A stretch of 64,000 nt of DNA, taken from positions 146,456 through 210,455 of the forward strand of contig NZ_CAMYOM010000001.1 of the NCBI RefSeq assembly GCF_947260015.1. The letters are read 5' to 3'. Shown here in pieces: positions 1-64,000 of the stretch. The position numbers and the translations under genes were made by a program. A model generated the notes under the pieces. It ran no database searches and was not told where the DNA came from. It saw nothing but the letters and a program-made list of their open reading frames with translations. Within the stretch, counting starts at the first letter, position 1. Each line of letters begins with the position of its first letter. The DNA is from an uncultured Eudoraea sp. (GTDB lineage: Bacteria > Bacteroidota > Bacteroidia > Flavobacteriales > Flavobacteriaceae).

Positions 1-1467
1 GTCTCGCTTTATCATCGTCATTACCTCATCGCCAAAATATTTCTGATACGTGTTATCATTTAAACCCGTAAAATCAAAAACTCCTTTAATTATGAAAAGT
101 GTAATTCCGAGTCCCACAACAATAATTAAACTCGTTTTCAAAGCCGTTAGTTTTTTACTCTTTGCTATAGAGGGCTTAAATACTTGTACTAATGCCATTA
201 CTGCGAGGATGGGCGCACAGAGTTCTAAGATTACCTGAATGGAAGAAACCGCTCTGAATTTGTTATAAAGTGGAAAATAGTCAATCATAAAATCGGTAAG
301 AAGACCAAAGTTCTTTCCCCAGGATAAAAAGAGTGAAATTAAAGTTCCTCCTAATAACCACCATTTTAAACGTCCTTTAACTAAAAACAACCCTAAGACA
401 AAAAGAAAAATTATAATTGCACCAATATAAGCCGGTGCTGCTACACCCGGTTGATTTCCCCAATACAATGGAAGAGAACTACTAAATTCCAGAGCCTTTG
501 TTCGTGGTAATCCCTGTTCTGTCAGATATTCATAAGCTTTGGAATTAGTGCCTAGGTCTTCATTATTACTACCTCCAAAAAGTCTGGGAACAAATAAATC
601 CAGAGATTCAGCTATTCCATAACTGTATTGAGTTATGTATTCCTTATCTAGTCCCTCCAAGTTTTCTTTGGCAGACCCGTCCGGGTTTATCGTAAGTTCT
701 GACTTGCCTCTTGTGCTCCAATCCGCATATTCTTTGGTTGCCATAAGGGATGTCGCATTAGCGGTAATCCCCAAAATTACTGCTACAATAAGCAGTCCCA
801 CAGAAATGAAAAAGTGTTTCAGTTTATTTTTTTTAATGGCATCAACTAAATATGCAACTCCGAGCACGAGAATAAGTAACATAAAATAATAGGTCATCTG
901 GAAATGATTTGCCCCTATTTCCAAAGCCATAGCCAGGGATGTAAGGATAAAACCCCAGATGTACTTTTTTCTAAAAGTAAGTATAATACCGCCTAATAGA
1001 ATTGGTAAATACCCTATGGCATGGGCCTTCGCATTGTGCCCTACCCCCAGAATTATAATAAGATAGGTAGAAAAACCAAAAGCTAGTGCACCAAAGATCG
1101 CTAACCCATAATCCACCTTTAAGCAACATAATAATATATAGAATCCAACAAAATACAGGAATAAATAATCTGCCGGACGGGGAAGAAATCGAATAGTTCT
1201 ATCAAGCTTTCTTACATAATCATGCGGATAATAAGCTCCTAATTGATATGTTGGCATCCCCCCAAAAGCACTATTAGTCCAATAGGGCTCCTCATTAGAA
1301 TTTTTCCGAAAATCATTTTGCTCCTTAGCCATTCCGGTATATTGAATAATATCGGACTGGATGATGGTTTTACCCTGAAGTACGGGGTAGAAGTAGGCCA
1401 GAGAGGCAACAATAAAAAAAACAAGCGCAAAAAAATGGAAAAATAAAGCCTTTGTACCTCTATTCAT
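1..1467 (-). CDS. YfhO family membrane protein, N-terminal part (runs off the window)
   Basis: The reading frame opens with ATG at 1467 and stays open for 489 codons to the window edge, so the C-terminus is missing. The product starts with a transmembrane helix (about residues 7-27), has an extracytoplasmic loop, and continues with many hydrophobic helices, as in the large Bacteroidota YfhO-type multi-spanning proteins of roughly 800 residues. Family members resemble glycosyltransferase-type integral membrane proteins; the substrate is unknown. The DUF4834 gene lies 21 bp upstream on the same strand, so the two are probably co-transcribed. The identification rests on overall character and neighbour, not on a catalytic motif, so function stays open. 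Confidence 0.75.
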   Translation of the reverse strand, partial: MNRGTKALFFHFFALVFFIVASLAYFYPVLQGKTIIQSDIIQYTGMAKEQNDFRKNSNEEPYWTNSAFGGMPTYQLGAYYPHDYVRKLDRTIRFLPRPADYLFLYFVGFYILLCCLKVDYGLAIFGALAFGFSTYLIIILGVGHNAKAHAIGYLPILLGGIILTFRKKYIWGFILTSLAMALEIGANHFQMTYYFMLLILVLGVAYLVDAIKKNKLKHFFISVGLLIVAVILGITANATSLMATKEYADWSTRGKSELTINPDGSAKENLEGLDKEYITQYSYGIAESLDLFVPRLFGGSNNEDLGTNSKAYEYLTEQGLPRTKALEFSSSLPLYWGNQPGVAAPAYIGAIIIFLFVLGLFLVKGRLKWWLLGGTLISLFLSWGKNFGLLTDFMIDYFPLYNKFRAVSSIQVILELCAPILAVMALVQVFKPSIAKSKKLTALKTSLIIVVGLGITLFIIKGVFDFTGLNDNTYQKYFGDEVMTMIKRD

Positions 1468-1488
1468 TGGTTGCTTTAGTGGTAATGG

Positions 1489-1755
1489 TTATTCAATTTC
1501 TTCAAAATCTATAAACTCCCCTAATTGTTCGGAATCCTTATTCGTTCGTACTGTTTTTTTATCGATACTAATATCTCCATCATTAGTATTCCCCTCCTGA
1601 TTTTGATAGCCTTGAAATTGTTCAAATTTTTCTTTAAAATGCTTCTCTGTCTTTCGCGCAGCATAGCCAAATATTCTGGGGCCAAACCATTTAGCAAATA
1701 ATTTGAGCGTATAGTATACCAGAAGTATTATTAAAATCGTTCTTAAAAAACCCAT
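1489..1755 (-). CDS. DUF4834 family small membrane protein
   Basis: This 88-residue protein has one N-terminal transmembrane helix (about residues 4-20) followed by a basic stretch and an acidic, probably cytoplasmic tail ending DFEEIE. Size, N-terminal helix and the position next to the YfhO-type gene match the DUF4834 family of Flavobacteriia, whose function is unknown. It lies 21 bp upstream of the YfhO-type gene on the same strand. Confidence 0.7.
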   Translation of the reverse strand: MGFLRTILIILLVYYTLKLFAKWFGPRIFGYAARKTEKHFKEKFEQFQGYQNQEGNTNDGDISIDKKTVRTNKDSEQLGEFIDFEEIE

Positions 1756-1841
1756 AATGTCTGAATTTTATATATCAAAAATACAATTCCAACGTTGTAT
1801 TAACATTACAAAATTCATAAAATAATTATAAAATCTACCTG

Positions 1842-2927
1842 ATGTTTCGAGTTATTGAGCTAAAAATTATTAAAAATGCCATTTTTTTATTAGCATTATT
1901 GACCCCTTTATTAGGTATCTGCCAATATACAGATGTAATTAATTCTAACCGACCTGGTTTATCTGTAAGCGCCTATGCAGTGGGAAAAGGAGTCCCTCAG
2001 CTAGAATTGGGATTTTCTTACGAAAAGCGGGACCACGCAGATCTGAATTATGATTCAAATATATACGGCCTGGATTTTTCAGTACGCTATGGCTTGTTAT
2101 TGGAGAATCTAGAGTTAAATTGGGAAGGTACTTATCAAAATCAGATTATCACCTACAATTCCCTCGGATTTATAGAATCAAGAACCAATTTTTCAAGAAA
2201 CCGCCTTGGGGCAAAGTATTTGGTTTTTGATCCATTTAAAAATCCGGAAAGAAACAAGCCAAACTTGTATAGTTGGAAGGCCAACAACAAATTTGAATTT
2301 AAAAATTTAATCCCGGCAATCTCCGTATATGCAGGGGCCAATTTTGTTATTGGCGACAATCCATTTTATCCTGCAGATCCCACAGTTTCTCCGAGGGTTA
2401 TGTTGGCAACTCAAAGCAGGCTTACCCCCAGATTTGTTTTGATCTCCAATATTTCTTATGATAGAATTGCAACGGATGACCCGGAATTGGGCTATACACT
2501 TTCCCTATCTCACGCACTTAGAAATCCTAAATGGAGTATATTTTTGGAAAACCAGGGTGTTAGCAGTGATCGTTATTCAGACATATTGTTAAGAGGTGGT
2601 GGGGCGTATTTGGTGAATGAAAATTTTCAGGTTGATGCGAATCTGGGTGGCAGTTTCAAGAACTCTCCAAGCCGCCTTTTTGTTTCAGTTGGAGCATCAT
2701 ACAGACTAGACTTTCATAAGGATGTCCTGATCCCTATTGAAGATCAGAAGGCTGGTGAAAATGGTGGGCCGATTAAAAAGAATTCTATGAAGAAAAAAAC
2801 AACTAAAGGACGGAAAAAAGGGAAAGGAGCTGAGGATATAGACCTGGGGCCTTCCAAAAAAGATATGAAAAAGCAGAAGAAAGATAAAAAAAAGAAAACT
2901 TCAGATAAAGGAGTAATTGATTTTTAA
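1842..2927 (+). CDS. Outer-membrane beta-barrel (transporter-type) protein with Lys-rich tail
   Basis: The 361-residue product has a signal peptide (hydrophobic core about 12-24, likely cleavage after the CQ at 27-28) followed by alternating amphipathic strands rich in aromatic residues, typical of an outer-membrane barrel. It resembles the Bacteroidota proteins annotated as transporter or putative MetA-pathway of phenol degradation family. After about residue 300 the barrel character stops and a strongly basic tail begins, with repeated KKK runs up to the terminal GVIDF. That tail is unusual for a barrel protein, which normally ends in a C-terminal aromatic strand. It is divergent from DUF4834 and followed by the GNAT-like gene. 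Substrate unknown. Confidence 0.65.
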   Translation: MFRVIELKIIKNAIFLLALLTPLLGICQYTDVINSNRPGLSVSAYAVGKGVPQLELGFSYEKRDHADLNYDSNIYGLDFSVRYGLLLENLELNWEGTYQNQIITYNSLGFIESRTNFSRNRLGAKYLVFDPFKNPERNKPNLYSWKANNKFEFKNLIPAISVYAGANFVIGDNPFYPADPTVSPRVMLATQSRLTPRFVLISNISYDRIATDDPELGYTLSLSHALRNPKWSIFLENQGVSSDRYSDILLRGGGAYLVNENFQVDANLGGSFKNSPSRLFVSVGASYRLDFHKDVLIPIEDQKAGENGGPIKKNSMKKKTTKGRKKGKGAEDIDLGPSKKDMKKQKKDKKKKTSDKGVIDF

Positions 2928-3033
2928 CATACACTCTTAGCTATGCCATTTAGTATTTTGAATTAGTGAAAATTGTCTTAAAAATTGATTCCTTCACCAA
3001 ATATCTCTTATCTTGACCATACAAATAAATGGT

Positions 3034-4152
3034 ATGGTAAGGCTCGAAGAAGCTACTACAAAATCGGATCTAAAAAAGTTTATAAAATTCCCTTTTTACA
3101 TTTATAAGAAATCTCCTTATTGGGTACCTCCCCTTATTTCAGATGAATTAGAAACTTTTGATAAACAAAAAAATCCTAATTTTAGTAATGCGGAAGCCAG
3201 GTTTTTTCTTGCCTATAAGAAAAGTGAATTAGTAGGAAGAGTTGCAGCTATAATCAATTGGATAGAGGTAAATGAACAACAAATCTCAAAAATGCGATTT
3301 GGCTGGTTTGATTTTATAGATGACCTGGAGGTTTCTAAAGCATTGCTCGATAAGGTAGCAGAAATTGGAAAAAATAATAAGCTGGATTTTATGGAAGGTC
3401 CGGTCGGGTTTTCACATCTGGATAAAGTGGGCGTATTAGTTGAAGGTTTTGACCATATGGGAACTATGATTACCTGGTACAATCATCCTTACTATAAGGG
3501 CCATTATGATCACCATGGCTTCATTAAGGAAAAGGAATATATGGAAAATAAATTTCCAGCCAGTAATACCAAACCTGAACACTTTATTAGAATTCAGGCA
3601 TTAATAAAAAAAAGGTATGGTTTAAGGGAAATGACTTTTACCAAATCTGCAGATATTATGCCTTGGGCAGACCAGATGTTTGATTTGTTTAATGAAACAT
3701 ATGCAAAGTTATCTTCATTTGTCCCTTTAACCGAAGAGCAAAAAGCTTATTTTAAGAATAAATATATTGGTTTAGTTAATCCTGAGTATATAAAATTTGT
3801 AATTGACAGTAATAACAGACTTGTAGCATTTGCTATAGTAATGCCTTCATATGGCCCTGCATTGCAAAAAGCCAACGGCAGATTGTTTCCCTTTGGTTTC
3901 CTTTTTCTTTTAAATGCCAAAAAAAACAGCAGAGATGTAATTTTTTACCTTATTGGTGTTCATCCGGAATATCAGAATAAAGGAGTTACCGCAATAATTA
4001 TGGACGAATATCACAAAGTTTTTCAGGCGAAAAAAATAAGGAATTGTTACAGAACTCCCGAATTGGAGGAAAATGTTGCTATCCGACAATTATGGAAGCA
4101 TTTTGATCCAAAAATTTATAAGCGAAGAAGGACTTATAGAAAAACGCTATAG
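3034..4152 (+). CDS. GNAT-like N-acyltransferase, candidate for the sulfonolipid locus
   Basis: This protein of 372 residues (from ATG 3034; an in-frame TTG at 3013 would add 7) has a GNAT-like C-terminal half with the acyl-CoA loop region near the segment GVHPEYQNKGVTAIIM, where the Q/R-x-x-G-x type motif appears as QNKG. Proteins of this size and type are common in Bacteroidota and are often named generically GNAT or, wrongly, GTP cyclohydrolase. The next gene, convergent and 53 bp away, is an alpha-oxoamine synthase of the serine palmitoyltransferase/CapB type. Bacterial ceramide synthase of Caulobacter is also GNAT-like, so I infer that this enzyme may N-acylate capnine or a sphingoid base. 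That role is inference. The ATG is preferred because it is followed directly by the conserved-looking region. Confidence 0.6.
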   Translation: MVRLEEATTKSDLKKFIKFPFYIYKKSPYWVPPLISDELETFDKQKNPNFSNAEARFFLAYKKSELVGRVAAIINWIEVNEQQISKMRFGWFDFIDDLEVSKALLDKVAEIGKNNKLDFMEGPVGFSHLDKVGVLVEGFDHMGTMITWYNHPYYKGHYDHHGFIKEKEYMENKFPASNTKPEHFIRIQALIKKRYGLREMTFTKSADIMPWADQMFDLFNETYAKLSSFVPLTEEQKAYFKNKYIGLVNPEYIKFVIDSNNRLVAFAIVMPSYGPALQKANGRLFPFGFLFLLNAKKNSRDVIFYLIGVHPEYQNKGVTAIIMDEYHKVFQAKKIRNCYRTPELEENVAIRQLWKHFDPKIYKRRRTYRKTL

Positions 4153-4205
4153 AAACTATCCATTGTAATAATTTCTGAAGGTACAAATTGAAATTCCGGC
4201 TATAC

Positions 4206-5465
4206 TTATTCCCCCATAGCCGCTGCTACAGCTGCAGATAACCTTTTATAAGTTCCATTCTGCAATCTATCTCTTATTGCCGAAAATGCATCCAGTGTTA
4301 CTGCAACATCTTCCAAGGTATGAGTAGTTGTTGGTATCATTCTCAGTAAGATCATTCCCTTAGGAATTACCGGATATACGACTATTGAACAAAATATACC
4401 ATAATTCTCTCTTAAATCCTTAACTAAAGCCATGGCCTCAGGGATACTACCATTAAGATAAACAGGCGTAACACAACTGGTGGTCGTTCCAATATCAAAG
4501 CCCCTTTCTTTGAGTCCATTTTGCAAGGCATTTACATTTTCCCATAGTTTCTCTCTTAGCTCAGGCTTTGAGCGTAACATATCAAGGCGTTTTAATGCTC
4601 CTTTCACATAAATCATCGGGAGTGATTTTGCAAACATTTGAGAACGCAAATTATATTTCAAATAATCAATAATTCCCTTATCGGCAGCCAGGAAGGCGCC
4701 AATTCCTGCCATAGATTTTGCAAATGTTGCAAAATATACATCTATATCGTCCTGAATACCCTGTTCTTCACCAGCTCCGGCACCAGTCTTGCCTAAGGTT
4801 CCGAAACCGTGGGCATCATCTACCAATAATCTGAAATTATATTCCTTTTTTAGCGCAACAATTTCTTTAAGCTTACCTTGTTCCCCACGCATTCCAAAAA
4901 CACCTTCTGAGATCACCAGAATTCCACCGCCGGTTTGTTCCGCCATTTTGCTAGCGCGCTCCAAATTCTTTTTTAAGCTCTCTATATCGTTATGCACAAA
5001 TGTAAATCGTTTGCCCATATGCAAACGCACTCCATCTATTATACAGGCATGGGAATCTACATCATAAACAATAATATCATCTTTAGAAACAAGGGCATCA
5101 ATTGTAGATAAAATGCCCTGATAACCGAAATTAAGCAGATAAGAAGATTCTTTATGGACAAAATCAGCTAATTCCTCTTCTAATTGCTCATGAAAATCTG
5201 TATGTCCACTCATCATTCGTGCGCCCATGGGGTATGCTGCTCCATATTCAGCCGCAGTATCACCATCTACCTTTTTAATTTCAGGTAAATTAGCCATACC
5301 CAGGTAATCATTAATACTCCAGGTAATCACTTCTTTTCCCTGAAATTTCATACGGTTTGAAATTGGGCCTTCCAATTTTGGAAAAACAAAATATCCTTCT
5401 GCCTGGGATGCCCATTTACCCAAAGGTCCTTTATTCTCAATGATTCTCGCAAATAAATCTTTCAT
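4206..5465 (-). CDS. Alpha-oxoamine synthase family PLP enzyme (CapB/serine palmitoyltransferase-like)
   Basis: This 419-residue fold-type I PLP enzyme has the features of the alpha-oxoamine synthase family. They are the NDYLGMAN motif near 52-59, a PLP-stacking His139 in DSHACIID, the DDAHGFG motif at 216-222 and the Schiff-base Lys250 in TFAKSM. Such enzymes condense an acyl-CoA or acyl-ACP with an amino acid and lose CO2 (serine palmitoyltransferase, KBL, BioF, cysteate C-acyltransferase CapB). BioF is unlikely because no biotin genes are nearby. The neighbour is a cysteine-synthase-fold enzyme like CapA (cysteate synthase), so the best reading is cysteate-C-fatty-acyltransferase of capnine/sulfonolipid synthesis. 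Serine palmitoyltransferase remains the alternative. A strong terminator lies between it and the upstream CapA-like gene, so it probably has its own promoter; TAATTTTG lies about 25 bp upstream on the minus strand. Confidence 0.7.
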   Translation of the reverse strand: MKDLFARIIENKGPLGKWASQAEGYFVFPKLEGPISNRMKFQGKEVITWSINDYLGMANLPEIKKVDGDTAAEYGAAYPMGARMMSGHTDFHEQLEEELADFVHKESSYLLNFGYQGILSTIDALVSKDDIIVYDVDSHACIIDGVRLHMGKRFTFVHNDIESLKKNLERASKMAEQTGGGILVISEGVFGMRGEQGKLKEIVALKKEYNFRLLVDDAHGFGTLGKTGAGAGEEQGIQDDIDVYFATFAKSMAGIGAFLAADKGIIDYLKYNLRSQMFAKSLPMIYVKGALKRLDMLRSKPELREKLWENVNALQNGLKERGFDIGTTTSCVTPVYLNGSIPEAMALVKDLRENYGIFCSIVVYPVIPKGMILLRMIPTTTHTLEDVAVTLDAFSAIRDRLQNGTYKRLSAAVAAAMGE

Positions 5466-5541
5466 CTGGCCTCGTTTGGTTAGTTCACAAAATTATGGAA
5501 TTTTGATCACGATTCATAAATTATTTTAATTGGCAATAAAA

Positions 5542-5568
5542 AAGGCAACAGTGGGTTACTGTTGCCTT
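5542..5568 (-). terminator. Rho-independent terminator after the CapA-like gene
   Basis: A perfect 11-bp inverted repeat (AAGGCAACAGT / ACTGTTGCCTT) with a 5-nt loop is followed on the minus strand by a T-run. It lies 21 bp past the stop of the CapA-like gene and about 77 bp before the start of the CapB-like gene. Confidence 0.85.
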
Positions 5569-5588
5569 CAATATCTTAACCTATATGT

Positions 5589-6629
5589 TTATTTCACATA
5601 TTGAACTTGCTGCTCTTCTTCAACATTTTTACTGTCAAAAAATCCCTGGTCACTCATCCACTGATCACTGTATATCTTACTCATATACCTGGAACCATGA
5701 TCGGGAAATATAACAACCACATTGCTGTCTTTAGTGAATTCGCCCTGGGCACTTAATTGTTTAACTGCCTGCATAACGGCTCCACTAGTATAACCGACAA
5801 AAATACCCTCTGTACAGGAAATTTCCCTTGCGGTATGGGCGCTTTCCTCATCTGTAACTTTGATGAATTCGTCAATGACCTTAAAATCAGTGGCATCAGG
5901 AATTAAGTTTTTACCAAGACCTTCTATTCGATAGGGATATATTTCATCATTATCGAATTCCCCGGTTTCATGAAACTTTTTCAAAACAGACCCATAAGCA
6001 TCAACTCCTATAATCCTGATATTCGGGTTTTGCTCCTTTAAAAATCGAGCAGTACCCGAAATAGTACCACCTGTACCACTACAGGCTATCAAGTGAGTTA
6101 CATTACCATTTGTTTGTTCCCAAATTTCAGGACCGGTGGTTTTATAATGCGCTAGTATATTTAGTGTATTAAAATATTGATTGATATAGACAGATCCCTT
6201 AATTTCTTCATGCAGGCGTTTTGCAACCTGGTAATATGATCTGGGATCATCCGCACTTACGTGAGCAGGACAAACATATACTTTTGCACCCATAGAACGC
6301 AGCATATCAATCTTGTCCTTCGAAGACTTGGAACTAACAGCCAGTACGCATTCGTAGCCTTTTATAATACTCACCATCGCAATACTAAAACCTGTATTCC
6401 CGGAAGTAGTCTCAATAATTGTATTACCTGGCTCAAGAATGCCGTTTTTTTCTGCTTCATCAATAATATATGAGGCTATTCTATCCTTAGAGGAGTGCCC
6501 CGGATTGAAGGCTTCAATCTTTGCGTAAAAATTGCCTGTTAGAGGCGCAGTAATCTGGTTTAGCCTAACGAGTGGGGTGTTCCCTATTAAATCAAGGATC
6601 GAGTTATGAGCATTTATCTTATTATCCAT
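5589..6629 (-). CDS. Cysteine-synthase-family PLP enzyme, probable cysteate synthase (CapA-like)
   Basis: The 346-residue protein is a fold-type II PLP enzyme of the cysteine synthase/cystathionine beta-synthase family. It has NTPLV at 17-21, the PLP Lys48 in the PGHSSKDR motif, the phosphate-side loop TSGNTG at 75-80, and a Gly-rich GTGGT loop in the C-terminal half. Ordinary cysteine synthases carry GGSVKDR or GSVKDR, so the HSSKDR variant suggests a different substrate. It lies next to an alpha-oxoamine synthase. That pairing matches the described capnine pathway, in which CapA makes cysteate from phosphoserine or a related substrate with sulfite and CapB acylates it. A plain cysteine or cystathionine beta-synthase cannot be excluded by eye. 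Confidence 0.65.
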
Positions 6630-6698
6630 AAAGAAAGGTTAGTTAAATATTTCTTTTTTAATAGATTCTAATCTGGCGACAAAATTACCATTTTTTTT

Positions 6699-8840
6699 TT
6701 ATTTACCCGTTTTACCTTCTAAATCTATTAGAAAACTATATTCTTTAGCAGTTTCTTTCAGTGCCTCAAATCTTCCGGAGGCACCACCATGGCCAGCATC
6801 CATGTTGGTATAAAGAAAGAGTTTATTCTTATCCGTTTTAAAAGTTCTCAGTTTTGCGACCCATTTAGCTGGTTCCCAATATTGAACCTGAGAATCATGT
6901 AATCCAGTGGTTACAAGCATATTAGGGTAATCTTGTGGGACAACATTATCATATGGGGAGTAAGATTTCATATAGTCATAGTATTCTTTCTTATTTGGAT
7001 CACCCCATTCATCAAATTCTCCGGTAGTTAATGGGATTGAATCATCCAGCATCGTTGTAATAACATCTACAAAAGGAACCGCTGCTATCACCCCGTTATA
7101 AAGACCAGGAGCCATATTAACAATTGCACCCATTAGCAAACCACCGGCAGAACCGCCATAGGCATATAAATGCTCCTTACTGGTGTATTTTTTTTCAATT
7201 AAAAATTCGGAACAATCAATAAAATCTGTGAAAGTATTTTTCTTGTTCAGGAGTTTTCCTTCTTCATACCAAGGTCTGCCCAAATATTCTCCACCCCGCA
7301 CATGCGCAATAGCATAAACAAAACCTCTATCTAAAAGGCTTAACCTAACAGTTGAAAAATAAGGATCTGAGGTACTGCCGTATGAACCATAGGCATATTG
7401 TAAAAGTGGACTATTTCCGTCTAATTTGGTGTCTTTGTGATAAATCAAAGAGATAGGTACTTTTGCACCATCGCGGGCTGTTGCCCATATTCGTTCCGAA
7501 CGATAATTCTCTTTATTAAATTTACCTCCTAATACTTCTTGTTCTTTTTTAATTTCCTTCACCTTAGTACCCATATTGAAATCAATAATGGCGTATGGCG
7601 AAGTCATTGAATTAAATACAAAGCGAAAAATATCAGTATCAAAATCAGGGTTTGTATAAGGGTATGCTACATAAGTTTCATTATCAAATGGGATATAATA
7701 GCTGTCGGAATTATCCCATTTCGTAATCTTTAGCTGATTAAGGCCATTATCGCGTTCTGTGAGGACATAGTAATCCTTGAATATTTCAATATCCTGAAGG
7801 AGAATATCGGGCCTGTGTGAAATAAATTCTTCCCAATTTTCAGAAGATGTATTTTTCTCATCAACCTTCATTAATTTAAAATTGGTAGCTTTATCTTTAT
7901 TTGTGAGTATATAAAAGTTGCTTTCAAAATGATAAATAGAATACTCTAAGCCTCTTTCTCTTTCCGAAAATAATTTAAAATCCCCATTGGGGTTGTCAGC
8001 ATTAAGTATTTGAAATTCAGATGTTAATGTACTATATGAACCAATGATTATATATTTTTTGGATTTTGATTTGTAAACAAACGAATTGAAAGTATCATCC
8101 TGCTCATGAAATATTAATTCATCTTCCTCACTTGGAAGTCCCAGAACATGTTTGTATATCTTATCGGATCGCAAAGTAACCGGATCTTTCTTTGTATAAA
8201 ATAACGTTTTATTGTCATTCGCCCAGACTGCACTCCCTGTAGTATTATCTATCTTATCAGTATAAATTTCACCTGTTTCAAGGTTTTTTATCTGAATGTG
8301 GTATTGTCTTCTGCTAATTGTATCCGTACCAAATGCTGCGAGTTTGTTATCCGGACTTACAGTAACACCTCTAAGGTCATAATATTCATGCCCTTCTGCA
8401 AGTTCATTACAATTGAAAATTATTTCTTCCGCAGATTCAAGTTTGCCCATTTTTCGCGAATAGATGGGGTATTCCTTCCCAATTTCATACCTTGTTATGT
8501 ACCAATATCCATTTAGTTTGTAAGGCAGGGAAGAATCATCTTCCTTTATTCGTCCTTTCATTTCCTCAAACAAATCCTCCTGGAAAGATTTAGTATGATC
8601 GGTAAGGGAGTTGTAATAATTATTTTCTTCTTCCAAATAAGCTAGTACCTCCTTATTGTCCCGTTGGTTTAGCCACAAATAGTCATCCACGCGTATATCA
8701 TCATGCTTTACTAATTTAACAGGTATTCTTTTAGCCGCGGGGGCGTTCATTACTTCCATATTTTGATTTTGATTCTGGCATGAAGCGGCCATGATAAGAA
8801 TAATAAATAAAACGATTCTTCTTTTAAGAAAGTATATCAT
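6699..8840 (-). CDS. S9 family peptidase (oligopeptidase B/prolyl oligopeptidase-like), probable lipoprotein
   Basis: This large serine peptidase has an N-terminal beta-propeller and a C-terminal alpha/beta-hydrolase domain. Numbered from an upstream in-frame TTG at 8864, the catalytic Ser is 572 in GGSAGG, the Asp 657 in TGLHDSQV and the His 692 in DAGHGG, the usual triad of the S9A oligopeptidase group. I prefer the ATG at 8840, which leaves a short signal sequence ending in MAASC; the Cys could be lipidated. With it the gene also clears the promoter of the divergent YbaB gene. The product probably cleaves short peptides in the periplasm. It is transcribed alone, 69 bp downstream of the CapA-like gene start. 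Confidence 0.9.
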   Translation of the reverse strand: MIYFLKRRIVLFIILIMAASCQNQNQNMEVMNAPAAKRIPVKLVKHDDIRVDDYLWLNQRDNKEVLAYLEEENNYYNSLTDHTKSFQEDLFEEMKGRIKEDDSSLPYKLNGYWYITRYEIGKEYPIYSRKMGKLESAEEIIFNCNELAEGHEYYDLRGVTVSPDNKLAAFGTDTISRRQYHIQIKNLETGEIYTDKIDNTTGSAVWANDNKTLFYTKKDPVTLRSDKIYKHVLGLPSEEDELIFHEQDDTFNSFVYKSKSKKYIIIGSYSTLTSEFQILNADNPNGDFKLFSERERGLEYSIYHFESNFYILTNKDKATNFKLMKVDEKNTSSENWEEFISHRPDILLQDIEIFKDYYVLTERDNGLNQLKITKWDNSDSYYIPFDNETYVAYPYTNPDFDTDIFRFVFNSMTSPYAIIDFNMGTKVKEIKKEQEVLGGKFNKENYRSERIWATARDGAKVPISLIYHKDTKLDGNSPLLQYAYGSYGSTSDPYFSTVRLSLLDRGFVYAIAHVRGGEYLGRPWYEEGKLLNKKNTFTDFIDCSEFLIEKKYTSKEHLYAYGGSAGGLLMGAIVNMAPGLYNGVIAAVPFVDVITTMLDDSIPLTTGEFDEWGDPNKKEYYDYMKSYSPYDNVVPQDYPNMLVTTGLHDSQVQYWEPAKWVAKLRTFKTDKNKLFLYTNMDAGHGGASGRFEALKETAKEYSFLIDLEGKTGK

Positions 8841-8903
8841 TAAAATTAATTTTAAAGGAAGCAATTTAGTAATTTTGATTTTAGCAAAACTAAATAGAAC
8901 AAT

Positions 8904-9230
8904 ATGTTTGGAGACTTAATGGGAATGATGGGAAAACTAAAAGAAACCCAGGAAAAGGTAAAAGCCACTAAAGAACGATTAAATTCGGTTATTCTTGAAG
9001 AAAAATCGTCCGATGACCTTCTTTCTGTAACCATCACGGCTAATAGAACTTTAAAAACTATTACTATAAATGATCATCTCCTTCAGGACAAGGAACAATT
9101 GGAGGATTATCTGGTCCTTACCCTAAATAAGGCCATAGAAAAAGCGACTGAAATAAATGAAGCAGAATTAGCCGCAGTAGCCAAAGAAGGAATGCCTGAT
9201 ATTCCAGGTATGGATTCCTTATTTAAATAA
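8904..9230 (+). CDS. YbaB/EbfC family nucleoid-associated protein
   Basis: The 108-residue protein starts [14 protein letters not shown] and has a charged amphipathic helix, a central beta segment ([16 protein letters not shown]) and a C-terminal helix ending PGMDSLFK. This is the characteristic plan of the YbaB/EbfC DNA-binding family, which forms tweezer-like dimers on DNA. A good TAnnTTTG box (TAATTTTG, 8870-8877) lies 26 bp before the ATG. It is divergent from the S9 peptidase gene. The common linkage of ybaB to dnaX and recR is not seen here. Confidence 0.85.
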
Positions 9231-9340
9231 ATATTCATTGACAATATCAAAACTAAACAAGGGAATTAAGCTTCTCCTATTAGTTAATTAAGTATGAAAG
9301 TTGGTTGATTTTTAATACATTTAAGAAAAAAACTCACTTT

Positions 9341-9664
9341 ATGATTAAGATTAATAAGCAAGAAAACAACACCTATAATTTCTCTCTAAACACCACTACT
9401 GGTAATGCCTTGCTCTATAGTGTTGGGTTTTCAAGTAAAGAAGAGATTAAGAATGTTGTTAGTGGTTTGAAACTGTTAGATAAGCAACATTATAAATTCG
9501 AGCGTAAAACTGACCATAACGGAAATTTTCTTTTTAACCTCAAGGATAAAAAGGGGCAGCTTATTGGCAATAGCCAACTTTACGGGTCCGAGGCAGGAAT
9601 GGAGAACGGCATAAAAAATCTTAAAAAAAGAATTGCTATCCTAAAAGTTTCTGAAAGCTTATAG
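9341..9664 (+). CDS. YegP family (DUF1508) protein
   Basis: The 107-residue protein (from ATG 9341; an upstream TTG at 9305 is possible but less likely) holds two copies of the short DUF1508/YegP repeat, each of the form F-x-L-x-x-x-G-x-x-L/I followed by a helix: about residues 10-48 and 59-97. The role of the family is poorly known; it is stress-associated in some bacteria. Its stop codon overlaps the 3' end of the convergent threonine aldolase gene by 6 bp. Confidence 0.8.
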   Translation: MIKINKQENNTYNFSLNTTTGNALLYSVGFSSKEEIKNVVSGLKLLDKQHYKFERKTDHNGNFLFNLKDKKGQLIGNSQLYGSEAGMENGIKNLKKRIAILKVSESL

Positions 9665-10681
9665 TGTTTTTAAGGTTTTTAGTAAAGTTTCGTGCATTTG
9701 ATCGGTATAGTCCATATGAGTAACTATACGTAATTTCGAATTTCCCATATCAATTATATAAATGTCCTTTTTCTGAAGTTTTAGAATAAAATCCTCTGCG
9801 CTTAAATAGCCTTCATTTAATTCAAAGATTATAATATTGGTCTCCAAAGGCTCTACTGTCTTAATAAAGTGTAAACTTTCAAGTAATGCACCAATTTCTC
9901 TTGCTTTTTTATGATCATCTGCAAGACGGTCAATTTGGTTATCCAGCGCATAAATGCCGGCTGCAGCCATAAAACCAGCCTGACGCATACCTCCGCCCAA
10001 TATTTTTCTAATGCGCAAGGCCCTGTCAATCAAATCTTTATCGCCAACCAAAACTGAACCCACAGGGCATCCCAGTCCTTTACTAAGACAAACACTAATG
10101 GTGTCAAATAATTCCCCATACTGCTTTGCAGTTTCCCCTTTTTTAACCAAAGCATTCCATATCCTGGCCCCATCCATATGATATGCCAGACCGTGCTTTT
10201 GACAAACTTCTTTAATACGAACCAGTTCAGAAAAATTCCAACACGCTCCTCCGCCTTTGTTGGTAGTATTTTCTGCGCAAACTAAAGAAGTCAAAGGGCT
10301 ATGGTAAAAATCAGGTGGGTTTATGGCCCCCTCAACCTGATCTGAGGTCATCATGCCTCGATGACCATCAATTAATTTACAGGAAACACCACTATTAAAA
10401 CTTACTCCCCCACCCTCATAATTATAAACATGGGCATACTTATCACAAATCAATTGATCCCCTGGTTTGGTGTGAAGTTTAATTGCAGTTTGATTTGTCA
10501 TTGTGCCACTGGGAAAATACAAGGCAGCTTCCCTGTTAAACAAATTAGCTACTTTTTCTTCCAGCCTGTTAACTGTGGGGTCGTCCTTAAAAACATCATC
10601 ACCTACATCTGCAGACATCATGGCATCTAACATCCCGGGGGAAGGTTTGGTAACCGTATCACTAATTAAATTTATTTTCAT
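9659..10681 (-). CDS. ltaE: Low-specificity L-threonine aldolase
   Basis: This 340-residue fold-type I PLP enzyme splits L-threonine or allo-threonine to glycine and acetaldehyde. Visible landmarks are SDTVTKPS at 7-14, DDVFKDDPT near 28-36, the PLP-stacking His84 in YAHVYNYEGG, the HMDGAR motif with Asp170 and Arg173, and the Schiff-base Lys201 in CLSKGLGCPVGS. Length is normal. It is the gene downstream of the zinc protease, 19 bp away on the same strand, and its 3' end overlaps the convergent YegP gene. Confidence 0.93.
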   Translation of the reverse strand: MKINLISDTVTKPSPGMLDAMMSADVGDDVFKDDPTVNRLEEKVANLFNREAALYFPSGTMTNQTAIKLHTKPGDQLICDKYAHVYNYEGGGVSFNSGVSCKLIDGHRGMMTSDQVEGAINPPDFYHSPLTSLVCAENTTNKGGGACWNFSELVRIKEVCQKHGLAYHMDGARIWNALVKKGETAKQYGELFDTISVCLSKGLGCPVGSVLVGDKDLIDRALRIRKILGGGMRQAGFMAAAGIYALDNQIDRLADDHKKAREIGALLESLHFIKTVEPLETNIIIFELNEGYLSAEDFILKLQKKDIYIIDMGNSKLRIVTHMDYTDQMHETLLKTLKTL

Positions 10682-10700
10682 AGACCTTTAAATGTATCAA

Positions 10701-13106
10701 TCAATTCATACAATCCATACCAATGGGAGATCCATCCGGTATTTTAGGAACTTCTATAACTTTGAATTCATCTGGTTCGCTATAAAAGTAATTAACTCTT
10801 CTTATCATTTCCATGGCATCTACATTATTCTTGCTAGATTGTAAAAATGTTTTAATTGATTTAAGTCTGTGATTAGCTATGGCATTTACCTGGGGATGTA
10901 CAGCTTTATGGGCCGCCAGATTCATTATGTGAAAAAGTACGCGATAATTAATTGACTTCTGAACTTCGTTTAAATAAGGGTCTTTCAGGTCTTTTTCGAT
11001 TGTACTCTGCACCAGTTGATTAAGAACATATTCCAGACCAATTTGTTGGGTATCTATACTTTTTTGCTGTATTAACCTTGAGGCCCTTTCGGGGTGCAAC
11101 AGTAATCCTAAGGTCATATCCGAAGCTGTTTCCGGGGCAGAGAGAGCATCAAAAGAAACTCCTGTCCTGCCAGTAATAGATTCACGGTTTCTAGGGTAAC
11201 CGATAGCCCTTGGTGGAAATAGTGATAATTTTTCCCTGGGGATGGCTATTACATTTGCATCCAATGTTTCCAACAGCACCTTAAGCGCCTGAATCTGGGA
11301 GCTTTTATCAAGGGTTTCAACTGTTTTCTGACCATCGCCTTTTACCGCATAGTTATAGTCAAGTCCACCAATCAATTTCGCTACGGCTTCCGTCTGATAT
11401 CTATGAAAAAAATAAAGTGGAGAAAAAACATCTTCCAAAACTGAATTTGGTTCATTTTTACGAATGTTATCGATAGAAAAATTTCCAATAGCAATTTTCC
11501 TGATATTCAAAACGTTTTGCAGCTCCGCACCGGCGCTCTTTCCATTATCCCATAAATGCGCCAGGGAATGTGCTCCACCAAAAGGCCTGGCATCCTGATC
11601 GGATATAAAGCGAAGTCCTTTACCGGAGGCCTCTTCCAATATCTTATTCAGGGCCTGCTTTTCGTTTGTACCCTTTGCAAATTCGGAATAAGAGTAGGCA
11701 ACAGTAGTTTTGTCCCATTCGCCAATTCCGGTGCCATAAGCCTGTGAAAAATCTATTTCCCCATTTAAAATTTTTAACTGAGGATGTGGATAATCCATTA
11801 CCGACGCTCTTTGATTCGTACTTGCGGCAAAATTATGTGTAAACCCAAGAGTATGACCAATTTCGTGAGCAGACAATTGTCTTATTCGTGCCATAGCTAA
11901 TTCCAGCATCTTATTATAATTATCATCCCTTTCTTCAAAAGGTTTATTCGTCAGGGCCTGTGCTATTAAAAAATCCTGTCTGATCCTTAAACTGCCCAAA
12001 CTTACGTGCCCTTTGATTATTTCACCTGTTCTGGGGTCAGTAATACTACTACCGTAACTCCAACCTCTTGTAGAACGATGTACCCATTGAATGACATTAT
12101 ATCTTACATCCAATGGATCAGCATTATCTGGTAATATTTTTAACTGAAACGCGTCTTTATAGCCTATTGCTTCAAAAGCCTCATTCCACCACATGCCTCC
12201 CTCTAATAAAGCCGTTCTTACTGGTTCGGGGGTACCATTGTCCAGGTAATAAATAATAGGTTCTAAAGCCTCACTCACTTCGGCCTCCGGATTCTTTTTA
12301 GACAAACGGTGTCTGGTAATAAATCGCTTGAGAATAGGTTCCTGCACAGGTGTGGCATAGTCATAATATGAAAATGGGTATGAACCGCTTCTGGGATCAA
12401 AAACCCTTTCTTTATAGTTTGTATCAGGCAACTCAATGAACGAATGGTGCTGCGCTACCGTTACCAAATTCGGGTTGGGGGAAACTGATCTTATAAAATT
12501 CCCTTTAGAATCTCCTTTAAAGGTAATTGTTACATCAAATTCAACATTTTTGGGAAATGCTCTTATTCTTTCCAGTGCCATTGCGCTTTTACTCTTATCA
12601 AGCGTGTATGAACCCTGTTCTTTTTGCTTTAACCGTTTTGCAACCCCATGGACGTCCTGAATTAAAAAATCACTAAGATCAATAATATATTTCCCCGTTG
12701 ATTCTTCTTCTATTTTAAATCCAAAAAGTACAGATTTAGCAAAAGCCTCTTCCACAGATTTTTTTTCCAGGCTATTGTCCGTAAGTGCCCTGTATTTTAA
12801 ATTGGGCTGAATTAATAGCAGTTTATTTCCAGCTTTTTTAAAATATACAAGTTGTTCATTTCCAAGCTGTCCCCTATCTAAACCTATATCATTACTTCCA
12901 ATCCCGCTACTTAAAGAATATACATAAAGAAAAGGCTTTTCAAGTTCATCAATCTCCAGGTAGATCTTATCACTGGATGAGTCATAATAGAAATCATAAA
13001 AACCTTCATACTTTTGAAAAGTTTTACTCTTTTCAGAAAATTGCGCATTTATTAAAGAACAATAAAAAAGAGATAGAAAAAAAGCGCAAAAATAGTTTTT
13101 CATCAT
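10701..13106 (-). CDS. Secreted zinc-dependent metalloprotease (DUF5117/DUF4953 type)
   Basis: The product of about 801 residues has a signal peptide (MMKNYFCAFFLSLFYCSL, cleavage after NAQ) and the extended zinc motif HEIGHTLGFTHN, with ligands His430, His434 and His440 counted from an upstream frame start at 13154. This HExxHTLGxxHN motif is that of the large Bacteroidota and Actinobacteria metzincin-like proteases with DUF5117, DUF4953 and DUF5118 segments. ATG codons at 13106 and 13103 are preferred over 13154 because they place the signal peptide at the N-terminus. The enzyme is probably periplasmic or surface-exposed. It is divergent from prfB and upstream of ltaE. Confidence 0.88.
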   Translation of the reverse strand: MMKNYFCAFFLSLFYCSLINAQFSEKSKTFQKYEGFYDFYYDSSSDKIYLEIDELEKPFLYVYSLSSGIGSNDIGLDRGQLGNEQLVYFKKAGNKLLLIQPNLKYRALTDNSLEKKSVEEAFAKSVLFGFKIEEESTGKYIIDLSDFLIQDVHGVAKRLKQKEQGSYTLDKSKSAMALERIRAFPKNVEFDVTITFKGDSKGNFIRSVSPNPNLVTVAQHHSFIELPDTNYKERVFDPRSGSYPFSYYDYATPVQEPILKRFITRHRLSKKNPEAEVSEALEPIIYYLDNGTPEPVRTALLEGGMWWNEAFEAIGYKDAFQLKILPDNADPLDVRYNVIQWVHRSTRGWSYGSSITDPRTGEIIKGHVSLGSLRIRQDFLIAQALTNKPFEERDDNYNKMLELAMARIRQLSAHEIGHTLGFTHNFAASTNQRASVMDYPHPQLKILNGEIDFSQAYGTGIGEWDKTTVAYSYSEFAKGTNEKQALNKILEEASGKGLRFISDQDARPFGGAHSLAHLWDNGKSAGAELQNVLNIRKIAIGNFSIDNIRKNEPNSVLEDVFSPLYFFHRYQTEAVAKLIGGLDYNYAVKGDGQKTVETLDKSSQIQALKVLLETLDANVIAIPREKLSLFPPRAIGYPRNRESITGRTGVSFDALSAPETASDMTLGLLLHPERASRLIQQKSIDTQQIGLEYVLNQLVQSTIEKDLKDPYLNEVQKSINYRVLFHIMNLAAHKAVHPQVNAIANHRLKSIKTFLQSSKNNVDAMEMIRRVNYFYSEPDEFKVIEVPKIPDGSPIGMDCMN

Positions 13107-13188
13107 TTTGTTGGTTGAATTTTTAAATTTATACAAAATTGATTGCACAACCATACTTTAGCTTTATTTTTGATGAAAATTCAAATTA

Positions 13189-14284
13189 ATGATAACAACA
13201 GATCAACATAAAGATCTTATAGAACGCCTTGGCGCGTTGAGGAGGTATCTTTGACATTGATGCCAAACTAATAGAAATAGAAAACGAAGAGGAAAAAACT
13301 CTGGCTCCCGACTTTTGGGATGATCCCCAAAATGCGCAAATACAAATGAAACTTGTACAATCCAAAAAAAAATGGGTTATCGATTTCAGTGCTGCAGAGG
13401 AATTCGTTAATGACCTGGAAATCCTTTTGGAATTTGCAAAGGAAGGGGAAGTATCTGATGAAGAGGTAACTAATCAATATAATCTTGCACTTGAGAGCAT
13501 AGAAATTCTTGAATTCAGAAACATGCTTTCTGAAGAAGGAGATAATATGACCGCTATACTTCAAATTACTGCCGGTGCGGGGGGAACTGAAAGTTGTGAC
13601 TGGGCAGCCATGCTTATGAGAATGTACATGATGTGGAGTGAAAAAAATGGTTACAAGATAAAGGAGCTCAATTATCAGGAAGGTGATGTGGCAGGTATTA
13701 AAACTGTTACCTTAGAAATTGATGGTGAATTTGCATTTGGCTGGTTGAAGGGAGAAAATGGTGTTCACCGGCTTGTGCGCATTTCTCCATTTGATAGTAA
13801 TGCCAAGAGGCATACCTCTTTTGCATCGGTATATGTATATCCCCTGGTTGATGATAGTATTGAAATAGAAATAAATCCGTCAGATATTGAAATTACCACT
13901 TCCAGGTCTAGCGGAGCAGGCGGACAGAACGTAAACAAAGTGGAAACTAAAGTACAGTTGGTCCATAAACCTTCAGGTATTCAAATTTCATGTTCTGATT
14001 CCAGGTCTCAGCACGATAATAGAGCTACCGCACTAAAGATGTTAAAATCTCAATTATATGAGATTGAACTGCGCAAGAAACAGGAAGCCCGGAGCGAAAT
14101 AGAATCTTCAAAAATGAAGATAGAATGGGGCTCACAAATCAGGAATTATGTAATGCACCCATATAAACTGGTCAAGGATGTTCGGACAGGAAAAGAAACA
14201 GCTAATGTTGATGCGGTAATGGACGGACATATTGATGAATTTTTAAAAGCCTACCTGATGGCAACAGGACAAAATGAAGTTTAG
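13189..14284 (+). CDS. prfB: Peptide chain release factor 2 with programmed +1 frameshift
   Basis: The gene starts at ATG 13189 and runs 21 codons to a TGA at 13252-13254. The codons just before it read AGG AGG TAT CTT TGA C, the classic RF2 autoregulatory site: a Shine-Dalgarno-like AGGAGG, a slippery CTT and a UGA stop followed by C. A +1 slip over base 13252 continues in the frame that ends at 14284, giving about 364 residues, normal for RF2. The RF2 tripeptide anticodon SPF is at 199-201 and the GGQ hydrolysis motif at 244-246. RF2 reads UGA and UAA; scarcity of RF2 raises frameshifting and restores its level. An automatic annotation that starts at ATG 13346 would truncate the protein by 52 residues. 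Confidence 0.96.
13240..13255 (+). promoter_or_regulatory. prfB: prfB programmed frameshift site
   Basis: AGGAGG at 13240-13245, a three-base spacer codon TAT, the shift codon CTT and the stop TGA followed by C. All elements of the conserved RF2 recoding signal are present, with AGGAGG as the internal anti-Shine-Dalgarno pairing element. Confidence 0.95.
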
Positions 14285-14334
14285 TTATTTCTTTGATGAT
14301 TTTAGAACCTTAAAAACACAAAAATTAGCCCGTA

Positions 14335-14682
14335 ATGATAAAAATATATCATAACCCCAGATGCCGTAAATCCCGTGAAGGTCTTGCAATAGTGGAATCT
14401 TCGGGTAAAGATTTTGAAATAATCAACTATCTTGAGGAAGTTCCTACAAAGAAGGAATTGAGCGAAGTCTTAGGCTATTTGTCCTTAAGTCCTGTTCAAT
14501 TGGTACGCAAAAATGAAGCAATCTGGAAAGAAAAGTATAAAGGAAGAATACTGTCGGATGAACAAATTATTGATGCCATGATAAAATATCCCAAATTAAT
14601 TGAACGCCCCATAGTTATTAAGGGAAATAGGGCGGTTATTGGCAGACCGGCAGAGACTATTATTGAACTACTCGAACAATGA
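14335..14682 (+). CDS. ArsC/Spx family glutaredoxin-like reductase
   Basis: The 115-residue protein has the ArsC-type active site NPRCRKS with Cys10 and the C-terminal ERPIVIKGNRAVIGRP segment that carries the conserved Arg residues and cis-Pro of glutaredoxin-coupled arsenate reductases. There is no arsenic-resistance operon around it (no arsR, acr3 or arsB). It may therefore serve as a general thiol oxidoreductase of the ArsC/YffB type rather than in arsenic defence. It follows prfB by 50 bp on the same strand. Confidence 0.85.
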   Translation: MIKIYHNPRCRKSREGLAIVESSGKDFEIINYLEEVPTKKELSEVLGYLSLSPVQLVRKNEAIWKEKYKGRILSDEQIIDAMIKYPKLIERPIVIKGNRAVIGRPAETIIELLEQ

Positions 14683-14790
14683 GAATTTTTTGATATAAAT
14701 TTGAGTAGTGTTTAAGGGTCGACCTCTTTTAACAAACATTTAACCGGATAAGAATAATCCTTCGTCTAATTTTACAAAATATTGAAAGTA

Positions 14791-15279
14791 ATGAGACTCA
14801 ACTTCACATATATAGTGTTAGCTTTTTTGTTTTTGGTAGTAGTGATACCTGAAGTAAATGCCCAATACGGTTATAATAATCGAACTAACAATAGGTATTC
14901 CAGCACGAGAAGTCAAATACCTCGTGTAGGGCAATACGATCGCGAACCAGAGAATCTTACGGCCGAAGAAATTGTGGAAAGAATAATGCCTAAAATTACG
15001 GAAGCCATAGAACTAAATGATTTTGAACAAGCGGTTGTTACCTCCATCCTTACAAAGTATGTGCAACAGAGCATTGAACTTCAAATTTTAGAGTTACCGG
15101 CAAATAAAACTAAAGAAGCGGGTGAAAAAATACGAGAAAATCAAAAGGAAGAATTGAAAGCAGGTCTCCCTGAAGATAAATTCAACCAATTGATGGAATT
15201 CCAAAAGGAAGGGTATAATAAAATGAAAAAGAAAAAAAAGAAGAAGAATAAGAATAAGATTAAGAAAGCTGAGAATTAA
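14791..15279 (+). CDS. Secreted hypothetical protein with poly-lysine C-terminus
   Basis: From ATG 14791 the 162-residue product has a signal peptide (cleavage after NAQ), a Tyr/Asn/Arg-rich linker, a helical middle (LTAEEIVERIMPKITEAIELND onward) and an extreme basic C-terminus with eight consecutive lysines. The helical middle resembles the small Bacteroidota proteins with an EF-hand-like LxxEQ motif often placed beside OMP_b-brl receptors, but I cannot name a family. The stop codon overlaps the start of the TonB-type receptor by one base (TAATG), so translation is probably coupled. It may work with that receptor. Confidence 0.75.
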   Translation: MRLNFTYIVLAFLFLVVVIPEVNAQYGYNNRTNNRYSSTRSQIPRVGQYDREPENLTAEEIVERIMPKITEAIELNDFEQAVVTSILTKYVQQSIELQILELPANKTKEAGEKIRENQKEELKAGLPEDKFNQLMEFQKEGYNKMKKKKKKKNKNKIKKAEN

Positions 15280-17774
15280 TGAGAATACTCTTAGCTATAA
15301 TCTGTTTATTTGTCCATTTAACTTTACATTCCCAAAGACCAGCTCCAATTAATATTACAGGAACTGTTATCGATTCTGATACAGGTGAACCCCTTGAATA
15401 TGCTACCCTGATTTTACAGTCAGTACGCAATCCAGAGCGAGTTACAGGTGGGGTAACTGATGTTAATGGCCAGTTTAATGTGGAGACTTTTTACGGACAA
15501 TACAATGTAAGAGTAGAATATATTTCTTATAAAACATATGAACTCAAAACACAAAACTTTAGGGCATCAACTGATCTGGGGACAATAGAATTGCAAATAG
15601 ATGCCCAGCAATTGGAAGAAGTAGAAATTATTGCGGAAAAGACCACATTAGAACTTCGTCTTGACAAAAAAATATACAATGTAGGCCAGGATCTTACGGT
15701 AAGAGGCGGAACTGTGACAGATGTTTTAGACAATATCCCTTCTGTTACGGTAGATGTAGAGGGAAATATTAGTTTAAGAGGAAATGAAAGTGTTAGGATC
15801 CTGATTAATGGGAAACCTTCTGCCCTATCGGGAATTAATCCTGAAACCTTACAACAATTACCTGCAGAAACCATCGAAAAAGTAGAGGTTATTACGAATC
15901 CATCGGCGCGGTATGATGCGGAAGGAACAGGAGGTATCATTAATATAATACTCAAAAAAGGAAAAAATTCCGGGCTAAACGGGTCCTTGAATTTGTTTGC
16001 CGGATATCCGGATAACTATGGAGGTGCACTTAGCTTAAATCTAAGGCGGGAGAAATTTAACTTTTTTATTAATACGACTTATAGATATAGAAACGCTCCC
16101 GGTAATGCTTTGTTTGAGCAGGAAAATTTTAATCCTGATGGGACTACCGCAAGTTTTCAAAATGAAATACGTGATTACCAAAGACAAGGTGCAGGATTCA
16201 ATAACAATTTTGGTTTTGAAATTTTTATTAACCCAACTACAAGTATTACGAATTCCTTTGTTTACAGGACTTCGAACGGTGAAGACACAGTGAATGTTGA
16301 TTTTTTTAATTTTGATGCAAATGGAGATCCTACGGTACAAAGAAACAGGTTTACAACTGAGGCAGAAGATGAAAATGACATACAGTATTCGTTTAATTTT
16401 ATGAAGAAATTCAATGACGAAGGACATGAATTAGTAATCGATTATCAATATTCAACTGGCTCCGAAATTGAAAATTCGATTATCAACGAAGTTGTATTTG
16501 GTGAAAATGTGGAACTTCCCACAGAACAGACTATCAATGATGAAGCACAAATAAACCAATTAATTCAAATGGAATATGTGCTTCCATTTAGCAAAGACAA
16601 GAAATCACAATTTGAATTAGGTTATAGAGGGTCCTTTAATACTTTTGATACAGATTTTAATTACGGAATACTGGAAGAAGGTAATTTAGTTAGTGATCCT
16701 AATTTCAGCAACCGACTTATTTATACAGAAAACGTAAATGCCGCCTACATTCAGTTAGGTAGAAGGTTTAAGAAATTCAATATTCTGGGAGGCTTGCGAA
16801 TGGAGGCTTCTGATATAGGGATTGAATTGGTCACTACAAATGAAATAAATAATAAAAACTATGTAGACTGGTTTCCTTCCATTTTTATTGGCTATGATTT
16901 TTCTGAATTGGATAAGATAAATATTAGTTATAGCAGAAGATTGAGAAGGCCCCGTTCGCGTTTTATAAACCCTTTTCCTTCCAGATCAAGTAATACAAAT
17001 TTGTTTCTGGGTAACCCGGATTTAAATCCAACTTATGCCAATGTATTTGATATAGAGTACCTAAGGGAATGGGAAAAGGTAACCTTAGCTGCTTCAGTCT
17101 ATTACAATTATTCTACAGGTGTATTTCAATTTATAACTCTGGAGACTGGAGATTTTGTTGAAATTGAAAATCCTGAAGACCCTGCTAATCCTGTTCTTGT
17201 TCCGGTACAGGTTAGAACTCCCATAAATCTTGCTACAGACACTCGCTATGGAATGGAATTTACTGCCATCTACACACCTAAAAAAAATTGGCGTTTAACT
17301 TTAAATTTTAACGTGTTCGACCAAAAATTACGGGGAGATTATACTTATATCAATTCTCAGGACGAGGAAATAACTCAAAATTTTGATGCAGATAACCTGG
17401 CTTGGTTCAGCAGGTTTAGTGCCAAAATTCCCTTACCTGGAAAAATAGATTTTCAAGCCAATTTATTTTACAGGGGACCAACTGAAAATGCACAAAGCAA
17501 AAGAAAAGGTATTTTAAGTACTAATTTAGCTTTTAGTAAGGACATAATTAAAGACAAAGCCACACTTTCACTTAATGTGAGTGATCTTTTTAACAGTAGA
17601 AAAAGAAGAAGTGAAACCCGCACGGATAATGTATTTACCTATAGTGAATTCCAATGGCGGGAAAGACAAATTACGCTATCCTTTTTATATCGCTTCAATC
17701 AAAAAAAGAACCAAAGAAATGGGAACAGAAGAGGAAATGGTAATGGAGGTGATTTTGAATTTGAAGGATCTTAA
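15279..17774 (+). CDS. TonB-dependent receptor-type outer membrane protein (carboxypeptidase-like N-domain, OMP_b-brl barrel)
   Basis: The 831-residue protein has a signal peptide (about 1-19), a CarboxypepD_reg-like beta-sandwich (about 24-112, ITGTVIDSDTGEPLEYATL), a plug-like region (about 125-230, with LDNIPSVTVDVEGNISLRGN and a GGIINIILKKG segment) and a large barrel. This is the outer membrane beta-barrel family (OMP_b-brl_3) of Bacteroidota. The C-terminus ends in a basic, Gly/Asn-rich tail rather than an aromatic residue. The ligand is unknown. It is translationally coupled to the small Lys-tailed protein and ends at a strong bidirectional terminator. Confidence 0.88.
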   Translation: MRILLAIICLFVHLTLHSQRPAPINITGTVIDSDTGEPLEYATLILQSVRNPERVTGGVTDVNGQFNVETFYGQYNVRVEYISYKTYELKTQNFRASTDLGTIELQIDAQQLEEVEIIAEKTTLELRLDKKIYNVGQDLTVRGGTVTDVLDNIPSVTVDVEGNISLRGNESVRILINGKPSALSGINPETLQQLPAETIEKVEVITNPSARYDAEGTGGIINIILKKGKNSGLNGSLNLFAGYPDNYGGALSLNLRREKFNFFINTTYRYRNAPGNALFEQENFNPDGTTASFQNEIRDYQRQGAGFNNNFGFEIFINPTTSITNSFVYRTSNGEDTVNVDFFNFDANGDPTVQRNRFTTEAEDENDIQYSFNFMKKFNDEGHELVIDYQYSTGSEIENSIINEVVFGENVELPTEQTINDEAQINQLIQMEYVLPFSKDKKSQFELGYRGSFNTFDTDFNYGILEEGNLVSDPNFSNRLIYTENVNAAYIQLGRRFKKFNILGGLRMEASDIGIELVTTNEINNKNYVDWFPSIFIGYDFSELDKINISYSRRLRRPRSRFINPFPSRSSNTNLFLGNPDLNPTYANVFDIEYLREWEKVTLAASVYYNYSTGVFQFITLETGDFVEIENPEDPANPVLVPVQVRTPINLATDTRYGMEFTAIYTPKKNWRLTLNFNVFDQKLRGDYTYINSQDEEITQNFDADNLAWFSRFSAKIPLPGKIDFQANLFYRGPTENAQSKRKGILSTNLAFSKDIIKDKATLSLNVSDLFNSRKRRSETRTDNVFTYSEFQWRERQITLSFLYRFNQKKNQRNGNRRGNGNGGDFEFEGS

Positions 17775-17794
17775 AATCAAATACACCTAAAATA

Positions 17795-17818
17795 AAAAGA
17801 AGCCTGACGGCTTCTTTT
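17795..17818. terminator. Bidirectional terminator between TonB-type receptor and small membrane protein
   Basis: A perfect 10-bp stem (AAAAGAAGCC / GGCTTCTTTT) with a TGAC loop, flanked by A-rich and T-rich runs, sits between two convergent genes, so it can act in both directions. Confidence 0.85.
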
Positions 17819-17819
17819 T

Positions 17820-17993
17820 CTATTCGTTACGTTGGGCTCTTCTCGCTTCACGTTTTTCTTTCCATAATTCTAAAAGATTGCCACCCAGCCAATATGGAAC
17901 GATAAATAATAATAATAACATCATTAACCAAAAACCTATGGTAATAACAGTCAGAAAGGCTAAAAGCCCCAAATATTGATCAAATTCGAACAT
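17820..17993 (-). CDS. Small two-helix membrane protein
   Basis: From ATG 17993 the product has 57 residues: a hydrophobic helix (about 8-22), a second one (about 23-36) and a basic C-terminus ending KEKREARRAQRNE. An upstream in-frame start at 18044 would add a non-hydrophobic extension and is less convincing. No family is recognised. It is convergent with the TonB-type receptor and divergent from fumC. Confidence 0.6.
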   Translation of the reverse strand: MFEFDQYLGLLAFLTVITIGFWLMMLLLLFIVPYWLGGNLLELWKEKREARRAQRNE

Positions 17994-18114
17994 ACTCTTA
18001 CTCTTTGGAACACAAAGATACTTTGAAAATGGTAATTTCAACAAATCAATGGCAAAAAAAATTTAGGTTACCCAAAATTTCAAACTACAACAATCAAAAT
18101 ATGCATTCGTATAT

Positions 18115-18122
18115 TATCTTTG
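18115..18122 (+). promoter_or_regulatory. -7 promoter box for fumC
   Basis: TATCTTTG matches the Bacteroidota -7 consensus TAnnTTTG and lies 22 bp before the fumC ATG. I see no clear TTG at the -33 position. Confidence 0.5.
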
Positions 18123-18144
18123 TTGATATAAAAACTACACAATT

Positions 18145-19542
18145 ATGAGCTTCCGAATTGAAAAAGACACTATGGGCAAGGTAAAGGTCCCATCAGATAA
18201 ATACTGGGGTGCGCAAACTGAGCGATCACGAAATAATTTTAAAATTGGTCCTCCGGCTTCTATGCCCCTGGATGTGATTATGGGATTTGCCTATTTAAAA
18301 AAAGCCGCGGCATACACAAATTGTGAATTAGGGGTATTACCAATAGAAAAAAGAGATCTTATTGCCCATGTTTGTGATGAAATACTCACAGGAGATCACA
18401 ATGACCAATTTCCTCTTGTTATATGGCAAACAGGCTCGGGCACACAAAGCAATATGAATGTAAATGAGGTTATTGCAAATAGAGCACATGAATTGGCTGG
18501 TAAAGTGATTGGTGAAGGAGAGAAAACAATTCAACCAAATGATGACGTTAACAAATCGCAGTCATCAAATGATACTTTTCCCACCGGAATGCATATTGCT
18601 ATTTATAAAAAAATTGTTGAAGTTACTATTCCCGGATTAAGACAATTACGCAATACCCTCAATGAAAAATCAACAGCATTTAATAATGTGGTTAAAATTG
18701 GTCGCACCCACTTAATGGATGCAACACCACTAACACTCGGACAGGAATTTTCGGGTTATGTTTCTCAAATAGATCATGGGATAAGGGCACTGGAAAATAC
18801 CTTAGATCATTTGAGTGAACTGGCATTAGGGGGCACTGCAGTAGGTACCGGGTTAAATACGCCTAAAGGCTACGACGTTTTAGTAGCCAAATATATTTCA
18901 GAATTTACCGGTCTTAAGTTTAAAACCGCTCCAAATAAGTTTGAAGCCCTTGCAGCACATGATGCCCTGGTCGAAAGTCATGGTGCATTAAAACAACTAG
19001 CCGTTTCTCTGAATAAAATTGCAAATGATATTAGAATGATGGCATCCGGGCCACGATCCGGAATTGGTGAGATCATAATTCCCGCCAATGAACCCGGAAG
19101 TTCAATTATGCCCGGTAAAGTAAACCCAACGCAATGCGAAGCTCTTACCATGGTTTGTGCGCAGGTAATGGGCAATGATGTTGCCGTAACCATAGGAGGC
19201 ACCCAGGGGCATTATGAGTTAAATGTTTTTAAACCCCTAATGGCCTCTAATGTTTTGCAGTCGGCACAACTTTTAGGAGATGCCGCAATTAGTTTTGATA
19301 TAAATTGTGCGGTAGGTATAGAACCCAATCACGAAGTCATAAAAGAATTATTGAACAATTCATTAATGCTTGTAACAGCATTAAATACAAAAATTGGATA
19401 TTACAAAGCCGCAGAAATAGCAAATACAGCACATAAAAATGGGACAACCCTTAAGGAAGAAGCTGTTAACCTGGGGTATGTTACTGAAGAAGAATATGAT
19501 AATTGGGTTAAACCTGAGGAGATGGTAGGTAGTCTAAAATAG
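18145..19542 (+). CDS. fumC: Class II fumarate hydratase
   Basis: The 465-residue protein carries the class II fumarase/aspartase signature [10 protein letters not shown] at 318-327 (catalytic loop Ser and Lys325) and the [10 protein letters not shown] segment with catalytic His189. The SSNDTFPT motif is at 140-147. It converts fumarate to malate in the TCA cycle without an iron-sulfur cluster. Length is normal. It is a single-gene unit with its own -7 box and a terminator about 120 bp downstream. Confidence 0.96.
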
Positions 19543-19664
19543 AAATCTCTTCATCTCAACTTGCTTGATTGAAATTATAATTATCATTAGAAGAAAGATG
19601 GAGCAACTCTTGAGGATTTGCCTTCAACACCAGGTAGTTATATTGAGTATAGAATTATTTCAAT

Positions 19665-19698
19665 AAAAAAAGGGCCAACCTTAGATTGACCCTTTTTT
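19665..19698. terminator. Bidirectional terminator after fumC
   Basis: AAAAAAAGGGCCAA and TTGACCCTTTTTT form a stem with one mismatch and a 7-nt loop. It lies between convergent fumC and the coiled-coil protein gene. Confidence 0.8.
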
Positions 19699-19717
19699 TA
19701 TTAATGGATAGTGTTTA

Positions 19718-20605
19718 TTACTTCAATGCGAACTTAGATGTTCCTAGTAATTTAAGTTTGTCGTCATATACATTTACCATGTAATTTCCTTTTTGGAAAT
19801 CACCAGATGGTTTGTTTATAAAATCACATACATCCAAATCATTATTTTCGTAGTAGAAATCGGTTTCCTTGCTATAAGATACAGAGGCACCGTCCTCACT
19901 AGATTTAGACATTCCTCCTCCTATAACATTACCTTGAGGATCTAAAACCTCAACAAGGAATTGTCTATCTCCTGCTTCGGCTATTACGTTATCAGCAACA
20001 GTAAAACAGATTTTAAATTTGTCTGTACTTTTTGCTCTGGATGTAGATACCAATTTACCGTTATTACGCTCTCTTACAGCATCGACAGTAAAAGAAGATA
20101 AATTTAAAGCGGAACCTCTTTCAACAGCATCGGCCAATTGAGTATTTTGTACTACCAATGAATCGTTGAATACTGTTTGTTTTTCCAATTCAACAAAAGT
20201 ACTATCTCTTTGCATTGCAATAAACGTATTAGACTTAGTCAAAGAATCTACCTGACGTAGTAATTGCTCTCTTTCTTCCTTAAGAACATTAACCTGTCTT
20301 CTGTATCTTGAAAGGGAAGCGATATCAGCTTTCATAGTTTTAACAGAATCAATATACTTTGCAATTCTATCCCTTGCACCTACCAATTCTTCATTTGTAG
20401 CGTTGCTTTCCAGGATTGCTTTGTCATATTCAGACTTTAAGCTGTTTAAATCTTCCACTACAAGATCTTTTTCCTGAGTAAGAGCTACAGTGGTCTTTTT
20501 CTTATCCTGATAAAGACTAACAGTGTAAATAATAGTACCTAATAGGACTACAGCCAATAAACCAGCTATTACTTTTAATCCGTTGTTACTTTTTGTTTCA
20601 GTCAT
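19718..20605 (-). CDS. Membrane-anchored coiled-coil protein, unknown function
   Basis: The 295-residue protein has one N-terminal transmembrane helix (about 11-29) with a short cytoplasmic head. A long heptad-rich coiled coil follows (about 33-170, with many E/L/K and repeated SLxx spacing), then a C-terminal domain of alternating strands (about 185-295) with two Cys residues (in FKICFTV and LDVCDF). The topology suggests a periplasmic coiled coil displaying a beta domain. I do not recognise a named family; it looks like a conserved Flavobacteriia protein. It is a single gene, convergent with fumC. Confidence 0.75.
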   Translation of the reverse strand: MTETKSNNGLKVIAGLLAVVLLGTIIYTVSLYQDKKKTTVALTQEKDLVVEDLNSLKSEYDKAILESNATNEELVGARDRIAKYIDSVKTMKADIASLSRYRRQVNVLKEEREQLLRQVDSLTKSNTFIAMQRDSTFVELEKQTVFNDSLVVQNTQLADAVERGSALNLSSFTVDAVRERNNGKLVSTSRAKSTDKFKICFTVADNVIAEAGDRQFLVEVLDPQGNVIGGGMSKSSEDGASVSYSKETDFYYENNDLDVCDFINKPSGDFQKGNYMVNVYDDKLKLLGTSKFALK

Positions 20606-20758
20606 AATGTAAATGTTAATTAAGCTTTTTTACTTTTTAAAAGTATTTGTTTGTATAAGTCTATATACGGTATAGATTTGTTTTTAGATTTTTCTTTTAA
20701 AAAAATAATTAAATAATTTTAACATGTACAACCTAATATAGACTTTAGTTAACTCAAA

Positions 20759-20772
20759 ATTAGAATTCTAAT
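20759..20772. repeat. 14-bp perfect palindrome at the GNAT start codon
   Basis: ATTAGAATTCTAAT is a perfect palindrome ending one base before the ATG at 20774. It could be an operator or a chance AT-rich palindrome. Confidence 0.4.
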
Positions 20773-20773
20773 A

Positions 20774-21238
20774 ATGTCTTTGAAAATCATTCCTTTTAGA
20801 CCGGGCCTTGCCAAATACTTCAGAGATCTGAATTTATCCTGGTTGGAGAAACACTTTTATGTTGAACCTAAAGATGCTGAACTACTGGAAAATTGCAAAA
20901 GCAGCATCATTGACAAAGGTGGATATATTTTTTTTGCAGAAATAGACTCGGAAATTGTAGGCTGTTATTCAATGATTAAGTTAAAGGACTCCATATATGA
21001 ACTTGGTAAAATGGCTGTTGACCAGTCTTATCAAGGGCAAAAAATTGGACAGAAACTTATGGTGCATGGAATTGCTTTTGCTAAAAGTCAAAATTGGAAA
21101 GAATTACTTCTGTATTCAAATACTATCCTGGAACCTGCCATTTATATCTATAAAAAGTTTGGCTTTCGGGAAGTAGTCATGGAAAAGGATATACCCTATG
21201 CAAGAAGCAATATAAAAATGAAGCTTGTTTTATATTAA
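20774..21238 (+). CDS. GNAT family N-acetyltransferase
   Basis: The 154-residue protein has the GNAT fold with the strand YELGKMAVDQSYQGQKIGQKL, in which the Q-G-Q-K-I-G pyrophosphate-binding loop (Q/R-x-x-G-x-G/A type) follows the V/A strand, and a C-terminal IYIYKKFGF segment. Such proteins acetylate small molecules or protein N-termini; the substrate is unknown. It precedes the MBL lipoprotein gene by 55 bp. Confidence 0.85.
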   Translation: MSLKIIPFRPGLAKYFRDLNLSWLEKHFYVEPKDAELLENCKSSIIDKGGYIFFAEIDSEIVGCYSMIKLKDSIYELGKMAVDQSYQGQKIGQKLMVHGIAFAKSQNWKELLLYSNTILEPAIYIYKKFGFREVVMEKDIPYARSNIKMKLVLY

Positions 21239-21293
21239 TCAAATATTAGATATCTTTAATTTAAACACAACTATCTTGACTTAAATCCATTCT

Positions 21294-22103
21294 ATGAAGA
21301 ACTTCATAATTCCAATTATTTTTATTTGCAGTTTATTTATAACCGGATGTAAAGAAAAGTCAAAAACAGCACCCAATCTTGATTCAAAACCTGGATATGG
21401 TGAGCAAGTACTGCTGCCGCCTGAAGCTCAATCTGAAATTAAAATAATTCCCATAGCTCACGCAACTGCCGTACTGGAGTGGAAAGATGTAACCATTTAT
21501 GTTGACCCTGTTGGGGGAGCTGAGGTTTTTAAAACCCAAAAGCAACCCGATTTAATTCTCATCACAGACGTGCATGGAGATCATTTTAGCGTGGAAACAC
21601 TTGAGGGACTAAATACTTCCAATGCAAAGATTATGGTTCCGCAGGCTGTAGCAGATAAAATCCCATCAAAGTTTACACCTCAGATAGATGTTTTAAATAA
21701 TGGGGATTCAAAAGAACGATTTGGTATTACCGTTGAAGCCATTCCTATGTATAATTTGAGGGAAGAAGCTAAGGCATTTCACCAAAAAGGAAGGGGAAAT
21801 GGCTATATTTTGAATCTGGACAGTCAACGTCTTTATTTCTCCGGTGATACCGAAGACATTCCTGAAATGCGCGCATTAAAAAAAATAGACAAAGCATTTA
21901 TTTGCATGAACATGCCTTATACTATGAATGAAGAAAACGCTGCAGATGCCGTGCTTGAATTTAAACCACAAGAAGTTTATCCTTATCATTACCGGGGCAG
22001 GCCGGATGTGAGTGATGTAAATAAATTTAAAGAATTAGTAAATAAAGGCAATACAGAAATCCGTGTGATACTGCTGGACTGGTACCCTCATGATGATTTT
22101 TAA
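21294..22103 (+). CDS. MBL-fold metallo-hydrolase lipoprotein
   Basis: The 269-residue product has a lipoprotein signal peptide with the lipobox FITGC (Cys19) and a metallo-beta-lactamase-like fold of the UlaG/UPF0173 type. The usual HxHxDH metal motif appears as TDVHGDHF, with Asp in the first His position. Later motifs are SGDTED and the C-terminal YPYHYRG His. It is probably tethered in the periplasm or outer membrane. It is a relative of the cytoplasmic protein at 31645. Substrate unknown. Confidence 0.8.
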   Translation: MKNFIIPIIFICSLFITGCKEKSKTAPNLDSKPGYGEQVLLPPEAQSEIKIIPIAHATAVLEWKDVTIYVDPVGGAEVFKTQKQPDLILITDVHGDHFSVETLEGLNTSNAKIMVPQAVADKIPSKFTPQIDVLNNGDSKERFGITVEAIPMYNLREEAKAFHQKGRGNGYILNLDSQRLYFSGDTEDIPEMRALKKIDKAFICMNMPYTMNEENAADAVLEFKPQEVYPYHYRGRPDVSDVNKFKELVNKGNTEIRVILLDWYPHDDF

Positions 22104-22130
22104 GAAAGGACGATAAAAAACAGTAAAGTT

Positions 22131-23822
22131 TTACCGGATTAACTTCTTGTATTTTATTCTTTTAGGCATAATATCTGCACCTAAACGTTTCTTTTTATTT
22201 TCTTCGTACTCTGTGAAAGAACCTTCGAAGAAATATACTTGTGAATCCCCTTCAAAGGAGAGAATATGCGTGCAAACACGATCCAGAAACCAGCGATCGT
22301 GCGAAATTACAACGGCACAACCAGCGAAATTTTCTAAACCTTCCTCTAATGCACGTAAGGTGTTTACATCAAGGTCATTTGTAGGCTCATCCAATAATAA
22401 AACATTGCCTTCTTCCTTTAGAGTCATTGCAAGATGTAATCGATTCCGCTCACCTCCTGAGAGCATATTTACTTTTTTATTCTGCTCGCTTCCGGAAAAA
22501 TTAAACCGGCTTAAATATGCCCTGGAATTAACCTGTCTACCCCCCATCATAACCAATTCCTGACTATCACTAAAGTTTTCCCAGATGGACTTATCTTTCT
22601 GAATATTTGAATGACTTTGATCTACATAAGCTATTTTGGCCGTCTCGCCGACAATAAATTCACCTTTGTCCGGAGCTATCTCACCCATGATCATTTTAAA
22701 AATGGTAGTTTTACCAGCCCCATTAGGTCCTATTACTCCAACTATACCGGCCTGTGGCAATTTAAAATTTAAATCTTCGTAAAGTAATTTATCACCAAAA
22801 GCCTTGCTTACATTTTCAGCTTCAATTACATTGGTCCCCAAGCGAGGGCCATTTGGAATATAGATCTCTAACTTTTCATCAAGTTGTTTTTGATCCTGAC
22901 TTAATAATTTGTCATAATTCTTGAGTCTTGCTTTTTGCTTAGCCTGCCTGCCCTTGGCACCCTGACGTACCCAATCTAATTCCCGTTCAAGTGTTTTCTG
23001 ACGTTTAGAAGCCTGTTTACTTTCTTGTGCAAGACGCTTGGATTTTTGATCAAGCCAGCTACTGTAATTTCCCTTCCATGGAATACCTTCTCCCTTATCT
23101 AACTCCAGAATCCAGCCTGCAACATTATCCAGGAAATAACGGTCATGAGTTACTGCAATTACTGTTCCTTTATATTGTGCCAGATGGTGTTCCAACCAAT
23201 GAACAGATTCCGCATCCAGGTGGTTGGTTGGCTCATCGAGCAATAATATTTCGGGTTCCTGCAAAAGTAACCTGCACAAAGCCACCCGCCTTCTCTCACC
23301 ACCGGAGAGCACCGCAATTTTCATATCTGCTTCAGGAGTCCGGAGAGCATCCATAGCAATCTCAAGTTTGGTGTCGAGTTCCCAGGCATTAGAAGCATCT
23401 ATTTTATCCTGCAAACCCGCTTGCTTGTCCATTAGTTTCTGCATTTTATCCGCATCTTCATAAACTTCAGGCAACCCAAACATATCATTAATCTTGTTGT
23501 ATTCATCCAGGATGGCAACAGTTTCCGCGACGCCCTCCTTAACTATTTCCAATACTGTCTTATTTTCATCAAGTAATGGTTCTTGCTCCAAATAGCCAAC
23601 CTTATAACCTGGTGAGAACACTACGTCTCCTTGATAATTCTTGTCTACACCAGCTATTATTCTAAGTAAGGTGGACTTACCCGAACCATTAAGACCGAGT
23701 ATTCCTATTTTGGCCCCATAAAAGAAGCTTAAATAAATATTTTTAAGAACGGGAGTATTGGCATTCTTATAGGTTTTGGTAACCCCGGACATAGAGAAAA
23801 TCACCTTCTTATCGTCAGACAT
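22131..23822 (-). CDS. ettA: Energy-dependent translational throttle protein EttA (ABC-F)
   Basis: The 563-residue protein has two ABC domains without membrane segments. The first has the Walker A GLNGSGKST (43-51), signature LSGGERRR and LLDEPTNHLD; the second has GPNGAGKTT, LSGGERNRL and LLDEPTNDLD. Between them is the PtIM linker, and the first domain carries the arm region typical of EttA. EttA binds the ribosomal E site and gates entry of the 70S complex into elongation according to ATP/ADP. The adjacent CAL67264-type gene is a common flavobacterial neighbour. Confidence 0.93.
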   Translation of the reverse strand: MSDDKKVIFSMSGVTKTYKNANTPVLKNIYLSFFYGAKIGILGLNGSGKSTLLRIIAGVDKNYQGDVVFSPGYKVGYLEQEPLLDENKTVLEIVKEGVAETVAILDEYNKINDMFGLPEVYEDADKMQKLMDKQAGLQDKIDASNAWELDTKLEIAMDALRTPEADMKIAVLSGGERRRVALCRLLLQEPEILLLDEPTNHLDAESVHWLEHHLAQYKGTVIAVTHDRYFLDNVAGWILELDKGEGIPWKGNYSSWLDQKSKRLAQESKQASKRQKTLERELDWVRQGAKGRQAKQKARLKNYDKLLSQDQKQLDEKLEIYIPNGPRLGTNVIEAENVSKAFGDKLLYEDLNFKLPQAGIVGVIGPNGAGKTTIFKMIMGEIAPDKGEFIVGETAKIAYVDQSHSNIQKDKSIWENFSDSQELVMMGGRQVNSRAYLSRFNFSGSEQNKKVNMLSGGERNRLHLAMTLKEEGNVLLLDEPTNDLDVNTLRALEEGLENFAGCAVVISHDRWFLDRVCTHILSFEGDSQVYFFEGSFTEYEENKKKRLGADIMPKRIKYKKLIR

Positions 23823-23905
23823 AAATTTAATGTGTTTTTTGAATAATAATAAATCAAGAAGTCATAAAACCTGTTGATAAAGAAATATATGGGATATAAA
23901 AGGGC

Positions 23906-24088
23906 TCAGACCCTCCCTTTTAATGCATTAAACACCCAGGCTATGGCAAAGAAACCAATGCCTACGGACGCAAACCCCCATCCGGCCACATCGTCGTAAC
24001 GAAATGCGCCTAGGGCAATAAGTCCGAAGCCGACAAAAATCATTATAAAAGTAGCCCAGGCTAGGACCGTATTCTTGTTCATTCCCAT
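23906..24088 (-). CDS. CAL67264 family small membrane protein
   Basis: The 60-residue protein has two transmembrane helices (about 8-28 and 35-55) joined by a short RYDDVAGWG loop and ends FNALKGRV. Length, helix plan and location beside ettA match the CAL67264 family of Flavobacteriia, of unknown function. ATG at 24088 or 24082 can both serve. Confidence 0.8.
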   Translation of the reverse strand: MGMNKNTVLAWATFIMIFVGFGLIALGAFRYDDVAGWGFASVGIGFFAIAWVFNALKGRV

Positions 24089-24159
24089 GTTAGTTAGTTT
24101 AGTTGGACCTCAAATATCGGAAATTTTATAACAATTTTTCAAAGTAAATGCTTAAACTT

Positions 24160-25143
24160 TTATTGTTCAAAGGGAAAGACAACCCCCGTTTGTTTCCTAA
24201 TATCGTCCATAATTGTAATTAAATCATAGGTATGTTTCAAAGACCATAAGTCACTTTCTATCTTACCTTTTCTTAAACATTGCTGAACTTCTTCTATTTC
24301 ATACTCATAGCCTTTTCCTCTAGTGGCTAATTGAACTTTTTCTAATTTATCATTTTTTTCAACAGAATACTCCTGTGTTTCGTGCCATCTGGGGGTTAAA
24401 TACACAGTTCCCTCAGAACCGGAAATCTCTGCCTTCATTTCTGAATTAGAGGTTAGTCCGCTATACAATATGGCCTGTGCATTTGGATATTCAAATATCA
24501 TAGAGGTTTGGATATCTACCCCGGTTTTATATATTTTAGAAGAGGCCAGAATTTTTTCAGGAAATCCTAAAATAAGATATGCCAAAAAAATAGGATAAAT
24601 CCCAATATCCAATAGGGATCCCCCGGCCAATGCCGGATTTAGAAGCCTGCCTTTTTCATCCCTGTCAAGAGCATAAAAGGCAAAATCCGCATTTAAGTAA
24701 CCTATGTCGCCGATTATACCCCCGTCTATCAATTCTTTTACCTTCCTTATTGAAGGGTTAAACCTGCTCCAAAGGGCTTCCATCAAAAAAACCTTATTTT
24801 TTCTGGCGGAAGCAATCATACTTTCAACCTCTCCACTATTTATTCCCATAGGTTTTTCGCAAAGTACATTTCGCCCTGCATTCATGGCCATGATACTCAA
24901 CTCGGCATGAGAAGTATGTGGTGTGGCAATGTAAACTACATCTACCTCTGAACAATTAAATAACTCCTGATAACTCCCAAATGCATATTTGGCATTATTT
25001 AATTCACCAAATCGGTTGGCTTTTTGAATATCTCTTGAGGCAACTGCGGTGAGTTCCCCATCAGCTAGTAATTTTAAATCATCCGCAAATTTTTGAGCTA
25101 TATTGCCTAATCCCACTATTCCCCAACGAATTTTCTCTTTCAT
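24160..25143 (-). CDS. Gfo/Idh/MocA family oxidoreductase
   Basis: The 327-residue protein has an N-terminal Rossmann domain (GLGNIAQKFADDL near 11-23, VASRD) and the EKPMG motif near residue 96 with the catalytic/NAD-contacting Lys. A C-terminal alpha/beta domain with the LLDIGIYP segment follows. Members oxidise or reduce sugars, inositols or related polyols with NAD(P). The substrate is unknown and no sugar-catabolic genes are adjacent. It is divergent from the carboxylase gene. Confidence 0.88.
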   Translation of the reverse strand: MKEKIRWGIVGLGNIAQKFADDLKLLADGELTAVASRDIQKANRFGELNNAKYAFGSYQELFNCSEVDVVYIATPHTSHAELSIMAMNAGRNVLCEKPMGINSGEVESMIASARKNKVFLMEALWSRFNPSIRKVKELIDGGIIGDIGYLNADFAFYALDRDEKGRLLNPALAGGSLLDIGIYPIFLAYLILGFPEKILASSKIYKTGVDIQTSMIFEYPNAQAILYSGLTSNSEMKAEISGSEGTVYLTPRWHETQEYSVEKNDKLEKVQLATRGKGYEYEIEEVQQCLRKGKIESDLWSLKHTYDLITIMDDIRKQTGVVFPFEQ

Positions 25144-25222
25144 ATCTTACTGTTGAATTTTGTTAAAGTTAATCAATATTACTCCTTATCTTTAACCCTG
25201 TTAAAGAAATTGAATATAGAGT

Positions 25223-26851
25223 ATGGATATCAACTTCAATAAGAACGAAGATCGAAATAAATTACTTCTATCTGAGCTGAAGAAAAGGCTTGCCAAGGTA
25301 AAATTAGGTGGTGGTCAAAGCCGCATTGAAAAGCAGCATGAATTAGGAAAAATGTCTGCAAGAGAGCGTATAGATTACTTATTGGATGACAAAAGTAATT
25401 CGATAGAAATTGGCGCATTTGCGGGAGATAATATGTACGAGGAACACGGTGGATGCCCCTCTGGAGGAGTTGTAGTGAAAATAGGTTTTGTTAAGAGTAA
25501 ACAATGTATTGTTGTTGCAAATGATGCTACAGTAAAAGCAGGTGCCTGGTTCCCGATTACGGCTAAAAAGAATCTTAGAGCTCAGGAAATTGCTATAGAA
25601 AACCGAATTCCAATTATTTATTTGGTAGACAGTGCAGGGGTTTATCTCCCTATGCAGGATGAAATTTTTCCCGACAAAGAGCATTTTGGCCGCATTTTCA
25701 GAAACAACGCGACAATGAGCAGTATGGGTATTGTACAAATCGCCGCTATTATGGGGAGTTGTGTAGCAGGAGGGGCTTATTTACCTATTATGAGTGATGA
25801 AGCTCTGATTGTGAATAAAACCGGTAGTATATTTTTAGCTGGCAGCTATCTGGTTAAAGCAGCTATAGGAGAGGATATTGATAATGAAACTCTCGGAGGA
25901 GCTGTAACGCATTGTGAAATAAGCGGGGTAACTGATTATAAGGCAGAGGATGATAAAGATGCCCTTAATACTATCAAAAACCTGATTGATAAGATAGGGA
26001 TTCCCAATACAGCCGGATTTAATAGAATTAAATCAATAAAACCTGCAGAAAAACAGGAAGACATCTATGGTGTTTTACCTGGATCCAGGACAGAACAATA
26101 CGATATGCTCGAAATAATTAAACGTCTTGTAGACAACTCGGAGTTTCAGCAATATAAAGAAGGGTTTGGGAAAACAATCCTGACAGGTTATGCGCGTATA
26201 GACGGATGGGCTGTAGGTATTGTGGCAAATCAACGAAAAGTAGTGAAAACCAATAAAGGTGAAATGCGATTTGGAGGTGTTATTTATTCAGATTCTGCAG
26301 ATAAGGCCACAAGATTTATTGCAAATTGTAATCAGAAAAAAATACCTCTCGTTTTCCTTCAGGATGTGACAGGGTTTATGGTGGGTAGCAAAAGTGAACA
26401 CGGGGGTATAATAAAGGACGGGGCCAAAATGGTAAATGCAGTTAGTAATTCCGTTGTCCCTAAATTTACCGTGATTATTGGTAATAGTTATGGAGCCGGA
26501 AATTATGCCATGTGTGGAAAAGCCTATGATCCAAGGCTTATTGTCGCCTGGCCAAGCGCCGAACTTGCAGTAATGAGCGGGAATTCTGCGGCAAAAGTAT
26601 TGCTACAGATAGAAAAGGCCTCTTTAAAAAAGAAAGGAGAAAAAATAACTCCTGAAAAAGAAGCCGAACTTTTTGACGAAATCAAGGAAAGATATGATAG
26701 ACAAATATCCCCATATTACGCGGCAGCTCATTTATGGACCGATGCTATCATAGATCCACTGGATACGCGTAAATGGATTTCCATGGGTATAGAGGCTGCC
26801 AACCAGGCGCCTATTGAAAAAGCATTTAATATGGGGGTTTTACAAGTTTAG
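25223..26851 (+). CDS. Acyl-CoA carboxylase beta subunit (methylcrotonyl-CoA carboxylase-like carboxyltransferase)
   Basis: The 542-residue protein has both halves of a biotin-dependent carboxyltransferase. The N-terminal half has KMSARERIDYLLD, the VDSAGVYLPMQDEIFPDKEHFGRIF segment and GSCVAGGAYLP; the C-terminal half has DVTGFMVGSKSEHGGIIKDGAKM and GNSYGAGNYAMCG. The HFGRIF segment resembles methylcrotonyl-CoA carboxylase beta, a leucine catabolism enzyme, more than propionyl-CoA carboxylase. The biotin-carrying alpha subunit is not in the window. A TATCTTTA-like -7 box lies about 40 bp upstream. Its last 4 bp overlap the convergent M24 gene. Confidence 0.9.
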   Translation: MDINFNKNEDRNKLLLSELKKRLAKVKLGGGQSRIEKQHELGKMSARERIDYLLDDKSNSIEIGAFAGDNMYEEHGGCPSGGVVVKIGFVKSKQCIVVANDATVKAGAWFPITAKKNLRAQEIAIENRIPIIYLVDSAGVYLPMQDEIFPDKEHFGRIFRNNATMSSMGIVQIAAIMGSCVAGGAYLPIMSDEALIVNKTGSIFLAGSYLVKAAIGEDIDNETLGGAVTHCEISGVTDYKAEDDKDALNTIKNLIDKIGIPNTAGFNRIKSIKPAEKQEDIYGVLPGSRTEQYDMLEIIKRLVDNSEFQQYKEGFGKTILTGYARIDGWAVGIVANQRKVVKTNKGEMRFGGVIYSDSADKATRFIANCNQKKIPLVFLQDVTGFMVGSKSEHGGIIKDGAKMVNAVSNSVVPKFTVIIGNSYGAGNYAMCGKAYDPRLIVAWPSAELAVMSGNSAAKVLLQIEKASLKKKGEKITPEKEAELFDEIKERYDRQISPYYAAAHLWTDAIIDPLDTRKWISMGIEAANQAPIEKAFNMGVLQV

Positions 26852-28194
26852 TTACCTAAATGTTTAGTTACTCTGGGTATCAGTAATAACTCTGTTTGTC
26901 GGCCATTTACATAGCGAAATCCATCTTCTCCATAAAAGCCTGCTTCCTCTAACATGATCCTAATATCTCTATTCCATTCCGGAATATTAATTGTAGTATT
27001 CAATTCAATAGCATAAACTGTATTAGGGTTAAGGGGATAATTCTCACCGTCGTCTTTCATAACACCTCCCTGGGAATCCCACATCCCTATAGTAGTACCA
27101 GCGGAATGACCATAGGATCCTAATGGATGGGTATAAATGGCAGGTTTAAGTCCGGCTTCTTTGGCCTGATTTAAGGCGATTTTTAATATTTCATTCCCAG
27201 TACGCCCTCTTATAATATTTTTTGTAAGATAGTCCTGCACACTGTTCCCATCTTTCAAACCATCTTTTAAAAATATAGGTTCTTCTGTTTCTCCGGGTTT
27301 TAAAACATAGGCCAATTCCTGGCAATCCGTATTTAGTCTTAAATAAGTAATCCCAAAATCGCAGTGTAACAGATCTCCCGGTAAAATCACCATTTGGTCT
27401 GGTCTTCCTGAAAAAGAATAAAGATGCCCCACCAATTCCTCATTTGTTCGTTGTACATCTACTGTTGGATGGAACCAGGTCTCCAGACCCAGATCTGTAA
27501 CCTTTTGCCTCATCCACCACTCTACTTCAGTAGTTGTTGTTATTCCGGGGGTAATCACTTTTTCGGAAAATGCTTCTTCAATAATATCATGTGTTATGGA
27601 GACCAATTGATTGTATATTACCATTTCCCGTTCCGTTCTTGTCTCAATCCATCTAACAGCAAGTTGTTCGGCAGAAACTATTCGTGAAGCGTATTTTTTT
27701 GGTATATTTTGCAAGAATTCCTCATAGTCCGTTTTGTCCAATCCATCGGCTATGTTATGATCTTTTGAAAAATTCAGGCCAATTTTTTTTGGATTCCTTT
27801 CTTCTATCAATTGAACTAATCTTTGCCATTGATCAGGTTCTTTTGCCTTGTCCCATGCCGATGAGATATTTTTTCCCACATTATATCGGGCTACGGCCAG
27901 CTTTTCGATTGTGTTCTTTGTTTTATCTCTATAAAACAATAAAATGGTTCTCCTCCTGGCATTCAGCCATGTGGAGGGTAGCATAGTTCTTAATACCGGA
28001 TCTTCATTGTATTCCCGTGAAATAAGAATCCACATGTCCAAATCTGACTTGTCCATAAGTTTCGGTAGCAGTACATCAAATCGCTCATTTAAAATTTCAT
28101 CAATTACTTGAGAACGTTCTTCTTCAGATAAAATTTGCTGACAAAATAACTGATAACTAAGTGAAAATAATAGGAGCGTTAGGAGACTTTTCAT
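26848..28194 (-). CDS. Secreted M24 family peptidase (Xaa-Pro aminopeptidase-like)
   Basis: The product of about 448 residues starts with a signal peptide (MKSLLTLLLFSLSYQLFCQQ; upstream ATG at 28212 is an alternative) and ends in a pita-bread domain. Metal-ligand segments can be seen: HCDFGITYLRLNTD (two Asp spaced as in M24), SYGHSAGTTIG (His), YAIELNT (Glu) and a C-terminal LEEAGF Glu. M24 enzymes remove N-terminal residues next to proline; this one would act in the periplasm. It is a single gene with a 4-bp 3' overlap with the carboxylase. Confidence 0.85.
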   Translation of the reverse strand: MKSLLTLLLFSLSYQLFCQQILSEEERSQVIDEILNERFDVLLPKLMDKSDLDMWILISREYNEDPVLRTMLPSTWLNARRRTILLFYRDKTKNTIEKLAVARYNVGKNISSAWDKAKEPDQWQRLVQLIEERNPKKIGLNFSKDHNIADGLDKTDYEEFLQNIPKKYASRIVSAEQLAVRWIETRTEREMVIYNQLVSITHDIIEEAFSEKVITPGITTTTEVEWWMRQKVTDLGLETWFHPTVDVQRTNEELVGHLYSFSGRPDQMVILPGDLLHCDFGITYLRLNTDCQELAYVLKPGETEEPIFLKDGLKDGNSVQDYLTKNIIRGRTGNEILKIALNQAKEAGLKPAIYTHPLGSYGHSAGTTIGMWDSQGGVMKDDGENYPLNPNTVYAIELNTTINIPEWNRDIRIMLEEAGFYGEDGFRYVNGRQTELLLIPRVTKHLGN

Positions 28195-28334
28195 AAAATG
28201 CGTAGACTTCATTAATTTATAATTTGTTTTATTTTTAAAATACGTTATGAATATACTAATCATTTATATTCTATAGTAAAACACTGTTGCCCTTAGTATT
28301 ACTAAAATTTGGATTCTCAAACTTTTTAATGATA

Positions 28335-29402
28335 TCAGCTTTTTATTAAAGACAAACTTTTGTCCCTTATAATCTTTCCATTCGCTGTGTTTTTAAAAGC
28401 TGAGACGTAAAATATTTCTTTTGGTAATTCAAATTTCTCCAAATCAGCTTTGGAAATTATTTCCTGAAGTCCGTCTATTTTTTCACCTTCAACAACTAAA
28501 ATTAACTTCTTTCCCAACTGTGAGTCTGGCAAAGCACTAACAAAAAATCTTGACGGGATAAACGAAGTCAGCTTTTGTTCAATTTGCTCAGGAATTAGTT
28601 TGATACCTCCCGAATTAATAACGTTATCAAATCGTCCCAGCCAAAGGAATTCCTTTTCCGAGATCAATTCTACAATATCATTAGTAATTACAGGGTTATC
28701 GCTAATATTTGGTGCGTTTATTACCAGACATTTTCTGTCGTCCTGGGAAATAGCTATATCCGGTAATATTTTAAATGCTTTATGATCTGACCCGGCATCA
28801 TATTGACTCAATGGCCTGACAGCAACATGGGTAACGGTCTCAGTCATACCATAAGTTTCAAAAATCTTTGTCTTGCTATCGGCAATCAATTTCATTAATT
28901 GGCTAGAAACAGGAGCTCCCCCAACTATGACTGTCTGAAACTGATTTAATTTATTTATTGAAGATTCCAATTGAAGAGGTACCATAGCGCCAAATTTATA
29001 GAACTTGTTTACGCCATCTAAAGGTCTTGAAGTGGGAGCAACAAAATCTAGCTCTAAACCCAGAATCATTGCCCTAACGACCATCATCTTGCCTGCGATG
29101 TATCCTGTAGATAGACATAATAAAACCCTGTCACCGGCTTCTAGCCCGAAATATTCGCCAGTAACCTTGGCAGAGTTTACCATATGTCTTTTTTTTAGTG
29201 CTATCCCCATAGGAGTACCTGTAGAACCTGATGTCCGTATTGTGAGCTCAGGATCGGGTGACAACCAATCTAATAGAAAGTCTCCTATTTCCTTTTCAAA
29301 ATCTTCTCCTTCCTTAATTAAACTATAAGCTACCTCTTTTAACTCCTCATTAGAATAGCCATGACCATTAAGTTTAAATTGTTCGTGTATTTTAACCGCC
29401 AT
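28335..29402 (-). CDS. menE: o-Succinylbenzoate-CoA ligase (AMP-binding, short form)
   Basis: The 355-residue protein is an adenylate-forming enzyme with the ATP motif TSGSTGTP at 57-64, the ETYGMTETVTH motif in the middle and a C-terminal GRFDNVINSGG hinge followed by the small lid domain. It is shorter than typical acyl-CoA ligases, as MenE of Bacteroidota is. It activates o-succinylbenzoate with CoA in menaquinone synthesis. It follows the CPBP gene by 4 bp, and menC is just upstream, so menC-CPBP-menE is one operon. Confidence 0.88.
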   Translation of the reverse strand: MAVKIHEQFKLNGHGYSNEELKEVAYSLIKEGEDFEKEIGDFLLDWLSPDPELTIRTSGSTGTPMGIALKKRHMVNSAKVTGEYFGLEAGDRVLLCLSTGYIAGKMMVVRAMILGLELDFVAPTSRPLDGVNKFYKFGAMVPLQLESSINKLNQFQTVIVGGAPVSSQLMKLIADSKTKIFETYGMTETVTHVAVRPLSQYDAGSDHKAFKILPDIAISQDDRKCLVINAPNISDNPVITNDIVELISEKEFLWLGRFDNVINSGGIKLIPEQIEQKLTSFIPSRFFVSALPDSQLGKKLILVVEGEKIDGLQEIISKADLEKFELPKEIFYVSAFKNTANGKIIRDKSLSLIKS

Positions 29403-29406
29403 CTAA

Positions 29407-30354
29407 TTAAATTTTAAGTGTATCATGTAAATCTCCGGGGGGTAAAACTTTTCCGGTTAGGCGTTCCTTCCAATTGGTCCACCCGTACTTTTTGGATAAA
29501 ATAAGAAGCATAATAGGATAAACAATAAAAACAGGGGCAAAAACCTCCAAACCAATTTCAGGTTCAGAAATATCCCTATATACAGAATTAGTTTGGAAAG
29601 CGGTCCAATCTGCAGAAACTAAAAGTGCGGCCGTTAAATTATTTGCGGCATGAAAACCCAGGGCCAATTCTAAACCTTCATCCATAAGGGTAAGAATACC
29701 TAAAAACAGTCCGGTCCCAATATAAAAAACCATTACACCATATCCTATTTTAGCCACTTCCGGATTAAATATATGTAACAATCCAAAAATTAGAGAGGTA
29801 CCAAGTAGTGGTGCCCATCTATTTTTAGCGGCAATACCCAGTCCTTGCATTAAATAACCTCGAATAAAATACTCTTCAAAACTGGTTTGAACAGGAATAA
29901 AAATAATAGCGATAAAAAGTAATACTAAAAATGGACCTGGCCGAAAATTATACAAATAGTCATCTGGATATAAAAAGATATCCAACCCTATGAATATCAC
30001 TGAAATTACAGCCCAGAGGACAAATGTAAAAGCTACCCTTTTCCAATCTATTTTTTTTCTGGATGTAGTTAAGGAAAGGAAGCTTTGTTGATGTAAAAAC
30101 TTTACAGTAAAATAAAGGGTCAGAAATCCTATAACAAATGTCAACAGCATAAGAAAAAGAAACAGATTAGAACCCAATAAATTGGAAATACCGGGTATGT
30201 CTGTTGGGAAATCTCTTGACTCCATTGCCTTCACAAATAGAGCTAAAACCAAGGGTACCGAGCCAATAAATTGCCAACCCATGAAAATAATTAATACTCC
30301 CACGGCATACCTCCATAGTTCATGCAAACCTTTATAACCTTGTTCTATATACAT
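29407..30354 (-). CDS. CPBP family intramembrane metalloprotease
   Basis: The 315-residue protein has about eight hydrophobic helices and the CPBP (CAAX/Abi) motifs: EEYFIRGY with EExxxR, FGLLHIF with a His, and GFHAANN with a second His-Asn. The family includes glutamic/metal-type intramembrane proteases and membrane proteins of unclear function. Its start overlaps the end of menC by 10 bp and it is followed at once by menE. That placement suggests co-expression with menaquinone enzymes, though a direct role in the pathway is not implied by the sequence. Confidence 0.85.
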   Translation of the reverse strand: MYIEQGYKGLHELWRYAVGVLIIFMGWQFIGSVPLVLALFVKAMESRDFPTDIPGISNLLGSNLFLFLMLLTFVIGFLTLYFTVKFLHQQSFLSLTTSRKKIDWKRVAFTFVLWAVISVIFIGLDIFLYPDDYLYNFRPGPFLVLLFIAIIFIPVQTSFEEYFIRGYLMQGLGIAAKNRWAPLLGTSLIFGLLHIFNPEVAKIGYGVMVFYIGTGLFLGILTLMDEGLELALGFHAANNLTAALLVSADWTAFQTNSVYRDISEPEIGLEVFAPVFIVYPIMLLILSKKYGWTNWKERLTGKVLPPGDLHDTLKI

Positions 30355-31397
30355 AACTTGTTTATTATATTCTGTTCCCAGTTCAAATTGTTGTTGTAGT
30401 TTAATTTTCCTTTTTGTATTTCGAGTGGGCTATCAAAATTATTAGTAAATAAAGTCCCGGTACCTAATCCCTGGGTCATTTTGTTATTTAGAATATACGT
30501 CCACTGCGCAATGGCGTTAAGGCCAATATTACTTTCCAATGCGCTGGTAACCCACCAGCCTATGCCCAATTTTGTGGCTATATCAATCCATTCCTTGCAG
30601 GCCTTAAACCCGCCCAAAAGGCTTGGTTTTAAAATTATATAGTGTGGCATAATGGTTTGTAGCATAGTTTCCTTTTCCGTTACAGTATGATGGCCAATTA
30701 ATTCCTCATCAAGAGCTATTGGCAGTGGTGAACTTTCACATAGATGCTTCATTTCCATGGAAAATCCTTGTTGAATAGGCTGTTCAATAGAATGTATATC
30801 GCAGGCTGCTAATTTAATGAGTTTATTCAAGGCCTCATCCACTTTAAATGCCCCATTGGCATCTACCCGAAGTTCTATTTCTTCTTTGCCATACTTCTTT
30901 CTCAGTGAAGTCAATAGCGATAATTCCTTATTAAAATCAATTGCCCCTATTTTAATTTTAACACAACTGAATCCCAAACGTATTTTTTCAGTTATTTGAT
31001 CTTGCATGAATTCTTCATCACCCATCCAAATCAAGCCATTAATATCAATGGCTGCTTTAGATTTGGTAAATGCAGAAGGAAAAAGCACAAAGGGGTTTTC
31101 AGATGCCAGAGAAGTGAAAGCCTGTTCCACTCCAAACCTGATGCTTGGATATTCCTTTAAATCTTCTAAAAGTCTTTCTTTACCCAAATGAATATGTGCG
31201 CAGGTCCAGGAAATTTTGTCTTCATATTCAGGTACATCATCAATACTCAGGCCTCTGAACAATCCGCATTCTCCAATGCCGGATTTTCCTTTATCCTTCA
31301 GAACTAAAAACCAGGTTTCTTTTTGCTTCAGTATGCCCCTCGACGTACCACTTGGTCTTTTAAAGTTCAAATTGTATTTCTTGTAAAAAGCGTCCAT
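30345..31397 (-). CDS. menC: o-Succinylbenzoate synthase (enolase superfamily)
   Basis: From ATG 31397 the product has about 350 residues. It carries the enolase-superfamily signature residues of the OSBS/muconate-lactonizing group: the Lys pair in CVKIKIG, the metal ligands in RVDANGAF, SIEQPIQ and ALDEELIG, and the second catalytic Lys in ILKPSLLGG. It dehydrates SHCHC to o-succinylbenzoate in menaquinone synthesis. An upstream in-frame start at 31430 is less likely. A dipeptide epimerase would be the alternative, but the adjacent menE supports MenC. Confidence 0.88.
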   Translation of the reverse strand: MDAFYKKYNLNFKRPSGTSRGILKQKETWFLVLKDKGKSGIGECGLFRGLSIDDVPEYEDKISWTCAHIHLGKERLLEDLKEYPSIRFGVEQAFTSLASENPFVLFPSAFTKSKAAIDINGLIWMGDEEFMQDQITEKIRLGFSCVKIKIGAIDFNKELSLLTSLRKKYGKEEIELRVDANGAFKVDEALNKLIKLAACDIHSIEQPIQQGFSMEMKHLCESSPLPIALDEELIGHHTVTEKETMLQTIMPHYIILKPSLLGGFKACKEWIDIATKLGIGWWVTSALESNIGLNAIAQWTYILNNKMTQGLGTGTLFTNNFDSPLEIQKGKLNYNNNLNWEQNIINKLCI

Positions 31398-31445
31398 ATG
31401 AATTGGTGCTAAATTTAACAATATTTTCAATCTAAAAATTAGAGA

Positions 31446-31541
31446 ATGGAAGGAAATACAAATAAAATAATATGGTTAACCAGAGCGAAGTATGCCCCGG
31501 AGATATTTGCCAGAAAAATGATCCGGGCAATAGAACAATAA
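31446..31541 (+). CDS. Possible 31-residue small ORF
   Basis: An ATG at 31446 opens 31 codons ending at TAA 31539-31541. The peptide is basic and has a plausible helix (TRAKYAPEIFARKMIRAIEQ). It lies on the opposite strand to its neighbours, in the 247-bp gap upstream of menC, and overlaps the probable menC promoter. I see no ribosome-binding site; it may be chance. Confidence 0.15.
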   Translation: MEGNTNKIIWLTRAKYAPEIFARKMIRAIEQ

Positions 31542-31620
31542 ATACATAAAGTTTAGATTGGAGGTAAATAATTTAAAGCTATTTATCTCAAGATTCTATC
31601 CAAAGCTATTACATAAAATA

Positions 31621-31638
31621 GAACTGAAAAGCCAGTTC
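31621..31638 (-). terminator. Weak hairpin after the UPF0173 gene
   Basis: GAACTG / CAGTTC form a 6-bp stem with a 6-nt loop a few bases past the stop of the UPF0173 gene. The following T-run on the minus strand is broken, so it is only a weak terminator candidate. Confidence 0.4.
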
Positions 31639-31644
31639 AGATAA

Positions 31645-32325
31645 TTAAATTGTAATTGCCTCCCCTATTGGCAACAGATGCAATTTTTTACCTGCTTTCG
31701 TAAATTCTTTCTGAGCCTTCTTGTGGTCGATTTCTATATAACCAAAAGTATCATAATGATATCCCAACACCGTATCACAAGAAACAAAATCTGCAGCCAA
31801 AACTGCATCTTCAATACCCATTGTGAAATTATCTCCTATGGGCAAAATCGCCAGGTCTAATTGATGGGTTAAAGGAATTAATTTCATGTCTGCCGTCAAA
31901 GCCGTATCTCCGGCAATGTAGAGTTGCTTGCCTCCAGAGGAGATAACAAAGCCACCAGGCTGTCCGCCATATGAACCGTCGGGAAAGGAAGAAGTATGTA
32001 TGGCATTCACATATTTTACTTTTCCAAAGTCAAAATTCCAGCTTCCGCCATGATTCATTGGATGTACCTTGAATCCTTTTGCCTGATAATGCATTGCAAT
32101 CTCATAATTACTAACAATTACCGAATCAGATCTTTTAGCAATGGCTTCTACATCCAGGATATGGTCCTGATGAGCATGTGTAACAAGGATATAATCTGGA
32201 TTCAAATCTTCTATATCAACCTTTCCGGCTGCTTTCTCGTTTGCTGAAATGAACGGATCGACTAAAATCTTGAATTGGCCGACCTCCACTAATAAGGATG
32301 CGTGCCCTAAAAAAGTAATTTTCAT
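31645..32325 (-). CDS. UPF0173 metal-dependent hydrolase (MBL fold)
   Basis: The 226-residue protein has the MBL motif THAHQDH with His50, His52, Asp54 and His55 and the later AGDTAL and GYHYDTF segments, as in the UPF0173/YtkL family of cytosolic MBL-fold hydrolases. The reaction is not established for the family. It lies 24 bp downstream of the sensor kinase gene on the same strand and may be transcribed with it. Confidence 0.88.
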   Translation of the reverse strand: MKITFLGHASLLVEVGQFKILVDPFISANEKAAGKVDIEDLNPDYILVTHAHQDHILDVEAIAKRSDSVIVSNYEIAMHYQAKGFKVHPMNHGGSWNFDFGKVKYVNAIHTSSFPDGSYGGQPGGFVISSGGKQLYIAGDTALTADMKLIPLTHQLDLAILPIGDNFTMGIEDAVLAADFVSCDTVLGYHYDTFGYIEIDHKKAQKEFTKAGKKLHLLPIGEAITI

Positions 32326-32349
32326 GATGTAACAATTAGAAGTTCAAAT

Positions 32350-34308
32350 TTATTTAAAATTGAACCAAAAACGAACACCATCTGTATTTTTATCAATATT
32401 TAATGTAGATTGTAATTGATTTACCAAGCGCTTCATTAAACGAATCCCCATAGATGAATTGGCCCTTTCTTCAGATTCTTCATCGAGTCCTATACCATTA
32501 TCAGTATATTCAAAAAATCCCTGGTCGCCATTTTTTCTAAGGTGGATATATATTTTACCATTTTCATCATCCTCGGGAAATGCATATTTAAAAGAATTGG
32601 ATACCAGCTCATTTAGTATTAATCCAAAGGGTATGGCCCTGTCAATGTCCAATTCAACCCCTTCAGCATCAATAGTTATATTAATGCTATGTCCACCTTT
32701 TTTGAATACAGATTGTACACTATTTACCAAGCTTTCTATATAACCCTGCATTTCAATTACAGATAAGTCATCATTTTGATACAACTTCTGATGTATCAAA
32801 GCCATAGCCTTTACCCTGCTCTTACCTTCCTCAAGAGCTTCAATAGCCGCTTTACTTCGCGTATTTTTGGTTTGTAAACTCAGAAGGCTCGATACCATTT
32901 GCAGGTTATTTTTAACGCGATGATGGATTTCTTTAAGTAAAGAATCTTTTTCCACCAGAGAAGTTTCAATTATATGCTTCTGTTGAGCAATCAGACGTTG
33001 ATTCTTAATACTTTTTAAATAAGCATAAACTAATCCTGCAAAACCCAAAAGTGTAAAAATCAAAGAAATAAAAACCAGGTTTATTTGCTCATCCTTAGCC
33101 TGCATTTCATTTCGTGCACGTTCCATTTCCAGCTTTTGTGCATCTATCATTCGCTTCGAATTCTCAATTTCATATTTTGCAACTGTAGAAAGTTGCTGTT
33201 TTTTAAGTGAGGAGTCATTGATATTAATAGAATCGGCAATCCTTACATTTTTCTTCAAGTAAATACTTGCATTTTTATAATCCTCAATCTTGTCGTAATA
33301 TGCAGCCAGTAATCTATTATTCTTAATAATATGTTCTATCTTAATGGGATTGAGAGGTTCATTTAAAATATCCTTTGCTTTTTGAAAATTTTCTAGTTGC
33401 AGGTGACAATCTGCAAGAGCCAAACTATTTTCAATCACATCTTCAGAATACTGACCGATATTATTTTCCTTTATTAAACCTATACTGTTTTCCAAATAGG
33501 GTAATGCCTCTTCAAATTGTTTTAGTTGCAAATAAGACTTTCCAATATTACCTTCAATAATGCCTTTTAATAATTTGGCATCCTGTAATTCTTTCTCCGT
33601 CTTCACCTGGGTGACATCATTTAAATATACGTCTATATAACCCTTAGCTTTTTTAAAATTACTTAACGCAACCGAGGAAGATTTGTCCAGAAGTAAATAC
33701 CGACCTACATTATTATTGTATTCTGAAAGACCGTAGAGATCACTGTTATCAATAGTCTTTTTCATATCCATGATGTAATCTTCCATGGCTTTTCTATGCA
33801 AACCCAGATTGGAATAAATATCATAAAATGTGATATTCTCGGAGAAACCTAAATCTCTTTTCTCCTGTCTGATCTCAACCTGCTTTCCATACAGTTGTAA
33901 TTGGGAATAGTTATTATCTATTAGATCTAACATAAACCTCTTTGTCTTCAGATCGAGTTTATCTTTCACTAAATACAGGTCATTAGCTATAGCCACACTT
34001 TTATCGTAGTCTCCCAAATCATAATAAATTTGAGATTGCATGAGCTTATAGTCATTTATGGCCGCAGAATCTCCAGACTTCTCTGCGGAGTTTAGATAAA
34101 GTTTAACCTCATCCAACCAATCATAGGCGGAGTTTTCATTATATCGGTGTAGTGTATTGAAAAAATAATCAAACCTATCCCCAACACTTCGCTTATCCTT
34201 GAATACATCCAATGCATTTTCATCCAAGGTATCTAAAACCTGCGCTCCGACACTTTGAACTAAAGAAAGAAAAAATATTATTAAAATTTTACCCAGCGAT
34301 TTTGCCAT
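32350..34308 (-). CDS. TPR-containing sensor histidine kinase (HisKA_2 type)
   Basis: The 652-residue protein has a signal peptide (1-22), a long helical TPR-rich region (about 45-360), a coiled coil (365-408), one transmembrane helix (about 411-431) and a cytoplasmic kinase. The dimerisation box is EIHHRVKNNLQM with the phospho-acceptor His463 (or 462). The ATPase domain has the N box NELVSNSFKY and G box DNGIGL. The TPRs are periplasmic by topology, so the signal is probably a protein or peptide ligand. The LytTR response regulator is encoded upstream on the same strand, separated by a 745-bp gap without ORFs. A tandem direct-repeat site of LytTR type plus a TAnnTTTR box lies about 75-140 bp upstream, suggesting that the regulator controls this kinase. 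Confidence 0.9.
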   Translation of the reverse strand: MAKSLGKILIIFFLSLVQSVGAQVLDTLDENALDVFKDKRSVGDRFDYFFNTLHRYNENSAYDWLDEVKLYLNSAEKSGDSAAINDYKLMQSQIYYDLGDYDKSVAIANDLYLVKDKLDLKTKRFMLDLIDNNYSQLQLYGKQVEIRQEKRDLGFSENITFYDIYSNLGLHRKAMEDYIMDMKKTIDNSDLYGLSEYNNNVGRYLLLDKSSSVALSNFKKAKGYIDVYLNDVTQVKTEKELQDAKLLKGIIEGNIGKSYLQLKQFEEALPYLENSIGLIKENNIGQYSEDVIENSLALADCHLQLENFQKAKDILNEPLNPIKIEHIIKNNRLLAAYYDKIEDYKNASIYLKKNVRIADSININDSSLKKQQLSTVAKYEIENSKRMIDAQKLEMERARNEMQAKDEQINLVFISLIFTLLGFAGLVYAYLKSIKNQRLIAQQKHIIETSLVEKDSLLKEIHHRVKNNLQMVSSLLSLQTKNTRSKAAIEALEEGKSRVKAMALIHQKLYQNDDLSVIEMQGYIESLVNSVQSVFKKGGHSINITIDAEGVELDIDRAIPFGLILNELVSNSFKYAFPEDDENGKIYIHLRKNGDQGFFEYTDNGIGLDEESEERANSSMGIRLMKRLVNQLQSTLNIDKNTDGVRFWFNFK

Positions 34309-34384
34309 AACATGCTAAGGGATATTTGCTAATTACTATTTTGATCTGATTATAATTATTAAGTTAAATACCGTAAAAACAATT

Positions 34385-34448
34385 TAAACTTACTATTAAT
34401 TAGCCTAGTGTTTAAATTTTTGTTGTAAAGTAGAATGAAACTGTTGTC
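34385..34448 (-). promoter_or_regulatory. Candidate LytTR site and promoter of the sensor kinase (copy 1)
   Basis: On the plus strand TGTTGT occurs at 34421 and 34442, exactly 21 bp apart. On the minus strand the repeats are followed by 28 bp and then TAAGTTTA (34392-34385), close to the Bacteroidota -7 box TAnnTTTG. A start near 34379 would give a leader of about 70 nt before the kinase ATG at 34308. No TTG is seen at the -33 position, which fits an activator-dependent promoter. Confidence 0.6.
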
Positions 34449-34576
34449 TACAAGGGCTCTTAGCAAAACTTAAGTCTCGTAACCGTAAATTCTCATCCAT
34501 CCTTTTAATACCAAAACACCTTCAATTTTCCGTATGTAATTCTACTAATCATCCCAACAAAATACCTGGATAAACT

Positions 34577-34651
34577 AAAAAAGACTATACACAAAGCATA
34601 GCCTTTTAAACTGTGATATATAAATGATAAGATTTGGGGTGCTGTATTAGC
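34577..34651 (-). ncRNA. Candidate LytTR-controlled small RNA B
   Basis: The stretch follows a tandem-repeat site and a perfect -7 box (TAAATTTG, 34663-34656) and ends in a 12-pair hairpin with a T-run, predicting a transcript of about 75 nt. There is no ATG-initiated reading frame in it. It shares with RNA A the order TCATTT, then ATATA, then an AAAAG-flanked terminator hairpin, which suggests that the two are tandem paralogues. Confidence 0.5.
34579..34607 (-). terminator. Terminator hairpin of candidate small RNA B
   Basis: On the minus strand AAAAGGCTATGC pairs with GTATAGTCTTTT (12 pairs including two G-U) around a 5-nt loop and is followed by further T. The G-U pairs work only on the minus strand, which sets the orientation. 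Confidence 0.7.
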
Positions 34652-34655
34652 GATT

Positions 34656-34719
34656 CAAATTTATTACCTTGAAACTTAGCATTCGGGATTTTGTTGTGTA
34701 AGTGCATATTTATGTTGTG
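34656..34719 (-). promoter_or_regulatory. Candidate LytTR site and promoter of small RNA B (copy 2)
   Basis: TGTTGTG occurs on the plus strand at 34692 and 34713, exactly 21 bp apart. Then, on the minus strand, come 28 bp and TAAATTTG (34663-34656), a perfect TAnnTTTG box. The total span is 64 bp, identical to the other two copies. No TTG at -33. Confidence 0.65.
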
Positions 34720-34829
34720 AAATAGCATTTTACAGTCATTAATTGCATTTCAACCGATTTTTTAGCCTTTCATGGAGACTTAAATTCAGGTAGATTAGAA
34801 ATCCGGTTCAATTCAAAATGGTTATAATC

Positions 34830-34908
34830 AAAAAGAGCCCTGCCAACTAAGACAAGACTCTTTTACGAGAACACTATATGAAAATGAAAAAAATTATTCG
34901 ATTAATTA
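34830..34908 (-). ncRNA. Candidate LytTR-controlled small RNA A
   Basis: The stretch follows a tandem-repeat site and a near-consensus -7 box (TACTTTGG, 34921-34914) and ends in a 12-pair terminator hairpin, predicting a transcript of about 78 nt. It contains no meaningful ORF. It lies downstream of the LytTR regulator gene, with its own promoter, and resembles small RNA B in layout and in part of its sequence. Confidence 0.5.
34831..34864 (-). terminator. Terminator hairpin of candidate small RNA A
   Basis: On the minus strand AAAAGAGTCTTG pairs with CAGGGCTCTTTT (12 pairs including two G-U) around a 10-nt loop, followed by one more T and an AT-rich stretch. It could also stop read-through from the response regulator gene. 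Confidence 0.7.
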
Positions 34909-34913
34909 CATAG

Positions 34914-34977
34914 CCAAAGTATTCCAATTCTTTAATAGGGAAAAATAAATGTTGTGAAGTAGTTGAAATGTGTTGTG
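34914..34977 (-). promoter_or_regulatory. Candidate LytTR site and promoter of small RNA A (copy 3)
   Basis: TGTTGTG occurs on the plus strand at 34950 and 34971, exactly 21 bp apart. On the minus strand 28 bp and TACTTTGG (34921-34914) follow. The box is one mismatch from TAnnTTTG but at the same distance as in the other two copies. No TTG at -33. Confidence 0.6.
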
Positions 34978-35053
34978 ATTGACCTTTTGAAGGGCATTAA
35001 CAAGATATATAAGACTCTATTCCAATAAAATAAAACTTTTGAAAATTTTAACT

Positions 35054-35806
35054 CTATGAGTTCATGGCAGAAATAATAAACTCTTTAAAATCCTTCGAAA
35101 TCGGGATCAGGGTATTATTTATCATAATATCCTTTGAGTTAATAGCATCTATATGATCTACGTTTACGATATAAGATTTATGCGCTCTGTAGAATTTATT
35201 TTTAGGTAATTTCCCTAAATAATCTTTTAAGGGAGATCTTACTAGAAATTTCTTGTCAATTGTATTCACTTCCAGGTAAACATTATCTGCCTTTATAAAC
35301 TGAATATCTCCAAACTGAATACGATAATAAAGGTGCTGCTTTTTGACAAAAATAGAATCTTTGAGAACAGAATTGGATACTACTCTTTCTTCATCTTCTG
35401 GATGTTCCTGTCCTCCTTCTTTCGTTGAGTAATCAAAATTTGAAAGTGCAATCTCGATAGAAGTATATAGATCCTGTTGTTCAAATGGTTTTACCAGGTA
35501 ACCATTAGGTTTAACTGTCTTAGCGTTCTCCACAGTAGCCCTATCTGAGTTGGACGTTACAAATATGAAGGGAATATTGTATTTCTCTCTTATATGCTTT
35601 CCTAAATCAATTCCCGTTTTGTCGGATGCTAAAATGATATCAATAAGCACCAGGTCTACATGATTATTTTTTAAAACCTCTTCAGCCTGTTCGTAAACAA
35701 TAACATTGTCTACAATTTCATATCCTATTTCCTCCAACATCGATTGCATGTCGTCTGCAATAATCACGTTATCTTCTACAATAAGAATCTTTATAGCTTG
35801 TTCCAA
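35054..35806 (-). CDS. LytTR family response regulator
   Basis: The 250-residue protein has a CheY-like receiver (about 5-125) with acidic pocket Glu11/Asp12, phospho-acceptor Asp56 in VLIDIIL, switch Thr/Ser in FVTSN and Lys in YLVKPF. An acidic linker follows, then a LytTR DNA-binding domain (about 150-250, with FYRAHKSYIVNVDHI). LytTR domains bind two direct repeats about 21-22 bp apart. Three such candidate sites lie just downstream, between this gene and the sensor kinase. It is 37 bp downstream of menA and may partly be transcribed with it. Confidence 0.93.
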   Translation of the reverse strand: MEQAIKILIVEDNVIIADDMQSMLEEIGYEIVDNVIVYEQAEEVLKNNHVDLVLIDIILASDKTGIDLGKHIREKYNIPFIFVTSNSDRATVENAKTVKPNGYLVKPFEQQDLYTSIEIALSNFDYSTKEGGQEHPEDEERVVSNSVLKDSIFVKKQHLYYRIQFGDIQFIKADNVYLEVNTIDKKFLVRSPLKDYLGKLPKNKFYRAHKSYIVNVDHIDAINSKDIMINNTLIPISKDFKEFIISAMNS

Positions 35807-35843
35807 AGTAAGTATGGTATTAGTGGGTTATGTCTATTCAAAT

Positions 35844-36752
35844 TTACAAAAAATAATTATACTCTATATAAAACAAGAATCCCAACAGAAAAGTACTCAA
35901 TGCCACTTTTTTTAATTCTGGATCAAAATTCCGAGGATTTTCTATTTTGCTTACTAGTCTTAAATGAATAAAAAGAGGTAAAAATGCGATCAGGCATATT
36001 CCACTTTTCCATGAATAGTAATGATTCGCTACAAAAGTTAACATACTAATGAATGCCAAAATGATCAAGGTGTAATGGTAAACTTTCCCTTTAGAAAGTC
36101 CTATTTTGACAATTACCGTATTCTTATTAGCATTTTTATCCGATCTTATATCTCTTAAGTTGTTCAAATTAAGTACTGCTGTACTTAGAAATCCTATAGA
36201 AGCGGCAGGAAGTAAGGCCATAGATGTTAAAAACTTTGTATACAAAAACATAGAACCCAGAACACTCAACAGTCCAAAAAATGAGAAAACAAAAAGGTCA
36301 CCAAATCCTTTATAACCATATGCATTGCTCCCAACTGTATATTTAATGGCGGCCCAAATACTGGCCATTCCAAGTATTACAAATAAAACCACATACTTTA
36401 AATGTTCTTCTTCAAAAGCAAAGTACAAAAGCAAGAAGACCAGGAATAAATCTATAACAACAGATATACGAATACCTGTGTTTAACTCCTTTTTAGACAG
36501 TTGGCCACTTTGATAAGCTCGCTTAGGTCCTATTCTATCTTCATTGTCTGTGCCTTTTACTCCATCTCCATAATCATTTGCAAAATTCGATGTTACCTGA
36601 AAAGCCACTGTAGTTAACAAAGCAAGAATAAAAATATGTAAATCCCAATAACCGTAAATATTGGCCAAAGCTGTACCTACTAATATGCCTGACAATGATA
36701 AGGGAAGAGTTCTTAAGCGGGCTGCATTTAGCCAAGCTCTAAATTTGATCAC
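35844..36752 (-). CDS. menA: 1,4-dihydroxy-2-naphthoate polyprenyltransferase
   Basis: The 302-residue integral membrane protein of the UbiA superfamily has the prenyl-diphosphate/Mg motif NDYGDGVKGTD in the first half and a second Asp-rich motif NLRDIRSDKNANK in the second half, with about eight transmembrane helices. It prenylates DHNA to demethylmenaquinone. The start codon is GTG (36752-36750) and overlaps the stop of the upstream SPOR gene by one base, so translation is coupled. Confidence 0.92.
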   Translation of the reverse strand: MIKFRAWLNAARLRTLPLSLSGILVGTALANIYGYWDLHIFILALLTTVAFQVTSNFANDYGDGVKGTDNEDRIGPKRAYQSGQLSKKELNTGIRISVVIDLFLVFLLLYFAFEEEHLKYVVLFVILGMASIWAAIKYTVGSNAYGYKGFGDLFVFSFFGLLSVLGSMFLYTKFLTSMALLPAASIGFLSTAVLNLNNLRDIRSDKNANKNTVIVKIGLSKGKVYHYTLIILAFISMLTFVANHYYSWKSGICLIAFLPLFIHLRLVSKIENPRNFDPELKKVALSTFLLGFLFYIEYNYFL

Positions 36753-37348
36753 TAATAAGGATCTTCAATTTTTATTCGTTTTCCATCCTGATAAGAAGCC
36801 ACGAATGCATCATCGAAACCCATTTTGACCAATTGATATCTGAATGACCTGGCTTCTTCCAATGTTTCAAAATTCCCCAGGGAATAAGAATAAAAAGGGT
36901 TGGTTTTGACGAACATGGTATTTGTTAATGATTCTGAGGACAGGGTAAGATTATTATCAACAAAGGATTTTACCTGAACAGAATATATCTTTTCTTTTTC
37001 TAAAAACATCTTAGCCAGATAAAATTCTTTTACCAAACTCAGCTCTTCATTCTGTTGCTGAAGATTATCTATTCTGGTTTTTACAGCGTCCAAACTATCA
37101 ATTGAAACCAATAAATTTTGATTGTCATAGGTATTAGAACTGCTAAGCCCACTGATATATGAAGTAAATGCAATAGTTCCAATTAAAAAAATTGTAGTTA
37201 CACCGGCAAGAATATTTCTTTGAACCTTACTCCTTTTTAATTCTTTATTTTTATATTTTATTTGATCTAACAAGCGTTCATTAATAATCTGTGCTTTGTC
37301 AATGTCTTTATGTAATTCTAATAAATCGCTTTCTTCAATAAATGGCAT
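36752..37348 (-). CDS. SPOR-like domain membrane protein
   Basis: The 198-residue protein has a charged cytoplasmic N-terminus (coiled coil about 10-42), one transmembrane helix (46-66), a short coiled linker and a C-terminal SPOR-like domain (about 120-195; YSVQVKSF and YSLGNFETLEEARSFRYQLV). SPOR domains bind denuded peptidoglycan strands, often at division sites; a periplasmic envelope role is likely. It is coupled to menA by a one-base stop/start overlap. It sits where a menB gene would be expected in a Bacteroidota men cluster. Confidence 0.8.
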   Translation of the reverse strand: MPFIEESDLLELHKDIDKAQIINERLLDQIKYKNKELKRSKVQRNILAGVTTIFLIGTIAFTSYISGLSSSNTYDNQNLLVSIDSLDAVKTRIDNLQQQNEELSLVKEFYLAKMFLEKEKIYSVQVKSFVDNNLTLSSESLTNTMFVKTNPFYSYSLGNFETLEEARSFRYQLVKMGFDDAFVASYQDGKRIKIEDPY

Positions 37349-37501
37349 TTGATATTTAATTTAGGGGGTCAACGGTTAAATTTAAGTAAAAAGCTTATTA
37401 TCAACAAAATAAATAAGCTTATTTAGCAAAAATAGCCGATTTATGGGTAGAACTAAATACCTAACTAGCATTTTTTTAAAACTATTGGAAAGTTATCCGA
37501 T

Positions 37502-38332
37502 TCACACTCTATATATTCCGTCGTCTTTTATTTCAATTTTTCGATCTCTGTAAAGGGATCCTATGGCTTTTTTGAAAGCTTTTTTGCTCATCTGAAACAT
37601 CTGCTGTATTTCCTCCGGCGCTGATTTATCATGAAGTGAAATATATCCGCCTGCCAATTCTAACTTCTCATAGATCTGCTTGGCTGCAGGTTCAAGTGCC
37701 AAATGGCCAATGGGCTTTAAAACAATATCAACTTTATTATCCTCACGAATTTTCTTTACATACCCCTTTAAGGTTGCTCCTACTTTAATGGGTTGAAACA
37801 CTTCACTCTTAAAAACAAGCCCCTGGTATTTATTATCTATAATGACGTCCCAACCTAATTCAGATTGCCGGCTTACCAATAGATCTACCTCATCCTTCGG
37901 GCTTAGTGATATATCTTCATTTTTCGCGAATTTATTCAATCTGGATGAAGCTACTAATCTGAAAGTCTTTTCATCTAGGTAACAAAAAACTACATACGAT
38001 TCTCCTTCATTCATTTTTGTCTGCTGTTCCCTAAATGGTACGAGCAAATGCTTTTCCAATCCCCAATCCAAAAAAGCCCCAAATTGGTTTACCTCGGCCA
38101 CCCTCAGCCATCCAAAATTATTCCTTTTAATTAGTGGTTTAAGGGTTGTCGCAATAGGCCGTTCTTCATGATCCAGGTAACAAAATACACTTATATCATC
38201 TCCTATATTAAACTCTTCAGGAATATATTTTAAAGGAAGTAACAAATCATCCACGTCATCGTCGCCCAGAAATAGTCCTACAGCTGTTTCTCTTAGAATT
38301 TTTAACGTATTATAATTTCCTAATTCTATCAT
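37502..38332 (-). CDS. CvfB-type S1 RNA-binding protein
   Basis: The 276-residue protein shows two or three S1/OB segments (about 1-65, 70-130 and 145-205, for example FGWLRVAEVNQFGAFLDWGL) and a C-terminal winged-helix segment (KKAFKKAIGSLYRDRKIEI), as in CvfB. CvfB of Firmicutes affects virulence and binds RNA; the function in Bacteroidota is not established. A terminator lies upstream, between it and DUF2853, so it starts a new unit running toward the SPOR gene and menA. Confidence 0.88.
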   Translation of the reverse strand: MIELGNYNTLKILRETAVGLFLGDDDVDDLLLPLKYIPEEFNIGDDISVFCYLDHEERPIATTLKPLIKRNNFGWLRVAEVNQFGAFLDWGLEKHLLVPFREQQTKMNEGESYVVFCYLDEKTFRLVASSRLNKFAKNEDISLSPKDEVDLLVSRQSELGWDVIIDNKYQGLVFKSEVFQPIKVGATLKGYVKKIREDNKVDIVLKPIGHLALEPAAKQIYEKLELAGGYISLHDKSAPEEIQQMFQMSKKAFKKAIGSLYRDRKIEIKDDGIYRV

Positions 38333-38363
38333 GAAGTCGTTCTATGTAAAAAGGTATAAAAAA

Positions 38364-38386
38364 AGCCGTTCATTTGAAGAACGGCT
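38364..38386 (-). terminator. Terminator after the DUF2853 gene
   Basis: AGCCGTTC / GAACGGCT is a perfect 8-bp stem with a 7-nt loop, followed on the minus strand by seven T. It lies 11 bp past the DUF2853 stop codon. Confidence 0.85.
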
Positions 38387-38397
38387 AATTTAATGTT

Positions 38398-38742
38398 CTA
38401 ATTATAAATAGATTCTTTTTTAAAGTGCTTTGCCAATATATAATATACTACCGCACGATGTTTGTTTCTCTCAGAAGTCCCATATGTGTTAATTACACTT
38501 TTGATACCTTCCATTAGTTGAGGACCATCTGTTAGTCCTAATTTTTTTAGTAAAAAATTTTTCTTTACTGTTTCCAGTTCAGAACCGTCTGTTCCTGACA
38601 CTTTGGACGCATCCATATTATAGATAGCAGGACCCAGACCAATAGCTACTTTTGTAAGCAGATCCATATCCGGGGTTTGACCAAATTTACCTTTGATATC
38701 AGCAGCGTACTGCTGAATGAGATCGTCTCTTCTACTGCTCAT
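38398..38742 (-). CDS. DUF2853 family protein
   Basis: The 114-residue, mostly helical protein starts MSSRRDDLIQQYAADIKGKFG and contains DMDLLTKVAIGLGPAIYN, as in the DUF2853 family of small cytosolic proteins of unknown function. It follows menD by 33 bp and is closed by a terminator, so the menF-menD transcript probably ends after it. Confidence 0.8.
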   Translation of the reverse strand: MSSRRDDLIQQYAADIKGKFGQTPDMDLLTKVAIGLGPAIYNMDASKVSGTDGSELETVKKNFLLKKLGLTDGPQLMEGIKSVINTYGTSERNKHRAVVYYILAKHFKKESIYN

Positions 38743-38775
38743 AGTGTTAGTGTTTTTATACGATTTAATAATATT

Positions 38776-40533
38776 CTAAGATATGAAATCAAAATAAGTA
38801 AGCAAAATTTTATCGTTTAATAATCGGGGTGTTTTTACCTCTAAAAGCACTGGCGATTTGGAAGGCAAATAAAAAGTTGACAAGGCAGTATCTAAGGTTT
38901 TTTTGTCTACAGCTTCCAAATGATTTAAATTAAATAGCGAGCAAAGTCTTTGCAATTCTAAATCTTGCACAGTCTCAAAGTAGGTCTCAAAATTATGAGA
39001 ATTTTCCATCCCTGGCAAGATTCTGAAAATGCCGCCACCACCATTATTTATTACTACTATTCTTAAATCGTTGCGCTTATATGAATTCCAAAGACCATTA
39101 CTGTCATAGAAGAAACTCAGATCTCCGGTTATCAGTAAGGTAGGATCCACTGAATGAATTGACGAACCAATTGCGGTAGAAGTGCTTCCGTCAATGCCAC
39201 TTGTCCCTCTATTACAATATACGCTCAGTGAAGGGTCCAAATCAAATAACTGTGCGTATCTGACAGTTGAGCTATTTGCCAGATGTAGCTGATAGTTTTG
39301 AGGAATATTTGAACAAATAGTTTGAAAAGCTAAAAAATCTGTGAATGGAATTTCATCTAAATAAGTTTTCCTTCTACTCAGATATTTTAGTTTTACTTTA
39401 TTCCATATGCCGTAATAATTACTTTGTAGCTCAAACCTCTTTCCTAAAATGTTTTCAAAGAAATTATTTTCATTCGTTTTTATATGCTTTGAAAGACTAA
39501 AAAATGTATCGTAGGCTTTTTTATTATTTATATGCCAATGATGTTTTGGCTTATATTCTCTGAGAAATGCTTTTATCTTTTTGGAAACTATCAGGCCTCC
39601 CATTGTTATTAATAGTTCGGGCTGTAATTCCTTAGAAAATAATTCTCTTTTCTGTGATTTTTCAATCGGTGCAATTATACTGTCAATGCTTGGGAAAAAA
39701 TTTTGATGATGCACATTTGAAGTAACTTCTGTAAAAACAATTATTGAATCATCATTCGCAAGGATATTTAAATAATCAACATTAATATTATCCGGATTAT
39801 TTACGCCAATAATGAGCATTTTCTTTTCACACGAATTCCATATTCGGGCAAGATCATCCCAATTGATCTCCTCACTACTATTCTCCAAAATTATAGGAGT
39901 ACAAAATGGAGCTAGCTTCATATCTTCCACGGCGTCATATAAAGGCTCCTCAAAAGGTATGTTTATGTGCACGGGGCTGTCTTGGATAATTGCCGATTTT
40001 AAAGCATTATTTAACTCAGCATCATTAAAACTTTGTATTTGAGATTGCAATTGCTCTAAGCTATAATCTTTTGCAAACAAGTTGGGATCAAACTTCTCTA
40101 CTGTATTGGTAGCATGGGAGATATCTTGTTTTAAATTGGCTGAATAACCAATATGCTTTTCAAATAATGATTCCTGTCTTATGGTCTGACCATCCCCAAT
40201 ATCGACTTTATAAGCAGGTCTATCTGCAGAAATAACAATAAGAGGTATATCACTGTAAAAAGCTTCTGCCACCGCAGGGTAATAATTTAAAAGTGCACTT
40301 CCGGATGTACAAACGGCTATCACAGGCTTTTGTAAGTGTTGCGCCATGCCTAAGGCGAAAAATGCTGCGCTACGTTCGTCTACAATGCTATAACAAGAAA
40401 AATATGGGTCATTAGTAAAACCAACGGTTAATGGAGCATTCCTTGAACCCGGGGAGATTACAACGTTCTTTATTCCCCTTGACTTACAATGGAAAACAAC
40501 CGATTGAGCCGAAGGAATACTAGAATATTTCAT
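38776..40533 (-). CDS. menD: SEPHCHC synthase (2-succinyl-5-enolpyruvyl-6-hydroxy-3-cyclohexene-1-carboxylate synthase)
   Basis: The 585-residue ThDP-dependent enzyme (from ATG 40533; an upstream TTG at 40572 is unlikely) shows the MenD features: ISPGSRNAPL, the VDERSAAFFALGMA Glu segment that activates ThDP, GTSGIDGSTSTAIG and the ThDP/Mg motif GDLSFFYDSNGLW. It joins isochorismate and 2-oxoglutarate. It follows the isochorismate synthase gene by 48 bp. Confidence 0.94.
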   Translation of the reverse strand: MKYSSIPSAQSVVFHCKSRGIKNVVISPGSRNAPLTVGFTNDPYFSCYSIVDERSAAFFALGMAQHLQKPVIAVCTSGSALLNYYPAVAEAFYSDIPLIVISADRPAYKVDIGDGQTIRQESLFEKHIGYSANLKQDISHATNTVEKFDPNLFAKDYSLEQLQSQIQSFNDAELNNALKSAIIQDSPVHINIPFEEPLYDAVEDMKLAPFCTPIILENSSEEINWDDLARIWNSCEKKMLIIGVNNPDNINVDYLNILANDDSIIVFTEVTSNVHHQNFFPSIDSIIAPIEKSQKRELFSKELQPELLITMGGLIVSKKIKAFLREYKPKHHWHINNKKAYDTFFSLSKHIKTNENNFFENILGKRFELQSNYYGIWNKVKLKYLSRRKTYLDEIPFTDFLAFQTICSNIPQNYQLHLANSSTVRYAQLFDLDPSLSVYCNRGTSGIDGSTSTAIGSSIHSVDPTLLITGDLSFFYDSNGLWNSYKRNDLRIVVINNGGGGIFRILPGMENSHNFETYFETVQDLELQRLCSLFNLNHLEAVDKKTLDTALSTFYLPSKSPVLLEVKTPRLLNDKILLTYFDFIS

Positions 40534-40581
40534 AGGCACACAAAAATACGACGGAACAATGTGTAAATCCAATCGATTGAC

Positions 40582-41631
40582 TTAATTAAATATCATATTT
40601 AGCATGGTTTCGCTTTTATGAACTGTTTCCATCCACTCTTGTTGAGCGTTGGAACCGGATGTTATTCCACCACCAATATAAAGGAAGGCCGAATCATCTT
40701 TTATCTGCATACATCGAAGGTTAACAAAGAAATGTGAGGTTTTGTCATTATCAATATTTAGTTCTCCTAAAAATCCGGAGTAAAATTCCCGGTCATAATT
40801 CTCGTTCCTTATGATAAATGCTTCTGCCTCAATAACAGGAAAGCCGCAAATAGCTGGTGTGGGATGTAATGCCTGAATTATGCTTTTTAGTTCCAAATCG
40901 CCAACTGTTCCCCAAATTTTAGTTCTTAGATGCCATAAATTCCCTGCCCTAACGGAATTTACTTTTCCAATTGACAAATCGGGGACATAAGTCCTGAGTT
41001 CTTGAACTATGTGTTGGGTAACCATATCCTGCTCCTCCATTTCTTTTTTACCCCATGAAGGTTTATCCGTGGTTGTACTCTTTTTGGTGCCCGCAAGAGA
41101 CATAGTCACCAAAGTGGAATTTTGTTTAAGAAAAAGTAATTCGGGTGTAGCTCCTATCCAAAGACCTATTTTTGGATGGTACCAGAAATAACAAAAGGCA
41201 TTTGGATAACTGTCAAGGACTTTTCTAAATATTTGAAGGGGTGAGGAATGTTTGGGTACCACTTTCTTTCTTGACAGCACTACTTTCTTGAACTTATTAT
41301 TCTCAATTTCTTCAATCGCCTTGTTTACAATTTCTATATGGTACTTCCTCCCTTCCTCCGAGATTCCTTCAAAGTTGGGGGTATCAAATTTAAAATTCTT
41401 CATTTGAAATTCATGCGAATAGACTTTATCCGGACGAATTAGTACAGCAGGAGCCTTCTTATTATAAGGAGCGAAAACGAAGCCTTTCTCAGTAAAATCA
41501 CTTACATGATGCAGAGTCGAATCATCTTGGAAAATTGAAATTACTTCATTGGTATTGGGTTTTCTATAGGCAACAACGGGCAATTCAGTTTTCCAGTGAG
41601 TTTCAATTATGCCAATGTGTTCTAAAAACAT
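40582..41631 (-). CDS. menF: Isochorismate synthase
   Basis: The 349-residue chorismate-binding enzyme has the conserved core of the MenF/EntC/PabB group: VVLSRKK near 125, WIGATPELL, MSLAGT, HPTPAICGFP and the C-terminal IGGGITSGSNAQQEW. The A-G-T and HPTPA motifs favour isochorismate synthase over anthranilate synthase. It is 1 bp downstream of the thioesterase gene and upstream of menD, so the three genes form one operon. Confidence 0.9.
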   Translation of the reverse strand: MFLEHIGIIETHWKTELPVVAYRKPNTNEVISIFQDDSTLHHVSDFTEKGFVFAPYNKKAPAVLIRPDKVYSHEFQMKNFKFDTPNFEGISEEGRKYHIEIVNKAIEEIENNKFKKVVLSRKKVVPKHSSPLQIFRKVLDSYPNAFCYFWYHPKIGLWIGATPELLFLKQNSTLVTMSLAGTKKSTTTDKPSWGKKEMEEQDMVTQHIVQELRTYVPDLSIGKVNSVRAGNLWHLRTKIWGTVGDLELKSIIQALHPTPAICGFPVIEAEAFIIRNENYDREFYSGFLGELNIDNDKTSHFFVNLRCMQIKDDSAFLYIGGGITSGSNAQQEWMETVHKSETMLNMIFN

Positions 41632-41632
41632 A

Positions 41633-42055
41633 CTAGGCTCTTGGTAGGGATATAGTGGTTAACTTACAAATTGAAATTAGATTATCTTCCTTGTCTGTTA
41701 CTCTTATATCCCACAATTGTGTAGTTCTGCCTTTATGGATAATTGTGGCCCTGGCATATACCTCTCCTTCACTTATGCTTCTTATATGATTGGCTGATGT
41801 TTCAATACCACGTACATAAACTTTTTGACCGTCAAGAAATACATAAGAAGCAGCGCTGCCAACACTTTCAGCCAGAGCAACAGTGGCACCGCCATGTAGA
41901 ATACCATCGGGTTGATGAACCTTTGAATTTACCGGCATTTTGGCAACAAGGTAATTTTCACCAACATCAATAAATTCAATTTCCAAGGTTTCCATCAGGG
42001 TATTTTTACAAATATCATTGCAAACCTTTAGTATTTTGTCCTTGTATTCGTTCAT
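41633..42055 (-). CDS. PaaI-type hotdog thioesterase, probable DHNA-CoA thioesterase
   Basis: The 140-residue hotdog-fold protein has the HGGATVALAES motif with His54 and the catalytic Glu63, as in PaaI-type and MenI thioesterases. It begins the menF-menD operon with a 1-bp gap to menF, so its most likely job is hydrolysis of 1,4-dihydroxy-2-naphthoyl-CoA in menaquinone synthesis. A general phenylacetyl-CoA-type thioesterase is the alternative. Confidence 0.82.
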   Translation of the reverse strand: MNEYKDKILKVCNDICKNTLMETLEIEFIDVGENYLVAKMPVNSKVHQPDGILHGGATVALAESVGSAASYVFLDGQKVYVRGIETSANHIRSISEGEVYARATIIHKGRTTQLWDIRVTDKEDNLISICKLTTISLPRA

Positions 42056-42112
42056 AGAAATATTTTTGCGTAAAATTAAGCATTCAAATGCAATTAAATC
42101 AATTGAAATAAT

Positions 42113-42763
42113 ATGACTAATAAACCTCTGGTAAAATCTGTTGGTTATAACAGCACAAACACCTACGAATCATTAAATGACTTTACTGATGAAACAAAAA
42201 ATGTGTGGATCGTTTTTCATGGGATCGGGTATTTGAGCAGGTATTTTCTAAAATATTTTGATGAACTAAATCCTGTTGATAATTACATCATTGCCCCGCA
42301 GGCACCATCTAAATATTATCTGAATAACTCCTATAAACATGTGGGCGCCAGTTGGCTAACAAAAGAAAATACTGAAACAGAAATAAATAATAATCTCAAC
42401 TATCTTGATGCCATCCTGGAAAAAGAAACGATCCTCTCCACCCGTAACCTTATTATATTTGGATACTCCCAAGGAGTTTCGATGGCTGCAAGATGGGTGG
42501 CTCAGCGTAAAATTGTTTGTGATCAATTGGTGATCTATGCAGGTGGTATTCCAATTGAACTAAATGAAAATGATTTTGCGCATTTAGATAATGATACTCA
42601 GATAACAATAATAATCGGAAATAAAGATGAGTATCTTACAAAGGAGCGCTTAACAATTGAGAGAGAAAAAAGCCGGACCATATTTAGAGGTAGAGCTAAG
42701 GAACATATTTTTAATGGAGGTCATATCGTTAAAAAAGAGCTTATTAATGGAATAATTATATGA
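42113..42763 (+). CDS. Alpha/beta-hydrolase (predicted esterase)
   Basis: The 216-residue protein has an HGIG oxyanion-type segment, the nucleophile Ser119 in GYSQG, a likely acid Asp172 in GNKDEY and the catalytic His204 in GGHIV, the pattern of the phospholipase/carboxylesterase-like small hydrolases. No signal peptide is seen. It overlaps the next gene by 4 bp, forming a three-gene unit. Confidence 0.85.
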   Translation: MTNKPLVKSVGYNSTNTYESLNDFTDETKNVWIVFHGIGYLSRYFLKYFDELNPVDNYIIAPQAPSKYYLNNSYKHVGASWLTKENTETEINNNLNYLDAILEKETILSTRNLIIFGYSQGVSMAARWVAQRKIVCDQLVIYAGGIPIELNENDFAHLDNDTQITIIIGNKDEYLTKERLTIEREKSRTIFRGRAKEHIFNGGHIVKKELINGIII

Positions 42764-43338
42764 TAAACCCAATAATTCTTGAAAATGATCGGGTAAGACT
42801 CTCGCCTCTCACTCTGGATAATTATGAAAGCCTACAGTTGGTAGCTGTTGAGCATAAACTTGTTCAATATTCCCCATCTGATATAGAAACTCCTGCGACT
42901 CTTAGGAATTATGTTGAAATAGCCCTGGATGAACAGAAACAAAGATCCTCGCTTCCCTTTATTATTTATGATAAACAGGCCGGGGCTTTTGCCGGATGCA
43001 CCAGATATATGAATATCGATCATAAAAACAAGGTATTGGAAATTGGTTCTACATGGATAGGTAAGAAATTTCAGGGTTCAGGACTTAACGCACAAATGAA
43101 ATATCTGTTACTTAACCATGCATTTAACTCCCTGGGGTTTGAAAAAGTTTCCTTCAGGATTGATGAACGAAATTTACAATCACGAAAAGCGGTGGAAAAG
43201 CTGGGAGCAATTCTGGAGGGAATTCTTCGGGAGAATGTCTATTTATTAAATGGTTATAAAAGGAATACCTGCTGTTACGGTATTCTAAAAAATGAATGGG
43301 AGAATTTTCATCAACCGGATAAAAAAGTAAAAAAATGA
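42760..43338 (+). CDS. GNAT family N-acetyltransferase (RimJ/RimL-like)
   Basis: The 192-residue protein has the RimL-type plan: N-terminal LENDRVRLSPLTLDNYESL, central EIGSTWIGKKFQGSGLNAQMK with the acyl-CoA loop FQGSGLN, and FRIDERNLQSRKAVEKLGA with the Asn of the RNLQSR motif. It overlaps both neighbours by 4 bp (ATGA), so it is translationally coupled. Substrate unknown. Confidence 0.88.
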   Translation: MINPIILENDRVRLSPLTLDNYESLQLVAVEHKLVQYSPSDIETPATLRNYVEIALDEQKQRSSLPFIIYDKQAGAFAGCTRYMNIDHKNKVLEIGSTWIGKKFQGSGLNAQMKYLLLNHAFNSLGFEKVSFRIDERNLQSRKAVEKLGAILEGILRENVYLLNGYKRNTCCYGILKNEWENFHQPDKKVKK

Positions 43339-43730
43339 AACAGTATATCTCATCAATTAGTCTTTTAGTAAGAGATTACGATGAAGCAATAGAATTTTAT
43401 ACTAAAAAATTACATTTTTTAATAACCGAAGACACTGAGCTAAAAGATAACAAAAGATGGGTTACAATAGCTCCCCGTGGAAATAATTCCTGTTGCCTAC
43501 TTTTGGCAAAGGCCATTGGAGAGGAGCAGCTAACTGCAGTCGGAAATCAGAGTGGCGGCCGCGTTTTCTTATTTTTATATACCGATGATTTTTGGAGAGA
43601 TTACCGCGAAATGAGCAAACAAGGCGTTAATTTTGTTCGTTCTCCCTGCAAGGAAGTCTATGGAAACGTAGCTGTATTTGAGGATCTCTATGGCAACTTA
43701 TGGGATTTAATTGAACCGCTTAAAGAGTAA
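43335..43730 (+). CDS. VOC family (glyoxalase/bleomycin-resistance-like) protein
   Basis: The 131-residue protein shows two paired beta-alpha-beta-beta-beta motifs: YISSISLLVRDYDEAIEFYTKKLHF and a C-terminal half with EDLYGNLWDLIEPL. The E and H/Q metal positions are only partly recognisable. The family includes metal-dependent glyoxalases and dioxygenases and non-enzymatic binders. It is the last gene of the hydrolase-GNAT-VOC unit. Confidence 0.85.
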   Translation: MKQYISSISLLVRDYDEAIEFYTKKLHFLITEDTELKDNKRWVTIAPRGNNSCCLLLAKAIGEEQLTAVGNQSGGRVFLFLYTDDFWRDYREMSKQGVNFVRSPCKEVYGNVAVFEDLYGNLWDLIEPLKE

Positions 43731-43735
43731 GGCTG

Positions 43736-44680
43736 TTATTCTTCAGATATTATTAATTCATCCTGATAATAAGTTATACTTCGAGTAGTAAAAAGATTTT
43801 CTGGTGTAATGATCTTTTTAACCCAATTACCCTCCTCTTCACCATCAAATTGGTAGATATATTCTTTCGTGTTAACAGATTTTTCAACTTTTGCAACCTC
43901 TTTTAAAAGCAAACCCGAGGTATCATAAGTATAGTTTATAGCCTTAATAATTACAAATGACTTCTTAGTTTCATCATAATTAAATTCCTTCACTGAGATC
44001 AATTTGTCTTCCAAATCATAAATCTCCTCTTGTGCTCTATTGGGAATTCCATCAAGAAATTCTTTGGTCAAAACTATCTCGTTTTTTATACCCTTTCTAT
44101 TTTTCTTAAAAGAAGTTCTTATAGATTTTAGAATTACACCATTTAACAAATAGGTTATTGTTGTTTCGCCCTTATAACTGCTATATTCAATATTTGTCTC
44201 GTCTAAACCTTCATTATTAGATCTGATAATTTCAATGAGTTTACCATCCTCATTATAAGAATAATCATAGATACCCAGAACGTCACCGGTATAAGAAATA
44301 ATTTTTTCCGAAACTTTTTTATTGTCTGTAGTATCAACTTCATAAAAATGAGCAATTGAAGTCTGTTTATCAAATTGACCTTCACGATAAATTTCATCGC
44401 GCTTTTCCAGCAACTGTCCGTTCAAATATTTGTAATAAGTAATATTATAATCGGTTTCATTATAGCGCGTTAAATTTTTGGTAAGTAATCCTTCCCTGTT
44501 AAATTCAAACTCCTCTTTGCCATAATCAGCAATCACCAGACAAGACTTTACCGTTCCCCGCAGGTCAAAATCTTTTAATGTAAAGATTTGCGGCTCCTGG
44601 GTATAAGTCCTACAGGTCAATAAGAAAAGCCCTATAACCGATATTATCTTAAAGATGTCAGTAGCGTAGTTTTTTTGCAT
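43736..44680 (-). CDS. Secreted protein with YD-like beta repeats, unknown function
   Basis: The 314-residue protein has a signal peptide (about 8-27) and then repeated strand-turn-strand units of the form Y-x-Y-x-x-x-G-x-L-x-x (for example YDYSYNEDGKLIEI, INYTYDTSGLLLKEV and YIYQFDGEEEGNWV). They resemble the RHS/YD-type repeats of Bacteroidota secreted proteins. No toxin domain or hydrolase motif is seen. It is a single gene, convergent with the VOC gene. Confidence 0.75.
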   Translation of the reverse strand: MQKNYATDIFKIISVIGLFLLTCRTYTQEPQIFTLKDFDLRGTVKSCLVIADYGKEEFEFNREGLLTKNLTRYNETDYNITYYKYLNGQLLEKRDEIYREGQFDKQTSIAHFYEVDTTDNKKVSEKIISYTGDVLGIYDYSYNEDGKLIEIIRSNNEGLDETNIEYSSYKGETTITYLLNGVILKSIRTSFKKNRKGIKNEIVLTKEFLDGIPNRAQEEIYDLEDKLISVKEFNYDETKKSFVIIKAINYTYDTSGLLLKEVAKVEKSVNTKEYIYQFDGEEEGNWVKKIITPENLFTTRSITYYQDELIISEE

Positions 44681-44739
44681 TGAAACAAAATTACTTTATT
44701 ATATTTCAACATGAAAACAAATAGCATGCCTAAAATAAA

Positions 44740-44762
44740 AAAGGGCGGAATAACCGCCCTTT
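44740..44762 (-). terminator. Terminator after dnaK
   Basis: AAAGGGCGG / CCGCCCTTT is a perfect 9-bp stem with a 5-nt loop, followed by a T-run on the minus strand, 22 bp past the dnaK stop. Confidence 0.9.
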
Positions 44763-44783
44763 AAACCTGCTTTAATTTTACCT

Positions 44784-46691
44784 TTACTTTACTTCTTCAA
44801 AATCTACATCTTCCACATTATCTCCTTCTTTTGAGTCTTCCGAAGTAGTCTCTTCACCATTAGATGGTGCTTCAGCCTGCTGAGCTTCAGCCTGGGCCTT
44901 ATACATCTCTTCAGATGCAACCTTCCAAGCCTCATTTATTTTATCCAGTGCAGTTGTTATTACTTCAACATCTTTACCTTCATAGGCTGTTTTCAGTTCT
45001 GCTAAGGCATCTTCAATAGGTTTTTTCTTGTCTTCAGATAATTTATCTCCAAACTCAGTTAATTGTTTCTCGGTCTGGAAAATCATGCTATCTGCCTCAT
45101 TCATTTTATCAGCAGTCTCTTTTGCTTGTTTATCAGATTCTGCGTTAGCTTCTGCTTCTGCCTTCATTTTCTTAATTTCCTCATCAGTAAGTCCGGAAGA
45201 AGCTTCAATTCTGATGTCCTGAGACTTGTTCGTAGCCTTATCTGTAGCAGACACCTTTATAATACCATTGGCATCTATATCAAAAGTAACTTCGATCTGA
45301 GGTATTCCTCTTTGTGCTGGTGGAATTCCATCCAAGTGGAATCTTCCAATGGTTTTATTGTCGGGAGCCATTGGTCTTTCTCCTTGTAATACATGGATTT
45401 CAACAGATGGCTGGTTATCCGCAGCAGTCGAAAATACTTGTGATTTTTTTGTTGGAATTGTCGTATTTGATTCAATTAATTTGGTCATTACTCCTCCCAT
45501 GGTCTCAATACCAAGAGATAATGGGGTAACATCCAATAGCAAGACATCTTTCACGTCTCCTGTAAGAACTCCTCCCTGTATAGCGGCTCCGACAGCCACA
45601 ACTTCATCAGGGTTCACTCCTTTTGATGGTTTTTTACCAAAGAACTTCTCAACAGCTTCCTGAACTACAGGAATCCTGGTAGATCCTCCAACCAAAATAA
45701 TTTCATCAATATCGCTTTTTGAAAGTCCGGCGGCTTTTAAAGCTGTTTCACAAGGTTTAATGGTTCTCTTCACCAAATCGGCGATTAATTGCTCAAATTT
45801 TGAACGGGTCAATGTAACCACAAGGTGCTTAGGTCCGGAAGCTGTTGCAGTGACATAAGGAAGATTAATTTCAGTTTGCGCAGAAGTAGACAATTCAATT
45901 TTGGCTTTTTCTGCAGCCTCACGTAATCTCTGCAAAGCCATAGGATCTTTTCTTAGATCTATGTTCTCTTCCTTATTAAATTCATCTGCTAACCAGTCAA
46001 TAATTTTATGATCAACATCATCTCCTCCCAAATGAGTATCCCCATCTGTTGCCAATACTTCAAAAACTCCATCTCCTAATTCCAAAATGGAAACGTCATG
46101 CGTACCTCCACCGAAATCGAATACTACAATTTTCTGATCCTTGTGTTTCTTATCTAGTCCGTAGGCCAAAGAAGCTGCTGTAGGTTCATTAATAATTCTT
46201 TCTACCTTAAGACCCGCAATTTCTCCCGCCTCCTTCGTTGCCTGTCTTTGAGCGTCATTAAAATAAGCAGGAACTGTAATTACAGCTGAAGTAACGGCCT
46301 GACCTAAATAATCTTCAGCAGTTTTCTTCATTTTTTGTAACACCATTGCAGAAATCTCCTGAGGGGTGTATAAACGTCCATCAATATCTACTCTTGGTGT
46401 ATTATTGTCTCCTTTTACCACTTTATAAGGTACTCTGTCAACTTCTTTTTGACACTCTGAGAATTTATTCCCCATAAAACGTTTAATGGAATATATTGTG
46501 TTATGTGGATTAGTTACTGCTTGTCTTTTAGCAGGATCTCCAACCTTTATTTCACCACCTTCTACAAATGCAATAACAGACGGTGTAGTCCGCTTACCTT
46601 CCGCATTGGGTATCACAACAGGCTCATTGCCTTCCATTACAGAAACACATGAGTTGGTTGTTCCTAAATCTATTCCTATAATCTTGCTCAT
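44784..46691 (-). CDS. dnaK: Molecular chaperone DnaK (Hsp70)
   Basis: The 635-residue protein starts with the phosphate-loop motif [10 protein letters not shown] and has all Hsp70 marks: [14 protein letters not shown], the third signature [13 protein letters not shown], the substrate-binding domain from about residue 390 and an acidic C-terminal tail ending [10 protein letters not shown]. No dnaJ or grpE gene is next to it. A -7 box (TATATTTG on the minus strand, 46800-46793) lies about 100 bp upstream of the start, with a TGACA-N3-TGTCA palindrome just after it. Confidence 0.97.
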
Positions 46692-46753
46692 CTATTTTAT
46701 TTTATAAGTTAATATTTTTTCATATTCAATGATATATTAAATGACAAACAGCA

Positions 46754-46800
46754 TGCCAACCGGCAAAAACTGACAGGATGTCATAAATTTCGCAAATATA
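46754..46800 (-). promoter_or_regulatory. dnaK promoter box and palindromes in the leader
   Basis: The minus-strand -7 box TATATTTG (46800-46793) is followed by the inverted repeat TGACA-N3-TGTCA (46771-46783), close to the expected start point, and by TGCC-N4-GGCA (46754-46765). The first palindrome is placed like an operator. I know of no established regulator for it. Confidence 0.4.
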
Positions 46801-46869
46801 AATGAGTTGCATTCCTATGATAGATTATTTAGAGTGGCTTGAAACCGGAAAATTCACAGTATTTCAGAT

Positions 46870-47325
46870 TTAATTGCAGTCTTCACGACGCCTTGTATCT
46901 ATAATATAAATGATCTTCCAGTCTGCGTCTTGCTTGTGCAATTGAAATGAATTTACCCCACAATGACTCAGTGTATCATTGATCCAAAATTCATAGGGAG
47001 TCCAGGCATTGGCCATGCTGCCATCGATTTGAATTTGATATGATAGTAATTTTTCCTTAAATTTTGTAGTGTCAGGAATACTGACTATTGATTTTAGAAA
47101 ATTATGGAAATCTGAGGTCTTGACAACACTTGCCCCATCTTTATCCAGTCCAATAGTTTGCATAATTATACCAGGGCTGGTAGTGCTTTTTATCACAGTA
47201 GAATCCTGATTATGAAACCCATCAAAAAACAATTCTATTGAATTCTTTACTTCGGCTTTTTCATTATCCTGAGCATTTAATAGGCTTGAACAAAAAATCA
47301 ACAATAAACAGATTAAAATTCTCAT
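46870..47325 (-). CDS. Secreted NTF2-like (SnoaL-type) protein
   Basis: The 151-residue protein has a signal peptide (cleavage after NAQ) and one NTF2-like domain: a helix NSIELFFDGFHNQD, then strands ending NSFQLHKQDADWKIIYIIDTRR. Such domains often bind small ligands or act as isomerases; no active-site residue can be named. It is divergent from panB. Confidence 0.8.
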   Translation of the reverse strand: MRILICLLLIFCSSLLNAQDNEKAEVKNSIELFFDGFHNQDSTVIKSTTSPGIIMQTIGLDKDGASVVKTSDFHNFLKSIVSIPDTTKFKEKLLSYQIQIDGSMANAWTPYEFWINDTLSHCGVNSFQLHKQDADWKIIYIIDTRRREDCN

Positions 47326-47436
47326 AGTGTTTTGGTTTCAACTTTGGTTCCTAAAATAAGGAATAAATTAAAGACTAGACCTTGCTCTTAACATTTGAAC
47401 AAAACTCCTTACATTTATCTCGCCAAAAAGAAAGCA

Positions 47437-48255
47437 ATGTCTATTTCCAAAAAAGAATACAAAAGGGTTACTGTAAAATCCTTAATAGAAATGAAGAAGC
47501 AGGGAGAAAAAATTTCAATGCTTACTGCTTATGATTATTCTATGGCAAAAATTGTTGATGATGCCAATGTTGACGTGATATTGGTTGGTGACTCTGCCAG
47601 CAATGTCATGGCAGGGCATGAGACCACTTTACCCATAACGCTCGACCAGATGATTTACCATGCCTCTTCTGTTATACGAGCAGTAAACAGGGCTCTGGTT
47701 GTAGTTGATCTTCCCTTTGGAAGTTACCAGAGTGATCCCAAAGAAGCACTGCGTTCAGCTATCAGAATTATGAAAGAAAGTGGCGCTCATGCAGTAAAAG
47801 TAGAAGGTGGTATTGAAATTAAAGAATCGGTAAAACGAATCCTAAATGCTGGTATTCCCGTAATGGGACATCTGGGTTTAACACCCCAGGCTATCTATAA
47901 ATTTGGTACATATTCGGTCAGGGCCAAGGAAAAGGATGAGGCGGAGAAACTAATGGAAGATGCTGAAATTCTTGAAAAGTTAGGTTGTTTTGGCATAGTC
48001 CTCGAAAAAATACCTGCTTTGCTAACAAAAAAAGTTTCAGAAAATATCACTATTCCGACAATTGGTATAGGCGGCGGTAAATATGCGGATGGCCAGGTAT
48101 TGGTTATCCATGATCTTCTTGGTATGACCCATGAGTTCAATCCTCGTTTTTTACGCAGATATATGAATCTTTATGAAGATATGGGGAATGCCATTTCACG
48201 CTATGTAAGTGATGTAAAAAGTCGGGATTTCCCTAGTGATGATGAGCAATATTAA
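47437..48255 (+). CDS. panB: 3-methyl-2-oxobutanoate hydroxymethyltransferase
   Basis: The 272-residue protein (from ATG 47437) has the PanB landmarks: [19 protein letters not shown], the Mg-binding [27 protein letters not shown] with Lys, and [10 protein letters not shown]. It transfers a hydroxymethyl group from methylene-THF in pantothenate synthesis. The next gene follows by 5 bp on the same strand. panC is not in the window. Confidence 0.95.
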
Positions 48256-48260
48256 AATTT

Positions 48261-48959
48261 GTGGATACTAGAACCAAGACCAATCCCCAGAATCTTCAGG
48301 TATTATATGAGGATAACCATATTATTGTCGTTAACAAAAGACCAGGCGATATTGTCCAGGGAGACAAAACAGGGGATGTACCATTAAGTGAAATTGTAAA
48401 GCAATACGTTAAAAAAAAGTATAATAAACCGGGGAAAGTTTTTTTAGGTGTAGTTCACCGGATAGACAGACCCACCTCTGGCCTGGTTGTATTTGCACGC
48501 ACCTCAAAGGCGCTTACCAGATTAAACGAATTATTTTCACAAAAGTTAGCTAAAAAAACATATTGGGCTATTGTAAAAAATAAACCAAAAAGAGAACAAG
48601 GCACACTTGAACACTGGATGTTAAGAAACACGAAACAGAATAAGTCCTATGCTCATATTAAAGAAGTTCCCAATAGTAAAAAGGCCATTTTAGATTATCA
48701 AATTTTAAAGAAGCTCAACAATTATTATTTATTGGAAATCGATTTAAAAACGGGAAGGCATCATCAGATCCGGGCACAACTTGCAGCTATTAAGTGCCCA
48801 ATTAAAGGAGATTTAAAATATGGTTTTGACCGTAGTAATAAAAACGGAAGTATCCATTTGCATGCCCGAAGCATAGAATTTTTACATCCTGTTGGGAAGA
48901 AGCCTATATCTTTAATGGCACCAACCATCGAAGATCCAATATGGGATGCTTGTTCATGA
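48261..48959 (+). CDS. RluA family pseudouridine synthase
   Basis: The 232-residue protein starts at GTG 48261, 5 bp after panB. It has the RluA catalytic motif HRIDRPTSGLVVFA with Asp69 and the C-terminal KTGRHHQIRAQLA motif. There is no S4 domain, so it belongs to the short RluA-like enzymes. The target uridine is unknown. Confidence 0.92.
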   Translation: MDTRTKTNPQNLQVLYEDNHIIVVNKRPGDIVQGDKTGDVPLSEIVKQYVKKKYNKPGKVFLGVVHRIDRPTSGLVVFARTSKALTRLNELFSQKLAKKTYWAIVKNKPKREQGTLEHWMLRNTKQNKSYAHIKEVPNSKKAILDYQILKKLNNYYLLEIDLKTGRHHQIRAQLAAIKCPIKGDLKYGFDRSNKNGSIHLHARSIEFLHPVGKKPISLMAPTIEDPIWDACS

Positions 48960-49017
48960 ATTTTCATTACTTTTAAAAGCCCCAGTATAAATGCGTTAAA
49001 TTTTTAAAAGGCCTGTT

Positions 49018-49545
49018 ATGTTTAAGAAACTTAGTATTCTCATTTTAATTTTGCTCGTTGCCGGTTGCGGAAGCTATAACTCCATTGATGCTTTCTACAA
49101 TGCCCATAAAGATGACAGTCAGGTGACTGCTATTCGCGTGCCGCAATTTATGCTTACACTCCTCTCCAATATTTCTCCTGAAATGAAGTCGCTTATTGGA
49201 AACACCAGAGATTTGCGTTATATGCAATTCCCAAGTACTACCCCGGAACGAACTCAATATTTAAACAATCAAATGAATTCCATTACCGGAAATTCATTTA
49301 TTGAAGTGTTTCGCAAAAATGATGAGTTAAAGAGAAATGTGATTTCAATTCGTGAGAAACGTAACGCAGTCAAGGAAATACTGATTTATAACAATAATAC
49401 CGTACGTGGTTCTTTCCTGTACTTTAATGGTAATTTTGACCCTGTTAAAGTACGTGAGATGGCAAAAAATAGCGAGTTTAATGAATTACCCGGTAAACTG
49501 GTTCAAGATTTTAATATGTTACCCCCTGAGGAAGTCAACGAGTAA
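49018..49545 (+). CDS. DUF4252 lipoprotein
   Basis: The 175-residue product has a lipobox LVAGC with Cys17 and the helical-strand plan of DUF4252, a family of Bacteroidota lipoproteins of unknown function that often lie near anti-sigma/ECF loci. No sigma factor gene is nearby here. Its 3' end overlaps the convergent helical-repeat gene by 11 bp. Confidence 0.82.
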   Translation: MFKKLSILILILLVAGCGSYNSIDAFYNAHKDDSQVTAIRVPQFMLTLLSNISPEMKSLIGNTRDLRYMQFPSTTPERTQYLNNQMNSITGNSFIEVFRKNDELKRNVISIREKRNAVKEILIYNNNTVRGSFLYFNGNFDPVKVREMAKNSEFNELPGKLVQDFNMLPPEEVNE

Positions 49546-51079
49546 TCTTCAACGCCTTCTCTCGGATAATTTGCCCAACAGGTTTGTTTTGCAAATGACT
49601 TTCCAGCCAGGAGAGAATATCTAAATAAAGAAAAGCGCGCTTTTCATAAGGATGATCCTCATACTTTTTCAATTCATCATATAAACTTTGAAATTCTGCC
49701 TTTAATTCATGGGGATAAATATCACCTAACTTCCGTAAAAACTTGATCATTTCTTTTTGGACTGCTCCAAGATCATTCATCTTGAGTAAAAATTTATAAG
49801 TGCTCTTCAACTGAATTTCAAGGTGGTAATCCATGCCTGCTTCATAATGCGCCACCAAACTTAAAACTCGTGCAAAACACATAAGATCTTCACGCATCTT
49901 TAGGTTTTTATTATCTATAATCTTCTTTAAATATTTTATGCAGGTTTTGTTATCTCCAATTCCAAAATACAGACAAGCAATTTTATAATAAAATATCATT
50001 ATATGATGAGGGTCAATGCGATCGCTGTGTTTCGTAATACCGTACTCAATTATTTTAACCAGATACAATCCCTTATCAAAGGTGCCTTCCAGGAAATGAA
50101 GGTTTAACTTATTTGAATATATATAAAGGAACGCCAAGGATGATATATTATCATTTTTAGAAAAGTCCTTGTCACCAACAATAGACTCCATTTTTTCAAG
50201 TGTCTTTTTAAATTGAGAGCTGTATTTTACAAAAAACAACGATTCTAATAAATAATGATTTCCCTTCAAAAAGAAAACAGGATTTAAGTAAATCATTTTT
50301 GAATTCTCATAGAACAGATCTACCCATTTACTTGAATATTTATAACATGATAAGAAGTCCTGTATCAAAAAGCTATACCATAAATGCGCCTTGTAAAGCC
50401 ATAATCTTTCTCTAAAACCAAGATCTTCTATTTTATATTCAGGTAAATGCTCTGCAAAATAATGTCTTACACGGCCGAGGTCTTCATCATTTCTTACATA
50501 GCCTACTTTTAACATCATTCCATATAGCTGAAGGGATAGATTTGAAAGTTTGCTGGTCGTAACATTTTGCTCTGATAATTTCCTGGCCTGTTTAACCAGT
50601 TCATCAGCTCTATCCGGAATACTCCTGGTAATATATTGTGTTTCTATAATTTTTTCTAATTCCACTATTTCATAGGCGATATTTTTCTCTTCATTATCTA
50701 TAGCTATACCTTTAACTTTATCCAATATTTTCAGACTTTGCTTGTACAAACCTTTTTGATACAGGATAGTGGCGAAGTCTAATTGTTCCCTTATCTGAAC
50801 TCTAATATTTTGGTTTACGGGATTTAATCTTAAACTAACCAAAATCTGTTTGTACAAATGCGCTTTTAGATTAGATAGCTGTGTTTTTTTAACGATCCCA
50901 CTCTCTAAAATTACACTTTCATCATAAGTCTTAAGTTTATCAAGTAAATTAAAAAGTGCAAGAAATTTGGCATCTGTATTTACTCCAAGGCGACCCACAT
51001 AAAGCTTAAATTGTCGCTTTTCAGATTTAGAAAGAGATTTGACTAAAACAAACAATGCATCTTTATGGGCATTTGTCAT
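49535..51079 (-). CDS. Helical-repeat (TPR-like) protein, unknown function
   Basis: The 514-residue protein is almost entirely alpha-helical with no signal peptide or transmembrane helix. It has pairs of amphipathic helices of TPR-like length (for example FATILYQKGLYKQSLKILD and YKIACLYFGIGDNKTCIKYL). The N-terminal 100 residues (LVKSLSKSEKRQFKLYVGR) form a separate charged helical segment. It looks like a conserved Flavobacteriia protein without a known role. It is divergent from leuA. Confidence 0.75.
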   Translation of the reverse strand: MTNAHKDALFVLVKSLSKSEKRQFKLYVGRLGVNTDAKFLALFNLLDKLKTYDESVILESGIVKKTQLSNLKAHLYKQILVSLRLNPVNQNIRVQIREQLDFATILYQKGLYKQSLKILDKVKGIAIDNEEKNIAYEIVELEKIIETQYITRSIPDRADELVKQARKLSEQNVTTSKLSNLSLQLYGMMLKVGYVRNDEDLGRVRHYFAEHLPEYKIEDLGFRERLWLYKAHLWYSFLIQDFLSCYKYSSKWVDLFYENSKMIYLNPVFFLKGNHYLLESLFFVKYSSQFKKTLEKMESIVGDKDFSKNDNISSLAFLYIYSNKLNLHFLEGTFDKGLYLVKIIEYGITKHSDRIDPHHIMIFYYKIACLYFGIGDNKTCIKYLKKIIDNKNLKMREDLMCFARVLSLVAHYEAGMDYHLEIQLKSTYKFLLKMNDLGAVQKEMIKFLRKLGDIYPHELKAEFQSLYDELKKYEDHPYEKRAFLYLDILSWLESHLQNKPVGQIIREKALKITR

Positions 51080-51224
51080 CGTAAAATATATTATTTATAT
51101 AGCTGTTATTCAGTACTTTATGATTACTAAAAAGTAAATTAACGTTGTAAATGAATCAAGGGTAACAAAGCTGTTCGCATTGCTAACTATATATTCGTAT
51201 AGTGACTAAAATTATGCAAAAATA

Positions 51225-52397
51225 ATGACTAAAGATAAGGTAGACATTTTTGATACAACACTCAGGGATGGTGAGCAGGTTCCGGGTTGTAAACTGGATT
51301 CCAAACAGAAGCTTGTTATTGCTGAGCGACTCGACATATTGGGGGTTGACATTATAGAGGCTGGATTTCCCATTTCGAGTCCAGGTGATTTCAAATCTGT
51401 TAATGAAATTGCAAAAATTGTGAAGGAAGCAACGGTCTGTGGCTTGACGAGATCTGTTAGAAAAGATATCGAAGTTGCTGCCGAAGCTCTGAAACATGCA
51501 AGAAAACCTAGAATTCACACCGGAATTGGCACTTCTGATTCACATATAAAATTCAAATTTAATTCAACAAGGGAGAAAATACTGGAAAGAGCAGTTGATG
51601 CCGTTAAGTATGCAAAAACTTTTGTGGAAGATATTGAATTTTACGCAGAGGATGCAGGAAGAACGGATAATGAATACCTGGCACGCGTATGCGAAGCTGT
51701 TATTAAGGCTGGCGCTACCGTACTAAATATACCAGATACTACCGGATATTGTCTTCCCGAGGAATATGGCGCAAAAATGAAATATCTAAGAGAAAATGTC
51801 AAAGGAATTGACAAAGCAAGGCTTTCTTGTCACTGTCATAATGATTTGGGACTGGCCACAGCAAATTCAATTGCAGGTGTTATAAATGGAGCCAGACAGA
51901 TAGAATGTACAATTAATGGTATTGGCGAGAGGGCAGGAAATACTTCACTTGAAGAAGTTGTGATGATACTAAAACAACACCCGGATCTTAATCTGGATAC
52001 GAATATAAACACTAAATTATTATACAGTACCAGCCAAATGGTTTCACATAAAATGGGGATGGTAGTACAACCCAATAAGGCTATTGTTGGTTCAAATGCC
52101 TTTGCGCATAGTTCAGGTATCCATCAGGATGGAGTGATAAAAAAACGAGAAACATACGAAATTATGGATCCCGAGGATGTTGGTGTTAACGAATCCTCCA
52201 TTGTACTTACAGCAAGAAGTGGTAGAGCGGCATTGGCATATCGGGCTAAAAAAGTTGGTTATGAACTCACAAAAGTACAATTGGATAGTGTTTATATAGA
52301 ATTTTTGAAATTTGCAGACCAGAAAAAAGAAGTCGTCGATAATGATATCCATCAAATTATTGAAGTAAGCCCCATAAATATTGAAAGTATCGCATAA
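51225..52397 (+). CDS. leuA: 2-isopropylmalate synthase, short form without regulatory domain
   Basis: The 390-residue protein has the DRE-TIM barrel active site: DTTLRDGEQ at 10-17, GIGERAGN and the metal-binding HCHNDLGLA. It ends at the sub-domain after the barrel, without the 120-residue C-terminal leucine-binding (LeuA dimer) domain of standard LeuA (about 510 residues). It is therefore expected to be insensitive to leucine by that route, unless another subunit supplies control. Homocitrate synthase is a possible alternative, but the leuB gene starts on the base after its stop codon, which supports LeuA. Confidence 0.88.
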
Positions 52398-53516
52398 ATG
52401 AATCTTACAATTGCACTTTTGCCCGGTGACGGCATAGGACCAGAGGTTACTGCTCAAGCCGTTAAGTGCCTTCAAGCCGTTGCGGAGACTTTTGGCCACC
52501 AATTTAAGTTTACCGAAGCAATAGTTGGGGCCATGGCTATTGCTAATACCGGAAACCCACTTCCTGATGCCACCCTGCAATTATGCAAAGATTCAGATGC
52601 CGTATTGTTCGGGGCAATAGGTGACCCAAAGTATGACAATGACCCCAATGCTCAAATCAGGCCCGAACAAGGGCTATTAAAGCTAAGGAAAGAGTTGGGG
52701 CTATTTTGCAATATTCGACCTGTAAAAGTATTTCCCTCCCTTATTGATAAATCACCACTAAAGAAAAAAAATATACGTGGTACTGATTTTGTAATTTACC
52801 GTGAGCTAATTGGAGGAATTTATTTTGGTGAGAAGAACTTGAGCAAAGATGGCACTGTCGCTTCTGACCTATGTACTTATTCTGAAGCGGAAATTAGTCG
52901 CATTGCTCATTTGGCATTCAAAGCAGCCAAAACAAGAAAAAAGAAATTAACACTGGTAGACAAGGCAAATGTTCTTGAATCCTCAAGGCTTTGGAGAAAA
53001 GTAGTTTCAAAAATCGGCGAAAGTTATCCGGAAATTACTCTGGAATTTTTGTTTATTGATAATGCCGCAATGCAACTTATACTTAATCCCAGCCAGTTTG
53101 ATGTAATTCTTACCGGAAATATGTTTGGCGATATCCTGTCAGATGAGGGTAGCGCAATTGGTGGTTCAATCGGACTATTACCTTCTGCTTCTGTGGGAGA
53201 GGACAATGCACTTTTTGAGCCTATACATGGGTCTTACCCCCTGGCGAAAGATAAAGATATTGCCAACCCTATTGCCTCAATTTTATCAGCGGCAATGCTC
53301 CTAGACCATTTTAACCTGGATGAAGAGTCCAGAGCAGTTGTGATAGCTGTCCTGAAATCAATGAAAAATGAAATTGTCACTCCCGATTTGGATAAAAACA
53401 GCAAGTATGGGACAAATTATGTTGGCGACTTTATTTCCAGTAATATCAGGGAATCAGATGATCATCTTACCATCAACCGGGAGAATATTTGGTTGGGTAA
53501 ATCTACTATAATCTAA
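52398..53516 (+). CDS. leuB: 3-isopropylmalate dehydrogenase
   Basis: The 372-residue protein starts LPGDGIGPEV (residues 8-17) and has the decarboxylating dehydrogenase signature NMFGDILSDEGSAIGGSIGLLPSAS and the segment EPIHGSYP. It oxidises and decarboxylates 3-isopropylmalate. It starts directly after the leuA stop codon. leuC and leuD are not seen next to the pair. Confidence 0.95.
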   Translation: MNLTIALLPGDGIGPEVTAQAVKCLQAVAETFGHQFKFTEAIVGAMAIANTGNPLPDATLQLCKDSDAVLFGAIGDPKYDNDPNAQIRPEQGLLKLRKELGLFCNIRPVKVFPSLIDKSPLKKKNIRGTDFVIYRELIGGIYFGEKNLSKDGTVASDLCTYSEAEISRIAHLAFKAAKTRKKKLTLVDKANVLESSRLWRKVVSKIGESYPEITLEFLFIDNAAMQLILNPSQFDVILTGNMFGDILSDEGSAIGGSIGLLPSASVGEDNALFEPIHGSYPLAKDKDIANPIASILSAAMLLDHFNLDEESRAVVIAVLKSMKNEIVTPDLDKNSKYGTNYVGDFISSNIRESDDHLTINRENIWLGKSTII

Positions 53517-53560
53517 AAGAACCTTATCCAGGTCCCAGACATTCAAATTTGAAGATTGTA

Positions 53561-54781
53561 CTATTCGCTTAGCAGCAACTCAATATATTGATCAAAATCT
53601 TTCTTAAAATCAATATACTTTTGGCCTGTGGCCGGACCGTTAAATCCAGTATGAATCTTCCTTACCTTTCCCTTATTATCAATAAAGATTGTCGTGGGGT
53701 ATGAAATAATATGATTTAACATTGGAAGTTTTTCGTTTGCTTTGCTTTTGCTGGAACTGGCATATTGTGCCAGAAGAATTGGATAAGGCACCCCTACTCT
53801 ATTTTTTAGTCTTTCGATCCCCTCAAAAGCCAGGTCTTTGGTCTTCGCATACTCAAAGGCCAGGGCAACCACTTCAAAATTATCTTGTTTTTTGGTTTTT
53901 ACGTAATCTGATAAAAATTTTGTTTCATCAAGACAATTTGGACACCAGGTTCCCATAATTTGAACGACTACAACTTTTTCCTTAAATCTGGGGTCTTCGA
54001 GTGAAATTAGGGTGTCATCGGTATTTGGAAACGAAAACTGGAATTCTTCATATCCCTCATTCAAAAAAGTTAGAGATTCTTCGTCAGCTAATTGAAATTC
54101 TTCATTCCTGTAGGCGATAAAAGGCTCTTTAAAATGATTTCCGGAATAAAACGAACCACTTAAACTACTATCTGTGGCCTTAGCTGTAAACAAAAAAGCG
54201 TGAGCACCATCAAAAGTTGAGAGCTTCAAACTATCCCCGTCGACTATCCCTTCTAAATATCTATAATCACCCGTGTTTGTTCTAAAAGTACCACTAACCT
54301 TGTTGATTTGCTGTGAGAAAATACCCTTGGCCAGGTACTCATCTTCGGAATCCGGACTAAATTTGGTTTCCCATATCCCGGAAACATTTACCCTGGCATT
54401 TGCTGAACTATGAAATCTATTGCTATCACCAAATACTGCATGAAATGGCACAATTCTATCAAGGCTTTCTATTATAAATTTGCCGTTTATAACCGAATCA
54501 TTAAAAGATCCCAAGATATAGCCTTCAAATGCGGGCATTTTAATTTTTATGCTGTCATTATGTATTTCAATCTCATCGACCCGAATAGTTTCTCCGGCAT
54601 TATAAACGTCCATTACATATCCTGATTCACCCTTTTTTAAATTAAAATTAAAAGGAAGACGCTCTTTATCCATCACTTCCAATTGAGCTAACCACATACC
54701 TTCTCTGGGCAGTTCACTTTCCTGGTTTTTGCATGCAAATAAAGTTAAAAATGTAAGGGAAAAATAGTAAAATCTTCTCAT
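53561..54781 (-). CDS. TlpA-like thioredoxin-fold lipoprotein
   Basis: The 406-residue product has a lipobox LFAC with Cys17, a middle of beta-sandwich character (about 25-250) that resembles the DUF4369-type N-terminal region, and a thioredoxin domain with the redox pair WCPNC (Cys280 and Cys283) and a cis-Pro in SYPTTIF. It probably reduces disulfides in the periplasm. It is convergent with leuB. Confidence 0.85.
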   Translation of the reverse strand: MRRFYYFSLTFLTLFACKNQESELPREGMWLAQLEVMDKERLPFNFNLKKGESGYVMDVYNAGETIRVDEIEIHNDSIKIKMPAFEGYILGSFNDSVINGKFIIESLDRIVPFHAVFGDSNRFHSSANARVNVSGIWETKFSPDSEDEYLAKGIFSQQINKVSGTFRTNTGDYRYLEGIVDGDSLKLSTFDGAHAFLFTAKATDSSLSGSFYSGNHFKEPFIAYRNEEFQLADEESLTFLNEGYEEFQFSFPNTDDTLISLEDPRFKEKVVVVQIMGTWCPNCLDETKFLSDYVKTKKQDNFEVVALAFEYAKTKDLAFEGIERLKNRVGVPYPILLAQYASSSKSKANEKLPMLNHIISYPTTIFIDNKGKVRKIHTGFNGPATGQKYIDFKKDFDQYIELLLSE

Positions 54782-54860
54782 TGGATTGGTTCTAATATTA
54801 GATGCGAAATAACGATTAAAATCCTTTATTAAAAAATAAAGCTATTCGGCCTCTTGTATA

Positions 54861-54891
54861 TTGAATGTATAAGACCTTTGTTTTATCTTTG
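54861..54891 (+). promoter_or_regulatory. Promoter of pheT
   Basis: TTG at 54861-54863 and TATCTTTG at 54884-54891, 20 bp apart, match the Bacteroidota -33/-7 consensus TTG-N19-20-TAnnTTTG. The ATG follows 17 bp later. Confidence 0.7.
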
Positions 54892-54908
54892 AAGGCTAAA
54901 ACTAGCCA

Positions 54909-57335
54909 ATGAAAATTTCCTATAACTGGTTAAAACAGTTTCTTAAGCTCGACTGGGAAGCAGAAAAAACAGGGGAACTTCTAACCAACTTAGGACTTGA
55001 AGTAGAAGGTATATCCCAATTCGAGTCTATTCCCGGCTCTTTAAAGGGTGTGGTAGTAGGCCATGTCCTGAGCTGTGAAAAGCATCCTGATGCAGATAGG
55101 TTAAAGCTCACTACAGTTGATATTGGTTTAGAAAAACCTGTTCAGATAGTTTGTGGCGCACCAAACGTGGAGGAGGGGCAAATGGTACCAGTGGCCACGA
55201 TAGGTTCTACCCTATATGCCAATGATGGAAAGACCCTGGTAATTAAGAAAGGAAAGATTCGGGGAGTTGAGAGTCATGGAATGATTTGTGCAGAAGATGA
55301 GTTAGGTTTAGGCCAAAGCCATGAAGGCATAATGGTTTTAAGTGAAACACTCAAACCGGGAACGGCTTGTTCTGAAGTATTTGAAATAGAGGAAGATGAA
55401 GTCTTTGAAATCGGTTTAACACCAAACAGGGCTGACGCTATGAGTCATCATGGAGTGGCGAGGGATCTGAAAGCTGGGCTTAATCAGAGAGATATTCAAA
55501 CAGAACTTATTACTCCATCCGCAAGTAATTTTAATGTTGAAAACAGATCGTTAAAAATAGATGTTGAGGTTGAAAATAATGACCTGGCACCGAGGTATTG
55601 TGGCGTAACACTTAGTAATCTTATTGTTCAGCCCTCACCGGACTGGTTAAAAAACAGATTACGGGCAATTGGAATTAGCCCTATTAATAATGTCGTAGAT
55701 GCCACTAATTACGTACTACATGAATTGGGTCAACCCTTGCATGCATTTGATGCCGATAGGATTTCTGGAAAAAAGATTGTCGTAAAAACTTTAACATCCG
55801 GAACTAAATTTATGACCCTTGACGGTGAGGAACGGATATTGCATGAAGAGGATTTGATGATATGTGATGATGAGAAACCAATGTGTATTGCCGGAGTTTT
55901 TGGAGGAATTAATACGGGCGTAACTGAAAATACCAAATCAATATTTCTTGAAAGTGCCTATTTTGATCCAGTTTCAATTAGGAAAACAGCCAAACGGCAC
56001 GGATTAAATACAGACGCATCTTTTCGTTTCGAAAGAGGTGTTGATATAAATAGTACCGAATACTGCTTGCGCAGAGCAGCTTTGTTGATAAGAGAGATCA
56101 CCGGAGGAGATATTACTTCGGACGTCGTAGATCTTTATCCCCGAAAGAAAGATGACTATCAGGTATTTCTTTCTTTCGAAAGAATTGACACCTTAATAGG
56201 TCAAAAAATACCCGCCGATACTATTAAGTCTATTTTGGCATCCCTGGATATCCAGGTTAAAAATTCTACCGAATCCGGATTAGGGCTTCTCATTCCATTT
56301 TACAGGGTAGATGTACAAAGAGAAGTTGATGTAATTGAAGAAATTTTAAGAGTTTACGGATATAACAATATTGATTTCAAAGAAAAGCTGAATGCTTCTA
56401 TTGCTTCCAGTACAAGATTTGAAGATCATAAACTCGAAAAACTAATTGGCGACATGCTGGCTTCGAGAGGTTTTTATGAAATTTTGACGAATAGTCTTAC
56501 CAGTCCTAATTATGACAAATTTCTGGGAAATAATTCTGAAGAATCCGGGGTTGCCATGTTAAATCCGTTAAGTACAGATTTGTCAGTTTTAAGACAAACC
56601 ATGCTATTTTCAGCATTAGAAACAGTGGCTTATAATATTAACAGAAAAAAACAGAACCTGAATTTTTTCGAATTTGGGAAAACTTACCAGAACTCGAAAT
56701 CAGATTATATAGAAACTAAGCACTTATCGTTAATTGTCACTGGTACCCGAAATGAAAACAGCTGGATCTCATCTTCCAGGCCCACAGATTTCTATTTTCT
56801 AAAAGCAGCTGTTGAATTGATTTTAGATCGCCTTGGTATTTCTAATTACGAATCTTTTTCCGAGCAGAATGACATTTTCATTGAAGGCCTCAGCCTGAAA
56901 AAAAGTAAAAGCGAATTAGTATCCTTTGGAATGGTTCAAAAAACTATTTTAAAAGAATTTGATATTAAACAAGAAGTCTTTTACGCCGATTTTAATTGGG
57001 ACACATTATCAGAAATCATAAACAAGAACGAAATAATATTTGAGAAGATTCCGAGATTTCCTGAGGTTAAAAGAGATTTAGCTTTATTATTGGACAAGGG
57101 TATAACATTCGATGAAATCAAAACTATTGCCTATGATACGGAAAGAAATCTACTGAAAAATATTACTCTTTTTGACGTTTATACCGGAAAAAATATTCCT
57201 CCGGAAAAAAAATCATACGCCGTAGGATTTACTATTGGGGACACCCGTAAAACATTAACGGACAAGCAGATCGAAAAGATTATGAAAAAACTGCAGCTGC
57301 GCTTTGAAAAAGAGTTAGGTGCAGAGTTACGCTAG
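54909..57335 (+). CDS. pheT: Phenylalanyl-tRNA synthetase beta subunit
   Basis: The 808-residue protein has the expected PheT domains: an EMAP/tRNA-binding-like domain (about 40-150), the B3/B4 editing domain (about 210-400, including RLRAIGISPINNVVDATNYV and FRFERGVD), the B5 domain, the catalytic-like core and a C-terminal FDX-ACB anticodon domain ending RFEKELGAELR. Length is normal. pheS is not adjacent, as is common in Bacteroidota. A good promoter lies just upstream. Confidence 0.96.
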   Translation: MKISYNWLKQFLKLDWEAEKTGELLTNLGLEVEGISQFESIPGSLKGVVVGHVLSCEKHPDADRLKLTTVDIGLEKPVQIVCGAPNVEEGQMVPVATIGSTLYANDGKTLVIKKGKIRGVESHGMICAEDELGLGQSHEGIMVLSETLKPGTACSEVFEIEEDEVFEIGLTPNRADAMSHHGVARDLKAGLNQRDIQTELITPSASNFNVENRSLKIDVEVENNDLAPRYCGVTLSNLIVQPSPDWLKNRLRAIGISPINNVVDATNYVLHELGQPLHAFDADRISGKKIVVKTLTSGTKFMTLDGEERILHEEDLMICDDEKPMCIAGVFGGINTGVTENTKSIFLESAYFDPVSIRKTAKRHGLNTDASFRFERGVDINSTEYCLRRAALLIREITGGDITSDVVDLYPRKKDDYQVFLSFERIDTLIGQKIPADTIKSILASLDIQVKNSTESGLGLLIPFYRVDVQREVDVIEEILRVYGYNNIDFKEKLNASIASSTRFEDHKLEKLIGDMLASRGFYEILTNSLTSPNYDKFLGNNSEESGVAMLNPLSTDLSVLRQTMLFSALETVAYNINRKKQNLNFFEFGKTYQNSKSDYIETKHLSLIVTGTRNENSWISSSRPTDFYFLKAAVELILDRLGISNYESFSEQNDIFIEGLSLKKSKSELVSFGMVQKTILKEFDIKQEVFYADFNWDTLSEIINKNEIIFEKIPRFPEVKRDLALLLDKGITFDEIKTIAYDTERNLLKNITLFDVYTGKNIPPEKKSYAVGFTIGDTRKTLTDKQIEKIMKKLQLRFEKELGAELR

Positions 57336-57336
57336 C

Positions 57337-57888
57337 TTACAATTGATTTGGTAAAATAACACTGTCAATTACGTGGATAACTCCATTACTCTGATTGGCA
57401 TCCGCAGAGGTAATCCTGGCTATATTTCCAAAACAATCGGTTAAAATAATATCCAGACCGTCCATCGTGGCTAATAGCTCATTACCCTGAACCGTAGTTA
57501 AACTGGCAATACCTTTACCCCTGCACATTTCCTTTAAAATTTTAGAAGCTGTAAAGTTACCGGCAACGATATGATAAGTAACAAAAGATTGTAAGGCTCT
57601 TTTATTTTCTGGTCTTAATAGTGCAGCTATTTTATCCGAAGACATTTTCTCAAAGGCTCTATCCGAAGGAGCAAAAACAGTAAATGGACCGTCACCAGCG
57701 AGCGTTTCCTCAAGATCTGCAGCTTTGACGGCAGCAAGGAGTATTTTGTGAATTTGAGATTCCTCAGTACTCCGAATTATTGTTTTGTTTAAAAGATCAT
57801 TATTTACAACAGCCAGGGAAGTTTGAGAAAAAGTCGTAATACAGGTCAATAAGGTAAGTAGGCTTAGGGGGGTTGCCAAAAACTTCAT
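57337..57888 (-). CDS. Secreted fasciclin-domain protein
   Basis: The 183-residue protein has a signal peptide (cleavage near residue 22) and one fasciclin (FAS1) domain with the H1 motif FTVFAPSDRAFEKM and the H2 segment NGVIHVIDSVILP. FAS1 domains mediate cell adhesion or surface binding. It is convergent with pheT, one base after its stop. Confidence 0.92.
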   Translation of the reverse strand: MKFLATPLSLLTLLTCITTFSQTSLAVVNNDLLNKTIIRSTEESQIHKILLAAVKAADLEETLAGDGPFTVFAPSDRAFEKMSSDKIAALLRPENKRALQSFVTYHIVAGNFTASKILKEMCRGKGIASLTTVQGNELLATMDGLDIILTDCFGNIARITSADANQSNGVIHVIDSVILPNQL

Positions 57889-58094
57889 GGGTATCTAATT
57901 TAAATTATTCGTTATTATCGATGAACGGTACAGCAATGTCGACAAGATACAATTATGGCGGACACAATCATATTAGTGAAAATGCATTTGATAGAATTTA
58001 ACAAAATATTAACTACGTCTAAATCTTAAACAGAATTTGTTTCACAAGTTCAATTCATTATTTTTGAGTCAATTGCTAAAAAAAGGAACCTATT

Positions 58095-58811
58095 ATGTTA
58101 TTAAAACCCACAAATATTCGGGAGCAACTCTATAAATCCAAACTTCAGTTCTCCGAAGAACAACTAATTAACGAAGTTTATTTGCTCTTGCAGAAATCTA
58201 CCGGAAAAGAAGGGAAAATTCTAAAAAAAATATCCGGTAACGCCAAAAGCGCAGAAAATAATTTCAATTTTGATCTTTTAGAAACAGATCGGATTTTTCA
58301 CATTGATCAAATAAAAGAAATCTGCATTAATTACAGACTTCGTTTTCTTGACTCAAAATATTTTAAAGGTCAGATTCCGGATAAAACCATTGATAAGATA
58401 AAACTGCTGGAACAAAAGCATAATATTGAAATTGAAGGCTTTAAAATTGTCGCCCCGTCAAAACTTTTCAAATTAGCAGATAAGGATGATCCCCTATTGT
58501 TTGCCCCTATTGGCAATGGATATTTTTATTTAATTGATAAATGGGGTAATGATTTGCATCCATTGCGTAGAATTCTGGTTTGGCCATTTAAGAATATTGT
58601 CAACCTTACATTACTTATAGTTTTGATTAGTTGGCTAGCTACACTCTTTATTCCTGACGGCCTTTTTTCCAAATCAAATTCGCAAATGGAATTTATGATA
58701 CTATTCTTTTTTATGTTTAAATCTATAGCAGCCGTAGTTATTTTCTATGGGTTCGCTTTGGGTAAGAATTTTAATCCCGCTATTTGGAATAGTAAATATT
58801 TTAATGCCTGA
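58095..58811 (+). CDS. Membrane protein of unknown function
   Basis: The 238-residue protein has a soluble N-terminal part (about 1-160), with a possible winged-helix-like section and a segment DPLLFAPIGNGYFYLIDKWGNDLHPLRR, followed by two transmembrane helices (about 170-190 and 200-225). No signal peptide is seen, so the N-terminal domain is probably cytoplasmic. I do not recognise the family. Confidence 0.7.
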   Translation: MLLKPTNIREQLYKSKLQFSEEQLINEVYLLLQKSTGKEGKILKKISGNAKSAENNFNFDLLETDRIFHIDQIKEICINYRLRFLDSKYFKGQIPDKTIDKIKLLEQKHNIEIEGFKIVAPSKLFKLADKDDPLLFAPIGNGYFYLIDKWGNDLHPLRRILVWPFKNIVNLTLLIVLISWLATLFIPDGLFSKSNSQMEFMILFFFMFKSIAAVVIFYGFALGKNFNPAIWNSKYFNA

Positions 58812-58870
58812 ACCTAGATACTGGCAAAAATCATATCATGTAAGTGTTCACTTTTTGCTATAGTGGCAAA

Positions 58871-60013
58871 TTAGTTGGTATACATTTGAAAAGGAACACC
58901 ATCCAGATCTATATTATCAATAAATGCAGGGTTGGGAATAGGTCTGATGCGCAATAGTCCCCCTTTATCGGGATCTCCTGATTTCTGATATCCAATTAAT
59001 ATAAGGTTGTTTTTGGCATCATAAGATACCATGCTGGTATCACCAATTTCGAAATCAATTAATTGTTCCTGCTCTGATAAAAAATTCTCATAGTAATAAA
59101 GAATTGCAGTATTATTTTCAAAATCATAAACAGCAGGAATATTTGGATATGAAGTCCCGGAAAAATTCGTAGGCATTGAATAATACAGATTTCCTAAGTC
59201 ATCATAATAGGAAGACTCAGCATCTCCGAATCTGGGTTCCTTACCTTCTTCATAACGAATAGTTGCAGTTATTGCCATTGTAGAACTGCTAATAAAAGAA
59301 TGTAAATCAGCATAACTGACTGTTATATTACCATCATCGGATTTAAAAATTCTTTGTACCTCAAATCCGAGATTTATATCAGCTACTAATTCTTCAATCC
59401 CGGCATCAAGAACTATCAAGGAATTTTTATTATCATCTTCTAAATCCTCTGATAAAATAAATACCTGATTATTTGAAAAAACTGCCTGTAAAGGTCTTTT
59501 ATCCAGTTCAATATCAACAAATTCCGGCTCTGAAATTGAAGTATCAATTATTCGAATATAATAAAGCGTCTCTTTGGCTCCTCCACCGGGAACCTCATAC
59601 CCAACATAGAAGTTATTTCCTGAATGCGCAAGTGCCCGAACAATAAGATCGCAATTTTCCAAATCATCAAAAACAACCGTTTTTTGTAAAGCGTCATTTT
59701 TAAAATCATATAAAGAAATTCTGCCTGAACAATCCGTTTGAGAATTAAAAATACTTATTTCATTTCCTTCTCTGTAAGTAACTGCGAGGGAGGAAATAGC
59801 TTCAAATTCACTTATCCCCGGATCTAAATAGATAGTCTCGGCATCGGCATCTAAACTAGTAAGCGATAGGACTTCATTAGATTTCACCAATAGTGAATAA
59901 TCGGCATCAACATTCGGAAAATCTTCATTTGTATTCTGATCTTCCCCGGTATCATCGCTGCACCCCATCATAAAAAAGGCCAACAATAGAAAGTAAATTC
60001 TAAAGGTTTGCAT
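58871..60013 (-). CDS. Beta-rich lipoprotein, unknown function
   Basis: The 380-residue product has a lipobox FMMGC with the Cys at 18, an acidic linker and then a series of beta repeats of about 40-50 residues (for example NNFYVGYEVPGGG and NQVFILSEDLEDD), like a beta-propeller. The acidic SDD/GED stretch after the lipidated Cys resembles the lipoprotein export signal of Bacteroidota, so it may be surface-exposed. No enzymatic motif is seen. Confidence 0.75.
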   Translation of the reverse strand: MQTFRIYFLLLAFFMMGCSDDTGEDQNTNEDFPNVDADYSLLVKSNEVLSLTSLDADAETIYLDPGISEFEAISSLAVTYREGNEISIFNSQTDCSGRISLYDFKNDALQKTVVFDDLENCDLIVRALAHSGNNFYVGYEVPGGGAKETLYYIRIIDTSISEPEFVDIELDKRPLQAVFSNNQVFILSEDLEDDNKNSLIVLDAGIEELVADINLGFEVQRIFKSDDGNITVSYADLHSFISSSTMAITATIRYEEGKEPRFGDAESSYYDDLGNLYYSMPTNFSGTSYPNIPAVYDFENNTAILYYYENFLSEQEQLIDFEIGDTSMVSYDAKNNLILIGYQKSGDPDKGGLLRIRPIPNPAFIDNIDLDGVPFQMYTN

Positions 60014-60042
60014 AGCATTAGGATTTGGGAGGTCCTATTCAG

Positions 60043-61671
60043 CTACACGGGTATTGCATACATTTTATCACGTTGTTCCCTTATAGCCTTGTCGGACATA
60101 TATTCATCAAACGTTAAATATCTGTCTATAGTATCTTTTGGAGTCAATTCTACGATCCTATTTGCCACGGTTTGAGCGAATTGATGGTCATGAGTAGTAA
60201 ATATAACTGTACCCTTAAAATTATTGAGCGAATTGTTAAAGGCTGTTATACTTTCAAGATCAAGGTGGTTGGTAGGTTCGTCTAACATCAGTACATTAGC
60301 CCTGATCATCATCATTCTACTAAGCATACATCGCACTTTTTCACCACCAGAAAGAACTGTACACTTTTTTAGTGCTTCTTCCCCGCTAAACAACATTTTA
60401 CCCAAAAAACCACGAATATATACTTCCTCTCTTTCCTCTTCGGTTTTGGCCCATTGCCGCAACCAATCCACCAAATTCAAATTTTCGTTGAAATAATCAG
60501 AATTATCAGCAGGCAAATAGGATTGCGCAGTTGTAATTCCCCAGTGATATGTACCTCTATCGGCTTTTCTTTTGCCGTTTATAATTTCATAAAAAGCAGT
60601 TGTCGCCCTGGAATCTCTGGACAAAATGGTCACTTTATCTCCTTTAGCTAAATTCAGATTTAAATTTTGGAACAATAATTCGCCATCCTCAGAACTTGCA
60701 GCTAAATTTTCAATATTCAAAATTTGGTCACCGGCTTGCCGTTCCTGTTCAAAAATTATTGCGGGGTATCTCCTACTCGACGGTTTGATGTCCTCAATCT
60801 TAAGTTTCGACAACATTTTTTTTCTTGAGGTTGCCTGCTTGCTTTTAGCGACATTGGCACTAAATCTTAAAATAAACTCTTGTAATTCTTTGGCCTTGTC
60901 TTCTGCTTTTTTGTTTTGTTGTGCCCTTTGCCTTGCTGCCAATTGACTGCTCTCATACCAAAAGGAGTAATTTCCGGAAAAGGAATTCATTTTACCAAAA
61001 TCTATATCTGAAATATTAGTACAAACGGCATCTAAAAAATGGCGGTCATGTGATACTACAATAACCGTATTATCATAGGAAGCCAGGAAATTTTCTAACC
61101 ATGTAATGGTTTCATAGTCCAAATCATTAGTGGGCTCATCCATAATTAAAACATCAGGATTGCCAAATAAGGCCTGTGCTAAGAGAACACGAACTTTTAA
61201 TTTTGAATCCAGTTCAGACATTAAGGTAAAATGCAATATCTCCGGAATTCCTAAATTTGATAACAAGGTAGCTGCATCACTATCAGCGTTCCAGCCATTC
61301 ATTTCTTCAAAGGTTACCTGTAGCTCTCCAATTCTATCCGCATTTTCATCACTATAGTCGGCATAAAGAGCATCTATTTCTTTTTTAATTTTATACAATG
61401 GTTTGTCACCCATAACTACAGTTTCAAGAACTGCTATATCATCATAGGCATTATGGTTTTGTTCTAAAACAGACATACGCCTGCCCGGTTCAAGGTTCAC
61501 CTTACCTGAGGTTGGGTCAATTTCACCTGAGAGTATTTTTAAAAAAGTAGATTTCCCTGCGCCATTGGCACCAATGATACCATAACAGTTGCCTTGTGTG
61601 AAACTAACATTTACTTCATCAAAAAGTATTCTTTTACCAAATTGAACTGATAAATTGGAAACAGATAGCAT
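60043..61671 (-). CDS. ABC-F family ATPase, YbiT-like, second ATP site degenerate
   Basis: From ATG 61671 the product has 542 residues (an upstream frame to 61764 is hydrophobic and unlikely to be translated). The first ABC domain has a good Walker A (GANGAGKST) and LIMDEPTNDLD but no LSGG-type signature (it reads LMSELDSKLKVRVL, as in YbiT). The second has LSGGEKVRC and LMLDEPTNHLD, yet its Walker A segment reads VTILSRDSRATTAFY, with neither the Gly-rich loop nor the Lys. ABC-F proteins act on the ribosome. The second site looks unable to bind ATP in the usual way. Confidence 0.88.
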   Translation of the reverse strand: MLSVSNLSVQFGKRILFDEVNVSFTQGNCYGIIGANGAGKSTFLKILSGEIDPTSGKVNLEPGRRMSVLEQNHNAYDDIAVLETVVMGDKPLYKIKKEIDALYADYSDENADRIGELQVTFEEMNGWNADSDAATLLSNLGIPEILHFTLMSELDSKLKVRVLLAQALFGNPDVLIMDEPTNDLDYETITWLENFLASYDNTVIVVSHDRHFLDAVCTNISDIDFGKMNSFSGNYSFWYESSQLAARQRAQQNKKAEDKAKELQEFILRFSANVAKSKQATSRKKMLSKLKIEDIKPSSRRYPAIIFEQERQAGDQILNIENLAASSEDGELLFQNLNLNLAKGDKVTILSRDSRATTAFYEIINGKRKADRGTYHWGITTAQSYLPADNSDYFNENLNLVDWLRQWAKTEEEREEVYIRGFLGKMLFSGEEALKKCTVLSGGEKVRCMLSRMMMIRANVLMLDEPTNHLDLESITAFNNSLNNFKGTVIFTTHDHQFAQTVANRIVELTPKDTIDRYLTFDEYMSDKAIREQRDKMYAIPV

Positions 61672-61847
61672 ACTTCTATTTTTAAAATTTTTGCAAAAAT
61701 AGTGAAAAATAATCCTAAGTAGCAATAATCCTCCATACGAATAATAGGCTTTCCCAATTAACAATGATTGTGAACTTTTAACTGTGCCTTAACAGCTTCA
61801 GCCTATTGGTTTGACTAGTTTTGTATACTGTAGGAAGCGAAAATTAT

Positions 61848-63227
61848 ATGAATAAAACTTTACTATATTTTATTATTTTCTTACTGGCAGCTTGTAATAC
61901 CGAAGAAAAGAAATCTCCAACGGTTTATTTTGGCGGGGAAATTGTAAATCCTAACAGCGAGTATCTTGTTCTGTTTAAAGGTGGTGTGGTTTTAGATACA
62001 GCACGTCTTGATGAGAATAATAGATTTTCCTTTAAATTGGATTCAGTAGATGAGGGTCTTCATCATTTTTACCACTTTCCGGAAGAGCAGTACGTGATAT
62101 TAGAGCGAGGTGATAGTTTACAATTAAGGCTAAATACAGTAGATTTTGATGAATCATTGGTTTTTTCGGGTACAAATGAACAGGTAAATAACTTTCTTTT
62201 GGAAATGTTTCTGTCCAATGAGGAGGAGGAAGAATTGATTTATGAGTACTATAGCCTTGAACCTGAAGCTTTTGCACTAAAAATAGACTCCTTAAAAAAT
62301 GTAAAACTTGAATTATTAAACAGCCTTTCTATCGAGGCTGAGCTCTCAGATAGTGCTATGGAAATAGCCAAAGCTGGTATTATGTATACTTCGTACATCT
62401 TCAAAGAAGCCTATCCGTTTTATCATAAAAAGAAAAAGGGTGAGAAATCTATTCATGATCTTCCGCCAGATTTTTATGACTACCGTGCCGATATAAATTA
62501 TGATCAGAATGGCCTGTGTTATTACCGGCCTTATTATAATTTCATGAAATATCATTTAGGCAACCTTTCATACATGGATTGTAAAAACGGCTGTGGAACA
62601 CAGAAAAAGATGGTCAAAAACCAACTTCATATTAATCAACACAAACTAAAGTTGATAGATAGCCTAATAAAGCAAAATGAACTTAGAGATAATTTGTTCA
62701 GGAATGTTGCCATGGATTATTTACTTAAATATGACAAGGAGGAAAATATTGAAATTTTCATTGAGGAATTTCATCAACTATCTGGTAATAATAGGCACAT
62801 ACACGAAATTAACGGACTATATGACGGAATAAGAAATTTACAACCTCAGAAAGAAATCCCGGAACTCATGGTATTTGATTCTGAAGGTAACAAGGTTTCC
62901 ATAAAGGACCTGGGAAAGGACAGAAAGGTTGTATTTTACTTTTGGTCAGCACCAGAAAAAAGGCATTTTACTAATATGATTAAACGCATTGATCTATTGA
63001 AAGATAAATATCCGGAGTATACTTTTATTGGTCTAAATGTTAGAACAGAACATGGTCGATGGAATAATATGCTCGAAGTTGCCCAACTAGATAAAAGCGA
63101 GCAATTTTGGACCGAGAATTTTGAAAAAGTTGCAAATACCCTAATTATCTATGACGCTAATAGAGGTATCATTACAAATGATGGCATAATTGTAGATGCT
63201 TTTGCTAATGTTTATACCTCTTTCTAG
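61848..63227 (+). CDS. Thioredoxin-fold lipoprotein lacking the CxxC pair
   Basis: From ATG 61848 the product has 459 residues: a lipobox LLAAC (Cys16), a DUF4369-like beta domain (about 25-110), a helical middle and a C-terminal thioredoxin-like domain starting near PELMVFDSEGNKVSIKDL. Where TlpA has WCxxC this protein has FWSAPEKRH, so both redox cysteines are absent. A non-redox binding role is likely. Its architecture parallels the CxxC-bearing lipoprotein at 53561. Confidence 0.8.
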   Translation: MNKTLLYFIIFLLAACNTEEKKSPTVYFGGEIVNPNSEYLVLFKGGVVLDTARLDENNRFSFKLDSVDEGLHHFYHFPEEQYVILERGDSLQLRLNTVDFDESLVFSGTNEQVNNFLLEMFLSNEEEEELIYEYYSLEPEAFALKIDSLKNVKLELLNSLSIEAELSDSAMEIAKAGIMYTSYIFKEAYPFYHKKKKGEKSIHDLPPDFYDYRADINYDQNGLCYYRPYYNFMKYHLGNLSYMDCKNGCGTQKKMVKNQLHINQHKLKLIDSLIKQNELRDNLFRNVAMDYLLKYDKEENIEIFIEEFHQLSGNNRHIHEINGLYDGIRNLQPQKEIPELMVFDSEGNKVSIKDLGKDRKVVFYFWSAPEKRHFTNMIKRIDLLKDKYPEYTFIGLNVRTEHGRWNNMLEVAQLDKSEQFWTENFEKVANTLIIYDANRGIITNDGIIVDAFANVYTSF

Positions 63228-63298
63228 AGTGCCGGTTTGTTTCGAGGAACAAACGTATATATATATTCATCGCACTTGACCGAAATGAAGTTTTTGAA

Positions 63299-63952
63299 TT
63301 AATTTCCCTTATTATAATCCGCTAAAAACTTTTCTAATCCTATATCTGTTAACGGATGTTTTAGCAGACCTTCAATGGCAGATAAAGGACCAGTCATAAC
63401 ATCAGCACCTAGTTTTGCACAGTCAATAATGTGCATGGTATGTCTTATTGAGGCAGCTAAAATTTCTGTTTCATACCCATAGTTGTCATAAATATGCCTT
63501 ATTTCTGAAATAAGGTTTAATCCGTCCGTGGATATATCGTCCAATCTTCCTATAAACGGTGAAACATATGTTGCCCCTGCCTTAGCTGCCAAAAGGGCTT
63601 GTCCCGGCGAAAAAACCAAAGTGCAATTTGTTCGAATGCCTTTGTCTGCAAAGTATTTAAGTGCTTTTACACCATCTCGGATCATAGGAACCTTAACTAC
63701 AATTTGTTCATGTAAATCTGCCAGCGCCTCCCCTTCTTTAATCATTCCCTGCAAATCTGTGGCAATTACCTCGGCAGATACATCACCATCAACAATGTTG
63801 CATATATCCACATAGTGTTTTAAGATATTATTTTTTCCGGTGATCCCCTCCTTTGCCATTAATGAAGGATTTGTAGTAACCCCATCCAAAACGCCAAGTT
63901 CCTGAGCGTCTTTAATCTGATCCAAGTTAGCGGTATCTATAAAAAATTTCAT
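63299..63952 (-). CDS. fsa: Fructose-6-phosphate aldolase/transaldolase-like (TalC/FSA type)
   Basis: The 217-residue TIM-barrel enzyme starts [20 protein letters not shown] (Asp6) and has GVTTNPSL at 24-31, Schiff-base Lys87 in IVVKVPM, and [19 protein letters not shown]. The short length is that of the TalC/FSA family, some members of which act as transaldolase. By eye I cannot separate the two activities. Confidence 0.9.
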
Positions 63953-64000
63953 GTTTTTCTATTGTTTATACAACTCTTGCGAGCTGTGTTTTTACTTTAT

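Follow-up and report, generated by a model that had tools for sequence, protein, structure and literature searches.

VirR of Clostridium perfringens is a regulator of the LytTR type, for which the general half-site consensus is [TA][AC][CA]GTTN[AG][TG]. VirR drives the regulatory RNAs vrr (VR-RNA), virU and virT along with protein genes, and its boxes lie immediately upstream of the -35 element, with both spacing and helical phase critical (PMC2838878). In Clostridioides difficile, the RNA SpoZ is driven by RgaR from repeats 21 bp apart whose key G residues lie at -51 and -72; the authors give RNAIII, VR-RNA, VirT and VirU as parallels to SpoZ (PMC10602386). These precedents make a two-component regulator that drives regulatory RNAs a system of known kind. 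Among flavobacteria, Rfp sRNAs have been mapped in Flavobacterium psychrophilum and have a TAnnTTTG box at -12 to -5; the term LytTR is absent from the main text of that paper (PMC9723704).

The locus described here, a sensor-regulator gene pair found in marine flavobacteria, lies in a 64,000-nucleotide stretch of DNA, the window, from a genome of 3.42 Mb. Its regulator has its nearest named relative in an uncultured Eudoraea (99%). The system proposed here shares with VirSR a two-component regulator, paired direct repeats upstream of a promoter, and regulatory RNAs as the products driven. The two differ in that VirSR belongs to the Firmicutes and has another half-site and other RNAs, and in that the accessible text on VirSR describes neither RNAs between the regulator and kinase genes nor an antagonist sRNA family. 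RgaSR/SpoZ and AgrCA/RNAIII of Staphylococcus aureus are also alike in using direct repeats to activate a small RNA; unlike the present case, those are single RNAs of unrelated sequence, with no sponge layer described in the portions available. With the Rfp sRNAs, the RNAs predicted here share a flavobacterial host and the TAnnTTTG box. The FopS paralogous sRNAs of Bacteroides, together with RbpB, are reportedly a multi-copy set acting near start regions, and in this they resemble one family treated below; unlike FopS, as it is said to work, the RNAs here would combine LytTR-type promoter control with pairing to a partner or sponge. In the open-access literature searched, we found no description of these flavobacterial RNAs, of their promoter architecture or of the sponge layer.

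Repeat promoters between a response regulator and its kinase

Regulator and kinase genes are both on the minus strand, separated by 745 nt. The features of the gap and its flanks, in window coordinates, are:

35054..35806, minus strand: response regulator with receiver and LytTR DNA-binding domains, 250 aa (Pfam PF00072, E 2e-20; PF04397, E 8e-17)
34950..34976, minus strand: copy 3, direct repeat ACAACA-N15-ACAACA, putative sRNA1 promoter
34914..34921, minus strand: box TACTTTGG of the putative sRNA1 promoter, 28 nt past the proximal repeat
34745..34775, minus strand: second direct repeat, of the type CSATGAAATGC and with a period of 20 bp, ahead of the putative sRNA2 promoter
34692..34718, minus strand: copy 2, direct repeat, putative sRNA2 promoter
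34656..34663, minus strand: box TAAATTTG of the putative sRNA2 promoter
34421..34447, minus strand: copy 1, direct repeat, putative kinase promoter
34385..34392, minus strand: box TAAGTTTA of the putative kinase promoter
34309..34380, minus strand: predicted kinase mRNA leader, about 72 nt, deduced from where the box and the ORF start lie
32350..34308, minus strand: TPR / HisKA_2 histidine kinase, 652 aa (Pfam PF07568, E 4e-27; TPR_12; HATPase_c)

The genes around the pair resemble those for menaquinone biosynthesis: on both sides (28335-31430 and 35844-42055, minus strand) lie what we take to be menE-, menC-, menA-, menD- and menF-like genes, the presumed menA-like gene ending 37 nt before the regulator start.

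The first-pass annotation of this DNA had proposed three identical 64-bp promoters of LytTR type in the gap. Exact matches to TGTTGT-N15-TGTTGT, a period of 21 bp, do occur at 34421, 34692 and 34950, all inside the gap, and the window contains no other match at up to one mismatch. Whole-window shuffles average 0.36 matches and never reach three (0/100), in agreement with the annotation's view that such a triplet is unlikely by chance. Read on the gene strand, each copy has the form ACAACA-N15-ACAACA-N28-TAnnTTTG-like, with the box (TAAGTTTA, TAAATTTG, TACTTTGG) starting exactly 28 nt past the proximal repeat in 3/3 copies, as the annotation had it. The word identical does not survive, since the copies differ outside the repeats and box. 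On reading the sequence, none of the three has a TTG at -33, also as first described, and none is among the output of a sigma-70-type promoter scan, which seeks another consensus. With TAnnTTTG taken as -12 to -5, the placement given for Rfp, the repeats fall at about -67/-62 and -46/-41. The arrangement resembles that of a LytTR-activated promoter in that two direct repeats, at the period typical of LytTR sites (about 21-22 bp), closely precede a weak promoter at a constant distance, and a LytTR-domain regulator gene ends at 35054, 77 bp from copy 3, the nearest.

For a comparison across relatives, we fetched 80 loci (L020-L099) whose regulators are 88-99% identical to this one. In 72 the kinase is found downstream; the eight others comprise seven from Arenibacter and one, L045, on a contig that ends early. 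The 72 gaps plus the window contain 84 exact ACAACA-N15-ACAACA pairs on the gene strand; the opposite strand has zero, and any other N from 5 to 40 yields at most two pairs. A TA..TT box stands at the constant offset in 83 of the 84. The consensus is TTTCACAACA-N9-CTTCACAACA-N28-TAnnTTTG. Exact pairs are present in 62/72 loci. The first-pass annotation had staked its reading on the geometry being kept by relatives that keep the gene pair, a prediction that is borne out: with up to two repeat mismatches tolerated at least one promoter of exact geometry is found in 70/72 loci (one in ten loci, two in 36, three in 24), less than 200 nt from the kinase start in 39/72; in L088 and L096 the gene pair is kept and no promoter is found at that tolerance. 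Neither these counts nor those of the family sample that follows are probabilities, because related genomes are not independent. In an unselected sample of 60 family genomes, with both spacings left free (63 combinations), 9 of 13 matches have exactly the spacings (15,28); a reversed-pattern control in the same genomes gives 3 matches.

Short motifs do recur in AT-rich intergenic DNA, and not every exact pair is a promoter. The genome of the window has 14 exact pairs, ten of which include four from a repeated coding stretch and others without a box. Four on C2 were dropped as belonging to one repeated coding-like stretch, those at C2:58638 and C15:34296 were set aside on reading, and the C24 pair and the C29:28909 pair lack a box at the 28-bp offset. 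Against the shuffles, the strand bias, the fixed spacing and the conservation, chance as the source of the repeats in the gap is vanishingly improbable, and conservation in the 72 loci plus the window rules it out.

Whether the neighboring regulator is the one that binds is a separate matter. By eye, on both strands, the half-site TTTCACAACA / TGTTGTGAA does not fit the general LytTR consensus, and a LytTR paralogue may therefore be the binder. The seven Arenibacter loci (L072, L074, L083, L084, L090, L095, L099) keep the regulator at 88-89% identity, with no kinase found downstream. Within the stretches fetched, and at up to one repeat mismatch, six of them lack such a promoter and L083 has one poor match. 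Both observations favor the view that the promoters and RNAs are real and answer to another controller, either a paralogue of the LytTR type or some unrelated protein that binds direct repeats, with the neighboring response regulator acting elsewhere. We judge this unlikely: the position of the promoter between regulator and kinase in 70/72 loci, and close to the kinase start in more than half, is what autoregulation would look like, and a 21-bp direct repeat above a weak promoter is also the site geometry of RgaR and VirR. The annotation's claim that the regulator drives these promoters, one of them for its partner kinase, thus gains from the conserved geometry and the LytTR domain, and is weakened by a half-site off the consensus.

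Two predicted small RNAs and a putative start-codon target

The first-pass annotation saw the promoters as a feature of the gap and named the kinase as a product. Copy 1 does face the kinase. What was missed is that copies 2 and 3 each head a predicted small RNA with a terminator, and that further predicted RNAs of the genome stand behind a promoter of this type. The predicted RNAs of the gap are:

34830..34909, minus strand: predicted sRNA1, about 80 nt with putative ends; 5' core and terminator-like hairpin (34830-34864)
34869..34886, minus strand: core of sRNA1, CATTTTCATATAGTGTTC, the complement of a CAP lipoprotein mRNA start
34572..34651, minus strand: predicted sRNA2, about 80 nt with putative ends; terminator-like stem-loop (34579-34607)
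34628..34638, minus strand: sRNA2 core CCCAAATCTTA, complementary to the C10 sRNAs described below

Downstream of copy 3, a strong hairpin is followed by a T-run (fold z -4.3); a simple terminator scan does not pick it up. In an alignment of 56 sequences out of 109 copies of sRNA1, 14 pairs make up the terminator stem, and double compensatory changes are seen in 10; the constancy of the core in this alignment is partly selection, because copies were collected by core. The core, as the pattern TTCATTTT[TC]ATAT?AGTGTTC, is found in 56/72 gaps and missing from 16/72. When 50 of the 80 regulator-bearing genomes were searched for its 16-mer, 49 had it, at 135 places in all, and a reversed control had none. 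We read 77 of the 135 places, using an antisense ORF longer than 60 aa to split off mRNA starts. Sixty-seven are of sRNA type, and every one (67/67) has the promoter upstream, 89-110 nt before the core, scoring 13-16 of 16 as the best within a stretch of 140-150 nt. The ten mRNA starts have promoter scores of 7-10. Searched across the order, the 20-mer core occurs in 10/296 genomes, which represent nine genera of a single family. An antisense peptide ('MKMKK...') was considered as a product and rejected, as the antisense ORFs of sRNA-type copies run from 6 to 52 codons and differ.

All three promoters face the kinase, so that one might do away with small RNAs altogether and read the gap as three tandem promoters feeding the kinase mRNA, with the leader hairpins as attenuators; in Flagellimonas-type gaps (e.g. 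L059) the last promoter does lead to the kinase with no hairpin-T-run seen between. sRNA1, however, stands with promoter and hairpin at unlinked sites. A second copy in the same genome, at C6:71334, has both alike, and in a Cellulophaga relative (L220, G027:C7:73300-75300) five tandem copies about 225 nt apart each have their own repeat promoter. A gap without small RNAs is accordingly very unlikely.

A candidate target for sRNA1 is found in the genome of the window at C7:53489, where the lipoprotein mRNA start GAACACTATATGAAAATG is perfectly complementary to the sRNA1 core. The protein has a CAP domain (PF00188, E 4e-14), and an orthologue is found in 40/40 genomes searched. The start was compared in 23 of 30 fetched loci, those in which the protein match begins at residue 1. 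With G-U allowed, all 18 positions of the core pair in 13/23, and at least 15 positions pair in 22/23; among 663 control starts the maximum is 15 positions, reached by one. Fifteen distinct CAP starts show 42 base changes, 21 that keep pairing through G-U and 21 that break it. The duplex of sRNA1 with the CAP start has a predicted energy of -29.7 kcal/mol, and 0/300 dinucleotide shuffles are as low. A conserved seed facing a conserved mRNA site, as expected of a trans-acting sRNA, is thus found for sRNA1 at the CAP starts. CCTACTT or a close form stands just upstream of the CAP start in 19/23.

For sRNA2, a stem-loop and T-run lie downstream of copy 2 (one site in the terminator scan against 0.3 expected), and the fold of the whole RNA is unremarkable (z -1.6). 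A hairpin-T-run and a promoter-like box, the predicted equivalents of a rho-independent terminator and an own promoter, accompany sRNA1, sRNA2 and C10. A repeat promoter with an exact copy of the 11-mer CCCAAATCTTA behind it is present in 30/73 gaps, and with up to two mismatches the 11-mer stands behind 45 promoters, two of them kinase-side. The next two positions beside the selected 11-mer, which face G in C10, carry C or T in 42/45 and 39/45, consistent with a demand for G-C or G-U pairing with C10. In Flagellimonas-type gaps the promoter is kept and the CCCAAATC core is absent. Above the presumed sRNA2 promoter, the second direct repeat has a best spacing of 20 in 42/71 sequences and 21 in 10/71 (at most six mismatches in total), as compared with 0/71 shuffled stretches.

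The C10 family and leaders that carry its complement

The reverse complement of the sRNA2 core was found in four units of an array on contig C10, itself designated C10 here, whose flanking genes we take to be purF-like and Fe-SOD-like. This array and a second group of RNAs behind the repeat promoter are:

C10:68412-69139 in the genome of the window, 1910-2640 in L142, minus strand: C10 array of four tandem units of about 75 nt, each CCATAGCATAAGTAGGTTAAGTTCATGGTAAGATTTGGGG plus terminator
C9 in the genome of the window, 4380-5020 in L015, minus strand: two tandem RNAs beside an hflX-like gene (C9-type), each with repeat promoter and strong terminator

A model built from the four units (R1) matches 48/50 regulator-bearing genomes at E 0.1, the weak ones among these 48 being G006 and G015 (best E 0.01-0.03) and G022 (0.009). 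At E 1e-5 it finds C10 in 45/60 family genomes, one per genus. In a further 35 genomes, clear matches occur in 12 of the 17 from the family, plus one weak; the weak match, in G196, and matches in 4 of the 18 genomes outside the family (E 1e-5 to 6e-4) do not keep the core and were rejected as chance-like. All six genomes of the genus g61, which may be Flavobacterium, have C10; unlike the genome studied here, the g61 genomes sampled lack the exact sRNA1 core. C10 is older, and broader in distribution, than sRNA1. Ninety-seven copies from 30 loci, collected by similarity to the C10 sequence, are nearly constant over 40 nt; they form three types, told apart by position 24 and by the end of the 42 nt compared, and alike elsewhere. 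In the predicted fold AAGTAGG occupies a hairpin loop and GGTAAGATTTGGGG is mostly unpaired. Rfam at its gathering threshold has no match in eight loci, C10 included, and the window gap yields three sub-threshold matches only, so that membership in a known RNA family was set aside.

Upstream of the first C10 unit, the second repeat recurs in inverse orientation (L142, about 2650-2745, minus strand), with a best spacing of 20 in 24/30; the shuffled control applies to the sRNA2 side. Some common regulator may control both RNA partners, sRNA2 and C10.

In 40 of the 50 regulator-bearing genomes we searched for the half-promoter, that is the proximal repeat, 28 nt and TAnnTTT, followed by CCCAAATC within 8-38 nt. 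There are 90 matches (45 forward, 45 reverse) in 38/40 genomes, and 0 to the reversed pattern; some of the 90 look like coding accidents (L272). Thirty loci were read and comprise sRNA2, C9-type RNAs and protein leaders. Six of eight C9-type RNAs examined have two copies of CCCAAATC, and six of eight have CTACTT. Of 15 leaders with an ATG near CCCAAATC, 12 have CTACTT following. For the 15, CCCAAATC being the selection criterion, the predicted energies of pairing with C10 run from -26 to -35 kcal/mol; shuffles are as low in 0/100 for 14 of them and in 1/100 for one. Two of the leader-bearing proteins, of 106-107 aa, have a T9SS type A sorting domain (TIGR04183).

The predicted energy of C10 paired with sRNA2, with the C49 unit or with any of three C9 segments lies between -22 and -37 kcal/mol, and in each case 0/300 dinucleotide shuffles are as low. 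Whole transcripts against mononucleotide shuffles give weaker results: moderate for sRNA2 (-33.6 vs -22.8, sd 4.2, lowest -41.0), -40.1 vs -26.5 for C9_1 (sd 3.6, lowest -38.4), and weak for C9_2 (-35.7 vs -28.9, sd 3.5, lowest -39.7). For the whole sRNA1 transcript no pairing with C10 is predicted, which is the expected outcome (-16.8 vs -24.1 shuffled). Mimicry of another sRNA's target sites, as expected of a sponge, is thus seen for sRNA2, the C9-type RNAs and C49, less strongly with whole transcripts.

Two side observations belong here. The C49 unit, CCCAAATCTTATCAAACTAAACCTACTTAAAGC plus terminator, is RNA-like (C49:9786 in the genome of the window; L140, about 590-660, minus strand) and contains the longest C10 complement seen (-37.1 kcal/mol); repeats are not clearly visible in its promoter. 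Two paralogous sigma-70-family genes (ECF-like, from Pfam on one; L145, 2455-3036 and 3612-4193, minus strand; C1 in the genome of the window) both stand behind a weaker repeat promoter, with three mismatches and the box offset right.

Complementarity carries no direction, and C10 is the older and broader partner. Since CCCAAATC recurs in both leaders and RNAs, the RNAs might pair with the sponge reversed or absent, C10 limiting sRNA2 and its relatives, or CCCAAATC might be a shared protein-binding or stability element. This is unlikely. A protein site would need no CTACTT, a second C10 complement that often accompanies CCCAAATC in the leaders and C9-type RNAs, nor does it need the changes beside the sRNA2 11-mer to preserve G-C or G-U pairing. 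sRNA2 looks as if built to soak up the older C10 RNA.

A proposed RNA-against-RNA switch

We consider it probable, from promoter geometry, conserved cores, hairpins, complementarity and the linkage of promoter to CCCAAATC in the sequence, that the LytTR regulator switches on its kinase, one sRNA that pairs with an mRNA, and RNAs that act as sponges and so free the mRNAs of surface proteins from repression by C10. The response regulator, or a close paralogue, would bind ACAACA-N15-ACAACA and thereby activate weak promoters with a TAnnTTTG box and no TTG at -33. Up to three transcripts would leave the gap: sRNA1, sRNA2 and the kinase mRNA, the last providing positive feedback. sRNA1 would pair over the start codon of the CAP lipoprotein and block its translation. 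sRNA2 and other RNAs on the same promoter, such as the pair beside the hflX-like gene, would mimic leaders with CCCAAATC, often joined by CTACTT, and would titrate the multi-copy C10 RNAs, in which a constant stretch of 40 nt complements those leaders. The promoter also precedes some of the mRNAs that bear leaders of this kind, among them one for a small T9SS-sorted protein; a regulator that transcribes an mRNA and also removes its repressor would therefore form a coherent feed-forward arrangement. More tentatively, and with the balance tipped slightly against it, C10 may be a family-wide repressor of envelope and surface mRNAs at their start codons, commanded from outside by a narrower two-component system through one promoter type that serves an independent repressor sRNA, several sponges against C10 and some of the C10-repressed mRNAs.

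Post-transcriptional control in the Bacteroidota is little known. The rigid spacing of the promoter motif makes it searchable in any flavobacterial genome, the predicted sRNA families have near-constant cores and lack an entry in Rfam, and the start-codon targets predicted here are conserved from genus to genus. The findings suggest that RNAs are the main means by which a two-component system of LytTR type acts in these bacteria, in parallel with clostridia and staphylococci, but the RNAs are unrelated and a sponge layer is added. If the proposal is true, an RNA-against-RNA coherent feed-forward switch would be built into the gap between the regulator and kinase genes of the system itself.
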